DNA of 46,915 nt from an uncultured Clostridia bacterium. Its GTDB lineage: Bacteria > Bacillota > Clostridia > Christensenellales > UBA3700. A program made the position numbers and the translations under genes. Location: NCBI GenBank assembly GCA_947176265.1, contig CAMWQA010000004.1:1-46915 (forward strand), read 5' to 3'. Below the pieces are notes generated by a model. That model was not told where the DNA came from. It did not search any database and saw nothing but the letters and a program-made list of their open reading frames with translations. Below, piece after piece: positions 1-46,915 of the stretch; the stretch's first letter is position 1; each line of letters begins with the position of its first letter.

Positions 1-127
1 TTTTATTTTCTCTTTTTTAAGTTGGTCTATAAATTTAAAATATAAATTTAAATATCATCATTGTATTTTGAAAAACTTTATGTTAAAATAATACAGTAAA
101 TACTTATAAAAAGCGAGGTAAAATATT

Positions 128-607
128 ATGGGTTTCTTTTCAAATCTTTTCGGCGGTAAGAAAAACAAGAATGGCAACGCGTCAGTTCAGCAAGAATCGC
201 CAAAGCAAACTGTTAAAGTAGAGCCTAAATCTTTTGAAGGATATAGAATGACGGTTGACTTTGAGAGCGAGACAAGCGAAAAGTATTATTCCGATCCTAC
301 CTCTCAAATGGTAGACGAAATAATCGACCAAATGAGCAAAGGACTCGTCAACTTCGTTATCGTAGAGCACAGCAAAAGCGTTGGCGGATGCGTATTCGTT
401 CAATGTATGTGGGGCGGAGACGGCGTATATCAAGTAGAGGCGCAAGTGCGCAGAAATACGCAAGAGGGAGTATTGCGCAGTCAATATCGCTTGTTTTCGG
501 AGGATATTGACGAAGTCAAAGATTTGTTTGCGGCATTTTTGGCAGGTCAAGCGCCTAATATTAAAGATTGGGAATATATGGACGACTTTGATTTTTACGA
601 GGAGTAA
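128..607 (+). CDS. Hypothetical protein, 159 aa
   Basis: No family recognised. The protein opens with MGFFSNLFGGKK, a short amphipathic stretch followed by a Lys/Asn/Gln-rich linker to about residue 35. A compact mixed alpha/beta body with an acidic C-terminus (DDFDFYEE) follows. There is no signal peptide, membrane helix or obvious catalytic motif, so a cytoplasmic or peripheral location is likely. The ATG is preceded by GAGGT at a good distance. The gene appears monocistronic, because a strong hairpin terminator follows about 35 bases after the stop and the next gene (tRNA-Asn) lies on the other strand. The coding call is secure from codon pattern and RBS; the function is unknown. Confidence 0.8.
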   Translation: MGFFSNLFGGKKNKNGNASVQQESPKQTVKVEPKSFEGYRMTVDFESETSEKYYSDPTSQMVDEIIDQMSKGLVNFVIVEHSKSVGGCVFVQCMWGGDGVYQVEAQVRRNTQEGVLRSQYRLFSEDIDEVKDLFAAFLAGQAPNIKDWEYMDDFDFYEE

Positions 608-640
608 AATTCAAAAGATAATAACGAATAAGTAATAAGT

Positions 641-675
641 AAAAAAGACAAATCTAAATTAGATTTGTCTTTTTT
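641..675. terminator. Bidirectional rho-independent terminator
   Basis: A 15-bp perfect stem (AAAAAAGACAAATCT / AGATTTGTCTTTTTT) with a 5-base loop. The A-run and T-run let it end both the plus-strand 159-aa gene and the minus-strand tRNA-Asn, whose encoded CCA abuts it. Confidence 0.85.
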
Positions 676-750
676 GGCGCCCTCAATAGGACTCGAACCT
701 ATGACACTGCGGTTAACAGCCGCATGCTCTACCGACTGAGCTATAAGGGC
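675..750 (-). tRNA. tRNA-Asn (anticodon GTT)
   Basis: Read on the minus strand, the acceptor GCCCTTA pairs with TGAGGGC. The D-arm reads GCTCAGTCGGTAGAGC. The anticodon stem TGCGG/CCGCA holds loop CTGTTAA, giving anticodon GTT (asparagine). The T-arm is ATAGG-TTCGAGT-CCTAT. CCA is encoded. Length is 76 nt with discriminator G. It has its own sigma-A promoter just upstream and shares a terminator with the gene before it. Confidence 0.97.
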
Positions 751-772
751 ATTTGCATATTTAAGCATATTC

Positions 773-801
773 ATATTAAAGTAAATTGCCGTAATTGTCA
801 A
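773..801 (-). promoter_or_regulatory. Sigma-A promoter of tRNA-Asn
   Basis: On the minus strand TTGACA (801-796), a 17-base spacer and TAATAT (778-773) lie about 23 bases upstream of the tRNA 5' end. Confidence 0.75.
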
Positions 802-908
802 GAGTTTTTTTCCAATTTTTTAAAAAATTGTTTTTGCTCTTTGTATTTATGCAAATTTCTTACGTTTTAATATATGCGCGATTGCAAAACGAAGTTAACG
901 TATAAAAT

Positions 909-936
909 ATAGACGGTAAGTTTTCTTACCGTCTAT
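909..936 (-). terminator. Terminator after the GH3 gene
   Basis: Perfect 12-bp stem ATAGACGGTAAG / CTTACCGTCTAT with a 4-base loop. On the minus strand it is followed by ATTTTAT. It lies just downstream of the GH3 stop codon. Confidence 0.8.
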
Positions 937-953
937 ATTATTTTCAGTTGCAA

Positions 954-3452
954 TTATTTGGACTTTTTAGCTTGTTTTGCTTGCTCTTTAGCCTTTGCCT
1001 TTTCGGCTTTTTTCTTGGCTTTGTCTTCTTTGTCTCCGCCGATATTCTTGAGTACCATACCGACGCCCTTGAATAATTTGCCGTTCATTACGGTAACTAC
1101 GCCGTCAACCATCTTCATATTGAACATACCTTGCGAAGAGAACGCCAACGCTCTCATCGGGGAAGTCTTCATTACTTCGTAAATCATGAGATAGTTTGGG
1201 TCGTCCTTCTTGGCTTTCATGCTCATTCTGATTGCAGGCTTTGCAATCTTAAGAGCAAATCTTGCAAGACCGCTGGTATGCGCCATATCTTCAAAAGAAT
1301 CGTCCTCAGTGAATTCGCCTTTTTTTGCCAACTTGCGATATTCTTCCTTGATATCGAGACCCGACATTGCTACGAATTCTTCTTTGGTAATCTCTTTCTT
1401 AGCGTCCGGAGCGAAATACCAAGTATCTGCCGGAGTTGGGATGATTTCTGCCGAGTCGGTAGACGTGACGATTACGCTGTCTTCAAGACGGATATCTCTG
1501 CTTGACGCGCCTATCATAATCTTGAACTCGCCGCTTTCAACTTGCCAATCGCCAGCGTTCGTATTATAGAAAGCAAAGCTGCGTTTGTCAAGACTGAATG
1601 TAATTCGCTTCTTTTCGCCTGCTTTGAGGAATACTTTTTCAAATCCTTTGAGTTGTTGAGCCGGCGTATATACGCTTGACTCCACGTCGCCGACGTAAAG
1701 CTGAATTATCTCTTTACCGTCTACGTCGCCTACGTTTTGAACGTCGATAGTAGCCGTCAAAATGTCTTTATCGGTTATGTACTTTGACGACAAAGTGAGG
1801 TTGGAGTATTCAAACTTCGTATACGAAAGTCCGTGACCGAATGGGAAGAGTACCGGTGCGTTTGCCGTATTAAAATATCTGTATCCTACGTAAAGTCCTT
1901 CTCTGTATTCCACGCTGAATCTTGCGCCGGGGAAGTTTTGCGTAGAAGGTACGTCATCAAGTTTGAGCGCAAATGTCTCCGCCAATTTTCCGCATGGGTT
2001 AGCCTTGCCTAGCAAGAGATCTACGCACGCGTCGCCCGAAGTCTGACCGCCGAGATACATGCAGAGCACGCTGCGTACTTTGTCTATCCAAGGCATCTCA
2101 ACGCTTGAACCCATAGTCAATACGACGTTGACGTTTTTATTTACTTGAGTAAGTTCTTCAATCAACAGATCGTGACTTTGAGGCATATTGATATGCTTTC
2201 TGTCAAAACCTTCTGCCTCGTACTTGTCGGGCAATCCTGCTACTACGAGTACGGTGTCGTAATTCTTTGCAAGTTCTACCGCATTCTTGCGGAGTTTTGC
2301 ATTTTTCTTTACAGAGTCGTCGGAGAGGTCGTAACCGCTTGTGAACTCGTATTCTATACCTGCGTCGCGCAAACTTTGTTCTATCGTTGAAATCTTGGTG
2401 CAGTTGACGAAAGAAGAACCTGCGCCTTGGAATCTCGGCTCTATTGCAAGTTCGCCGACGAGCAAGATTTTTTGAGATTTGAGAGGCAAAGAACCGTCGT
2501 TTTTGAGGAGTATTGCGCTTTCTTTTGCGATATTCTTTGCAATTTGATAATGTTCTTCCTTATCGTACGTAGCGTCAGTAGGATTCTGGGTTGATCTCAT
2601 TACGAGGTCGAGTATTCTGTCTACAGCCAAGTCGAGTACGCTTTCGTCGAGCGTGCCGTCCTGAACGGCTTTGACGATGAGCTTGTCATTCATGCCGCCG
2701 CTTGAAGGCATTTCGAGGTCGTGACCGGATTTAATACCGTCGACGCGCTTATTGGTTGCGCCCCAGTCGCTTACTACGAGTCCTTCAAATCCCCATTCGT
2801 CTCTCAAGACTTTGTTGAGCAAGAATTGGTTTTCAGTCGCGTACGTATCGTTGATGAGGTTATAAGACGCCATTATCGAGCGAGGCTGAGATTGCTTGAC
2901 GGCAATTTCAAAAGGCAAGAGATAGAGTTCTCTCAAAGTTCTCTCGTCGACTACCGAGTTGATCGTCATACGGTAGGTTTCTTGGTTGTTGGCGCAATAG
3001 TGCTTGATTGAAGTGCCGACGTTTTTGCTTTGCACGCCGTCGATAAAACTTGCAGACAGCATACCTGCGAGATACGGGTCTTCGGAGAAGTATTCAAAGT
3101 TACGTCCGCAAAGAGGGCTTCTCTTAATATTCGTACCTGGTCCGAGAACCATAGCTACGTTTTCCGCGACTGCTTCTTCGCCAATCGCCTGTCCGAGTGT
3201 GTATAGCAACGACTTGTCCCAAGACGACGCCGTTGCCGACGCGGTAGGGAAGCATATAGCGTCCACCGAGACGTTGAGGTTGGTGGATACGCCGCTAGAG
3301 TCTTGTTTTCTCAATCCGTGAGGCCCGTCGCACATCATGACGGAGGGGATGCCCAATCTTTCGATTTCTTTTGTGTGCCACATATCTTTGCCGGAGCAAA
3401 GACTTGCTTTTTCTTCCAAAGTCATTTGGGCAATTAAATCTGCATATTTCAT
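954..3452 (-). CDS. Glycoside hydrolase family 3 beta-glucosidase-like enzyme
   Basis: A GH3 retaining exo-glycosidase of about 832 aa, probably cytoplasmic because no signal peptide is visible; the likely substrate is a beta-glucoside or related oligosaccharide. The N-terminal TIM barrel starts at MKYADLIAQMTLEEKASL and carries SDWGA, where the Asp is the expected nucleophile. The alpha/beta sandwich contains EGFDRKHINMP, the usual area of the acid/base residue. An Fn3-like domain (KGFEKVFLKAGEKKRI) follows, then a C-terminal region of the type seen in many clostridial GH3 enzymes, ending in a Lys/Ala-rich tail. The ORF track starts 38 codons earlier; I chose the internal ATG because GGGAG sits 7-11 bases upstream and family similarity begins there. 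It stands alone, with a terminator behind it. The exact substrate cannot be told. Confidence 0.93.
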   Translation of the reverse strand: MKYADLIAQMTLEEKASLCSGKDMWHTKEIERLGIPSVMMCDGPHGLRKQDSSGVSTNLNVSVDAICFPTASATASSWDKSLLYTLGQAIGEEAVAENVAMVLGPGTNIKRSPLCGRNFEYFSEDPYLAGMLSASFIDGVQSKNVGTSIKHYCANNQETYRMTINSVVDERTLRELYLLPFEIAVKQSQPRSIMASYNLINDTYATENQFLLNKVLRDEWGFEGLVVSDWGATNKRVDGIKSGHDLEMPSSGGMNDKLIVKAVQDGTLDESVLDLAVDRILDLVMRSTQNPTDATYDKEEHYQIAKNIAKESAILLKNDGSLPLKSQKILLVGELAIEPRFQGAGSSFVNCTKISTIEQSLRDAGIEYEFTSGYDLSDDSVKKNAKLRKNAVELAKNYDTVLVVAGLPDKYEAEGFDRKHINMPQSHDLLIEELTQVNKNVNVVLTMGSSVEMPWIDKVRSVLCMYLGGQTSGDACVDLLLGKANPCGKLAETFALKLDDVPSTQNFPGARFSVEYREGLYVGYRYFNTANAPVLFPFGHGLSYTKFEYSNLTLSSKYITDKDILTATIDVQNVGDVDGKEIIQLYVGDVESSVYTPAQQLKGFEKVFLKAGEKKRITFSLDKRSFAFYNTNAGDWQVESGEFKIMIGASSRDIRLEDSVIVTSTDSAEIIPTPADTWYFAPDAKKEITKEEFVAMSGLDIKEEYRKLAKKGEFTEDDSFEDMAHTSGLARFALKIAKPAIRMSMKAKKDDPNYLMIYEVMKTSPMRALAFSSQGMFNMKMVDGVVTVMNGKLFKGVGMVLKNIGGDKEDKAKKKAEKAKAKEQAKQAKKSK

Positions 3453-3600
3453 AAATTTCACTCCCATTGTTATCTTTTTACCAATTGCGCCTGCGAATTT
3501 ATTTCGCTGTAGCGGTTGTTGTAGTAATAATATTATAATAATATCATATTCGATTGGCGATTTCAATATTTTTATAGATATTTGTTGAGGTTAAATATAA

Positions 3601-3628
3601 AAAAATACGGCATGGCTGCCGTATTTTT
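3601..3628 (-). terminator. Terminator after the small XRE gene
   Basis: A 12-bp stem AAAAATACGGCA / TGCCGTATTTTT with loop TGGC and A/T tracts on both sides, located just past the XRE stop on the minus strand. Confidence 0.85.
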
Positions 3629-3651
3629 AATTTTAAGTTCAGAAGAGTATA

Positions 3652-3867
3652 TTACTCGCTCTTGCTTACTGGGGTATGTCCAACGAGCTCGTCAAGAGAT
3701 ACCTCAAGATAGTCTGCAAGTATGCAAAGTCCCTCGATACTTGGTTGGCAAGTGCCGTTCTCATAGTGAGAAATAGTACGTTGCGATACGCCTAGCAATT
3801 CTGCAAGGACGGTTTGGGAAACTCTTTTAAGTTTCCTGAAAATTCTTAAGTTTTTACTAAAATTCAT
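3652..3867 (-). CDS. Small XRE-family helix-turn-helix regulator
   Basis: A 71-aa single-domain DNA-binding protein of the Cro/CI type. The HTH is clear: SQTVLAELLGVSQRTISHYENG, followed by PSIEGLCILADYLEVSLDELVG, which is the standard XRE ending. It probably acts as a repressor on a nearby or distant operator; no paired operator like those of the other XRE genes in this window is visible here. The ATG at 3867 is preferred over the upstream GTG (MST-) because GAGAGGTG is spaced correctly for it. It is monocistronic, with its own promoter and terminator. The target is unknown. Confidence 0.9.
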   Translation of the reverse strand: MNFSKNLRIFRKLKRVSQTVLAELLGVSQRTISHYENGTCQPSIEGLCILADYLEVSLDELVGHTPVSKSE

Positions 3868-3933
3868 TGTTGACACCTCTCTATTTGTCTTTATGTAATG
3901 ATTTTCAAGACTTCTTATAAGCCTTGTATATTA

Positions 3934-3962
3934 AATATAGCACATTTTTTTGTTAATTTCAA
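3934..3962 (-). promoter_or_regulatory. Sigma-A promoter of the small XRE gene
   Basis: Minus strand TTGAAA (3962-3957), 17-base spacer, TATATT (3939-3934). The leader to the ATG is about 60 bases. Confidence 0.65.
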
Positions 3963-4110
3963 GAGTATTTTAAAATTATTTTGTCACAATTTGCAAAATC
4001 AATATAAAATACGCCGTTTTTAGAATTAAATCGGGGTTGGCGTCTATAAGGCTATAATAAATATATTTAAATATTCGCATAATATTTATATATAAATAAT
4101 TCTTAAACAG

Positions 4111-4139
4111 TTGATATTATGCAAGTCGTTTGCTATAAT
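4111..4139 (+). promoter_or_regulatory. Sigma-A promoter of the surface lipoprotein
   Basis: TTGATA, 17 bases, TATAAT. The predicted start of transcription is near 4146, upstream of a leader ORF and the lipoprotein gene. The rest of the 3877-4110 gap is AT-rich and shows nothing else clear. Confidence 0.75.
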
Positions 4140-4164
4140 AAGACAGTACAACCAAGGAGATCAA

Positions 4165-4206
4165 ATGCTTTCCTCGATAATTTGCGTAGAGGTTGGCATT
4201 GAGTAA
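4165..4206 (+). CDS. Putative 13-aa leader peptide
   Basis: A short ORF (MLSSIICVEVGIE) too small for the ORF track. AAGGAG lies 5 bases before its ATG, and the predicted promoter is just upstream. Its TAA stop overlaps the AAAGGAG Shine-Dalgarno of the following lipoprotein, so ribosomes ending here would be placed at the next start. That arrangement suggests translational coupling or attenuation. Whether it is translated is an inference from RBS quality and position only. Confidence 0.45.
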   Translation: MLSSIICVEVGIE

Positions 4207-4216
4207 AGGAGTAAAT

Positions 4217-7200
4217 ATGAGAAATAAAATCAACGTAATCGTCTGCATTATGATAATAGTGGTATGCGTGGCATTATTTGCAGCCGCATGTCAGCCTAAG
4301 GACGCAGACGGATTGATTAAACTTTCCAAGCCAGGCAATTTGGCGCTCAACGGAAGCGTGTTGAGTTGGGACGAAGTTAAGAATGCAGAGAAGTATTTTA
4401 TTTCCGTAGACGGAGTGGAGAATGAAAATAGCTTGACGTCCACGACTTGCGATTTGAGCGCAATGGTCACAGGCTACGGCAATTTCTCAATTACCGTAAG
4501 AGCTTACGGAGACGGAAAGAAATACGGTACGAGCGATAAGAGTTCCGCTATAGTTTACCACAAGGGTAACGCTCTTGACACTCCGGTAGTGACAGTCGTC
4601 AATAAGGTCGCATCTTGGAGCGCAATCGAGAACGCGGTAAATTATTCCGTCAAAGTCTTTGACTCAAAGGGTAAGGTCATGGACGAGTTGGAAAAAACCG
4701 AGGCATTGTCTTATAATTTCGCAGATAAAAAGACTTCTGCCAGCGGCGACGCAAGCGGAGATGCTCAAGAACAAAAAGATCTTTACGGAGCATACGGCGC
4801 GTATAGAATAAGCGTAACAGCTAATCCTTCCGCCGACAATATTCAATATTCGCCGTCTTTGGCAGGTACGGCAACTTACTATAACGCAACGGTCTTGGCA
4901 GTTCCGGCGTTTACCGATATGACGGGTTCTACTATTAGGTGGGGAGCAGTTGCCAACGCTACCAACTACACTTTGAGAAAGACGTATCAAGTTGACGGCA
5001 CTTACGAAGAAGCGGAAGTTTCTAGCACCAGCTATGCTTACCGCACCAAGTTCAATCTAGAAGAGGTCGGTAAATATACCTTTACTATCAAAGCCAACGG
5101 AGACAATCAAGTATATTATTCAAGCGAATTCAGCCAAGAAGACAGCGATTACACAGTCAATAAACTCGCTCCTCTAAAGGCTGAGGATATAGAACTTAAG
5201 TATGAAGGAGAAAGCGCAAAACTTTCATGGAAGTTGCCCGCCAATTCTCTTGAGACGGAGTTGTTTACTCTCAACTTGAGCGCGTTGTTGCCAGACGGAA
5301 GCGTCAAGTTGGAGAGCAGTATTTTGCAACAGACGATTTCCAATAAGATTAAATACGTAGTAGGCGACGTGTACGATTTCTATAAATACGACGCAGACGG
5401 CACAGGACTTGTAAAGGGAGAGTCGACTATTCTCGTATACAATTTCAACGGAAAGGCAAAAGTTCGTTACGACGGCAAAGATTATTTCCTCAAGGATAAA
5501 AAAGAAGACGGCAAAGACGTTGAATGGAAGGATTACGCGCCAAGCGCAAGCGTAGATATTATCTGCGACGATAGCAATCCCGATGAAATCAAGTTTGTCA
5601 ATGAGAGAAAAGAGTACAACGATCCTGCAAGCGGCGCGCTTTTGAGCCAAAACACCGGAAATAAAGAAGACGTGAACGGAACAGACGGACAGCAGCTCTT
5701 CTATTTTGAAGACGCTGACGGAGAGAGTAAATTCGACGTCGCTAAGAGCGTAGAAGAAATCGACGGAGTAACATATCATACTTTTGAAATTACTCTTGAC
5801 GATATATTTATCAAAAAGACAAATGAAGATGGCGATATTAAATACGAGTATAATATAACCGACAACGCATATTACGGATTGCTTTACGACGTATCTATTA
5901 CGGCAGGCAACGATTCAAAGAATTACGTCGCGAGCAAAAGCGTATCGACTGACGGTCAGTATATGAGTTATAAGATACCGGAAAAGAAGGACGGAAAGTT
6001 CGTCGTCAAAACTACCGGCGAGTATGCTTATTTGATATTGAATAGTTTCGTCAATCCCGGCAATACCGAAGAGTTCTCAATCGAAGAGAATATCAATTTC
6101 AACGGATATGAGATTGCGCAAGTCGAGACTTTCAACGGCAATATCAACGGTAACAATCATACCGTTTCGGGTGTCGTAATAGGCAACAAGGTCATGACGC
6201 AAAACGGCGTAATGAAGAATGACGGCGTAAGCGACCTTGAGTATTCTATGTTTGTCAATATCGACAGCAACGGAAATGAATTCAAGGGTATTATTCAGAA
6301 CGTCTTCTACGTGGGAATGAGCTTCGTCGGATACGACAAAGAAAAACTCGACGAGAGCGTAAGTTCAATCAAAGTTGCGCCTATCGCTATCAACAACAGA
6401 GGTACAATCCGCAATACGCTTGTTCAAAGCGATTCTATTAAGGCAGAGGGTGCTCAAGTTGCAGGTATGGTAATCAACAACTACGGATATATCAATACCT
6501 CTTCCGTATACGCAAACCTTGAGGGAACTACCGTGGGCGGCGTTATGGTAAATAACGAAGCCAACACGTACGTTGTCGACGTAGGTTTCTACGGCAAAGT
6601 TAAGTCGACGCTTTCGGATATTTTGACGGACGGCGTCACGACAATAAGCGGAGCAGGATTCGCAGTAAACAATAGCGGTAATATTATAGAAAGCTTTGCA
6701 ATAGGCGACGTTAGCGTTTCGGCAACCGGACTGGACAAAGTGTACGCAGGCGGTTTTGTGGCAATCAACAGCGGCAGCATAAATAAGTCGTACAGCGGAG
6801 AATTTACTCTCAACAACGTAATAACTACGGTTAGCGCTGACGGTGACAATGCGTACGCAGGCGGTTTCGTTGCAAGCAACAACGGCGAGATTAAATCAAG
6901 CTATTCTACGAATAAAGCTACGGCAAGTATGTACTCAGGCGGTTTCGCAGGATACAACGAGGCAAGCATTACGAGTTGTTACTCCACCGGCGGTACGGCG
7001 CGTACGGGCGAGAATAGAGGCGCGTTCGTAGGTAAGAATCAAGGCGGAACTATCGCAAAGAGCGTAAGCTATTCGACCGACAGCTGGGCTGAAGACAAAG
7101 AGGTAGAAGTATTGAAATCAAGCGAGAAACTTGCAGATATCGTAACGATACTTTACGGCGAAGACGAAGCTGATATGGTTATTATAAGAGACAAGGGTTA

Positions 7201-7441
7201 TCGTAACCCATTGATCAAAGGACTTATCTATATCGTAAGAGACGGCAACGAAATCAAGAATATCGTAACCATGCGTCCGTCGCAGAACGTAGATACTCAA
7301 GGCGTTATATTCATCTTAAATGAAGTCAAAGACGTAAAAGTTACTTTGCACGGTAATAATAGCAAGAAGGATAATAAAGTAGTAATCGAATTGAGTATTG
7401 ACAACGCTCCTGCAAGATATATTTACGGTTACGTAAAATAG
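4217..7441 (+). CDS. Large surface lipoprotein with Fn3-like modules and GLUG repeats
   Basis: A 1074-aa exported protein. A basic start (MRNKINV) and a hydrophobic helix lead to a lipobox-like FAAAC, so the Cys is probably lipidated and the protein anchored to the outer face of the membrane. Residues about 30-330 hold at least three Fn3-like modules of the form W..V..A..Y.V...G. A middle region shows acidic beta-rich segments. The C-terminal third carries GLUG-type repeats (AGGFVAINSGSINKSYS, AGGFVASNNGEIKSSYS, SGGFAGYNEASITSCYS) as found in adhesins and M26-associated proteins. The ATG at 4217 follows AAAGGAG; the ORF-track start is a TTG eight codons earlier with no RBS. Likely adhesion or glycan binding; no catalytic motif seen. 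Codon use is like the neighbours. Confidence 0.88.
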   Translation: MRNKINVIVCIMIIVVCVALFAAACQPKDADGLIKLSKPGNLALNGSVLSWDEVKNAEKYFISVDGVENENSLTSTTCDLSAMVTGYGNFSITVRAYGDGKKYGTSDKSSAIVYHKGNALDTPVVTVVNKVASWSAIENAVNYSVKVFDSKGKVMDELEKTEALSYNFADKKTSASGDASGDAQEQKDLYGAYGAYRISVTANPSADNIQYSPSLAGTATYYNATVLAVPAFTDMTGSTIRWGAVANATNYTLRKTYQVDGTYEEAEVSSTSYAYRTKFNLEEVGKYTFTIKANGDNQVYYSSEFSQEDSDYTVNKLAPLKAEDIELKYEGESAKLSWKLPANSLETELFTLNLSALLPDGSVKLESSILQQTISNKIKYVVGDVYDFYKYDADGTGLVKGESTILVYNFNGKAKVRYDGKDYFLKDKKEDGKDVEWKDYAPSASVDIICDDSNPDEIKFVNERKEYNDPASGALLSQNTGNKEDVNGTDGQQLFYFEDADGESKFDVAKSVEEIDGVTYHTFEITLDDIFIKKTNEDGDIKYEYNITDNAYYGLLYDVSITAGNDSKNYVASKSVSTDGQYMSYKIPEKKDGKFVVKTTGEYAYLILNSFVNPGNTEEFSIEENINFNGYEIAQVETFNGNINGNNHTVSGVVIGNKVMTQNGVMKNDGVSDLEYSMFVNIDSNGNEFKGIIQNVFYVGMSFVGYDKEKLDESVSSIKVAPIAINNRGTIRNTLVQSDSIKAEGAQVAGMVINNYGYINTSSVYANLEGTTVGGVMVNNEANTYVVDVGFYGKVKSTLSDILTDGVTTISGAGFAVNNSGNIIESFAIGDVSVSATGLDKVYAGGFVAINSGSINKSYSGEFTLNNVITTVSADGDNAYAGGFVASNNGEIKSSYSTNKATASMYSGGFAGYNEASITSCYSTGGTARTGENRGAFVGKNQGGTIAKSVSYSTDSWAEDKEVEVLKSSEKLADIVTILYGEDEADMVIIRDKGYRNPLIKGLIYIVRDGNEIKNIVTMRPSQNVDTQGVIFILNEVKDVKVTLHGNNSKKDNKVVIELSIDNAPARYIYGYVK

Positions 7442-7463
7442 CGCACTAATTCAAATGTAATTT

Positions 7464-7498
7464 AAAGCCGCTCCCGCCTATCGCGGGGGTGGCTTTTT
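7464..7498 (+). terminator. Terminator after the surface lipoprotein
   Basis: A 14-bp GC-rich stem with G-U pairs (AAAGCCGCTCCCGC / GCGGGGGTGGCTTT) followed by TTTTAT. Confidence 0.9.
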
Positions 7499-7514
7499 AT
7501 TTAAAGTGTGCCTA

Positions 7515-7543
7515 TTGATTTATAATATTATATATGGTATTAT
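7515..7543 (+). promoter_or_regulatory. Probable promoter of the GH29 gene
   Basis: TTGATT, 17 bases, TATTAT upstream of the fucosidase start. The surrounding sequence is very AT-rich, so the exact boxes are uncertain. Confidence 0.5.
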
Positions 7544-7572
7544 TAATATATAAATAAAATATAGGGAGAAAT

Positions 7573-9135
7573 ATGAGCGAGCAAGAGAGATTGGAAGAAT
7601 ACGTGTCAATCGTGCCTAGCGTAAATCAAAAAGCTATTCAAAGACAAAGATTCAACGTGTTTTTTCACTATGGACTCAATACGTTTTCTGCAAAGGAATG
7701 GGGCGACGGTAAAGCTGACCCTAAAATTTTTAATCCAACCCAGCAAGACACCGATCAATGGGTAAGGACTGTCAAGGAAGCGGGCGCGTACGGAGTAATA
7801 CTCACGTGCAAGCATCACGACGGCTTTTGTCTTTGGCAGACTAAGACTACCGATTACAGTGTTGCGCAATCTCCTTATAAAGGCGGTAAGGGAGACGTAG
7901 TCAAAGAAGTGTCGGACAGTTGCAGAAAATTCGGCATAAAATTTGGGATATACTTATCTCCGTGGGATAGAAATCACGAATCGTACGGCATTGACAGATA
8001 CAATGATGTGTACTGTGAGCAGCTTGAAGAACTTTTGACGGGATACGGAGAAATATTTTGCGTGTGGTTGGACGGCGCTTGCGGATCTTATATGGACGGC
8101 AAGCCCAAGCAAGTTTACGATTGGGATAGATATTTTTCCACAATACGCCGACTTGCGCCCAATGCGTGCATTTCCAATTGCGGTCCCGACGTGCGTTGGG
8201 TGGGCAACGAAGGCGGATTCGCAAGGGAAAGCGAATGGAACGTCGTACCTAAGTTCGCTTTTGATATACAGTCAATCGAGTCGAAATCCCAACAGAGCGA
8301 CGAGAGCGATTTTGCCAAGAAAGAAGTCGATGTAAATTCTTCTGATTTGGGAAGTAGGGACTTCTTAAAGAATTTTGACAATTTCATCTGGTATCCTGCA
8401 GAAGTCGACGTGTCTATTCGCCCCGGTTGGTTTTATCATAAGTCGCAGGACAAATCCGTGCGCAGTCTCAAAAATCTTTTGAAGATATATTACACGTCTG
8501 TGGGCGGTAATTCTATTTTACTTCTCAATGCGCCTCCCGACAGACGGGGTTTACTACATGAAAATGACGTCAAGAGACTGCAAGAACTTGGCAATCATAT
8601 CAAAGAGAGCGAAGCGCAACTTTTGAATGTCAAATCTATATTAGCGCCTATTGCCGAAGAAGGAAAGGATATTCAAGGCGTTATTGAATATAGCTTTGAC
8701 GATACTACTTTTGACCCAACAAACTATTATACGCCAAAAGAAGAGCAGTCTAGTTATGAGATAAAAATCGAGTTGGAAGAGACCGTTAAAATCAACAGGT
8801 TGCAATTGGTGGAAAATGTAGCGTATTCCCAACGCATAGAAAAGTTTGAGATACACGCATTTGTCAAAGACGAGTACGTAAAGGTTTTTGACGGAACTAC
8901 GGTAGGTTACGGCAGGATTGCCACGTTTAAGGCAGTGAAGACAGACAAAGTAAAAGTCGTGTTGACAAGCGTACGTAAAAAGCCGCATATAGAGTTTGTC
9001 GGCGTGTATTCCGACAACGGAGTGCTTATTAAAGATACTTTGCGTCAAAAGTTTGTCAAATGGTTGCATCACGTCAATTATATAACTTATATTAGACGAG
9101 AAAACAAAAAAAGTAAGAAGAACAATTCGCAATAA
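7573..9135 (+). CDS. GH29 alpha-L-fucosidase
   Basis: A retaining alpha-L-fucosidase of 520 aa. Family marks are WFNPT-like FNPTQQDTDQWV, AGAYGVILTCKHHDGFCLW, the His-rich sugar-binding stretch, and VWLDGACG, where the Asp is the expected nucleophile. The second half, from about residue 350, is a beta-sandwich domain that ends in a basic tail. No signal peptide is seen, so it acts inside the cell on imported fucosylated oligosaccharides or is exported by another route. The start follows AGGGAG. The gene is alone between two terminators. Together with the GH3 and GH2 genes nearby it points to glycan foraging. Confidence 0.93.
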   Translation: MSEQERLEEYVSIVPSVNQKAIQRQRFNVFFHYGLNTFSAKEWGDGKADPKIFNPTQQDTDQWVRTVKEAGAYGVILTCKHHDGFCLWQTKTTDYSVAQSPYKGGKGDVVKEVSDSCRKFGIKFGIYLSPWDRNHESYGIDRYNDVYCEQLEELLTGYGEIFCVWLDGACGSYMDGKPKQVYDWDRYFSTIRRLAPNACISNCGPDVRWVGNEGGFARESEWNVVPKFAFDIQSIESKSQQSDESDFAKKEVDVNSSDLGSRDFLKNFDNFIWYPAEVDVSIRPGWFYHKSQDKSVRSLKNLLKIYYTSVGGNSILLLNAPPDRRGLLHENDVKRLQELGNHIKESEAQLLNVKSILAPIAEEGKDIQGVIEYSFDDTTFDPTNYYTPKEEQSSYEIKIELEETVKINRLQLVENVAYSQRIEKFEIHAFVKDEYVKVFDGTTVGYGRIATFKAVKTDKVKVVLTSVRKKPHIEFVGVYSDNGVLIKDTLRQKFVKWLHHVNYITYIRRENKKSKKNNSQ

Positions 9136-9183
9136 ATATGCAAATTTTAACAAAAAATATAGACAAAATCGACAAAATCAGTA

Positions 9184-9212
9184 TTGACAATCAGTTGAAA
9201 AACCTTTATAAT
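9184..9212 (+). promoter_or_regulatory. Strong orphan sigma-A promoter
   Basis: TTGACA, 17 bases, TATAAT, a near-consensus promoter with no protein gene behind it. A terminator hairpin lies about 45 bases after the expected start site, so the product would be a short RNA. Confidence 0.8.
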
Positions 9213-9218
9213 ATAAAT

Positions 9219-9297
9219 GTAAATGTTTAGTTGTGAAATGTTTACTTTCTCCTTGTGTAAAGATACGGACTGCAAGAGCAGTCCGTATCTTTTTGCC
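9219..9297 (+). ncRNA. Candidate small RNA, about 78 nt
   Basis: Transcription from the near-consensus promoter at 9184-9212 should start around 9219. It would end at the hairpin AGATACGGACTGC / GCAGTCCGTATCT plus TTTT (9261-9294). The single-stranded part contains TTTCTCCTTG, which is complementary to Shine-Dalgarno sequences (AAGGAGAAA), a design common to trans-acting sRNAs of Gram-positive bacteria. No ORF of note lies inside. The same hairpin may also end the GH29 transcript. Existence as an RNA is inferred; no known Rfam family is recognised. Confidence 0.55.
9261..9294 (+). terminator. Terminator of the candidate sRNA and the GH29 gene
   Basis: A 13-bp perfect stem with loop AAGA-like centre and a TTTT tail. 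Confidence 0.88.
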
Positions 9298-9332
9298 AAC
9301 AAACTTTTTTAAATATGCCTACTTTAATTTGA

Positions 9333-9361
9333 TTGACAAATGGGAGATAATTAACTATAAT
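9333..9361 (+). promoter_or_regulatory. Sigma-A promoter of tRNA-Arg
   Basis: TTGACA, 17 bases, TATAAT, ending 20 bases before the tRNA 5' end. Confidence 0.85.
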
Positions 9362-9381
9362 GTCAAATGTAGCAAAGATAT

Positions 9382-9458
9382 GCACTCATAGCTCAATTGG
9401 ATAGAGCGTTCGGCTACGGACCGAAAGGTTGGGAGTTCGAGTCTCTTTGGGTGCACCA
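9382..9458 (+). tRNA. tRNA-Arg (anticodon ACG), integration target
   Basis: Acceptor GCACTCA pairs with TGGGTGC, the discriminator is A and CCA is encoded; length 77 nt. The anticodon stem TTCGG/CCGAA holds loop CTACGGA, so the anticodon is ACG. The T-stem GGGAG/CTCTT has two G-U pairs next to the acceptor, a little weak but functional-looking. Its last nine bases (GGTGCACCA) are repeated at 13104-13112, marking the ends of an inserted element. The downstream terminator it now uses is supplied by that element. Confidence 0.96.
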
Positions 9459-9480
9459 ATCACAATGCAAGTCGAACACC
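9450..9480 (+). other. attL: tRNA-Arg core plus element left arm (P')
   Basis: Core GGTGCACCA at 9450-9458 followed by ATCACAATGCAAGTCGAACACC. This arm matches the reverse complement of the right arm at 13081-13103 in 20 of 23 positions. Confidence 0.8.
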
Positions 9481-9505
9481 TTAATGTTTGGCTTGTATTT
9501 TTTAT
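9464..9505 (+). terminator. Element-supplied terminator for tRNA-Arg
   Basis: AATGCAAGTCGAACA pairs through 15 positions (including G-U) with TGTTTGGCTTGTATT, followed by TTTTTAT. The 5' half of the stem is the recombinase arm site itself, so the attachment arm doubles as terminator. Confidence 0.75.
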
Positions 9506-9549
9506 TACGCTCTGGCAATCTTGTAAACGGCTACTTTATGCCGCGAAAG

Positions 9550-9687
9550 CCACTTGACGAGAGAAAGGAGTGCGTTAGGCTTGAACGCCATAGGCAAACC
9601 AAAACCCACCGAGTTTCGCTCGATGGGTTGCTGTGTTCGCCCTTATTTGCCTATCATACGCACTCCTGCGAGGCTCACGTCAAGTGG
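9550..9687. repeat. 138-bp interrupted inverted repeat (cruciform)
   Basis: Nested arms in order: CCACTTGACG/CGTCAAGTGG, AGGAGTGCGT/ACGCACTCCT, ATAGGCAAA/TTTGCCTAT, AACCCA/TGGGTT, GAG/CTC. It lies between the left attachment site and the recombinase 3' end. A single-strand origin or other replication structure of the element is possible. It contains no credible ORF. Confidence 0.8.
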
Positions 9688-9706
9688 AACGTGGAATAAA
9701 TAGCCA

Positions 9707-11212
9707 TTATAGGCTTAATTCAATTTTCATTTTAATCGTTGTATCTTCGGTATATGAATATTTATGTGTAATCATTCTATATGTTGCCGTATAAAAAATA
9801 AGCCCCGATTTTTCGTCATCGGGACTTATTCTAATTGGACTATTAAATTGTATTTGTATCTTATCGTCAAATAATGTTATTTGCTTTATTAAAAAGTTGA
9901 TAAGTATTTGTGGCTCTAACTTTAACGCTTGATTGTAATATTCTCTTATATCGCTTTCTTTAAGTTGTACCGCTAGTTTGCTATGTTCTATGAGTATTTG
10001 CTTTTCCAACTCGGCTTGTTGCTGTTCTAGTTCGTGCAAACGCTTATTAGTTGTATTTGATATAATACCACGCTCAACGGCACTCACAAGATTATTTAAC
10101 GCTGTGTCAACTTGTCGTTTTTGCTTTTCCAACACTTTTATGATAGCGTTTTCCATTGATTGCTGTCTTTGTATTTGCAGTAACTCATTTACGATATAGT
10201 TCATAATATGTGGCTCGCTTAATTTTTCAATGGTCGCATTGATAACTAATTCTTCGAGTACGTCTTTACGCACCATTGATTTATTACAATCCGCCAAGTG
10301 TTTTTTACGCCCCCTACATTTATAGTAGTAAACCTTTGCACCTGATTTGGACGTACCGCTTTCGCCATTGAGAGTATGACCACAATAACCGCATATAAGT
10401 TTATGGCGTAATAGAAAGTCAACTTTCTCACACCGTTTACAGTTTCTATTTTTCATTACTCTTGCTCTCACAATATCGAAAGTAGATTGCGGAATAATTT
10501 GCGGATACATATTGTCAATGATTTCTTCGCCGTGTTTATATACGCCCGAATACTTTTCATTGCGTAGGATATTGTAAACGCTGTTTTTAATGAACGGCTT
10601 TCCTTTGTAGTAAATACCCATTGCTGTTAGTCCGTCAATAATTTGTCTAATGAATTTTCCTTTTGAATATTCATTATAAATATATCGTACTACTTCGGCA
10701 TCGTTTTCGTCTACGACAATTTTTCGTCCGTCCAACTTGTAGCCATACAATAACGTACCGCCTTGAAAGTAACCTTTACGGCGAGTTTCTTTCATACCAC
10801 GACTGACCTTTTGAGCAAGTTCCGCTGAATAGTATTGATTCATACCTTCGAGCAAACTCTCTAATATAATGCCTTCGGGTGTATCGGGGATATTTTCCAT
10901 TGCTGACAATACTTTTACGCCGTTATCTCTCAATGTCTTTTTATGTATTGCCGTTTCGTATTTGTTTCGAGAAAACCTATCAAGTTTGTAGACAAGTACA
11001 TAGTTCCATTCTTTGCGATTGCTATCCTTTAACATACGCTGAAAGTCGGGGCGGTTATCATTTGTACCTGTCATTGCTCGGTCGATGTAAGTATCGAGTA
11101 TGAGAATATTATTGCGTTGTGCATATTCTTCACATACTCTCAACTGTCCGTCGATAGATTGTTCCGTTTGTTGGTCGCAAGAGTATCTTGCATAAATTAC
11201 TGCTGTTTTCAT
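9707..11212 (-). CDS. Large serine recombinase (integrase)
   Basis: A 501-aa phage/ICE-type serine integrase that should cut and rejoin attP and attB. The resolvase N-terminal domain begins MKTAVIYARYSCDQQTEQS, where Ser11 is the predicted nucleophile. YKLDRFSRN is the conserved helix region. The recombinase domain spans about 170-270 (GYKLDGRKIVVDENDA...), and a zinc ribbon has CGYCGHTLNG and a later C/C pair (KCRGRKKHLADC). A coiled-coil segment lies around 350-410. It is the gene closest to attL and is preceded by GGGAG. Most such enzymes do not choose tRNA 3' ends, so this target is somewhat unusual. It is complete and looks active. Confidence 0.95.
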   Translation of the reverse strand: MKTAVIYARYSCDQQTEQSIDGQLRVCEEYAQRNNILILDTYIDRAMTGTNDNRPDFQRMLKDSNRKEWNYVLVYKLDRFSRNKYETAIHKKTLRDNGVKVLSAMENIPDTPEGIILESLLEGMNQYYSAELAQKVSRGMKETRRKGYFQGGTLLYGYKLDGRKIVVDENDAEVVRYIYNEYSKGKFIRQIIDGLTAMGIYYKGKPFIKNSVYNILRNEKYSGVYKHGEEIIDNMYPQIIPQSTFDIVRARVMKNRNCKRCEKVDFLLRHKLICGYCGHTLNGESGTSKSGAKVYYYKCRGRKKHLADCNKSMVRKDVLEELVINATIEKLSEPHIMNYIVNELLQIQRQQSMENAIIKVLEKQKRQVDTALNNLVSAVERGIISNTTNKRLHELEQQQAELEKQILIEHSKLAVQLKESDIREYYNQALKLEPQILINFLIKQITLFDDKIQIQFNSPIRISPDDEKSGLIFYTATYRMITHKYSYTEDTTIKMKIELSL

Positions 11213-11226
11213 TTTTGTTTCTCCCT

Positions 11227-11403
11227 ATTAAATTATTTATTTTGTCTTTCGACGGGAGCGAAATAAACGAAATCGTCTTTGCTGTTCTTCCATTGGCTGT
11301 CTTTACTCTTGCGGTCAAGGGTTGCCAACGGCAATGCACTTTACCCTTGACGGCAAGGGCGGTTTCGTTTACGCTCCCATAGGCGAAAGACAAAATAATT
11401 TAA
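11227..11403. repeat. About 177-bp interrupted inverted repeat between recombinase and rep genes
   Basis: Outer arms AAATTATTT..TGTCTTTCG and CGAAAGACAAAATAATTT; then GGGAGCG and ATAAACGAAA against TTTCGTTTA and CGCTCCC; then TCAAGGGT/ACCCTTGA with an inner TTGCC-AAC-GGCAA hairpin. The right arm overlaps the end of rep. The layout suggests a rolling-circle origin or terminator structure, but no nick site can be named. Confidence 0.75.
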
Positions 11404-12284
11404 TTGGCTTTTGGCATTTGCCTTATTATCTCCGCACTTATCTCGCCCATAATTAAGCCGTCGTCCACGCAAGTAAAGTTATCAAATAACAAGGCTTTTT
11501 TATCGTCTATTCCTATCGGACAAACTATATCTTCGTCCAAAATATCACTCACTAGGTAGGTGGGCAATTTACCTCCAAACACAAGTTTCTCGCCACTTTT
11601 CTCTATGTATTTGAGCAAATATCTCACGGCTTGCGGTATCTCTCTTGAACATATCTCTTTGAAATCGTTCCGTCCAAAGTGTTTTAGAAAGTGCGTGTTT
11701 TGATAGGTTGTTTGTTTCCTATGGCTCTTTGTACTAAAATCGTTGACTTGTTCCAACGTGCCTATCATTTGCGGTATGTAGAAGATTCCGTGAAAATGTA
11801 AGCGTTGTTTTTCGGGCGAACGCTCCCACACGCCTATATATTTCCAACCTTTACGGCTGACAAGGTGTTTGAGAGTGTTCCGCAACTTTGCCTTGAACGT
11901 TTCTTCCGTGTGCTTTTCGCTATCGTAAGTAAACGTAACAAAGTAATTCCACTCTTGCAAATATATCTTCCGCCATAAACGTGTACGCCGTTTGGCGAGA
12001 TTGTCTTTCTTTCGCTCCACGTTTTGCTCGATATATTCCGTTGCTTGCTCGGTAGTAGTAAACTCGCTTTGCAGTTTCTCGGCAATATATCCCTTGCGTT
12101 CTCGCTTGGGTAGGCTTTGACTCTCGGCGTAGGCTGTATCAAACTTTGACTGCAACTCAACTTGTCTAGGCGTTGCTATCGCAGTATTCTTCCGTTTACT
12201 GCCTTTGCCGTGCTTGTAGTTCTCTTGCAGTATCGCAATGTAATGACTTCCGTCATAATAGACTTTTGCATTTTCAAATGGCAT
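11400..12284 (-). CDS. Rolling-circle replication initiator (HUH Rep)
   Basis: A 294-aa protein with the three HUH endonuclease motifs in order: WNYFVTFTYD (motif 1, around residue 112), RLHFHGIFYIP (motif 2, the HxH metal site) and YLLKYIEKSGE (motif 3, single catalytic Tyr followed by KY). It should nick the double-strand origin of a small circular form. The first 100 residues are a basic region that probably helps bind DNA. AAGGAG precedes the ATG, and the stop of a 45-aa ORF lies 14 bases upstream, so the two are probably cotranslated. With the serine recombinase it makes the element both integrative and self-replicating in principle. Confidence 0.88.
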   Translation of the reverse strand: MPFENAKVYYDGSHYIAILQENYKHGKGSKRKNTAIATPRQVELQSKFDTAYAESQSLPKRERKGYIAEKLQSEFTTTEQATEYIEQNVERKKDNLAKRRTRLWRKIYLQEWNYFVTFTYDSEKHTEETFKAKLRNTLKHLVSRKGWKYIGVWERSPEKQRLHFHGIFYIPQMIGTLEQVNDFSTKSHRKQTTYQNTHFLKHFGRNDFKEICSREIPQAVRYLLKYIEKSGEKLVFGGKLPTYLVSDILDEDIVCPIGIDDKKALLFDNFTCVDDGLIMGEISAEIIRQMPKAN

Positions 12285-12298
12285 TTTGTTTCGCTCCT

Positions 12299-12436
12299 TT
12301 ATTGCTTATTTTTGGCAAGTTCCAACACTCTCGAATAGAGCGTTTGGAAAAATACAATTTTCTCGCTTGGCTCTTGAATATTAGGCTCTCCAATAAATTC
12401 AATAGACAAGTCAATGTGTAACTCGGTTTTCAACAT
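12299..12436 (-). CDS. 45-aa protein upstream of rep
   Basis: Absent from the ORF track because of its size. It reads MLKTELHIDLSIEFIGEP and ends LELAKNKQ. AAGGAG sits 9 bases before its ATG. Its TAA overlaps the AAAGGAG of rep, which strongly suggests translational coupling. No family is recognised; a copy-control or Rep accessory role is only a guess from position. Confidence 0.7.
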   Translation of the reverse strand: MLKTELHIDLSIEFIGEPNIQEPSEKIVFFQTLYSRVLELAKNKQ

Positions 12437-12481
12437 TTTCAAAATCTCCTTGCTGGTTGTGAGATTAGTCTAGCAATTATT

Positions 12482-12519
12482 CGGGGAAAGTGTTAGAATC
12501 TAACTTGTACTTTTCCCCG
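12482..12519. repeat. Stem-loop in the putative origin region
   Basis: CGGGGAAA / TTTTCCCCG arms with an inner GTTAGA/TCTAAC hairpin, upstream of the 45-aa ORF. Confidence 0.7.
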
Positions 12520-12580
12520 CCAAAACCTAGTATCTACCTAATCTCAACCAAACAAAACTTGAACAAACAAGTACAAAAAT

Positions 12581-12648
12581 GGTGGCAACGTAAAAAAATC
12601 GGGGGCTCGTGGAAAGCCTGCGCACGAACCCCGATTTTAGTTGCCACC
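12581..12648. repeat. 68-bp cruciform in the putative origin region
   Basis: GGTGGCAAC/GTTGCCACC outside, then AAAATCGGGG/CCCCGATTTT, then CTCGTG/CACGA around a short loop. Almost the whole length can pair. T-runs flank it, so it could also end transcription. Confidence 0.8.
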
Positions 12649-12683
12649 TTTGGGTAAGGTATTTTTTTGTTGTGTCTAGTCGT

Positions 12684-12743
12684 GTGGCGGGTGCTTGACG
12701 GCGAGCGTAAGCGAAGCCGCTTGTTATATCAAGCACCCGCCAC
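12684..12743. repeat. 60-bp inverted repeat with 15-bp perfect arms
   Basis: GTGGCGGGTGCTTGA and TCAAGCACCCGCCAC with an inner CGGC/GCCG hairpin. With the two preceding stem-loops it fills the 396-bp stretch without a credible gene (12437-12832). That fits a replication or mobilisation origin. Confidence 0.8.
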
Positions 12744-12765
12744 AGTGCCAAAATACTTTTTGTTG

Positions 12766-12821
12766 TTGCTTTTATTATGCAAATATGCTACAATAGTTGT
12801 ACGATAAACAGTAATTTAACG
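12766..12821 (+). promoter_or_regulatory. Promoter and leader of the 69-aa gene, repeated at 13229-13284
   Basis: TTGCTT, 17 bases, TACAAT, then AGTTGTACGATAAACAGTAATTTAACG. The -10 and the following leader recur almost unchanged before the lipoprotein at 13302. Confidence 0.65.
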
Positions 12822-12832
12822 GAGAAATAAAA

Positions 12833-13042
12833 ATGATTTTACCTGTACCCCTTATCGTAAGAAGGCGCATTATAAACAAGCTATTGGAAAAGAATGCTAT
12901 TTCTATTGAAACTGCTATTACGTTGGAAGAAGCAGGCATCTCAGGTCCAAATAATTTTCAAGCGGTTATCTCGCGCTTGATTGAACAAGGCGTCGTGCAT
13001 CAACTTGATAACAGATATTATTTGGATACGACAAAGCTGTAA
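12833..13042 (+). CDS. 69-aa winged-helix-like small protein
   Basis: The protein reads MILPVPLIVRRRIINKLL..., then AVISRLIEQGVVHQLDNRYYLD. The layout of helix, helix and a short beta hairpin ending in RYYLD is like a small winged-helix DNA-binding protein, but no family is firmly recognised. GGAG precedes the ATG. It is the last gene of the element and the only one on the plus strand, facing attR. Control of the element or excision is a guess. Confidence 0.7.
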   Translation: MILPVPLIVRRRIINKLLEKNAISIETAITLEEAGISGPNNFQAVISRLIEQGVVHQLDNRYYLDTTKL

Positions 13043-13080
13043 ATTTCAATTTATCGTAGAAAAATACAAATGCAAGTCGT

Positions 13081-13112
13081 GGTGTTCGACTTGCATTCGC
13101 ATTGGTGCACCA
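13081..13112. other. attR: element right arm (P) plus core
   Basis: GGTGTTCGACTTGCATTCGCATT followed by GGTGCACCA. The arm is the near-perfect inverse of the left arm. The inverted partner AATGCAAGTCG at 13069-13079 also makes a local hairpin. Confidence 0.8.
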
Positions 13113-13140
13113 TTACGGGTGTATAAGAACACCTAGAAAG

Positions 13141-13170
13141 AGAAATCGCAGTTGCGGTTTCTTTTTCTTT
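13141..13170 (+). terminator. Probable original terminator of tRNA-Arg
   Basis: AGAAATCGC-AGTT-GCGGTTTCT followed by TTTTCTTTT. It lies about 30 bases past attR, where the tRNA terminator would have been before insertion. Confidence 0.75.
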
Positions 13171-13228
13171 TGCGTTATTAATTATTACGATATTGCTAAT
13201 AAGGTTATATATTGTAGTTAGTTATGGC

Positions 13229-13257
13229 TTGTAAATTTACATTGCTTTTGCTATAAT
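13229..13257 (+). promoter_or_regulatory. Promoter of the 157-aa lipoprotein
   Basis: TTGTAA, 17 bases, TATAAT, followed by the leader GATTGTACGATAAACAGCGATTTAGCG shared with the 69-aa gene. Confidence 0.7.
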
Positions 13258-13301
13258 GATTGTACGATAAACAGCGATTTAGCGTGGAGAACGAAAAAAT
13301 T

Positions 13302-13775
13302 ATGAAATTCATTAAGAAATCAAGAAAAAGTTTTTTGTCAATGTTTGTTTTGCTAATCTGCGTTATTGCTTTTGCGGGGTGCACAAGAGGAACGGTTATT
13401 GATAGGCTTAAAAATATGTATAACGTCGATACTCGACTGTTGACTAATTGTGAAATTGTTTGTGATATATCGGGCGAAACATTTACGGGTTATGCCCCTC
13501 ATTATGCGGTAATACAGTTTAATGCAGAGCCGACGGAGTTTTTGCAGTCATTTGACAACGTAAAAGAAAATATTAAAGGCTTTTCTTCCGAAAAGAATGA
13601 AGAAATCAAAAACAGTATAGACGCCCATTCGTGTATGGAAATACCAACCGAATATTACCCAGAATGGGATGACGAATATATTTGGTATTACTCGTATGAT
13701 GTAAGAGTATCCGCTTTGTATCTGATATATTTTCCTAATGACTATAAGTTGGTGGTTTATGAAGCAGGACATTAA
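13302..13775 (+). CDS. Small putative lipoprotein
   Basis: A 157-aa protein. The basic N-terminus MKFIKKSRKSF, a hydrophobic helix and FAGC give a lipoprotein signal, so it is probably anchored outside. The rest is a small beta-rich domain with several Tyr and Trp residues near the end (YYPEWDDEYIWYYSYD). No family recognised. The ATG at 13302 is chosen because GGAG lies upstream and the signal peptide begins there; the ORF-track start is 14 codons too early. Its promoter region matches that of the element's 69-aa gene, although this gene lies outside the attachment sites. Confidence 0.75.
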   Translation: MKFIKKSRKSFLSMFVLLICVIAFAGCTRGTVIDRLKNMYNVDTRLLTNCEIVCDISGETFTGYAPHYAVIQFNAEPTEFLQSFDNVKENIKGFSSEKNEEIKNSIDAHSCMEIPTEYYPEWDDEYIWYYSYDVRVSALYLIYFPNDYKLVVYEAGH

Positions 13776-13844
13776 AATAATTTAAGTTTCAATTTGGCAT
13801 ATTGGGCGAGTACAACTCCGCAATAAAACTTGATTGTATTTCGC

Positions 13845-13873
13845 TTGACTAATATATTTCAAATAACTATAAT
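13845..13873 (+). promoter_or_regulatory. Promoter of the MATE gene leader
   Basis: TTGACT, 17 bases, TATAAT. A leader of about 135 bases separates it from the start codon. Confidence 0.85.
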
Positions 13874-13888
13874 GTAAAAGTAAATTAA

Positions 13889-13960
13889 ATATGGGTCATC
13901 GGAGGACTGACTGCCGCAGCAGTCGTGGCAAAATATTTGCCCTTAGTCGAAAAGATGTCG
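13889..13960 (+). ncRNA. Structured leader, candidate guanidine-IV (mepA motif) riboswitch
   Basis: After the promoter, the sequence GGGTCATCGGAGGACTGACTGCCGCAGCAG can fold into GACTGC-CGCA-GCAGTC. GGCA/TGCC follows, with GACTGA/TTAGTC possibly closing a junction. A terminator comes directly after, then the RBS of a MATE exporter. That arrangement (aptamer, terminator, mepA-like MATE gene in Clostridia) is the known setting of guanidine-IV riboswitches. I assign the class from context and general resemblance, not from an alignment, so another class or a new one is possible. Confidence 0.5.
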
Positions 13961-13963
13961 AGT

Positions 13964-14002
13964 GCGCTCGGTTATTTTAGGATAATCAGGCGCTAATTTT
14001 TT
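13964..14002 (+). terminator. Regulatory terminator in the MATE leader
   Basis: GCGCTCGGTTAT / ATAATCAGGCGC (12 bp, one mismatch), then TAATTTTTT, ending at the TAAAGGA ribosome site of the MATE gene. This is the expected expression platform of a transcriptional riboswitch. Confidence 0.7.
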
Positions 14003-14016
14003 GTAAAGGATTGGGT

Positions 14017-15357
14017 ATGAAGATACAAATATCAGACCATTTTAATTTAAAAAGGCTGTTTAGATTTGTTTTGCCGTCAATATTTATGATGGTTGTGACT
14101 TCAATTTACGGAGTAATTGACGGACTATTCGTATCCAACTTTGTTGGTAAAACTCCATTTGCCGCAATCAATCTCATAATGCCGGTCGTTATGATATTGG
14201 GCGGTATGGGATTTATGATAGGCACGGGCGGTACTGCGCTTGTAACCAAAGTCGTGGGCGAAAGCGATAGTGAAAGAGCAAATCGCTATTTTTCTATGCT
14301 TATAATTTTTTCAGTAATCTTCGGCGTGGTATTGACAGTTATCTGTGAAATAATCCTAAGTCCTATCGTTCGTCTTTTGGGCGGCGGAAATGCAAGTGAA
14401 GAGATGCTTGAAGATTGCGTATTATACGGCAGAATTACGATAGGTTTTTCCACTTTCTTTATGTTGCAAAACATATTTCAGAGTTTTTTGGCAGCCGCCG
14501 AAAGACCTAAACTCGGTTTTTTTGTTACGTTGATAGCGGGCTGCGCAAACGCCGCTTTGGACGCATTGTTTATAATGGTTTTCAAATGGGGTATCGTAGG
14601 CGCTGCCGTTGCAACGGGAATAGGACAGGTTTTAGGCAGCGTAATACCTCTCATATATTTTGCGAGAAAAAATGGCAGTCTATTAAGATTAAAAAAGACA
14701 AATTTCGAAATCAAGCCAATATTAATCGCTTGCGTCAACGGCTCTTCCGAACTGTTAACGAACGTAGCTACGTCCATCGTAAGTATGCTATATAATTTAC
14801 AACTTATAAAATTCTATGGCGAAAACGGAGTATCTGCTTACGGCGTTATAATGTACGTTCAGCTCATTTTCTTGGCGTTGATAATAGGTTATACCATAGG
14901 AAGCGCTCCGATAGTTTCATTCAATTTTGGCGCAAAGAACGATTTAGAGCTAAAAAATATCTTTAAAAAGAGCATATTCATTTTGGCTATATCCGGCGTT
15001 GTATTATCTTTACTTGCGCAAGCGCTTGCTATACCGCTTGCAAAACTCTTCGTTGGATACGACGCGCAATTATACAATTTGACAATTCACGCTTTTAGAT
15101 TATATTCGTTTGCATTTATATTCTCCGGAGTGGCTATCTTTTCATCGGGATTCTTTACCGCTTTGAACAATGGCTTGGTTTCGGCGATAATATCTGCATT
15201 GCGCGCGTTAGTGTTTCAGATTTCATTCATATTCTTATTGCCGTTTTTATTTGGAGTTGACGGAATATGGTGGGCAATGTTTGCGACAGAAGTATTAGCG
15301 ACGATTGTCTCCGTCATATTCTTCATAGCTTACAGAAAAAGGTATCGTTATATTTAA
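14017..15357 (+). CDS. MATE-family multidrug/cation efflux transporter
   Basis: A 446-aa inner-membrane antiporter with about 12 hydrophobic helices. Typical MATE stretches are IDGLFVSNFVG, AAINLIMPV, GTGGTALVTK and PIVSFNFGAKN (the matching segment of the second half). It should export cationic compounds using a sodium or proton gradient. The ATG at 14017 follows TAAAGGA; the ORF-track TTG six bases earlier is less likely. The gene is governed by a structured leader with a terminator. If the leader is a guanidine-IV riboswitch, guanidinium export or a related role would follow. It is monocistronic, with padR close behind but under its own promoter. Confidence 0.93.
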   Translation: MKIQISDHFNLKRLFRFVLPSIFMMVVTSIYGVIDGLFVSNFVGKTPFAAINLIMPVVMILGGMGFMIGTGGTALVTKVVGESDSERANRYFSMLIIFSVIFGVVLTVICEIILSPIVRLLGGGNASEEMLEDCVLYGRITIGFSTFFMLQNIFQSFLAAAERPKLGFFVTLIAGCANAALDALFIMVFKWGIVGAAVATGIGQVLGSVIPLIYFARKNGSLLRLKKTNFEIKPILIACVNGSSELLTNVATSIVSMLYNLQLIKFYGENGVSAYGVIMYVQLIFLALIIGYTIGSAPIVSFNFGAKNDLELKNIFKKSIFILAISGVVLSLLAQALAIPLAKLFVGYDAQLYNLTIHAFRLYSFAFIFSGVAIFSSGFFTALNNGLVSAIISALRALVFQISFIFLLPFLFGVDGIWWAMFATEVLATIVSVIFFIAYRKRYRYI

Positions 15358-15411
15358 CTTTTTGCCATGCAAAAACTTATAGGGAAATTTGTAAAATTTT
15401 ACGAAAAGTAC

Positions 15412-15442
15412 TTGACAAGCAATACTATGCATTGTATAGTAT
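15412..15442 (+). promoter_or_regulatory. padR promoter with overlapping inverted-repeat operator
   Basis: TTGACA, 17 bases, TATAGT. The inverted repeat ATACTAT-7-ATAGTAT (15422-15442) covers the -10 box, a likely autoregulatory PadR site. Confidence 0.65.
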
Positions 15443-15464
15443 AATATATAGCGGGGTAATACTT

Positions 15465-15776
15465 GTGGATATACAATTGAAAAAAGGAATTTTGGACGTA
15501 TGCGTGCTTGCTGCGCTCAGCAGAGGAGAAAGCTACGGCTATAAAATAATAAGCGACCTTACGGGCATTATCGAGATATCGGAAAGCACGCTGTATCCTA
15601 TTTTGAAAAGATTAGAAGCGGGCGGATTTGTGATAACGCGCACTGCTGAATTCAGCGGACGGCTTAGACGGTATTATAAGATAACGTCGTTGGGACTTAA
15701 AAAACTCAAATCGGGCAGAGATGATTTGCTCGAAATAAACAGTATATATAAAAAGTTGTTTGGTGGACGTATATAG
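15465..15776 (+). CDS. PadR-family transcriptional regulator
   Basis: 103 aa. The PadR winged helix is clear: LKKGILDVCVLAALSRGESYGYKI, then STLYPILKRLEAGGFV and SGRLRRYYKITSLGLKKL. It probably represses its own operon, with loss of binding on a signal. The GTG start is chosen because GGGG lies 8 bases upstream and family similarity begins at once; the ORF-track start is 66 codons upstream inside the MATE gene. It is the first gene of a padR-DUF1700-DUF4097 operon, a standard trio in Bacillota. An inverted repeat on its -10 box is a candidate operator. Confidence 0.9.
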   Translation: MDIQLKKGILDVCVLAALSRGESYGYKIISDLTGIIEISESTLYPILKRLEAGGFVITRTAEFSGRLRRYYKITSLGLKKLKSGRDDLLEINSIYKKLFGGRI

Positions 15777-15794
15777 TCCACAGTGGAGGTAACT

Positions 15795-16496
15795 ATGACC
15801 TATAATGAATGGCGAGACGAGCTCAAAAGTAACCTCTTATGCGTACCTGAAAATGAGATGCTTAGAGTGTTGGATTACTATGCAGAAGCTTACGCCGATA
15901 GACGTGACGCAGGATATTCCGAACGTGAAATAACTGCAGAATTCGGAGCTCCGTACGACGCGGCGCAGCGCATACTTGCAGAGAACGCTGAGTATCCGGC
16001 GGAGGCAATTTGTTTGGGCGAAAAGCGCAAGGCTCAAGCTAAACCGAAATATTATCCGGAACCGCAGAGCCGTCAACCTAAAAATCAAGAATATCAAAAT
16101 GACGAAGTTCAGCCGCAGCCTAATCCTGCGCAGTATGCGTCGCAAAACGCGCAACCAAAGACAAACAATAGAGGTTGGATTTTTGCGTTGCTTTGCGTGA
16201 TATTTGCAATACCGATATTTAGCGTCATTATGACAATGGTCGGCGTGACGATTGGATTTGGCGTAACGCCGTTTGCCTTGCTTATAGCAGGCGTCGGTTC
16301 AATCATAGAAGGCGTGGTAGAGTTGTTTTCCGATATTACTTTAGGCGCTGCCACTATTGGAATAGGACTTATAACATTTGGGTTAGGTCTAATACTTATG
16401 CCGATTATTTTTAAAATCGTAAAACTCATGTGGAAACTTTTTACTAAGTTTTTCTTATGGATTAAATCGCTCTTTAGCGGAAAGGAGAAACAATAA
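15795..16496 (+). CDS. DUF1700-family membrane protein
   Basis: 233 aa. The N-terminal HAAS/DUF1700-type helical region (MTYNEWRDELKSNLLCVPENEMLRVLDYYAEAYADR) is followed by the characteristic GAPYDAAQRILAE. A Pro/Gln/Lys-rich linker around residues 80-125 leads to two or three long membrane helices, and a basic end (FLWIKSLFSGKEKQ). It is probably an envelope-stress or permease-like partner of the PadR regulator. The ATG at 15795 follows GGAGG. Its TAA overlaps the next ATG (TAATG), so the two are coupled. Confidence 0.88.
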   Translation: MTYNEWRDELKSNLLCVPENEMLRVLDYYAEAYADRRDAGYSEREITAEFGAPYDAAQRILAENAEYPAEAICLGEKRKAQAKPKYYPEPQSRQPKNQEYQNDEVQPQPNPAQYASQNAQPKTNNRGWIFALLCVIFAIPIFSVIMTMVGVTIGFGVTPFALLIAGVGSIIEGVVELFSDITLGAATIGIGLITFGLGLILMPIIFKIVKLMWKLFTKFFLWIKSLFSGKEKQ

Positions 16497-17341
16497 TGAA
16501 ATCATTTATAAAGGTAATTATAGCAGGCGCAGTAATTCTTGTCTTGGGCATTGGCGTACTTGCCGTAGCTTTAGGTATAAACGGTTGGCAGATTGACGGC
16601 GATTACGAGATGAAAACCTTTGAATGTCAAGATACGAATACGACTCTTGATATTGACTTTGCGGCAGGTACGCTTGAGATAAACAAATATGACGGACAGT
16701 TTATTAAAATTGAATATCCCGAAAATAGTATTTGGTCGACAGACGTAACAGAGTCCAACGGCACGGTATCAGTTGCTACGACAGGGAAGTTCAGATGGAA
16801 TAATATCCCAAGTTTGTTTATGAAGATACCGACGACGAAAATATGGATACCGCAGGGCGATATATTGAATATTAAACTCGATATGGACGCAGGCACGGTA
16901 AAATTTGCAGAAGGCGAATACGGAGATTTTATTGTCGCAATGAACGCCGGAACGTTTTTAACGCAAGATATCGTATGCAAAAAGTTGTCGGTAGAAATGA
17001 ATGCAGGTACAATCAGCATTAAAGACGTCGTATCAGAGCAGAACGTAAACATTGATTTGAACGCAGGCGCTATAAACGTCCAATCGCTTGTATGTCCGGC
17101 GCTAAAAAGCGAAGTTAGCGCAGGAAGCGTAAATATCAACAAATTGCAAACCTCGTACGTTGACGTTGACGTCAATGCGGGCAGCCTCAAATTGGGAATG
17201 ACGGGTGCTAAGTCGGATTATAACATCGACGTCGATAAGAGCGCAGGATCATGTAATATATCTAATCAAAATGGTTCGACGGATAAGCGCATAAAAGCAG
17301 AAGTTTCTGCAGGCTCGTTGGTAGTCAAGTTTGACGCTTAA
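16496..17341 (+). CDS. DUF4097-family beta-strand repeat protein
   Basis: 281 aa. One N-terminal membrane helix (VIIAGAVILVLGIGVLAVAL) anchors an extracellular right-handed beta-repeat domain. The recurring NAGT / SAGS turns (for example AMNAGTF, EMNAGTI, DLNAGAI, EVSAGSV, DVNAGSL) are the DUF4097 signature. It is the last gene of the padR operon, overlapping the DUF1700 gene by one base. The probable role is cell-envelope sensing or adhesion; the biochemical function of the family is not known. Confidence 0.9.
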   Translation: MKSFIKVIIAGAVILVLGIGVLAVALGINGWQIDGDYEMKTFECQDTNTTLDIDFAAGTLEINKYDGQFIKIEYPENSIWSTDVTESNGTVSVATTGKFRWNNIPSLFMKIPTTKIWIPQGDILNIKLDMDAGTVKFAEGEYGDFIVAMNAGTFLTQDIVCKKLSVEMNAGTISIKDVVSEQNVNIDLNAGAINVQSLVCPALKSEVSAGSVNINKLQTSYVDVDVNAGSLKLGMTGAKSDYNIDVDKSAGSCNISNQNGSTDKRIKAEVSAGSLVVKFDA

Positions 17342-17357
17342 AATTATGATGATATAC

Positions 17358-17387
17358 AAAATGCAAGGCTAACAGCCTTGCATTTTT
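17358..17387 (+). terminator. Terminator of the padR operon
   Basis: AATGCAAGGCT / AGCCTTGCATT with loop AAC and TTTTATT. Confidence 0.9.
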
Positions 17388-17405
17388 ATTGTATAGCATG
17401 TTGAT

Positions 17406-17990
17406 TTACAACAACTCAGATTTTAATTTTAACACCATAGTCATGTATTCTTTAAGCGTTTCTTCATTACTTTCATGAGAGAGTAAGTCAACACACCTTT
17501 CTATGACGGAATATATGTATTCGTAATATGTGTTTTTAAGCTCAGAGTTGTTTATTCTTTCAACGATTTCAGGAGCAATTTTGTAATATTCGTCGATAAG
17601 TTTTTGCCCGTTTTTCACAGACTTCATATAAGTATCTCTAAATAAACGCAATGCAGTAAGTTCTTTACAGTCGTCGGGTTTGCCCTTATATTCAACGCAG
17701 GCAGAAGTTAAAAAGCAACCGGGGCTAAAGTCGCCGCACGCAGGTTTATCCTTAGAATGCTTTCCGCCGCCAACCAACCCGAAAAACGCTGCCTTGTAAG
17801 TGCATCTTCCGCTGTCTCTGAAATGTGAACACTGACCGCAAGTATATTCTGTGCTTGCAAAAGATCCGCAAGGCGAACTACTTCCATAAGCGATCTCATC
17901 GGATACTGAGCATTTACTATATCTCAGGAACAATCCTTTATGTGCGTCTTCTATAAAATGAGCGCAGTCTCTGCATTTAAAATAAGACAT
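17406..17990 (-). CDS. Cysteine-rich protein with a CFI-box-like C-terminal domain (paralogue 1)
   Basis: 194 aa. The first 95 residues carry three small Cys clusters (CRDCAHF, CGQCSHF, CGDFSPGC) that look like zinc ribbons. The second half has CFLTSACVEYKGKPDDCKELTALRLFRDTYM, close to the C-terminal motif found in CFI-box proteins, followed by a helical bundle. No signal peptide, so probably cytoplasmic. It shares the C-terminal domain with 18265-18768. It is the third gene of a three-gene operon. GGAAGGTG precedes the ATG. The function is unknown; metal binding or a scaffold role is inferred from cysteines only. Confidence 0.8.
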   Translation of the reverse strand: MSYFKCRDCAHFIEDAHKGLFLRYSKCSVSDEIAYGSSSPCGSFASTEYTCGQCSHFRDSGRCTYKAAFFGLVGGGKHSKDKPACGDFSPGCFLTSACVEYKGKPDDCKELTALRLFRDTYMKSVKNGQKLIDEYYKIAPEIVERINNSELKNTYYEYIYSVIERCVDLLSHESNEETLKEYMTMVLKLKSELL

Positions 17991-18013
17991 ATTATCACCT
18001 TCCTCTTATATTA

Positions 18014-18253
18014 TTATTGATTAAATTTATTACACGCGCCGTCGTTTTTGTTTACCTTGCCGCCACGTCTTGAACAGTTTCCGCTTTCCGCATTGAAATT
18101 TGAGCATTCTTCACAAGTGTTAACATTGCTTACATAATGATTGCAAGAGTTCATATTACTTAAATAATTAGTATTCTTAAGGTTGCACCAGTAGTTTGTA
18201 AAAAATATTCCCTTTAAAATTTCACCATATTTACAGGTTTTGCATATAGCCAT
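18014..18253 (-). CDS. Small cysteine-rich protein
   Basis: 79 aa, reading MAICKTCKYGEIL and later CEECSNFNAESGNCSRRGG. It is made of the same type of Cys modules as its neighbours (CxxC with aromatic residues) but has no CFI-box domain. The ATG at 18253 is used because GAGAGGTG lies upstream; the ORF-track start is earlier. It lies 11 bases after the previous stop, so it is cotranscribed. No family recognised; a zinc-ribbon fold is likely. Confidence 0.75.
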   Translation of the reverse strand: MAICKTCKYGEILKGIFFTNYWCNLKNTNYLSNMNSCNHYVSNVNTCEECSNFNAESGNCSRRGGKVNKNDGACNKFNQ

Positions 18254-18264
18254 TTTTGCACCTC

Positions 18265-18768
18265 TCAAATATTTAAAAGTTTTGCTTTCAACTTGTGCAC
18301 CATTGATTTATATTCGCTGAGAGCCCCCTCGTTATTTCCATTTTTAATCAAAGTCAAACATATTTGAATTACGCCGTAAATATATGCGTAATGCGCTTCT
18401 TTATTTTGACTTTCATTAATTTTTTTAACTATTTTCGGCGCAATTTCATAATATTCTTTAATGAGTTGTTCAGCATTGGAAATTCCCGACATATAGTTAT
18501 CCCTAAATGAGCGGAGCATAGTCAATTCTTCGCAATCGTCGGGTTTGCCTAAATATTCAACGCATGCGGACGTCAAAAAGCAATCGCTCGTCTTTCCGTT
18601 ATTGGCAAGATCATCGTCATAATCGCTGTTAGGGACAAAATAGTTGCAAGCAAGCCAGTTCTCTGATGCGAGATCGTTTCTTTCGCCCATACGATGTTTG
18701 AAGTCGCAATAACTGCTAAACCAAGGCTTTTTTACAAAGTATCTGCAATTTCCACACTTTAACGCCAT
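18265..18768 (-). CDS. Cysteine-rich protein with a CFI-box-like C-terminal domain (paralogue 2)
   Basis: 167 aa. The N-terminus MALKCGNCRYFVKKPWFSSYC is one Cys module. CFLTSACVEYLGKPDDCEELTMLRSFRDNYM and the following helices match 17406-17990 almost residue for residue, so the two are paralogues. It is the first gene of the operon with AAAGGAG before the ATG. The promoter (18833-18861) carries an operator in its spacer, so the divergent XRE protein probably represses the operon. The function is unknown. Confidence 0.8.
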   Translation of the reverse strand: MALKCGNCRYFVKKPWFSSYCDFKHRMGERNDLASENWLACNYFVPNSDYDDDLANNGKTSDCFLTSACVEYLGKPDDCEELTMLRSFRDNYMSGISNAEQLIKEYYEIAPKIVKKINESQNKEAHYAYIYGVIQICLTLIKNGNNEGALSEYKSMVHKLKAKLLNI

Positions 18769-18781
18769 AATCGCTCCTTTC

Positions 18782-18804
18782 TATCAATAGTTAAAATATT
18801 GATA
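18782..18804. promoter_or_regulatory. Inverted repeat in the leader of the cysteine-rich operon
   Basis: TATCAATA-7-TATTGATA, perfect 8-bp arms, between the promoter and the RBS. It may be an operator or an mRNA hairpin. Confidence 0.5.
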
Positions 18805-18832
18805 GATAATGTTTAAAAATAGATTTTTCTTT

Positions 18833-18882
18833 ATTATATGGCGGATTTTCCGCTATGTCAAGTATTTTGGCGGATTTTCCGC
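18833..18882 (-). promoter_or_regulatory. Consensus promoter with two identical palindromic operators
   Basis: Minus strand TTGACA (18861-18856), 17 bases, TATAAT (18838-18833). GCGGATTTTCCGC occurs at 18841-18853 inside the spacer and again at 18870-18882, centres 29 bp apart. The divergent XRE gene starts at 18896. Steric repression of the cysteine-rich operon and autoregulation are both likely. Confidence 0.8.
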
Positions 18883-18895
18883 TAATATTATTAAT

Positions 18896-19099
18896 ATGAG
18901 CGAATACAATGTGGGAATTACAATTCGTACTTTGCGAAAGAATAAAAAAATGACACAAGCCGAATTAGGGAAGGTGTTAGGGTATTCTGCAAGAACGGTT
19001 TCCGATTGGGAAAATGGTTGTACAGAACCCAACATAGTTGCCATTAAAACGCTAGTAAGATTTTTTGAAATTTCTTATGATGAATTTTTTGAGGGATAA
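18896..19099 (+). CDS. XRE-family regulator divergent from the cysteine-rich operon
   Basis: 67 aa. VGITIRTLRKNKKMTQAELGKVLGYSARTVSDWENG followed by PNIVAIKTLVRFFEISYDEFF is a complete XRE domain with nothing else. The ATG at 18896 is used because the HTH starts right after it; the ORF track adds 29 unlikely residues reading through the operators. No Shine-Dalgarno is seen before this ATG, so the mRNA may be leaderless. The likely operator is the doubled GCGGATTTTCCGC next to it. Confidence 0.88.
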   Translation: MSEYNVGITIRTLRKNKKMTQAELGKVLGYSARTVSDWENGCTEPNIVAIKTLVRFFEISYDEFFEG

Positions 19100-19124
19100 A
19101 AGTAAATAACAATATTAATATAAT

Positions 19125-19160
19125 AAAAGCCCTTGTACGAATTGCACAAGGGCTCTTATT
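19125..19160. terminator. Bidirectional terminator
   Basis: AGCCCTTGT / ACAAGGGCT stem with A and T runs on both sides. It serves the XRE gene and the convergent PII-like operon. Confidence 0.88.
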
Positions 19161-19170
19161 TGATTTAAGA

Positions 19171-19554
19171 TTATTTCTTATCTTCTTTATTGGATTCTTC
19201 TTGTTTAGGCTCTTCGGATTTCGCCGGCTCAGCAGGAGTAGGGGATGGCGCGGATATGCCCACGACGTCGTCGACTGGGAGAGAAAAGGCGATACCTTTA
19301 CCTTCGCTGTTGAGTCCTGCGTTGCGATAGATTGCATGTAACACATTGTCTTTGATATCTGAAGGAACTAGTATCAAGACGATATCTTTATCGGGTTGTA
19401 TTGCGATATGGAAGAATTGTTCAGCGTCTTTATTGGCTGTACCGCGGGCGTGAATAACCGTACCGCCGCGCGCGCCTTCTTCTCTTGCCGCGTCCATGAC
19501 AAGTTCTGAGAAACCTGCATTTACTATACACATAACCATTTCGTAATTATTCAT
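19171..19554 (-). CDS. PII-like protein with acidic C-terminal tail
   Basis: 127 aa. The first 95 residues have the PII ferredoxin-like pattern: MVMCIVNAGFSELVMDAAREEGARGGTVIHARG, the T-loop region, and GKGIAFSLPVDDVVG, which resembles the C-terminal PII strand. The last 27 residues are a Pro/Glu/Lys-rich tail. PII proteins sense nucleotides and bind partner transporters or enzymes. It overlaps the stop of the upstream PII-like gene by one base (TAATG). The DUF1538 membrane protein in the same operon is the probable partner. No Tyr51-type uridylylation site is evident. Confidence 0.82.
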   Translation of the reverse strand: MNNYEMVMCIVNAGFSELVMDAAREEGARGGTVIHARGTANKDAEQFFHIAIQPDKDIVLILVPSDIKDNVLHAIYRNAGLNSEGKGIAFSLPVDDVVGISAPSPTPAEPAKSEEPKQEESNKEDKK

Positions 19555-20039
19555 TATTTACTCTCCTTTACCGTCATCTTGTTGTTGCTCAAAAAGCCGT
19601 AAATCAACGTGCCTATTACGCTTGTCAAAGGCACTGTGAAAGCAATTCCTTTGCCGTCCCTTATCGTTTGAAATTTCGATTCCAACGTGTTCAAAGTGTC
19701 GGGGATTTTGCTCTCCTGAATTACGCTGAGAATTACCGCCTTTTCGTTATCTAAAAAACCGAGAAGACCCAACATTTTTGCGTTTGCAGTACCTTCCGCC
19801 ATCACGACCATTTGCATATTAACGTCAAAAGACTGAATTAGGTCGGTAAAATACTCGGCTTTTTTTCTTGCAACTATAGTTATAAGAAGTTTAAGCTTGT
19901 TGGATTTAACTCTATTTGGCGATGCAGTCTTTGCCTTTTCTTTTGGGGCAGAGTGTTGCTTTTGCTCTTTTTTAGCAGTAGCGGTATGTTCTTTCTTAGC
20001 AGAAGTTGTATGTTCTTTTGCATGATTCTTATCTGACAT
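19554..20039 (-). CDS. PII-like protein with basic N-terminal tail
   Basis: 161 aa. Residues 1-50 are a Lys/His/Thr/Ala-rich low-complexity tail. From KLKLLITIVARKKAEYFTDLIQSF on, a PII-type domain follows, with GKGIAFTVPLTSVIG matching the sister protein. GGAGGT precedes the start. It is the middle gene of the DUF1538 operon. The tail charge is opposite to that of the neighbouring PII-like protein, so pairing of the two is an inference. A ligand-sensing role for the membrane partner is likely. Confidence 0.8.
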   Translation of the reverse strand: MSDKNHAKEHTTSAKKEHTATAKKEQKQHSAPKEKAKTASPNRVKSNKLKLLITIVARKKAEYFTDLIQSFDVNMQMVVMAEGTANAKMLGLLGFLDNEKAVILSVIQESKIPDTLNTLESKFQTIRDGKGIAFTVPLTSVIGTLIYGFLSNNKMTVKESK

Positions 20040-20052
20040 AGCCTACCTCCAA

Positions 20053-21591
20053 TTAAAAGTAAATGATTTGCTCGTCGTCGGCGGACAGTATTCTCTTCAT
20101 AGCTATCTTATCGCGAACCTTTGCCGACATTACGGCTTTGAAGCCGAGAGCTTGAATTGTGATAAGAGGGGTCATTGCAACCATTGCAACTACGCCGAAT
20201 GCGTCGGTTAAAATTGCATTCGAGCCTCCGTTGACGGATACGCACGCGCCTACGACCAAAGGCAAGATAAAACTTGAAGTCAAAGGACCGCTGGCAACGC
20301 CGCCTGAGTCAAACGCGATTGCAGTATATACTTTCGGGACGAAGAATGACAGTCCCAAAGATATGAGATAACCTGGTATCAAATAATACAAAAGCGAGAA
20401 GTGGAATATCATTCTGATTATAGAAAGACAAAGCGATACGCCTACTGCGGCGGATAGCGCAAGCATCATTTCTATCTTTTTGACGCCGCCGCCGGTAACT
20501 TGTTCAACTTGTTTATTCAAGACGTGTACCGCAGGCTCTGCCAATACTACCACAAAACCTAATACTAAACCGAATATAGCAAGACCGGGCTTGGAGAAGT
20601 TTGCGATTTCTTGACCAAGCTTGAAACCTATTGGCATGAAGCCCACTTCAACCGCAACGAGGAATATTACCAATCCTACGAAAGTGTAAGCAATACCTAC
20701 GCCTATTTGCGCCAGCTTTTGGCGGGGCAACTTCAATACTGCAAATTGCAATATAAAGAAGAAGACTACGATAAGCGCCAAAGCGATGGCTACGTTTTTA
20801 ACTGTGTTCAAAATTGCATGTCCGATATGCGCAAGGCTTTCTTGAACGGTAGCGTAAGAAGCAAGCGCGTCCATGGTCTCTTGCGACATCTCGCCCTTTG
20901 AGAAAAGCGCAAGCGCCATAACTGCAATGATAGGACCGATGGAGCACAATGCGATAAGTCCAAAGCTGTTTTCATTTGCGTCTCTACCGCCGACGGTAGT
21001 CGCAATACCAAATCCAAGAGCCATTATGAAAGGCACTGTTATAGGACCTGTGGTTACGCCGCCCGAATCGAAAGAAAGGGCAAGGAAGTTGTTCTTGCTG
21101 CATTCCAAAAGAAGCGCGCATACTGCAAACAACATCATATAGAAGAATAGCAAAAACATTGATAAATCTTTGTGAAATACTATTTTGAGTACGGCAATAA
21201 TCAAGAATATACCTACTCCAACGCCTACCGTGACGATAAGTACCATATTGTTCATTACGTCGCTTACTTGTCCGGCAAGGACGGAAAGGTCAGGCTCTGC
21301 AACCGTAATGAGAAGACCCATTATAAAGCATACGGAAATGAGGACCATTACCTTTTTAGACTTGGTAAGTCCCGTGCCGACGTGTCCGCCCATAGGCGTC
21401 ATTGCAAGGTCTGCGCCCAAATTGAAAAGACCGATACCTATGATAAGCATAACTGCGCATACAGCGAAAGTAATCCTCTCGGCTGCAGTCAAAGGCGCAA
21501 GCGGGGTAAATGAAATTATAAGTACGATTATTGCAATCGGCAAAACCGAAATGAGCGATTCTTTAAGTTTCAATAAAAGCGCTTTTAACAT
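20053..21591 (-). CDS. DUF1538-family integral membrane protein
   Basis: 512 aa with about 12 hydrophobic segments. The protein is an internal duplication: LSFDSGGVTTGPITVPFI in the first half and IAFDSGGVASGPLTSSFI in the second, each preceded by AEPDLSVLAGQV- and AEPAVHVLNKQV-type stretches. Such a repeat with conserved Gly/Asp/Ser motifs suggests a channel or transporter. The substrate is not known. It is the first gene of an operon with two PII-like proteins, which usually bind and gate such membrane proteins. The start follows TTGGAG, and a good promoter lies upstream. Confidence 0.88.
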   Translation of the reverse strand: MLKALLLKLKESLISVLPIAIIVLIISFTPLAPLTAAERITFAVCAVMLIIGIGLFNLGADLAMTPMGGHVGTGLTKSKKVMVLISVCFIMGLLITVAEPDLSVLAGQVSDVMNNMVLIVTVGVGVGIFLIIAVLKIVFHKDLSMFLLFFYMMLFAVCALLLECSKNNFLALSFDSGGVTTGPITVPFIMALGFGIATTVGGRDANENSFGLIALCSIGPIIAVMALALFSKGEMSQETMDALASYATVQESLAHIGHAILNTVKNVAIALALIVVFFFILQFAVLKLPRQKLAQIGVGIAYTFVGLVIFLVAVEVGFMPIGFKLGQEIANFSKPGLAIFGLVLGFVVVLAEPAVHVLNKQVEQVTGGGVKKIEMMLALSAAVGVSLCLSIIRMIFHFSLLYYLIPGYLISLGLSFFVPKVYTAIAFDSGGVASGPLTSSFILPLVVGACVSVNGGSNAILTDAFGVVAMVAMTPLITIQALGFKAVMSAKVRDKIAMKRILSADDEQIIYF

Positions 21592-21653
21592 TTTTACTCC
21601 AATTTTCTCTGTACTGTAAGTTTAAATATACACTATTTAATATATTCTATGAT

Positions 21654-21682
21654 ATTATACCATAAATTTAAGCCTTAGGCAA
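21654..21682 (-). promoter_or_regulatory. Promoter of the DUF1538 operon
   Basis: Minus strand TTGCCT (21682-21677), 17 bases, TATAAT (21659-21654). Confidence 0.65.
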
Positions 21683-21746
21683 TCATATAATTTTGTTTTT
21701 ACATATAAATTTAATTATATTTAATATAAGTTTTGTATGTAATATT

Positions 21747-22163
21747 TCAATCAAACTTGATTTTTTCAACTTTAAAATCGCAGTAATATTCGGCTTGTTC
21801 GCAAGTGAATTTGAGTACGCAATAATCCGGATCTGTCACGCCTTTTTTGTAAAAGAGAGTGTCTCCGAATTTCCATATCATATCTTTAGTGGGTTGGTCT
21901 TGGCATACTTGCATAGTACCCGTTATCGTTGCGCCTTGATATTTGAATCTTCCGCGCTTGTAAAAATAAATGCAAGCCTTTGGATTGTCCAGATACTGTT
22001 TAACTTTATTGGACGACGTATTGGTAGAGAAGTATACGTCTTTGCCGTCGATTTTTCGCGGAGCAAGCATAGCCCTCATTACAGGGTAACCTTCGTCGTT
22101 TACAGACGCTATAATAGCTGTCTTTTGCTCAGATATAAATTCTAATAGTTCTTGCGCTGTCAT
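21747..22163 (-). CDS. Pyridoxamine 5'-phosphate oxidase-like FMN-binding split-barrel protein
   Basis: 138 aa. The family pattern is plain: EQKTAIIASVNDEGYPVMRAMLAPRK, VYFSTNTSSNKVKQYLDNPKACIYFY and YQGATITGTMQV. Such general-stress-26-like flavoproteins bind FMN or F420 and may reduce small molecules. Two Cys residues near the end (YCVLKFTCEQAEYYC) are notable. It is the second gene of a two-gene operon, 12 bases after the previous stop. The reaction cannot be assigned. Confidence 0.88.
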   Translation of the reverse strand: MTAQELLEFISEQKTAIIASVNDEGYPVMRAMLAPRKIDGKDVYFSTNTSSNKVKQYLDNPKACIYFYKRGRFKYQGATITGTMQVCQDQPTKDMIWKFGDTLFYKKGVTDPDYCVLKFTCEQAEYYCDFKVEKIKFD

Positions 22164-22175
22164 TTGCGATTTTCC

Positions 22176-22487
22176 TTATTTGACTTCCTGTATTATGAAT
22201 GGATTGCCTTGCAAAGGAGAGTATTTTGGCGAAGCGATGAGATTTGCGTCGTTTTCTCCTGCCGGTATAGCGTAAGAGACCTCCATGGTGCTTGAGACTA
22301 CCAATACTTTCGTCTCTTCATTCCATATTTCCACTTCTACGCTTTTTCCGTTCTTAAAATCAAAATGTTTGAAATAATCTTCGCCGTGTTTACATACAGC
22401 GTCATCTTTTGAGCATTGCACATACAAATGAATTTTTGATCCGCATTCGATAATGCTCCATTTTCTTTTAATTGTCAATTTTCTCAT
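22176..22487 (-). CDS. Hypothetical protein, 103 aa
   Basis: MRKLTIKRKWSIIECGSKIHLYVQ opens a small beta-rich protein with Cys residues at ECG, QCS and VCKHG. Hydrophobic and charged strands alternate, so a beta-sandwich or carbohydrate-binding-like fold is possible. No family recognised. The ATG at 22487 follows GCGAGGTAG; the ORF-track start is five codons earlier with a poor start codon. It is cotranscribed with the FMN-binding protein behind it. Confidence 0.7.
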   Translation of the reverse strand: MRKLTIKRKWSIIECGSKIHLYVQCSKDDAVCKHGEDYFKHFDFKNGKSVEVEIWNEETKVLVVSSTMEVSYAIPAGENDANLIASPKYSPLQGNPFIIQEVK

Positions 22488-22576
22488 TTTTCTACCTCGC
22501 AAATTTTTGTATTTATATCATATCATAATTTAGCAATTGATTTCAACTTTTTAAAGATTATTAATGGACTTTTGTA

Positions 22577-22605
22577 TTGAAATTATAGATTTTTTATGTT
22601 ATAAT
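22577..22605 (+). promoter_or_regulatory. Promoter of the beta-galactosidase gene
   Basis: TTGAAA, 17 bases, TATAAT, about 35 bases before the RBS. No operator repeat is obvious. Confidence 0.7.
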
Positions 22606-22609
22606 ATAA

Positions 22610-25687
<3,078 letters not shown>

Positions 25688-25702
25688 TAGTAATTGAGTA
25701 AT

Positions 25703-25730
25703 AAAAACGCCGATTAAATCGGCGTTTTTT
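25703..25730 (+). terminator. Terminator of lacZ
   Basis: AAAAACGCCGAT / ATCGGCGTTTTT, loop TAA. It also lies just behind the convergent 170-aa gene. Confidence 0.92.
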
Positions 25731-25738
25731 AATTTGTT

Positions 25739-26251
25739 TTATACCATTTTGGTTAAAATGAAATCCATTACTTTTTGAGATGCATTCTCATAAATGAAAT
25801 TCGAATCGACTGCGTTCTCCGGATATGCGTCAAGGTTAAAAGTTGAGTCGGGTTCGTTGACTTCGCCTATCCATACGTCGACCCAATCGACGACATTTGT
25901 TTCGCCGTCTACGACAAGATTAACCATTACCGGATCTTCCAAGCAATCAAATATCTTTAAGCTTATGCTTACGCATTTTAGCGCGTCGTTCCAATCTTTG
26001 CAAATCGCGTTGGCGCAGGGCTCGACTTTTTCGCACCCAAGAGTCTTTTTCAAAGCGTCTCGCAACTTGTCGACGGCAATGCCGTCAAGCGCGTCTTGCG
26101 CAAAATAATCTTTTGCGTTGAATCTTTCGCCGTTTGATTGTTTGTTTTGCAAATACTCTGCAATAAAATCATCGGCAGTTTTTATTGGTTCTTCTTTTTC
26201 TTGTTTTTTAAATAGATTGGGAAATAATTGCATAATCCACTTGTTTTTCAT
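25739..26251 (-). CDS. Hypothetical protein, 170 aa
   Basis: It opens MKNKWIMQLFPNLFKKQEKEEP, an amphipathic start followed by charged residues. Helical and strand segments follow with three Cys residues near position 75-85 (GCEKVEPCANAICKDW). The rest is acidic with hydrophobic strands and no known motif. The style is similar to the 159-aa protein at 128-607 (short basic head, then a compact acidic body) but the sequences do not align visibly. Convergent with lacZ and divergent from the methyltransferase gene. Confidence 0.72.
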   Translation of the reverse strand: MKNKWIMQLFPNLFKKQEKEEPIKTADDFIAEYLQNKQSNGERFNAKDYFAQDALDGIAVDKLRDALKKTLGCEKVEPCANAICKDWNDALKCVSISLKIFDCLEDPVMVNLVVDGETNVVDWVDVWIGEVNEPDSTFNLDAYPENAVDSNFIYENASQKVMDFILTKMV

Positions 26252-26282
26252 ATTGCGCCTCTTAATATATGTTATTATGCGA

Positions 26283-26347
26283 TATGACGGATTATGTCAT
26301 AATTTGCAAATTCTTTTGTTTTCTTTTGGGGATTGGCGTGATATAAT
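26283..26347 (+). promoter_or_regulatory. Promoter region of the methyltransferase gene, leaderless start
   Basis: TATAAT at 26342-26347 ends only 6 bases before the ATG, and no Shine-Dalgarno is present. The mRNA would start at or next to the ATG. A TATGAC-7-GTCATA inverted repeat (26283-26301) lies upstream. The -35 box is weak. Confidence 0.5.
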
Positions 26348-26353
26348 ATATCT

Positions 26354-27190
26354 ATGGATTCACAAAAGTTGAACGGCGAAATATTATATAAGATAAGCAG
26401 GTATCTGAATTTCGCAGAGAGGTCTATCGACGCTAAGCAAGTGGAGCAAGTCGCCTCGTGCGGAGTAAGCCGACAAAAGGCGGTAGAGCTTTTGCTGGGC
26501 GGTTATCTCGATTTGGACGAGGTCGCGCAAAGAGAGTATTTACCGTATATGCTCAAAAAACTTGATAGAGTGACGTATCAAAAAGACGAATATTACGCCA
26601 ACGTATTTTTTGACAATGCGACAAAAGGCAATTGGCAGCTCAAGAGAGCAAGTTATGCGCCTTACGAGATATTCGTGCAAGACGATTTTAAATACGACTT
26701 TCAAAAGGTATTGCCTCAACTTGGGTATTTTGATGAGGCTTTCGAATATCCCGCTGTATATCAAGACGGGCGGCTGTGGATGAGCGTAACTCCCAACGAG
26801 ATTAACACAATGAGAGAGCCAATTTGCAAGGCAAAAGGAAAGACGTTGACTTTTGGATTGGGACTTGGGTATTTTGCATACATGTGTTCAATCAAGAAAG
26901 AAGTGGAAAGCGTGACCGTGGTTGAGAAAGATAAATGCGTAATTGAGCTTTTTGAAGATATAATTTTGCCGCAGTTTGCATTCAAAGATAAGATACGCAT
27001 AATCAACGACGACGCGTATGCGTATCTTGAAAAGATGCAAGACAAAGAGTATGATTACGCATTCGTCGATATTTATCACGACGCAGGCGACGGATTGGAA
27101 GTATACAAAAAATTCAAGCAAAGACTTGGCAAGTTTTGCCATACTCAATTTGATTTTTGGATAGAAAAGACCATCAAATATTATTTATAA
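26354..27190 (+). CDS. Class I SAM-dependent methyltransferase, spermidine-synthase-like
   Basis: 278 aa. An N-terminal helical part (residues 1-90) has no known motif. The Rossmann domain starts around 155 with LTFGLGLGYFAYM (glycine loop), then VTVVEKDKCVIELF (acidic residue after strand 2) and YDYAFVDIYHDAGDG. This is like spermidine synthase or related enzymes that methylate or aminopropylate small molecules. The substrate is unknown. Translation is probably leaderless. Its stop lies one base from the stop of the convergent histidine kinase, so no room remains for separate terminators. Confidence 0.82.
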   Translation: MDSQKLNGEILYKISRYLNFAERSIDAKQVEQVASCGVSRQKAVELLLGGYLDLDEVAQREYLPYMLKKLDRVTYQKDEYYANVFFDNATKGNWQLKRASYAPYEIFVQDDFKYDFQKVLPQLGYFDEAFEYPAVYQDGRLWMSVTPNEINTMREPICKAKGKTLTFGLGLGYFAYMCSIKKEVESVTVVEKDKCVIELFEDIILPQFAFKDKIRIINDDAYAYLEKMQDKEYDYAFVDIYHDAGDGLEVYKKFKQRLGKFCHTQFDFWIEKTIKYYL

Positions 27191-27191
27191 T

Positions 27192-28433
27192 TTAGATTTC
27201 TTGTTTATTTGACGGAGAAGACGCGCAAAGCGGAAGTTCGACAATAAATTTTGTGTATTCTCCCACTTGACTTTCGCAAGTGATTTTGCCCTTGAGAGAA
27301 TCGACTATTGATTTTGCGATGCTCAGTCCCAGTCCAAAAGAATTGCCGGTGTCTTTATGCGAAGAATCCACCTTATAAAATCTATCGAATATATGGTCTA
27401 GCTTTTCTTGCGGAATGCCATCGCCGGTGTTTGTCATACTGATTATTGCGTGTCGTCTCGTCTTTTGCAACGTCAAAGTAATTTTACCGTTTTGCAAGGT
27501 ATACTTAATTGCATTGTCGAGCAGTATTCCAACGATTTTTTCAATTTCCGCCTTATTCGCCGCCACTTTGATATTGTCGTCGGCGGAATAATCGAGCTTA
27601 ATTGATTTCTCGTAACATATCGCCTCAAAAGACAACGTCATACCCTCGACTATATCGTTGATTTCAAGTTCTTCGCGCTCGGAGTTTATATTCTTTGACT
27701 CATACTTCGTCAGCTCCAGCATATCCAATATCAAAGATTGCATTCTGTCAAGCTGATAGCCTGCGGAGTCGAGCCACTTTCCATTGTCTGCGACTGTGGA
27801 ATTCTTGTCGCTTTGAATCAACTCCAGATTGGTTTTGACGACCGTCAGCGGAGTTTTAAGCTCGTGCGAAGCATTGGCGATAAGTTCTTGTTGGCGCAAG
27901 AAAGACTGCCTGACAGGCTCTATCGCGTGTTTTGCAAAGAAGTAGAAGAATAAGAAAATGGCAAGCATTCCCACTATGCAAATACAGGCAAGCGTGATGC
28001 TCATAATCTGAATATACTTGTACGAACTGGTGTAATCTATAACCGTATATTTAATTGCAGGTCGACCGCTTTCTTGGACGGAAGTAGCAATAAATTTATA
28101 TCGTCTTCCGCTTGCTGTTTTAAACTCGTCGTCTTGATTGCCTTTTGCCGTCACCGCTTTAACAACTGCTTGTATTTCGTCTTGAGAGAAATAGTCGGGG
28201 GAGTAATAAGTCGTGGGCTCGTGATTATCTATTTTGACGACGTATACGTAGTTGTTGCTTTGGAAGTAAGGACCTGCCGCGGCTCGCAATAAGTCGTTTT
28301 CTACTTCAGTCAACGTCTGAACTCTCGATACTAATAGCACGAGTAGACACGCAAGTATAACGAGCGCCCAGCCTATTGCCAACGGGACGTAAAAAAATTT
28401 TCGTTGAAGTTTTTTGAATACCTTCTCGTTCAT
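27192..28433 (-). CDS. Two-component sensor histidine kinase
   Basis: 413 aa, a membrane sensor. The first helix is around residues 15-35, an extracellular part of about 110 residues follows, and the second helix (SITLACICIVGMLAIFLFFYFF) leads to the kinase core. H-box ANASHELKTPLTVV has the phosphorylated His. N-box LLDNAIKYT, G1 NTGDGIP, F-box and G2 GLGLSIAKSIV are all present, so it should be active. It is translated from an ATG that overlaps the response-regulator stop (TAATG). The signal is unknown; targets are probably envelope genes as in other OmpR-type pairs. Confidence 0.95.
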   Translation of the reverse strand: MNEKVFKKLQRKFFYVPLAIGWALVILACLLVLLVSRVQTLTEVENDLLRAAAGPYFQSNNYVYVVKIDNHEPTTYYSPDYFSQDEIQAVVKAVTAKGNQDDEFKTASGRRYKFIATSVQESGRPAIKYTVIDYTSSYKYIQIMSITLACICIVGMLAIFLFFYFFAKHAIEPVRQSFLRQQELIANASHELKTPLTVVKTNLELIQSDKNSTVADNGKWLDSAGYQLDRMQSLILDMLELTKYESKNINSEREELEINDIVEGMTLSFEAICYEKSIKLDYSADDNIKVAANKAEIEKIVGILLDNAIKYTLQNGKITLTLQKTRRHAIISMTNTGDGIPQEKLDHIFDRFYKVDSSHKDTGNSFGLGLSIAKSIVDSLKGKITCESQVGEYTKFIVELPLCASSPSNKQEI

Positions 28434-29116
28434 TAATTCTTTGCAGCGAGTTGATAGCCGACTCCTCTAATAGAATTGATAGTAAAATCGGCGTCGACGA
28501 AATTCAACTTTTTTCTTAAAAATGATATAAAGACTTCCAAAGAGTTGGATTCAAAGTCGTTGTCAAATCCCCAAACTTTGTTGATGAGCGGTTCTTTTTC
28601 TGCCACGTGACGCGGTCTTTCAAAGAAATAACGCATAATATCAAATTCTTTTTGAGAAAGTTTTACGCTCTTGTTTTGACTCTTGTTGATAAGTTGAAGG
28701 GTGGAGAGATTGAGAGATACGTTGCCAAAAGAGATGAGATTGTCGGGCGTAGCGTCCGTCTTTCTTCTCAAAAGCGCTCTTATGCGGGCAAGCAATTCTG
28801 CGGTGGAGAATGGCTTAGGCAAATAGTCGTCTGCGCCCAAGTCAAGCCCTTTGACTTTGTTGTATTCTTGCGACAGCGCAGTCAGCATAATGACCGGCGT
28901 GGTAATTCTTTTGCCTCTTATCTCGCTCAATACCTCAAAGCCGTTCTTCTTTGGCATCATCACGTCGAGTATAATCAAATCGAAAATATCAGATACTGCG
29001 AGTTGCAATCCCGCTTCGCCGTCGTTAGCGACCTGCACTTCATATTTTTCTTTTTGCAAAACGGTACTCAACGCTTCGCAAAGGCTCATAGAATCTTCTA
29101 CCAACAATATTCGCAT
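28433..29116 (-). CDS. OmpR/PhoB-family response regulator
   Basis: 227 aa. Receiver: MRILLVEDS with the acidic pocket, Asp51 in LIILDVMMPKKNGF as the phosphorylation site, MLTAL and the Lys in LPKPF. C-terminal winged helix: LSQKEFDIMRYFFERPRHVAEKEPLINKVWGFD and VFISFLRKKLNF ending IRGVGYQL. GAGGAGG precedes the ATG. It forms an operon with the kinase. No target site is recognisable nearby. Confidence 0.96.
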   Translation of the reverse strand: MRILLVEDSMSLCEALSTVLQKEKYEVQVANDGEAGLQLAVSDIFDLIILDVMMPKKNGFEVLSEIRGKRITTPVIMLTALSQEYNKVKGLDLGADDYLPKPFSTAELLARIRALLRRKTDATPDNLISFGNVSLNLSTLQLINKSQNKSVKLSQKEFDIMRYFFERPRHVAEKEPLINKVWGFDNDFESNSLEVFISFLRKKLNFVDADFTINSIRGVGYQLAAKN

Positions 29117-29222
29117 AAATTCCTCCTACTCAAGCATAACAGCTTAAGTAATTTTATTATATAAGAATACATGAGGTTTTTCAATAGTTTTAATCAAATC
29201 TATACAAAAAATCGCAAGTCAT

Positions 29223-29266
29223 AAAAAATGCGCCCCATATCGTTGAGTCCAACTTTTTGGGGCGTA
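29223..29266 (-). terminator. Terminator after the ApgM-fusion gene
   Basis: Minus strand: ACGCCCC / GGGGCGC with an inner GTTG/CAAC helix, then ATTTTTTAT. Confidence 0.8.
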
Positions 29267-29298
29267 TATAGTTAGGTTAATTATTGAGGATTGACTTA

Positions 29299-32200
29299 TT
29301 AAGCCGCGTATTTTGTGTCGATACCGGAAGTAAATCCGTACTTGTTGAGGCTAGTTCCGCTATTTACGTATTCTGACGGAGTTTGAGGCAAAGTTGCTAC
29401 GCACTCTTGGGCGTCGGAATCTGTGTAGTATCCGTGTCCTATCGCGGTAATTACAACCACGTAACCGTTGCTTGCCGCAACGTCGCTGTCGTATTCGACG
29501 ATGCCTGTCAAATCTGCAAAGTTGATGCTGTATCCGATTCTTCCGTCCTTGAGGATAGAAGTTCTGCCGATTTCAATCTTCTCGCCGCCGTTGATTTGAA
29601 GCTCGACGAGATACTCGTATCCGTTCTGCACGCCTTGCCAGCTTGCGTGGATGACCGCATTGTCGTCTTCGTTGATGGTTGCGGTAATAGTAGTCTCGTC
29701 TACTGCGTTGAGTTTCTCCGTAGTGGAATGCGCGATCATGGAGTCAGGCGAGTCTTTGATATTAGGATTGTTAGTGTTGACAGCCTTTACTCTTATAGAG
29801 TGGTCGCCGACTTTGTTGACGTATTGCGTAATATCAACGCTGAGGTTGGTGCCGTTTTCAGAGAAAGCGGGGTTCTTGATCTCTTTGCCGTCAACGTAGA
29901 TTTTGTAGTTCGTTGCGTCCGGCACTTTGTCAAACTCAAAGGAAGCCTTGGTTGTTTCGTCTTCAGTAATCGTGTTTACCTTTAATCCCGTAGGCATATT
30001 CAACGTAATGATATAGTTGTAATTTACGGATACCGAAGCGCCGTCAACGTACAACGTTGAAGAACCTATTTTCTCAAAATCGAGAGTATCGTCGTAGTTG
30101 CCTTGCGGAGTAACGGTTATCGTATAGCTTCTGCCCGGGGTAGATACGTATTGCGTAATATCAAATTCGGGATCGTCAGTGCTGTTCTTTTCCCAAATTA
30201 ATGGCTCTTCAACTCCGCTTATATCAAACTTATAAGATTTTGCGTATTTGACTTTTGCCACTTTGCAATATATTCTGTTTGATCTCTCTTCAATAATGAT
30301 GTCAATAGGCTTAGCCAACTCTTCAACGTAGATGACGTTGTCGCAACCCGACATATTATGTGTTGAGTTAAGGTCTCTGAATATAATCAAATTCTTGACG
30401 TCTTGATAAGTGGGGCAGGAGTGTCCGGCTTTCATTATGACTTGCTTACCGCCGTTGATCGTGTTGGAAATGTTACCTTCAACGATAGCGGTCGAGTTGG
30501 AGTCGAGGTTCAAAGTCGCAACCGTGCTTTTGCTCTTAACCGTCGCATCGCTGCTCAACAATTCAAGAGTATTTGCAATCTTAACGCCGCTTTGAACTAC
30601 TACTTGAGGACAATTAACTATACTTATTTTGCTCGTAGACTTTGCGTTGACGATATTGCCGGCAAAGGTTACTTTTTCAGCCGTTATTTCAGCGTTGACC
30701 TCGTTGGTGTTTCCGCCTCCGTAGTTATACAGTGTCAACGTTTTTGCCGTTGCCGTCAAGTTTTCGCAAGATACGTTTGCCATAAGCACGACGTTCATAT
30801 TAGGAGCGTTTATTTCAAGAGTTCCTGCCTTGAGGTTGGATTTTTTGTTGGTAACGTAGCTCTTGCCCTTTCTCGTACCGATATACAAAGTACCTGATTT
30901 GTCGGTAGTGATCTCAAGTTTGTCAGACACGCTCAAAGTATGCTTATTGAGGTCAATGCTGTGCAAGTTGCTATCGTTGAAAGTCAAGGTGTTGCAAGAT
31001 ATGTTCTTGTCAAGCACGAAGAAGTACTTTCCAAAATCATTTTTCTTCAAATTTGCCGCATTAAATCCGTCTGCGTTCTTGACGAAAATTCTTGGAGCGT
31101 GGAAGAATACTACCGGCAATATTATCGAAAGAAGTATTGCCACGACGGCTACGCTTGCGACAATTGCTATGATGCCTTTTTTGCCGAGTTTCTTCTTTGG
31201 AGAGGTAGGTTTGTCTTGCTTATCCTTGTCTTTTTTCTTATCGTCTTGGGTCTTATCTTCAACCTTGTCGTCAGAAGTTTTATCGTCTTCGCTCTTTTTG
31301 TCTTCTTGGGTATCTTGTTGAGGATTAGCGGCAGTAGCCATATCTCCGTGCAAGAATTCATCCATAAGGTCTTCGCCGGTGGAGAAGACGAGTCCGCTTG
31401 CCTGACCGTTCTCTTCGCTATACGGCTTTCCGTCAGCAGGTTCATCTTTTACGCCCGCTTTGTGCGAATAGATTATAAACGGCACAGGATCGCTCGTGTG
31501 AGTTTTAAGCGAAAGCGGAGTGGGGTGGTCGGGAGCAATGAGAATCTTATAGTCATCGTTCATTTTGTCAAGTTGCTCTTTGACGTACTTGACTACGATA
31601 GAGTCGATGAGTTCGATCGACTTGATTTTGTTGTCGGCGTCGCCTTGGTGTCCGCATTCGTCGGGAGCTTCCATGTGAATATATACGTAATCGTATCCTT
31701 CTTTCAAAGCGTCGATACAAGCTTTTGCTTTGCCTTGGAAGTTGGTCTTATAAGTACCCGTTGCGCCTTCTACGTTGATGACTTTCATCTTTGCGCCCGT
31801 GCCGATACCTTTTATCAAATCGACTGCAGAGATAACTGCGCCTTTTATGCCGTATTTTTCCTCAAACGGCGTAAGTTCGGGACGTGTGCCTTCTCCCCAA
31901 AGCCAAATGCTGTTGGCGGGTTTGAGTCCGTTTTCGATACGCTTTTTATTGACGGGGTGGTCTTTAAGCAATTTGTAAGAATCAATCATGATATCCAAGA
32001 AAATATCTCCGTATTCTCCCTTGGGAAGATATTCGGTAATTTTCTTATCGGAAATATCATGCGGAGGAGTAAAGTCAGTGCCTTTCTCTGCGTTGTGCGC
32101 AACAAGACAATGACGGTAACTTACGCCTGCGTGAAAATCAATGTATTCGTCTCCGAGATTTTGTTGGAGATACTCGATAAGCTCTTTTGCCTCTTCGGTA

Positions 32201-32562
32201 GAAATTTCGCCAGCAGAGTAGTCAAGCATAGTTTTGTCAGCATAATTCTCTTCGTCTGACAGCGTAACGAGATTGCATCTGATAGCTAAGTCAGTGTCCT
32301 TGAGGTCAATGCCGATAGAAAGAGCCTCGAGAGGAGAACGTCCCGTATAATACTTGTCGGGAGCGTAACCCATCATAGAGAGATTTGCCACGTCGCTACC
32401 GGGTTTCATACCGTCGGGAACAGTCTTGACAAGTCCCAATTTACCTTTCTTGCACAAGTCGTCTATATTAGGCTTGTTTGCTACTTCAAGAGGAGTGCGT
32501 CCCCCTAAAGCCTTTGATGGGTAATCGGCCATGCCGTCGCCCAAAATCACCACATACTTCAT
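29299..32562 (-). CDS. ApgM-type phosphoglycerate mutase fused to a membrane helix and a surface repeat region
   Basis: A single ORF of 1087 aa without frameshift. Residues 1-405 are a full cofactor-independent phosphoglycerate mutase of the archaeal-like (ApgM) type. YVVILGDGMADYP has the metal Asp, GSDVANLSMMGY has the likely catalytic Ser56, and MEAPDECGHQGD and APDHPTPLSLKTHTSDPVPF supply metal ligands. It should interconvert 2- and 3-phosphoglycerate. Residues about 410-463 are a Lys/Asp/Gln linker. A hydrophobic helix follows around 464-489 (GIIAIVASVAVVAILLSIILP). The remaining 600 residues have beta-solenoid-like repeats and then Fn3-like modules of the same style as the lipoprotein at 4217. 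A cytoplasmic enzyme joined to an exported tail is very odd. The ATG at 32562 follows AGGTG. Confidence 0.88.
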   Translation of the reverse strand: MKYVVILGDGMADYPSKALGGRTPLEVANKPNIDDLCKKGKLGLVKTVPDGMKPGSDVANLSMMGYAPDKYYTGRSPLEALSIGIDLKDTDLAIRCNLVTLSDEENYADKTMLDYSAGEISTEEAKELIEYLQQNLGDEYIDFHAGVSYRHCLVAHNAEKGTDFTPPHDISDKKITEYLPKGEYGDIFLDIMIDSYKLLKDHPVNKKRIENGLKPANSIWLWGEGTRPELTPFEEKYGIKGAVISAVDLIKGIGTGAKMKVINVEGATGTYKTNFQGKAKACIDALKEGYDYVYIHMEAPDECGHQGDADNKIKSIELIDSIVVKYVKEQLDKMNDDYKILIAPDHPTPLSLKTHTSDPVPFIIYSHKAGVKDEPADGKPYSEENGQASGLVFSTGEDLMDEFLHGDMATAANPQQDTQEDKKSEDDKTSDDKVEDKTQDDKKKDKDKQDKPTSPKKKLGKKGIIAIVASVAVVAILLSIILPVVFFHAPRIFVKNADGFNAANLKKNDFGKYFFVLDKNISCNTLTFNDSNLHSIDLNKHTLSVSDKLEITTDKSGTLYIGTRKGKSYVTNKKSNLKAGTLEINAPNMNVVLMANVSCENLTATAKTLTLYNYGGGNTNEVNAEITAEKVTFAGNIVNAKSTSKISIVNCPQVVVQSGVKIANTLELLSSDATVKSKSTVATLNLDSNSTAIVEGNISNTINGGKQVIMKAGHSCPTYQDVKNLIIFRDLNSTHNMSGCDNVIYVEELAKPIDIIIEERSNRIYCKVAKVKYAKSYKFDISGVEEPLIWEKNSTDDPEFDITQYVSTPGRSYTITVTPQGNYDDTLDFEKIGSSTLYVDGASVSVNYNYIITLNMPTGLKVNTITEDETTKASFEFDKVPDATNYKIYVDGKEIKNPAFSENGTNLSVDITQYVNKVGDHSIRVKAVNTNNPNIKDSPDSMIAHSTTEKLNAVDETTITATINEDDNAVIHASWQGVQNGYEYLVELQINGGEKIEIGRTSILKDGRIGYSINFADLTGIVEYDSDVAASNGYVVVITAIGHGYYTDSDAQECVATLPQTPSEYVNSGTSLNKYGFTSGIDTKYAA

Positions 32563-32710
32563 ATATTTCACCTACAAAATAAGAATATTCTTATACATAG
32601 TTTATTATATATTATATGTTGGACAAATGTCAAATGTTTTATGACTATGTTTAAGACAACTAACGAGTGCGTATGTTAGCCGTCTTTTTGCTCAATTGAC
32701 GCAAGATTTA

Positions 32711-32853
32711 ATTGGAGTAGCGCGGCTCAAGTAGTATTTGCATTAGTACTAACATATTTTTTAGCGATTGTATTCTAAAATTCGCAAGTAACTAAACCAA
32801 AAACTATGAATGTACTTAATCGCAAACACTACTTTTCGCCATTATCCAACTTG
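32711..32853. repeat. About 145-nt diverged noncoding repeat, copy 1
   Basis: Lines up with 41706-41849: TTGGAGTA..., then GTA-TTTGCA, ATTTTTTA, CTAAAAT..AAGTA-CTAAACC, and finally TCGCCAT-AT-CAA-TTG. Roughly two-thirds of positions agree by eye. Both copies lie just downstream of a small minus-strand gene in an XRE cassette. The rest of the 32563-32911 gap shows nothing else clear. Confidence 0.55.
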
Positions 32854-32911
32854 ACTTCATTTTTGATCGCACGAAGTGGAGTGGAGAAATTTTCATTTGT
32901 ATATCTAAATA

Positions 32912-33118
32912 TCAAACCGCTGTTAGTTTCAGTATGAATTTTTGTCCGTTGTTAAATGTGATTTTGATAGAATTGCCATCGTCTGTAAAAGTACCGCAGT
33001 AGTATTCTTTTAACAATACTTTTAAATCAAGTAACATATCGTCAACGCCCACTTTGTAATCAAGGTTATTTAATTGCATATTAAAAATATGTTCTGCAAT
33101 TTCTTTACTCTCTTTCAT
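32912..33118 (-). CDS. Hypothetical protein, 68 aa, in XRE cassette b
   Basis: It reads MKESKEIAEHIFNMQLNNLDYKVGVDDMLLDLKVLLKEYY and ends with two beta strands (NSIKITFNNGQKFILKLTAV). AAGGAGGTG is a strong RBS. It is transcribed from a TTGATA-17-TATAAT promoter overlapped by an inverted-repeat operator, divergent from a double-HTH regulator. No family recognised. It is not similar to the small proteins of the other cassettes. A toxin, antitoxin or phage-like role cannot be supported from the sequence. Confidence 0.75.
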   Translation of the reverse strand: MKESKEIAEHIFNMQLNNLDYKVGVDDMLLDLKVLLKEYYCGTFTDDGNSIKITFNNGQKFILKLTAV

Positions 33119-33171
33119 TTGTGCACCTCCTTATATTTTTTTTACATAGTTGTCGAAGCTTATGTAAATAT

Positions 33172-33217
33172 ATTATATCCAGTATTTTGTCCCATATCAA
33201 GCATTTTGGGGACAAAA
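33172..33217 (-). promoter_or_regulatory. Promoter and operator of XRE cassette b
   Basis: Minus strand TTGATA (33200-33195), 17 bases, TATAAT (33177-33172). The inverted repeat TTTTGTCCC (33185-33193) / GGGACAAAA (33209-33217) brackets the -35 box. Confidence 0.72.
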
Positions 33218-33250
33218 CAAGCCATAATTTATATAAGGAGTTGCGAATAA

Positions 33251-33697
33251 ATGGATATTTTGTCGAATTTTAGCGAAACGCTGTCAGAACTAATTGCAAT
33301 GCATAATTTGAACGCTTCTATACTTGGAAAGCAACTTAAAATTGATAGGTCTACGATTACGAAGTATTTAGCAAAAAGGTCTTTGCCAAAATTGCAATTT
33401 GCAATAAAAATAGTTGATTATTTTGGATGTTCGTTGGACTATCTTTTTGGATTGACAAACGATTATCAAAAGAAAAGTTATTTGCAGTGTCCACCTTTCT
33501 TTCAAGTATTTCAACAATTATTAGCGTCACGCAACTGCTCAAGATACAGACTCTTTACAGACCTCGATATACACGATCAAATTGTAGATGATTGGTACTA
33601 CGGCAGGAGTATTCCATCAATGTATAATATTATTCGTCTTGCAAACTATTTCAATTGCACACTTGACGAACTGGTTGGAAGGAAAGCGGTGGAGTAG
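33251..33697 (+). CDS. Tandem-HTH XRE-family regulator
   Basis: 148 aa with two Cro/CI-type domains. The first is LIAMHNLNASILGKQLKIDRSTITKYLAKRSLPKLQFAIKIVDYFGCSLDYLFGL. The second is LLASRNCSRYRLFTDLDIHDQIVDDWYYGRSIPSMYNIIRLANYFNCTLDELVG. The second is divergent in its recognition helix. A protein with two domains could bind both halves of the spaced inverted repeat by itself. AAGGAG precedes the ATG. It faces the 68-aa gene and probably regulates it and itself. Confidence 0.88.
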   Translation: MDILSNFSETLSELIAMHNLNASILGKQLKIDRSTITKYLAKRSLPKLQFAIKIVDYFGCSLDYLFGLTNDYQKKSYLQCPPFFQVFQQLLASRNCSRYRLFTDLDIHDQIVDDWYYGRSIPSMYNIIRLANYFNCTLDELVGRKAVE

Positions 33698-33714
33698 AAG
33701 ATTTTAATCGGTAG

Positions 33715-33742
33715 AGATTTCTCGACTTCGCTCGAAATGACA
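33715..33742. repeat. Short palindromic interspersed repeat
   Basis: AGATTTCTCGACTTCGCTCGAAATGACA, an imperfect hairpin. Sequences of this TTTCGAGCGAAGTCGAGAAATCT form are dispersed in many bacterial genomes; only this copy is in the window. Confidence 0.6.
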
Positions 33743-33762
33743 TTTTGTTTTATCTATAACTT

Positions 33763-33792
33763 AAAAACGACTCTCTTACGAGAGCCGTTTTA
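33763..33792. terminator. Terminator between the XRE gene and purF
   Basis: AAAACGACTCTC / GAGAGCCGTTTT with loop TTAC and A/T runs on both sides, so it serves both converging genes. Confidence 0.88.
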
Positions 33793-33795
33793 TCA

Positions 33796-35202
33796 TTATC
33801 CCAAAATATTTTTATCTTCTTTTTCGCAAGGCACTTTGCAAGGATACTTGCCTGTAAAGCAACCTTTACAGAACGTTACCTTGGAATCGGGAGCAATTTT
33901 GTCAACAGTCTTTACGTCGAGGAAGGCAAGGGAATCCGCGCCTATCTTTTGTCTCAATTCGTCGATGGTGTAGTTGTTGCACGCAAGGTCTTTTCTTGAC
34001 GGTATATCCGTACCAAAGAAGCAAGGATAGATAAACGGTGGAGAAGATATTCTTACGTGTACTTCTTTTGCGCCTGCCTTCTTGAGAAGTTTGATAATAT
34101 TTGCAAGGGTAGTACCTCTGACTATAGAGTCGTCGACCATGACGAGTCTTTTGCCTTCGACGTTGCTCTTGAGCGTGTTGAGCTTGAGCGCAACGCTACG
34201 TTCTCTCATTGCTTGCGTAGGTTGAATAAAGGTTCTGCCTATGTATCTGTTTTTGATAAGACCCACGCCGTACGGAATACCGCTGCCGTGCGAATATCCT
34301 ATTGCTGCGGGAAGACCGCTGTCGGGTACGCCAATTACGAGGTCCGCCTCTGCCGGAGCAATCTTGGCAAGCATTTTGCCTGCGTTCATTCTGGCTTCGT
34401 TTACGCTTTGACCGTCGATTACGCTGTCGGGACGGGCAGTGTAGATATGCTCGAATATACAAAGACCGCCGCTGTGTCCGCAATACTTTGTGTTGGATTC
34501 CATACCGTCTTCGGTAACGATTACTATCTCGCCAGGGCGAACGTCTCTTTCAAAGGTCGCGCCAACGCTTTCAAACGCGCAGCTTTCGCTTGCGAATACC
34601 ACGTTGTTCTCAATTTTGCCAATACAAAGCGGACGAATGCCGTATCTGTCTCTTACGGCAATAAGCTTTTTAGGACTCATTATAAGCAGCGAGAAAGCGC
34701 CTTGGAGCATAGGGAAGACCTTTTCGACGGCTTCTTCAACGCTCTTTGATTTAAGTCTTTGAATTGCAATCAAGTACGATACGACTTCGCTGTCGCTCGT
34801 GGTGTGGAAGATCGCGCCCTTTGCCTCAAGCTTGTCCCTCAATTCTTTAGCGTTGGTAATATTACCGTTGTGAGATACAGTGAGATTGCCTTTTGCGTAC
34901 TTTACGCTTATAGGTTGAGCGTTTTCGGGAGTATTGTTGCCCGTAGTGGAATAGCGGACGTGTCCGATTGCTATTTCGCCTTGCAATTTGGCAAGAGTAG
35001 CGTCGTTGAAGACTTCGCTTACAAGTCCCATGTTTTTGACAAGAGTAATTTCTCTGTCGTTATTTACGGCGATACCTGCAGCCTCTTGTCCTCTGTGCTG
35101 AAGAGCAAAGAGTCCGACGTAGACTTGCCCGGCAATGTTGCCAAGGCGGGATTTGTCGTATATACCGAATATTCCGCACTCATCCTTGATATTTTCTGAC
35201 AT
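33796..35202 (-). CDS. purF: Amidophosphoribosyltransferase
   Basis: 468 aa, first committed step of purine synthesis: PRPP plus glutamine to phosphoribosylamine. A short propeptide (MSENIKDE) precedes CGIFGIY, so Cys9 becomes the N-terminal nucleophile of the Ntn glutaminase after processing. GHVRYSTTG, SHNGNITNA and the PRPP loop VMVDDSIVRGTT are intact. Cysteines in YCGHSGGLCIFEHIY, LACNNYT and FCKGCFTGKYPC fit the Fe-S-containing Bacillus-type enzyme. It stands alone rather than in a pur operon, next to nitrogen genes. No purine riboswitch is seen in its leader. Confidence 0.97.
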   Translation of the reverse strand: MSENIKDECGIFGIYDKSRLGNIAGQVYVGLFALQHRGQEAAGIAVNNDREITLVKNMGLVSEVFNDATLAKLQGEIAIGHVRYSTTGNNTPENAQPISVKYAKGNLTVSHNGNITNAKELRDKLEAKGAIFHTTSDSEVVSYLIAIQRLKSKSVEEAVEKVFPMLQGAFSLLIMSPKKLIAVRDRYGIRPLCIGKIENNVVFASESCAFESVGATFERDVRPGEIVIVTEDGMESNTKYCGHSGGLCIFEHIYTARPDSVIDGQSVNEARMNAGKMLAKIAPAEADLVIGVPDSGLPAAIGYSHGSGIPYGVGLIKNRYIGRTFIQPTQAMRERSVALKLNTLKSNVEGKRLVMVDDSIVRGTTLANIIKLLKKAGAKEVHVRISSPPFIYPCFFGTDIPSRKDLACNNYTIDELRQKIGADSLAFLDVKTVDKIAPDSKVTFCKGCFTGKYPCKVPCEKEDKNILG

Positions 35203-35243
35203 ATTGTACCTACCTTTTGTGATTTAATTTCAAAATCAACTTT

Positions 35244-35272
35244 ATTATAGCAAATATCGACTGTATAATCAA
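35244..35272 (-). promoter_or_regulatory. Promoter of purF
   Basis: Minus strand TTGATT (35272-35267), 17 bases, TATAAT (35249-35244). The leader is about 35 bases, with no room for a riboswitch. Confidence 0.75.
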
Positions 35273-35385
35273 ATACTTGATATAAAAAAATCTTGATTTT
35301 TTCTACAAATTTTGGAAATTCTCTCGCGCACGCACGTAATAGTTTAAATATATTATCAATATTAAATATATCCATAACGTCAAGA

Positions 35386-35409
35386 ACGCGCAACCTTGCG
35401 ATTGCGCGT
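35386..35409 (-). terminator. Weak stem-loop after glnN
   Basis: ACGCGCAA-8-TTGCGCGT, then TTCTT on the minus strand. The tail is poor in T, so termination strength is doubtful. Confidence 0.45.
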
Positions 35410-35445
35410 CCCTGCATACTAACGTACGACCTTTTAATATTACTG

Positions 35446-37530
35446 TCAATCTTTGACGGAGAAGAGTATTGCTCCGTAAGTTGGGAATGGCCAATACTTG
35501 TCGGCAGTGTTGACTTCCATCTCGTCTGCCGCCGCGCGCAGTTTGTCCATAGCGGGGATTACGTCGGTGCGGTAGAACATTGCCTTTTTCTCTATATCGG
35601 CGATTGCCTCTGCCTTGTGGACTTTTGTCGTAAGCTCGTCGAGATACTTGTACGCGTCTGCGGAAAGTTTGGTCAACTTCTTAGCGGTTGCCGTCTGCGC
35701 AGTAGCTTCAAATCCCAATTCCTTTGTCGCGAGAGCCGTCTTTGCAAGCTCTTTAATATAGGTGGTTACGGCAGGAAGTATCTGTTTGTTTGCCATATCA
35801 ATCATCGTCAACGCTTCGATATTGACGACCTTTGCGTAATTCTCAAGCAATATGTCGGTTCTCGACTCTACTTCCAATGCTGAGAATATACCGTGTTTTT
35901 CAAAGAGCGCGATATTCTTTGCGTTCTTGAAGTATGGGATAGCTTCGGGAGTGGATTGCAAGTTGAGCAAGCCGCGCTTTTTGGCTTCCTTTACCCATTC
36001 GTCGGAGTAGCCGTTGCCGTTGAAGATGATCTTCTTGTGGGCAATGAAAGTCTTTTTGACGAGTTCTTTTACCGCGCCCATAAAATCTTCTGCGCCCTCA
36101 AGTTCGTCGGCAAATTGGTCGAGAGACTCGGCTACTATCGTGTTGAGTATGATATTCGGTCCTGCTATAGAGAAGGTCGAACCCAACATTCTGAATTCAA
36201 ATTTATTTCCTGTGAATGCAAACGGGGAAGTGCGGTTGCGGTCGGTGGTGTCCTTGGTAAACTTGGGCAGCGAGCTTACGCCGATTTCGTATTCGCATCT
36301 TGCTCTCTTGCTATACGTTCTGTCTTCTGCGATTGCGGTAAGTATACCGTCAAGCTCTTCGCCGAGGAACATAGATACGATTGCCGGAGGAGCTTCGTTT
36401 GCTCCAAGTCTGTGATCGTTGCCCGCGCTTGCTACGCTGACTCTCAATAGATCTTGATAATCATCGACCGCTTTGATTACTGCGGCGAGGAAGAGCAAGA
36501 ATTGAGCGTTGTCTTCGGGAGTGTCGCCAGGTTCGAGCAAGTTTTCGCCCTTGTCGGTGGACATTGACCAGTTGTTGTGTTTACCGCTTCCGTTGACGCC
36601 CTCAAACGGTTTTTCGTGGAGAAGACATACCATGCCGTGACGGCTTGCAATCTTTTTCATCATCTCCATAGTCAATTGGTTTGCGTCGGACGCTACGTTG
36701 GATTGCGAGAAGATAGGAGCAAGTTCGTGCTGAGCGGGAGCAACTTCGTTATGCTTGGTTTTTGCGAGTACGCCGAGTTTCCAAAGTTCCGTATCGAGGT
36801 CTGCCATATACTTAACGACTCTTTGTTTGATAGAGCCGAAGTAGTGGTCTTCAAGTTCCTGTCCTTTGGGAGCCGGCGCGCCGAAAAGCGTACGGCCTGT
36901 GTATATCAAATCCTTTCTCTTTTCGTATACGCTCTTGTCAATGAGGAAGTATTCCTGCTCGGGACCTACCGTCGTGGTAACGCTGCTGACGTCCTTGCCA
37001 AAGAGTTTTAAAATTCTGCAAGCAGTCTTGCTGAGCGCTTTCATTGACTTGAGAAGAGGAGTCTTTTTGTCGAGAACTTCGCCGGTGTACGACACGAACG
37101 CCGTAGGTATGCAAAGCGTGCCGTCTTTGATGAATGCGTAAGAAGTCGGGTCCCAAGCCGTATAGCCTCTTGCTTCAAAGGTTGCTCTGATACCGCCGTT
37201 GGGGAAAGAAGACGCGTCGGGTTCGCCCTTAATGAGCTCTTTTCCGCTGAACTCCATTATTACCTTGCCGTCGGCAGTGGGTTGGATAAAAGCGTCGTGC
37301 TTTTCTGCCGTAATACCAGTCATAGGTTGAAACCAGTGAGTATAGTGCGTACAGCCTTTTTCGATTGCCCAATCTTTCATTGCATTGGCGATAACCGTTG
37401 CGCAGCTCAAAGAAATGGGGGTATCGTGAGCGATACACGATTTGAGTTCCTTGTAGGTGTACTTTGGAAGTCTTTCCTGCATTACAGTGTCGTTGAATAC
37501 GAGGCTGCCGAAGAGTTCTGACATTACCAT
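35446..37530 (-). CDS. glnN: Glutamine synthetase type III
   Basis: 694 aa, matching the GSIII family length of about 700. It makes glutamine from glutamate, ammonia and ATP. Family marks: THWFQPMTG near the start, [55 protein letters not shown] (ATP/glutamate site) and [26 protein letters not shown] lies before the first ATG. This is the minus-strand half of a divergent nitrogen region, facing the glutamate synthase operon. The leader is long and structured, with a terminator next to the promoter. Confidence 0.97.
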
Positions 37531-37559
37531 ATTTGTATATCTCCTTTTGTAAAAAGTTT

Positions 37560-37742
37560 ATTTACTTAAGATTTTAAGAGGATTTGATTAAGCGATGCGA
37601 GCAGGATTGTGTAAGCGATTTTTGTGATAAGAAGGATACGCGTTGCGGTCGTAGCAGAGTTACGAGCGCGTTGCGTAGACGCACTTAACGCGAAAATCGG
37701 TAGCAAGGCTGTCGCAAGAACTTCATCAAAGACTCTTGATAG
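37560..37742 (-). other. Long structured leader of glnN
   Basis: On the minus strand this stretch holds ATCAA-GAGTCT-TTGAT, GCGTTAAGTGCG-TCTA-CGCAACGC and CGTA..TACG hairpins between the promoter-proximal terminator and the glnN RBS. No known riboswitch is recognised. The ORF track reads a 96-aa frame through it that looks non-genuine. It may be a regulatory RNA, an ANTAR target or a dispersed repeat. Confidence 0.5.
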
Positions 37743-37781
37743 AAAAAAGGCGCTAATTAGGGAAGTCCTAGTTAGCGCCTT
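37743..37781 (-). terminator. Promoter-proximal terminator in the glnN leader
   Basis: Minus strand GGCGCTAACTAGG / CCCTAATTAGCGCC, then TTTTTT. It begins within about 10 bases of the predicted transcription start, so most transcripts would stop near +45 unless it is bypassed. Confidence 0.75.
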
Positions 37782-37793
37782 TGCTACAATGAC

Positions 37794-37822
37794 AGTATAA
37801 CTTTTTACAAATTGCTTGTCAA
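37794..37822 (-). promoter_or_regulatory. Promoter of glnN
   Basis: Minus strand TTGACA (37822-37817), 17 bases, TATACT (37799-37794). Confidence 0.75.
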
Positions 37823-37916
37823 ACGTTTTGAAATAAAAAATTGCGAATTTTGTCAAAATTTTTTGACGTCATTTTGACGTAGTCGGAGAATCTAAATATA
37901 ATAAATTAACCTTAAC

Positions 37917-37997
37917 TGTTCGCAAGGCGAACAATCTCACTCGCTATAGGCGAATATAACTGCCTCATAGCGGCAAAATAACTTCGACGCAGTCGAA
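37917..37997. repeat. Cluster of four short hairpins joined by ATATAAC-like spacers
   Basis: TGTTCGC-AAG-GCGAACA, TCGC-TATAG-GCGA, TGCC-TCATAGC-GGCA and TTCGAC-GCA-GTCGAA, separated by AATATAAC or AAATAAC. It lies between the divergent glnN and glutamate synthase promoters. The rest of the 37823-38237 stretch is AT-rich with no further recognisable feature. Confidence 0.65.
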
Positions 37998-38237
37998 ATA
38001 TAACTTATATATAATATTTGCACGCGTAATTTTATAAATATTAATATGGACAATATGGGGAAATATATTATGCAGAGATAATTTTTTGTATTTGATGACA
38101 ATGCTGTAAAAATATTGATATAATTGTCATTTAATGGATATTTGTCGATTATTTACGCCATTTTAAGTACTATTTGTTCTTAAATTTATGTAAAATTAAA
38201 AAAATATCATTGATATAAAAAATATTTTTTCATTTTA

Positions 38238-38267
38238 TTGACAAGGATAAATTGGGAGTATTATAAT
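38238..38267 (+). promoter_or_regulatory. Promoter of the glutamate synthase operon
   Basis: TTGACA, 18 bases, TATAAT. The leader is about 45 bases and can form a GGAAAG/CTTTTCC helix. Confidence 0.7.
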
Positions 38268-38319
38268 TGCGATAAAAGGAAAGGGCGGGGAGGCTTTTCC
38301 GTCCTTTAGAGGTACTGCT

Positions 38320-39414
38320 ATGTTGAAAGAAGGCGAGGTCAGAATACCGTCGGGTTGCGCAATATCGGGTATATTTTCGAGAAGCGGAAAACTTACCAAC
38401 GGAGAGAAAATTATCACGTCGATAGCCACTATGCACGACAGATCCAACGGACTTGGAGGCGGTTTTGCAGGCTATGGAATTTATCCGCAATACGCGGACT
38501 TTTACGCATTTCATATTTTCTACGACGACAACGAGATAAGAAAAGAGGCGGAGAATTTCCTATATCAAAACTTCTTTATCGTCAATATGTCTATGATACC
38601 AATACGCAAGACCAAGAAGATATCAGACGAACCGCTTATTTTGAGATACTTCGTCAAGCCGCTTGACGCGCGTTTGCACGAGACTAATCTCGACGAAAAA
38701 GAATTCGTCGCGAGAATGGTAATCAAAGTCAATACCACAATCAAGGGCGCGTATATATTCTCAAGCGGAAAGAATATGGGTATATTCAAGGCGGTTGGCT
38801 ATCCCGAAGACGTAGGCGAGTACTATAGACTTGAAGAATACGACGCGTATTGTTGGACGGCGCACGGCAGATATCCTACGAATACCCCCGGTTGGTGGGG
38901 CGGAGCGCACCCATTCGGTATGCTCGATTATTCGGTAGTTCACAACGGCGAAATATCGTCTTACGACGCAAATAGACGCTATATAGAGATGTTTGGATAT
39001 AAGTGTACGCTTATGACGGATACCGAAGTAATAGCTTACGTCGTCGACTTTTTGTGCCGTCGTCAGGGCTTGAGTATGCAGGAAATGGCGGGAGTTATTG
39101 CCGCTCCGTTTTGGAGTACAATTGAGAAAAAATCTCCCGAAGAGAGGGCGTTGGCGGAGTACCTTCGCAATACCTTTTCAAGCTTGTTAATTACAGGTCC
39201 TTTCAGCATAATGGTAGGATTTGAAAACGGACTTATGGCTCTTAACGACAGACTTAAGTTGCGTAGTATGGTAGTTGGCGAAAAGGACGATATGACTTAT
39301 ATCGCAAGCGAAGAATGCGCGATTAGAGCGATAGAACCCAACTTAGATAGGATATGGTCGCCGAGGGGCGGAGAGCCAGTTGTGGTAACTCTCGACAAAA
39401 AGGAGGTAAAATAA
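38320..39414 (+). CDS. Glutamate synthase, glutaminase (amidotransferase class II) subunit
   Basis: 364 aa, matching the N-terminal domain of GltB as a separate protein (archaeal-type split glutamate synthase). It frees ammonia from glutamine for the FMN subunit. The catalytic Cys should be Cys13 in SGCAISGIFSRSG, exposed after removal of a 12-residue propeptide. Other marks are TAHGRYPTNTPGWWGGAHPF, VVHNGEISSYDANRRYIEMFG and TDTEVIAYVVDFL. GAGG precedes the ATG. It is the first gene of a tight three-gene operon, with one base before the next ATG. No gltD (NADPH subunit) is in the window. Confidence 0.92.
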   Translation: MLKEGEVRIPSGCAISGIFSRSGKLTNGEKIITSIATMHDRSNGLGGGFAGYGIYPQYADFYAFHIFYDDNEIRKEAENFLYQNFFIVNMSMIPIRKTKKISDEPLILRYFVKPLDARLHETNLDEKEFVARMVIKVNTTIKGAYIFSSGKNMGIFKAVGYPEDVGEYYRLEEYDAYCWTAHGRYPTNTPGWWGGAHPFGMLDYSVVHNGEISSYDANRRYIEMFGYKCTLMTDTEVIAYVVDFLCRRQGLSMQEMAGVIAAPFWSTIEKKSPEERALAEYLRNTFSSLLITGPFSIMVGFENGLMALNDRLKLRSMVVGEKDDMTYIASEECAIRAIEPNLDRIWSPRGGEPVVVTLDKKEVK

Positions 39415-39415
39415 T

Positions 39416-40921
39416 ATGTCAATCAATTATATATATCCTCCCTATGAAGTCGTCAGAGATTTTAACAAATGTATAAATTGCAAGATATGCGTCAAACAGT
39501 GCGCCAATGAGGTACATACCTTTGACGAAAAGCGGGGCATTATGCTTGCCGACGATACTAAGTGCGTCAACTGTCACAGATGCGTTGCAACGTGTCCTAC
39601 GAGAGCGCTCAAAATTGTCAAATCCGACAATACGTATAAAGAAAACGCCAACTGGTCGGCAGATTCAATGAAAGAGATTTACCGTCAGGCGGAGAGCGGC
39701 GGAGTTTTGCTCTCGTCCATGGGTAATCCTCAACCTCTGCCTGTATATTGGGATAAAATACTTATCAATGCTTCGCAAGTTACCAATCCGTCAATCGACC
39801 CATTGAGAGAGCCTATGGAGACGACGGTATTTTTGGGTAGTAAACCCGATAAAATAGTCAGAGACGAAACCGGCAAGATTGTCGACAACCTACAGCCGCA
39901 GCTCAAATTGAGTACGCCTATTATGTTTTCGGCGATGAGTTACGGATCAATAAGCTACAACGCTCACGCGTCGCTTGCCAAGGCGGCGGAGAAGTTGGGT
40001 ATATTCTACAACACTGGCGAAGGCGGACTTCACGAAGACTTTTATCAGTACGGAAAGAATACGATAGTGCAAGTTGCTTCGGGTAGATTCGGAGTATACA
40101 AAGATTATCTCGAGGCAGGCGCGTGCATAGAAATCAAGATAGGTCAGGGCGCAAAACCCGGCATCGGCGGACATTTGCCGGGAGCAAAGATTGTGGGCGA
40201 CATATCCAAGACGAGAATGATACCCGTCGGCAGCGATGCAATATCTCCCGCGCCGCACCACGATATATATTCAATAGAAGACTTGCGACAACTCGTGTAT
40301 TCGCTTAAGGAAGCAACGGATTACAAAAAGCCAATTGCAGTCAAAGTCGCAGCCGTGCATAACGTGGCTGCCGTCGCAAGCGGTATTGCCCGAAGCGGAG
40401 CGGATATTATTGTAATCGACGGATTTAGAGGCGGTACCGGCGCAGCGCCAACGAGAATAAGAGACAACGTAGGTATACCTATCGAACTTGCCCTTGCAAG
40501 CGTAGACAAGAGACTGCGCGACGAGGGTATAAGAGGCAACGTGTCTTTGGTCGTCGGCGGTTCTATCCGCAATAGCGCGGACGTAGTCAAGGCAATCGCA
40601 TTGGGCGCGGACGCTTGCTATATCGCCACGGCGGCGCTTATGGCAATGGGCTGTCATCTTTGCAGGTCGTGCCATCTGGGCAAATGTAATTGGGGTATAG
40701 CTACGCAAATCCCCGAGCTTGTCAAGAGACTTGACCCCGAGACTGGTTGCAATAGACTTGTCAATCTTGTAACGGCTTGGACGCATGAAATAAAAGAAAT
40801 GATGGGCGGTATGGGTATCAACTCAATTGAGGCGCTCAAAGGTAATAGGCTTATGCTTAGAGGCGTGGGACTAAATGAAAAGGAACTTGATATTTTAGGT
40901 ATCAAGCATGCAGGTGAATAG
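39416..40921 (+). CDS. Glutamate synthase, ferredoxin and FMN-binding central subunit
   Basis: 501 aa. The first 70 residues hold two 4Fe-4S clusters (CINCKICVKQC and CVNCHRCVATC). The FMN barrel follows: TPIMFSAMSYGSIS, GEGGLHEDFY, IKIGQGAKPGIGGHLPG, DGFRGGTGAAPTRIRDN and the 3Fe-4S site GCHLCRSCHLGKC. It turns 2-oxoglutarate and channelled ammonia into glutamate, taking electrons through its own ferredoxin domain, which fits the absence of a GltD-type partner. It starts one base after the previous stop and overlaps nothing else. Confidence 0.95.
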   Translation: MSINYIYPPYEVVRDFNKCINCKICVKQCANEVHTFDEKRGIMLADDTKCVNCHRCVATCPTRALKIVKSDNTYKENANWSADSMKEIYRQAESGGVLLSSMGNPQPLPVYWDKILINASQVTNPSIDPLREPMETTVFLGSKPDKIVRDETGKIVDNLQPQLKLSTPIMFSAMSYGSISYNAHASLAKAAEKLGIFYNTGEGGLHEDFYQYGKNTIVQVASGRFGVYKDYLEAGACIEIKIGQGAKPGIGGHLPGAKIVGDISKTRMIPVGSDAISPAPHHDIYSIEDLRQLVYSLKEATDYKKPIAVKVAAVHNVAAVASGIARSGADIIVIDGFRGGTGAAPTRIRDNVGIPIELALASVDKRLRDEGIRGNVSLVVGGSIRNSADVVKAIALGADACYIATAALMAMGCHLCRSCHLGKCNWGIATQIPELVKRLDPETGCNRLVNLVTAWTHEIKEMMGGMGINSIEALKGNRLMLRGVGLNEKELDILGIKHAGE

Positions 40922-40922
40922 T

Positions 40923-41645
40923 ATGCTGAAAATAGACTGTACAGATAAGCATTTTTCCGAAATAGGAAAACTAATACGCGAAACTAAGGAAACGCAAATA
41001 GTAATCGACAATGCGCAAGGGCATAGATACATTGCTTCGGGCGTGGGCGGTAAGGAGATAACCATCAACGGTACTCCCGGCAACGCTATGGGCGCGTATC
41101 TCGACGGCTGTAAAATTGTCGTCAACGGAAGCGCGCAAGACGCAATCGGCGACACTATGAACGACGGACTTATAGTCATTCACGGCAACAGCGGAGACGC
41201 TACGGGATATTCAATGCGCGGCGGAAAGATTTTTATCAAGGGCGACGCGGGCTACCGCGCAGGTATACACATGAAAGCCTACAAGGATAAATTTCCAGTA
41301 CTCGTCATTGGCGGAAAGGCGGGCAGTTTCCTTGGCGAATATCAGGCGGGCGGAATAATACTGGTACTTGGAATTAATACCGACAGCAAGACCAACGTGG
41401 GCTTCTTTACCGGCAACGGCATGCACGGCGGTAAGATTATCTTGCGTAGCGACGAATTACCCGACTTGCCCGAGCAAATCGTAGCAAGAAAGGCAAACGC
41501 GGAGGATATGCAGGAGATAGAGCAGTACGTCAAAGAGTATTGCGGATATTTCGGCAATGAGCCAAAGGATATTTTGAGTAAAGAGTTTTTTGTGCTGACG
41601 GCTAATAGCGCGAATCCTTATAAGCAGTTATATACTTCCGTGTAA
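40923..41645 (+). CDS. Glutamate synthase, GXGXG-domain subunit
   Basis: 240 aa, the separate C-terminal right-handed beta-helix of GltB. Repeats of the form G..G..M..G (GGKEITINGTPGNAMGAYLDGCKIVVNGSAQDAIGDTMNDG) make up most of it, ending in a helical tail with NPYKQLYTS. It has a structural role in the complex. The ATG at 40923 is chosen because AGGTG lies 7 bases ahead; the ORF track begins five codons earlier inside the preceding gene. Last gene of the operon, followed by a terminator. Confidence 0.92.
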   Translation: MLKIDCTDKHFSEIGKLIRETKETQIVIDNAQGHRYIASGVGGKEITINGTPGNAMGAYLDGCKIVVNGSAQDAIGDTMNDGLIVIHGNSGDATGYSMRGGKIFIKGDAGYRAGIHMKAYKDKFPVLVIGGKAGSFLGEYQAGGIILVLGINTDSKTNVGFFTGNGMHGGKIILRSDELPDLPEQIVARKANAEDMQEIEQYVKEYCGYFGNEPKDILSKEFFVLTANSANPYKQLYTSV

Positions 41646-41664
41646 GATTAATTAAGTTGAAGTC

Positions 41665-41702
41665 AAAAGGTATGTACTCGAGTACGTGCCTTTTTATTTT
41701 TT
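41665..41702 (+). terminator. Terminator of the glutamate synthase operon
   Basis: AAAAGGTATGTACT / AGTACGTGCCTTTT, nearly perfect through 16 pairs, followed by TATTTTTTT. Confidence 0.9.
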
Positions 41703-41705
41703 TAG

Positions 41706-41849
41706 TAGGAGTATGGGTTCGCTCGGTGTAATTTGCACAATAAGCAGATTTTTTATGTAGTGATACCTAACTAAAATACAAAGTAGCTAAACCCCATAAA
41801 AAATACGTTATTTAAGCAAACAACACCTTCGCTCGCCATATACAAGTTG
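41706..41849. repeat. About 145-nt diverged noncoding repeat, copy 2
   Basis: Partner of 32711-32853. It lies between the operon terminator and the 92-aa gene, in the same orientation relative to its cassette as copy 1. Confidence 0.55.
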
Positions 41850-41853
41850 CCGC

Positions 41854-42132
41854 TTACTTGCCAAATACCTCTTGTCCCATAGCAAGACCAAATGCAAAAG
41901 CCTCTCTGTATACGTCGTAAGCGTAGAGAACGGTTTCGTTTAAGTGAGCGTCTTGCAATTCGATAAACTCTTTCAAAAGTTTTGGATTGTCGGCAATTTG
42001 TTTTTGGAATTCTTCGATTTTATCGACCAAATCGTCAAAAGTTTTTTTGTATTCGTCGCTAGAATGAAATTCATCCAAGTTGCCTCGCTCTCCCATCATC
42101 ATTTGCATTATGGCTGAATTATGTTGTTTCAT
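41854..42132 (-). CDS. Hypothetical helical protein, 92 aa, in XRE cassette c
   Basis: It is almost wholly helical and acidic: SDEYKKTFDDLVDKIEEFQKQIADNPKLLKEFIELQDAHLNETVLYAYDVYREAFAFGLAMGQEVF. This form (two helices, then a Gly-containing AFGLAMG helix) resembles small DUF6809-like proteins of Clostridia, but I cannot confirm the family. AAAGGAAG precedes the ATG. It is governed by a promoter with an operator in its spacer and is divergent from an XRE gene. Function unknown. Confidence 0.75.
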   Translation of the reverse strand: MKQHNSAIMQMMMGERGNLDEFHSSDEYKKTFDDLVDKIEEFQKQIADNPKLLKEFIELQDAHLNETVLYAYDVYREAFAFGLAMGQEVFGK

Positions 42133-42162
42133 TGTCTTTACTTCCTTTGTAACATTTTTATA

Positions 42163-42213
42163 ATTATATTTCAGGTATTACCTGAAGGTCAAGTGTTTTT
42201 AAGGTAATACCTG
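42163..42213 (-). promoter_or_regulatory. Promoter of XRE cassette c with two palindromic operators
   Basis: Minus strand TTGACC (42192-42187), 18 bases, TATAAT (42168-42163). CAGGTATTACCTG (42172-42184) lies in the spacer, and AGGTAATACCT (42202-42212) lies upstream, centres 29 bp apart. This is the same layout as 18833-18882. Confidence 0.8.
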
Positions 42214-42251
42214 ATAAAATCAAACTATAATTATAAGGGGTGTCATTGACT

Positions 42252-42476
42252 ATGATAACGTTAGAACAAATTAAATCAAAGTTTCAAGAGGTCGTTAAAG
42301 AGGCGATTACATATAGCGGTATAACTCAATCTGAGATTGCAAGGAGAATTAGGGTTAGTCCGCAAACAGTATCAGATTATTTAAAAGGTAATATTATGCC
42401 TGCGTTCGATACTTTCGCCAACTTATGTGAAGTTTTAGACCTTGATCCTGCCGAAATACTTTGTTTAAAAAGATAG
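42252..42476 (+). CDS. XRE-family regulator of cassette c
   Basis: 74 aa. QSEIARRIRVSPQTVSDYLKGNIMPAFDTFANLCEVLDLDPAEIL is a standard Cro/CI helix-turn-helix, preceded by a helix (IKSKFQEVVKEAITYSGIT). The ATG at 42252 is preferred; AAGGGG lies 12 bases ahead, and a TTG two codons earlier is an alternative. It should bind the doubled CAGGTATTACCTG-like operators and control the 92-aa gene and itself. Confidence 0.85.
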   Translation: MITLEQIKSKFQEVVKEAITYSGITQSEIARRIRVSPQTVSDYLKGNIMPAFDTFANLCEVLDLDPAEILCLKR

Positions 42477-42581
42477 GTATTAAAATATTTATATATTTAT
42501 TATTTACAAAACTTGATATTTAAGATTTAGTATGATATAATTATAAAAATATTGGACAAGTACGCTCCAAAAGAGGTTTTT

Positions 42582-43883
42582 ATGAGTCAGACTGTAAAGG
42601 AAGTTTTGGATTTTGTCAAAGACAATGACGTCAAATTTGTCAAATTGACCTTTTGCGACTCTTTCGGAAATATCAAGAATATATCAATCATAGCCGACGA
42701 GTTGCCCAACGCCTTTGAAAAGGGAGTGTCGTTTGAAGCCTATTCGATAGGCGGATTTGTCGACCCCGAAGAAAGCGACTTGTTGCTTTACCCCGACGCC
42801 TCAACTATTCAACTGTTGCCTTGGAGACCCCAGCACGGAAGCGTAGTGAGGTTTTTTTGTAAGATAAGACATCTAGATGGAAGGGATTTTGACGGCGACG
42901 GCAGAGGATTGCTGGCAAACGCTCAAAACAAACTTTCGCAGATGGGCTTGTCTTGTCTCATTGGTAGCGATTGCGAATTCTATCTATTCAAAATGAACGA
43001 GGGCGGAGCTCCAACGCTCGTGCCTCACGATATGGCGGGCTATCTTGACGTTGCTCCCTTTGACAAAGGCGAAAACGTAAGAAGAGATATTTGTCTCACA
43101 ATGGAGAGAATGGGTATCAAGCCATTGAGTTCTCATCACGAGAGAGGACCGGGACAAAACGAGATTTGTTTCAAGGTCAACGACGCGCTTATGGCTGCGG
43201 ACGATTTGCTGACCTTTAAGACGGTTGTCAAAGCCGTGGCAAATATGAACGGACTTCACGCGTCATTTATGCCCAAGCCGCTCAAAGACGAGATAGGCAG
43301 CGGATTGCATATCAATCTTTCTCTTCTCAAAGACGGCGACAACTTGTTTGACCCAACACGTCTTTCGGGGTCCAAAGAAGCCGAGAGCTTTGTCGCAGGT
43401 ATACTTGCAAGGGCAAAGGAAATGGCGGTATTCCTCAATCCCACCGTCAACTCATACGAAAGATTGGAAAACAACGAAGAGATAGAGGCTTACAATCAAA
43501 TTGCTTGGTCGTACCTCAACGGCCGTCAACTCATAAGGATAAAGAAGGACGGACTTGCAAAAATGCAACTTCGTTCCGCAGACCCGTCTTGCAATCCTTA
43601 TATCGCTTATGCGCTTTTGCTCTTTGCAGGCGCGGAGGGCATAGAGCAAGGGCTTAAGCTTCCCAAAGAGTTGGACGTGAAAAACGTCGGCGAAGTAGAG
43701 AGTTTGCCCGAAGACCTTATGAGCGCAATAGAGCTTGCAAAGAACAGCGAGTTTATCGCAAGATATATTCCGCGTAAGACTTTGGATAAGTTCTTTGAGT
43801 ATGAGGAAAACGAGTACAAGAACTATTCGTTGTCAAAAGATAAGGACGAGTTTGTTAATAAGACGTACTTCAATAAAATTTAG
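42582..43883 (+). CDS. glnA: Glutamine synthetase type I (alpha subtype)
   Basis: 433 aa, the second glutamine synthetase in the window. The N-terminal beta-grasp domain has KFVKLTFCDSFGNIKNI. The catalytic domain has GSDCEFYLF, GPGQNEICFK, ASFMPKPLKDEIGSGLHINLSL, NPTVNSYERL and RSADPSCNPYIAYALLL. No adenylylation Tyr segment of the beta subtype is present, which fits GSI-alpha of Bacillota, usually controlled by feedback and regulator binding. AAGAGG precedes the ATG at 42582; the ORF-track start is 10 codons upstream without RBS. It is followed at once by an ANTAR regulator and carAB. Confidence 0.96.
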   Translation: MSQTVKEVLDFVKDNDVKFVKLTFCDSFGNIKNISIIADELPNAFEKGVSFEAYSIGGFVDPEESDLLLYPDASTIQLLPWRPQHGSVVRFFCKIRHLDGRDFDGDGRGLLANAQNKLSQMGLSCLIGSDCEFYLFKMNEGGAPTLVPHDMAGYLDVAPFDKGENVRRDICLTMERMGIKPLSSHHERGPGQNEICFKVNDALMAADDLLTFKTVVKAVANMNGLHASFMPKPLKDEIGSGLHINLSLLKDGDNLFDPTRLSGSKEAESFVAGILARAKEMAVFLNPTVNSYERLENNEEIEAYNQIAWSYLNGRQLIRIKKDGLAKMQLRSADPSCNPYIAYALLLFAGAEGIEQGLKLPKELDVKNVGEVESLPEDLMSAIELAKNSEFIARYIPRKTLDKFFEYEENEYKNYSLSKDKDEFVNKTYFNKI

Positions 43884-43891
43884 GAAAAACT

Positions 43892-44461
43892 ATGGCAAGC
43901 GTACTAATCGTCTCGACGGCTGAATACGTAAGTAAACTTTCGGCAATGTTGCTAGATGTTGGCTTTGCCGACGTCTATCAGGCTCACTCAAGCGTCGAAG
44001 CAAGACATTTGATAATGGAAAGAGGGTACGCGCTTATGATTATCAACGCTCCGCTGGTAGACGAATTCGGGTACGAACTTGCCATATACGCAGTGGAAAA
44101 TACCACGATGAGCGTGCTTATGTTGGTGCGCGGAGAAGTAAGCGAAGCTGTGGAAAACAAAGTCGAGGACTACGGAGTTGTGGTTGTTTCAAAGCCTGCG
44201 ACCGGCGAAGGACTCTTCAAGACTTTGAAAGCGCTGTACGCCAACCACAACAGAATAAATTCAATTATGCAAAGCAATCGCAGATTGCAAGACAAGATTG
44301 AAGAGCTCAAACTCGTGGACAGAGCAAAATGTTTGCTGATTGCAAAAGAGGGTATGAGCGAAGAGCAAGCGCATAAATATATCGAAAGCGCGGCTATGGA
44401 TATGAGAGTATCCAAAAAACAAATTGCGGAAAAAATTATATCAATAAAACAATACGATTAA
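43892..44461 (+). CDS. ANTAR-domain RNA-binding regulator with pseudo-receiver
   Basis: 189 aa. The N-terminal receiver fold (ASVLIVSTAEYVSKLSAMLL; LMIINAPLVDEFGYELA; VVSKPAT) keeps the Lys at about 101 but has Asn52 where the phosphorylated Asp belongs and lacks the usual Asp pair near the start. A coiled-coil linker precedes the ANTAR domain (LVDRAKCLLIAKEGMSEEQAHKYIESAAMDMRVSKKQIAEKIIS). ANTAR proteins bind twin hexaloop RNA hairpins and prevent termination. Members next to glutamine synthetase, such as NitR of Clostridium, control nitrogen genes. It lies 8 bases after glnA and 15 before carA, so all are probably cotranscribed. The weak RBS is AGGAAA. Confidence 0.93.
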   Translation: MASVLIVSTAEYVSKLSAMLLDVGFADVYQAHSSVEARHLIMERGYALMIINAPLVDEFGYELAIYAVENTTMSVLMLVRGEVSEAVENKVEDYGVVVVSKPATGEGLFKTLKALYANHNRINSIMQSNRRLQDKIEELKLVDRAKCLLIAKEGMSEEQAHKYIESAAMDMRVSKKQIAEKIISIKQYD

Positions 44462-44476
44462 GAAAAAGAGGTAGAA

Positions 44477-45556
44477 ATGAAAAAAGTTTATCTTATTCTC
44501 GAAAACGGTAAGGTCTTTGAAGGCGAGTCGATTGGCGTCGAAGGCGAAGTAATCGGCGAAGTAGTCTTTACCACTGCAATGACGGGATATCTTGAGACTT
44601 TGACAGACCCAAGTTATTACGGTCAGATAGTTTGTCAAACTTTCCCGCTTATAGGTAATTACGGCGTTATCGAAGAGGACTTTGAATCTCCGGCTAGCGC
44701 AGTCAAGGGATATATCGTCAGAGATATATGCGACGCGCCGTCCAATTTCCGTTCTCAAGGCAAGCTCGACGATATGCTCAAGAAGTTGGGCGTAATAGGT
44801 ATCTGCGGTATAGATACCAGAGAGCTTACCAAGATAGTCAGAGAAAGCGGCGTTATGAACGGCATTATTACCGACAAGCCTACTCTCAACGACGAGCAGA
44901 AAAAGGCTCTTAACGAATACGTCATTACGGACGCAGTCAAGAGCGTATCTTGCAAAGAAAAGAGAGTCGTTTGCACCGTCAAGAAGCCGACCAAGAGAGT
45001 TGCGCTCCTCGATTACGGTATCAAGAGAAATATCATTGAGAAGTTGGCAAGACGCGGTTGCGAAGTTACGGTATTCCCGCACAATACTTCCGCCGAAGAG
45101 ATAATCGAGTTTAATCCCGACGGCATTATGCTTTCAAACGGACCGGGCAACCCCGAAGAAAACGTATATGAGATAAAGCAAATCAAAAAGCTTGTCAAGA
45201 GCGGCATACCTATGTTCGGTATTTGCATAGGACATCAGTTGCTTGCTCTTTCGCAAGGCGCAAAGACGTACAAGCTCAAGTACGGTCACCGCGGCGGAAA
45301 CCAACCGGTCAAGGACCTTGCAACAGGCAGAGTATACGTATCCACGCAAAATCACGGATACGCGGTTGACCTCGACACGCTTCCAAAGAACGCTCAAGTG
45401 ACTTTCGTCAACGTCAACGACGGAACTTGCGAGGGTATCAATTATAAGAATTCAAACGTATTTTCGGTACAGTTCCACCCCGAGGCTTGCGCAGGACCGC
45501 TCGACACGGGATATTTGTTTGACAGATTTATGGAGAATATGGAGGAAAGAAAGTAA
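44477..45556 (+). CDS. carA: Carbamoyl phosphate synthase small subunit
   Basis: 359 aa. It hydrolyses glutamine and passes ammonia to CarB for carbamoyl phosphate, the precursor of arginine and pyrimidines. N-terminal CarA domain: [34 protein letters not shown]. Class I amidotransferase: [25 protein letters not shown] with the nucleophilic Cys, and [11 protein letters not shown] with the catalytic His. AAAAGAGG precedes the ATG. It overlaps carB by one base (TAATG), giving coupled translation. It stands in the glnA-ANTAR-carAB group rather than in a pyr or arg operon. Confidence 0.97.
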
Positions 45557-46915
45557 TGCCACTCAACAGTAAATTGCAAAAAGTAATGGTAATAGGTTCA
45601 GGACCTATCGTAATTGGACAAGCTGCAGAGTTTGACTATGCAGGAACGCAAGCTTGCCGCGCTCTCAAAGAGGCGGGACTCGAAGTAGTACTTGTCAACT
45701 CCAACCCCGCAACTATAATGACTGACAACGCAATCGCAGACAGAATATATATCGAGCCTTTGACGTTGACCACAGTCAAAAGAATAATCGAAAAAGAAAG
45801 ACCCGATTCGCTCTTGTCTACACTCGGCGGACAGACGGGTTTGACTTTGAGTATGCAACTTGCAAAAGAAGGCTTCCTTGAAAAGATGGGAGTTACGCTC
45901 CTCGGCGCAAGAGTGGATACTATTGACAAGGCTGAAGACAGACAGATGTTTAAGGATACGCTCGCTGAAATCAACGAGCCGACTATTCCGTCAGAAGTCG
46001 TCAACGATATAGAAAACGCCGTACGCGTAGCTGAAGAGATTGGCTTGCCGGTAATCATAAGACCTGCGTTTACGCTAGGCGGTAGCGGCGGCGGTATCGC
46101 ATATACGCAAGACGAATTTTTGGAGATTGCAGAAAACGGATTGCGTACTTCGCCTATACACCAAATCCTCGTTGAGAAATGTATCAGCGGTTGGAAGGAA
46201 ATCGAATTTGAAGTCATCAGAGACAGCAAGGGCAACGCAATCACGGTATGTAGTATGGAAAACTTCGATCCCGTAGGCGTACATACGGGCGACAGTATAG
46301 TTATCGCGCCTGCCGTAACCTTAGCTGATAAAGAATATCAAATGCTCCGCAGCGCGGCTTTGAAGATTGTCGAAGCGCTCAAGGTAGAAGGCGGCTGCAA
46401 CTGCCAGTTTGCTCTCAATCCCGATTCTTTTGAGTATGCGGTAATCGAAGTAAACCCGCGTGTCAGCAGAAGCTCGGCATTGGCGTCAAAGGCTACCGGC
46501 TATCCAATAGCAAAGGTTGCTACCAAGATAGCGATAGGCTATACGTTGGACGAAATCCAAAACGCCGTTACAGGCAACACCTTCGCTTGTTTTGAGCCGT
46601 CGATAGACTACGTGGTAGTCAAGTTCCCAAAATGGCCGTTTGACAAGTTCTTCTACGCAAGCCGTAAGTTGGGCACGCAGATGAAAGCTACGGGCGAAGT
46701 TATGGCAATAGGCGTAACATTCGAACAGGCTATAATGAAAGCAGTCAGAGGCGCGGAAATTTCTCACAACACCCTCAACGACAAGAAGTTCGAGAAGTAT
46801 TCAGACGAGAGACTCCACGAAAAACTTCACGACGTCGACGACGAGAGAATATTCGTCATCTACGAGGCTTTGAAGAGAGGAGTCAGCCCCGACGAGATTT
46901 TTGAAATAACAAAGA
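45556..46915 (+). CDS. carB: Carbamoyl phosphate synthase large subunit (3' end beyond the window)
   Basis: The first 453 codons of an enzyme normally about 1060 aa long; the reading frame is open to the end of the window, which is why the ORF track lacks it. It starts [41 protein letters not shown] and continues through the first ATP-grasp domain ([76 protein letters not shown]). That part phosphorylates bicarbonate and forms carbamate. The ATG lies in the TAATG overlap with carA. Confidence 0.96.

Follow-up and report, generated by a model that had tools for sequence, protein, structure and literature searches.

The window, i.e., the whole analysed stretch of 46,915 nucleotides from an uncultured Clostridia bacterium, contains an integrative element inserted at the 3′ end of a tRNA gene. 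The features of this locus, each followed by the evidence on which it rests, are given below in the order of their coordinates.

9382..9458, + strand: tRNA-Arg(ACG), the target gene (ARAGORN, Rfam tRNA, empty site in genome G005)
9450..9457, no strand: left core GGTGCACC, belonging to attL, with the exchange at GC 9453-9454 (bracketed by mismatches in relatives)
9454-9458, + strand: last five bases of the tRNA, CACCA, supplied by the element (empty site in G005)
9458..9480, no strand: integrase-proximal arm of attP (20/23 positions symmetric with the distal arm)
9464..9505, + strand: proximal arm hairpin with T-run, predicted intrinsic terminator of the tRNA transcript (fold -18 kcal/mol, z -3.8; T-run)
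9707..11212, - strand: large serine integrase, 501 aa, with Resolvase, Recombinase, and zinc-ribbon domains (protein-family matches)
11400..12284, - strand: Rep-like protein, 294 aa, PF23343 Replication-associated protein ORF2/G2P (family match; constant in relatives)
12833..13042, + strand: 69-aa open reading frame in the variable cargo position (open reading frame call)
13055..13103, - strand: distal arm hairpin (13063-13103) with T-run, second predicted terminator, reading inward from the other end (fold -24 kcal/mol, z -5.7)
13081..13103, no strand: integrase-distal arm of attP (arm symmetry)
13104..13111, no strand: right core GGTGCACC, belonging to attR (core repeat)
13108..13174, + strand: displaced right half of attB, consisting of the former tRNA tail CACCA and then the probable end of an older, second-clade element with its terminator (empty site; recurrence; match to an integrase C-terminus)

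The identification of a large serine integrase, made in an earlier note on this DNA from the letters alone, agrees with the protein families: PF00239, PF07508, and PF13408 were all matched over their cut-offs, and phrog_95 integrase was matched with E 6e-104. Among phage records, the best full-length matches of this integrase are merely ~40% identical. The Rep-like protein matches PF23343 with E 1e-11 and 45 bits (cut-off 27.8), which meets the criterion for a Rep family, and a plasmid collection gave no match for it. Protein-family searches returned no match for the 69-aa product, and Rfam reported nothing over threshold except the tRNA. Ten relatives were delimited: all of them keep the integrase and Rep, and what is left is cargo, among it an AbiH-like protein, a Vsr endonuclease, and restriction-modification genes of types II and IIG. 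Imperfect long inverted repeats were also noticed at 9520-9700, in the interval that separates the proximal arm from the integrase stop (with likeness in L025, L027, and L028), and at 12590-12760, upstream of the Rep gene (with likeness in L027); both are candidates for replication origins or structured RNAs. A promoter-like stretch (TATAATGATTGTACGATAAACAG) occurs twice in the window, at 12786-12833 and ~13242-13300, and stretches of this type have many short matches in genomes of the same genus, as a dispersed promoter-region repeat.

The two copies of GGTGCACC, at 9450-9457 and 13104-13111, are the only ones in the window, and their spacing of 3,654 bp is the size of the element; the direct repeat is one base longer than the core (GGTGCACCA). 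The earlier note claimed that the ends of the element rebuild a palindromic attP, and both its coordinates and its counts proved right. Joining 13081-13103, the core, and 9458-9480 gives a site symmetric at 20 of 23 arm positions and at 24/27 bp overall, with GC in the center and ATTGGTG^CACCAAT on either side of it. Among the 35,450 joins of identical 8-mers possible in the window this one ranks first, the runner-up reaching 16/23. The reconstructed attB, attL, and attR do not form palindromes, with attB symmetric at 8/23 across the same span. The left core is the 3′ end of tRNA-Arg(ACG) as delimited by ARAGORN (9382-9458), and the attB predicted from it was found in the same-genus genome G005, where an empty tRNA-Arg(ACG) site has the predicted junction, tRNA-Arg...CTTTGGGTGCACCATTANGGGCGTATAAG. 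Generic scans for joined palindromes were discarded, since they return many AT-rich chance pairs; they are usable only if anchored on a tRNA end or on the arm motif, whose spacing is fixed at 5 bp.

Three properties of the locus were missed in the earlier note: the nature of the right flank, the terminators in both arms, and the CACCA in both arms. Concerning the first of these, the motif CACCATTACGGGTGTATAAGAACACC with its terminator (13108-13174) is found again in several families, 3′ of genes for tRNA-Lys, tRNA-Leu, and tmRNA, and a second-clade integrase on contig C35 of genome G001 matches it at the C-terminus. Judged by these sequence matches, an older second-clade element probably occupied the same tRNA and left its end at 13108-13174.

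Relatives whose integrases are 93-96% identical carry two natural mismatches that bound the point of strand exchange. In tRNA-Lys(CTT) the end GGCG^CACC retains its own C, and the T of attP is found at the opposite junction. The tRNA-Arg(CCG) gene of most unoccupied relatives, including G009, has a GCGCCA end (G73); in G001, where the element is present, the end is GCACCA (A73), the displaced tail is CGCCATATACAAT, and the old CGCC has moved to the far junction. Since there are mismatches on both sides, the exchange must lie inside the GC, which is where the earlier note had put the crossover. This swap of the discriminator from G73 to A73 in tRNA-Arg(CCG) upon integration was observed for L027/L230-L242; the discriminator is rewritten because the last five bases of the tRNA come from attP. 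The window’s own genome has one more arm at tRNA-Arg(CCG) (L243, contig C32), which has CGCCA as its core and may delimit a 1.68 kb element without integrase.

The earlier note also suggested that a site with such a center might not fix orientation, so that the element could insert either way round, and this is borne out by close relatives. At tRNA-Arg CCG, L058 adjoins the tRNA with its integrase-proximal arm; L025 (contig C61 of the window’s own genome) and L059 (tRNA-Lys CTT) adjoin the tRNA with the distal arm. These elements have identical arms and gene order, ~93% DNA identity over 3.3 kb, and integrases that are 93-96% identical. Even elements with 96%-identical integrases thus face the tRNA with opposite ends. 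Both tRNA-Arg(ACG) and tRNA-Lys(CTT) are used in each direction in different genomes. The named relatives are mostly uncultured Clostridia, and the data consist solely of assemblies, a few of genomes and most of metagenomes.

Counts over the family point the same way. Sites with a GC center comprise 12 with the tRNA at the integrase-proximal junction (including L063, whose tRNA was recognised by eye) and eight in which the tRNA is integrase-distal, as indicated by a displaced CRCCA tail; in four of these eight the tail is the only indication, the far end being off the contig or unresolved. Among centers GG, GA, GT, AC, AG, and TG, the proximal junction has an ARAGORN tRNA in 30 cases (several more resemble tRNA ends) and is tail-like in one, L140, a possible distal case. 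The difference between GC and other centers gives Fisher p ~0.001, or 0.013 if a tRNA located at one end is required. These counts consider the integrase-proximal junction only and carry no phylogenetic correction, and it is the same-site reversals that bear the orientation argument. GC centers are scattered over several separate positions of a tree of 53 integrases, whose tips place near and far orientations side by side in L058/L025/L059, L029/L061/L062, L073/L074/L077, and L063/L065/L066.

It could be argued that this is an ordinary tRNA-targeting element with fixed orientation, in which the palindromic GC merely follows by chance from how the tRNA ends and reversed relatives reflect an evolutionary swap of attP polarity. 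The targets are indeed mostly tRNA genes, whose GCACCA ends dictate GC, and L140 and L141 suggest that target polarity can perhaps flip orientation despite a GT center. However, a swap of attP polarity was rejected as the cause of the orientation differences in L058, L025, and L059, in which the tRNA lies on opposite sides of unchanged arms and an unchanged gene order. We consider fixed orientation very improbable, the more so as a second terminator-like hairpin would be needless for it and elements without GC do not have one. A different possibility is that integration is fixed in orientation and the reversed copies arose by later attL x attR inversion, which the symmetric dinucleotide would also allow; in principle, symmetric dinucleotides permit both alignments for any pair of sites (PMC3556126). 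Against this, attL x attR recombination in known systems depends on a directionality factor, of which no candidate was identified in this element, and an attL x attR complex in antiparallel alignment is believed to be unproductive (PMC3783163). Inversion as the sole source of the reversed copies is therefore regarded as unlikely, although the end states cannot distinguish choice of orientation at integration from inversion afterwards, and the former remains an inference.

Several loci of the family deserve mention in their own right. L061 and L062, from two bins of one metagenome, have an identical 1.6 kb integrase block amid DNA that is 70% similar, while within each element the two arms agree; the common block is perhaps due to gene conversion or assembly collapse. 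Next to the tRNA-Arg element L029, two arm-core junctions (13108 and 13256) lie 148 bp apart, the second being the end of another insertion. L220 (1,128 bp), L222 (1,061 bp), L218 (4,079 bp), and L206 (5,406 bp) have two arms and no detectable related integrase, and are perhaps mobilised in trans. In L208, L209, L226, and others, a lone distal-type arm is found directly 3′ of a tRNA with no related integrase within ~12 kb; such arms are possibly fossil ends retained as tRNA terminators.

The arms of attP are associated with a second property, repair of the target gene. In the window attP either arm provides A73 and CCA of the tRNA (the last five bases CACCA), whereas in elements with non-GC centers the proximal side alone restores the tRNA end. 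Reading inward from the core, a stable hairpin with a T-run behind it is present in the proximal arm of every element examined. A terminator-like hairpin in the distal arm is present in 11/11 GC-centered elements and in 0/11 others; the scan used was a simple one, and hairpin plus T-run is found in 4% of random stretches. Each arm thus meets the sequence criterion for an intrinsic terminator, i.e., a stable hairpin with a T-run immediately after it on the transcribed strand.

These hairpins might instead act at the level of DNA, as cruciforms or additional copies of the integrase-binding sequence, or be insulators of a general kind, and not terminators of the host tRNA. This explanation has in its favor that the integrase arm motif makes up the outer strand of each hairpin, opposite an inner strand that looks like another copy of the motif. 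It does not, however, account for the position of the scored T-runs, 3′ of the hairpin on the tRNA-read strand, nor for the G·U pairs kept on that strand, which number 88 against 18 on the complement in proximal arms and 15 against 2 in GC distal arms (11 against 19 in other distal arms). The tRNA-read strand also folds better than its complement in 44/51 proximal and 9/9 GC distal arms, compared to 4/11 other distal arms. The strand figures were obtained for an unselected fixed window and not for hairpins picked on the sense strand. In addition, fixed-orientation elements lack the hairpin at the end away from the tRNA. A role of the hairpins in DNA alone is accordingly doubtful. The strand and G·U bias suggests selection on RNA and hence a terminator function, which would include the distal arm in orientation-free elements alone; as far as sequence can tell, this points to arm hairpins kept foldable as RNA read from the tRNA side, with termination itself inferred.

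Genomic islands and prophages with tyrosine integrases integrate at the 3′ ends of tRNA genes and restore the tRNA end. They have longer asymmetric cores, a single orientation, and restoration at one end, whereas the element described here has a serine enzyme and restoration at both. It is a large-serine-integrase integrative element by membership: the domains of the integrase, the ~50 bp attP with inverted half-sites, an attB that differs in the arms, and the dinucleotide exchange all conform. It shares domain order, such an attP, a different attB, and 2-bp exchange with phiC31, Bxb1, and the A118/LI-type integrases. The one criterion not met is an asymmetric dinucleotide with a single orientation, as GC is symmetric and relatives lie both ways; in this natural symmetry with both orientations the element departs from its class. 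In Bxb1 and A118 orientation is known to be set by the dinucleotide alone (PMC3783163; PMC3556126), and A118 sites made symmetric by the G1C mutation gave 52.5% deletion and 47.5% inversion (PMC3556126). In A118 and phiJoe the asymmetric GG fixes orientation, in contrast to the natural GC with both orientations here, where attP arms double as terminator-like hairpins. The A118 G1C and Bxb1 dinucleotide mutants allow both alignments, as the element is inferred to do (with both products for A118 G1C), but they are engineered, and the symmetry of the element is natural, recurrent in its family, and tied to tRNA repair at two ends. Mutant sites have already shown that symmetric dinucleotides leave orientation free; what we have not found described is its natural use and the pairing of terminator-like arms that carry the tRNA tail. 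No report of natural symmetric dinucleotides or terminator arms was found in the open literature, with subscription papers not covered.

Taken together, the locus is best explained, with high confidence, as a natural serine-integrase element with a palindromic GC-centered site, found in either orientation and with both arms serving the tRNA. Read from sequence are the sites, the empty site, the bracket around the exchange, the two orientations, the hairpins of both arms, and their strand bias; recombination, termination, and integrase activity are inferred. It is proposed that the circular form bears the near-perfect palindromic attP, which the integrase would recombine with tRNA ends of the type ...G^CACCA or ...G^CGCCA, swapping strands at GC. 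As GC pairs with itself in both alignments, orientation would not be set by the site, and the element could enter, or flip later, in either direction. Each arm would then give CACCA followed by a hairpin and T-run ending the tRNA transcript, and the tRNA would stay functional with either end adjoining, because both arms supply the tail and a predicted terminator. In more general terms, there is probably a natural class with double-ended, orientation-free tRNA insertion, in which a self-complementary dinucleotide is coupled to two arms, each consisting of half-site, CACCA, and intrinsic terminator; elements with asymmetric dinucleotides have one such arm.

Serine integrases are valued since the central dinucleotide sets orientation, and this lineage appears to have given that up naturally. 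One and the same piece of DNA seems to combine the roles of tRNA tail, integrase-binding site, and predicted terminator of the transcript, and two bases predict whether an element carries one or two terminators. The family yields tRNA-targeting integrases with mapped sites, with cargo that includes restriction-modification genes, and it offers a natural experiment on the joint evolution of site symmetry, orientation, and host-gene repair.
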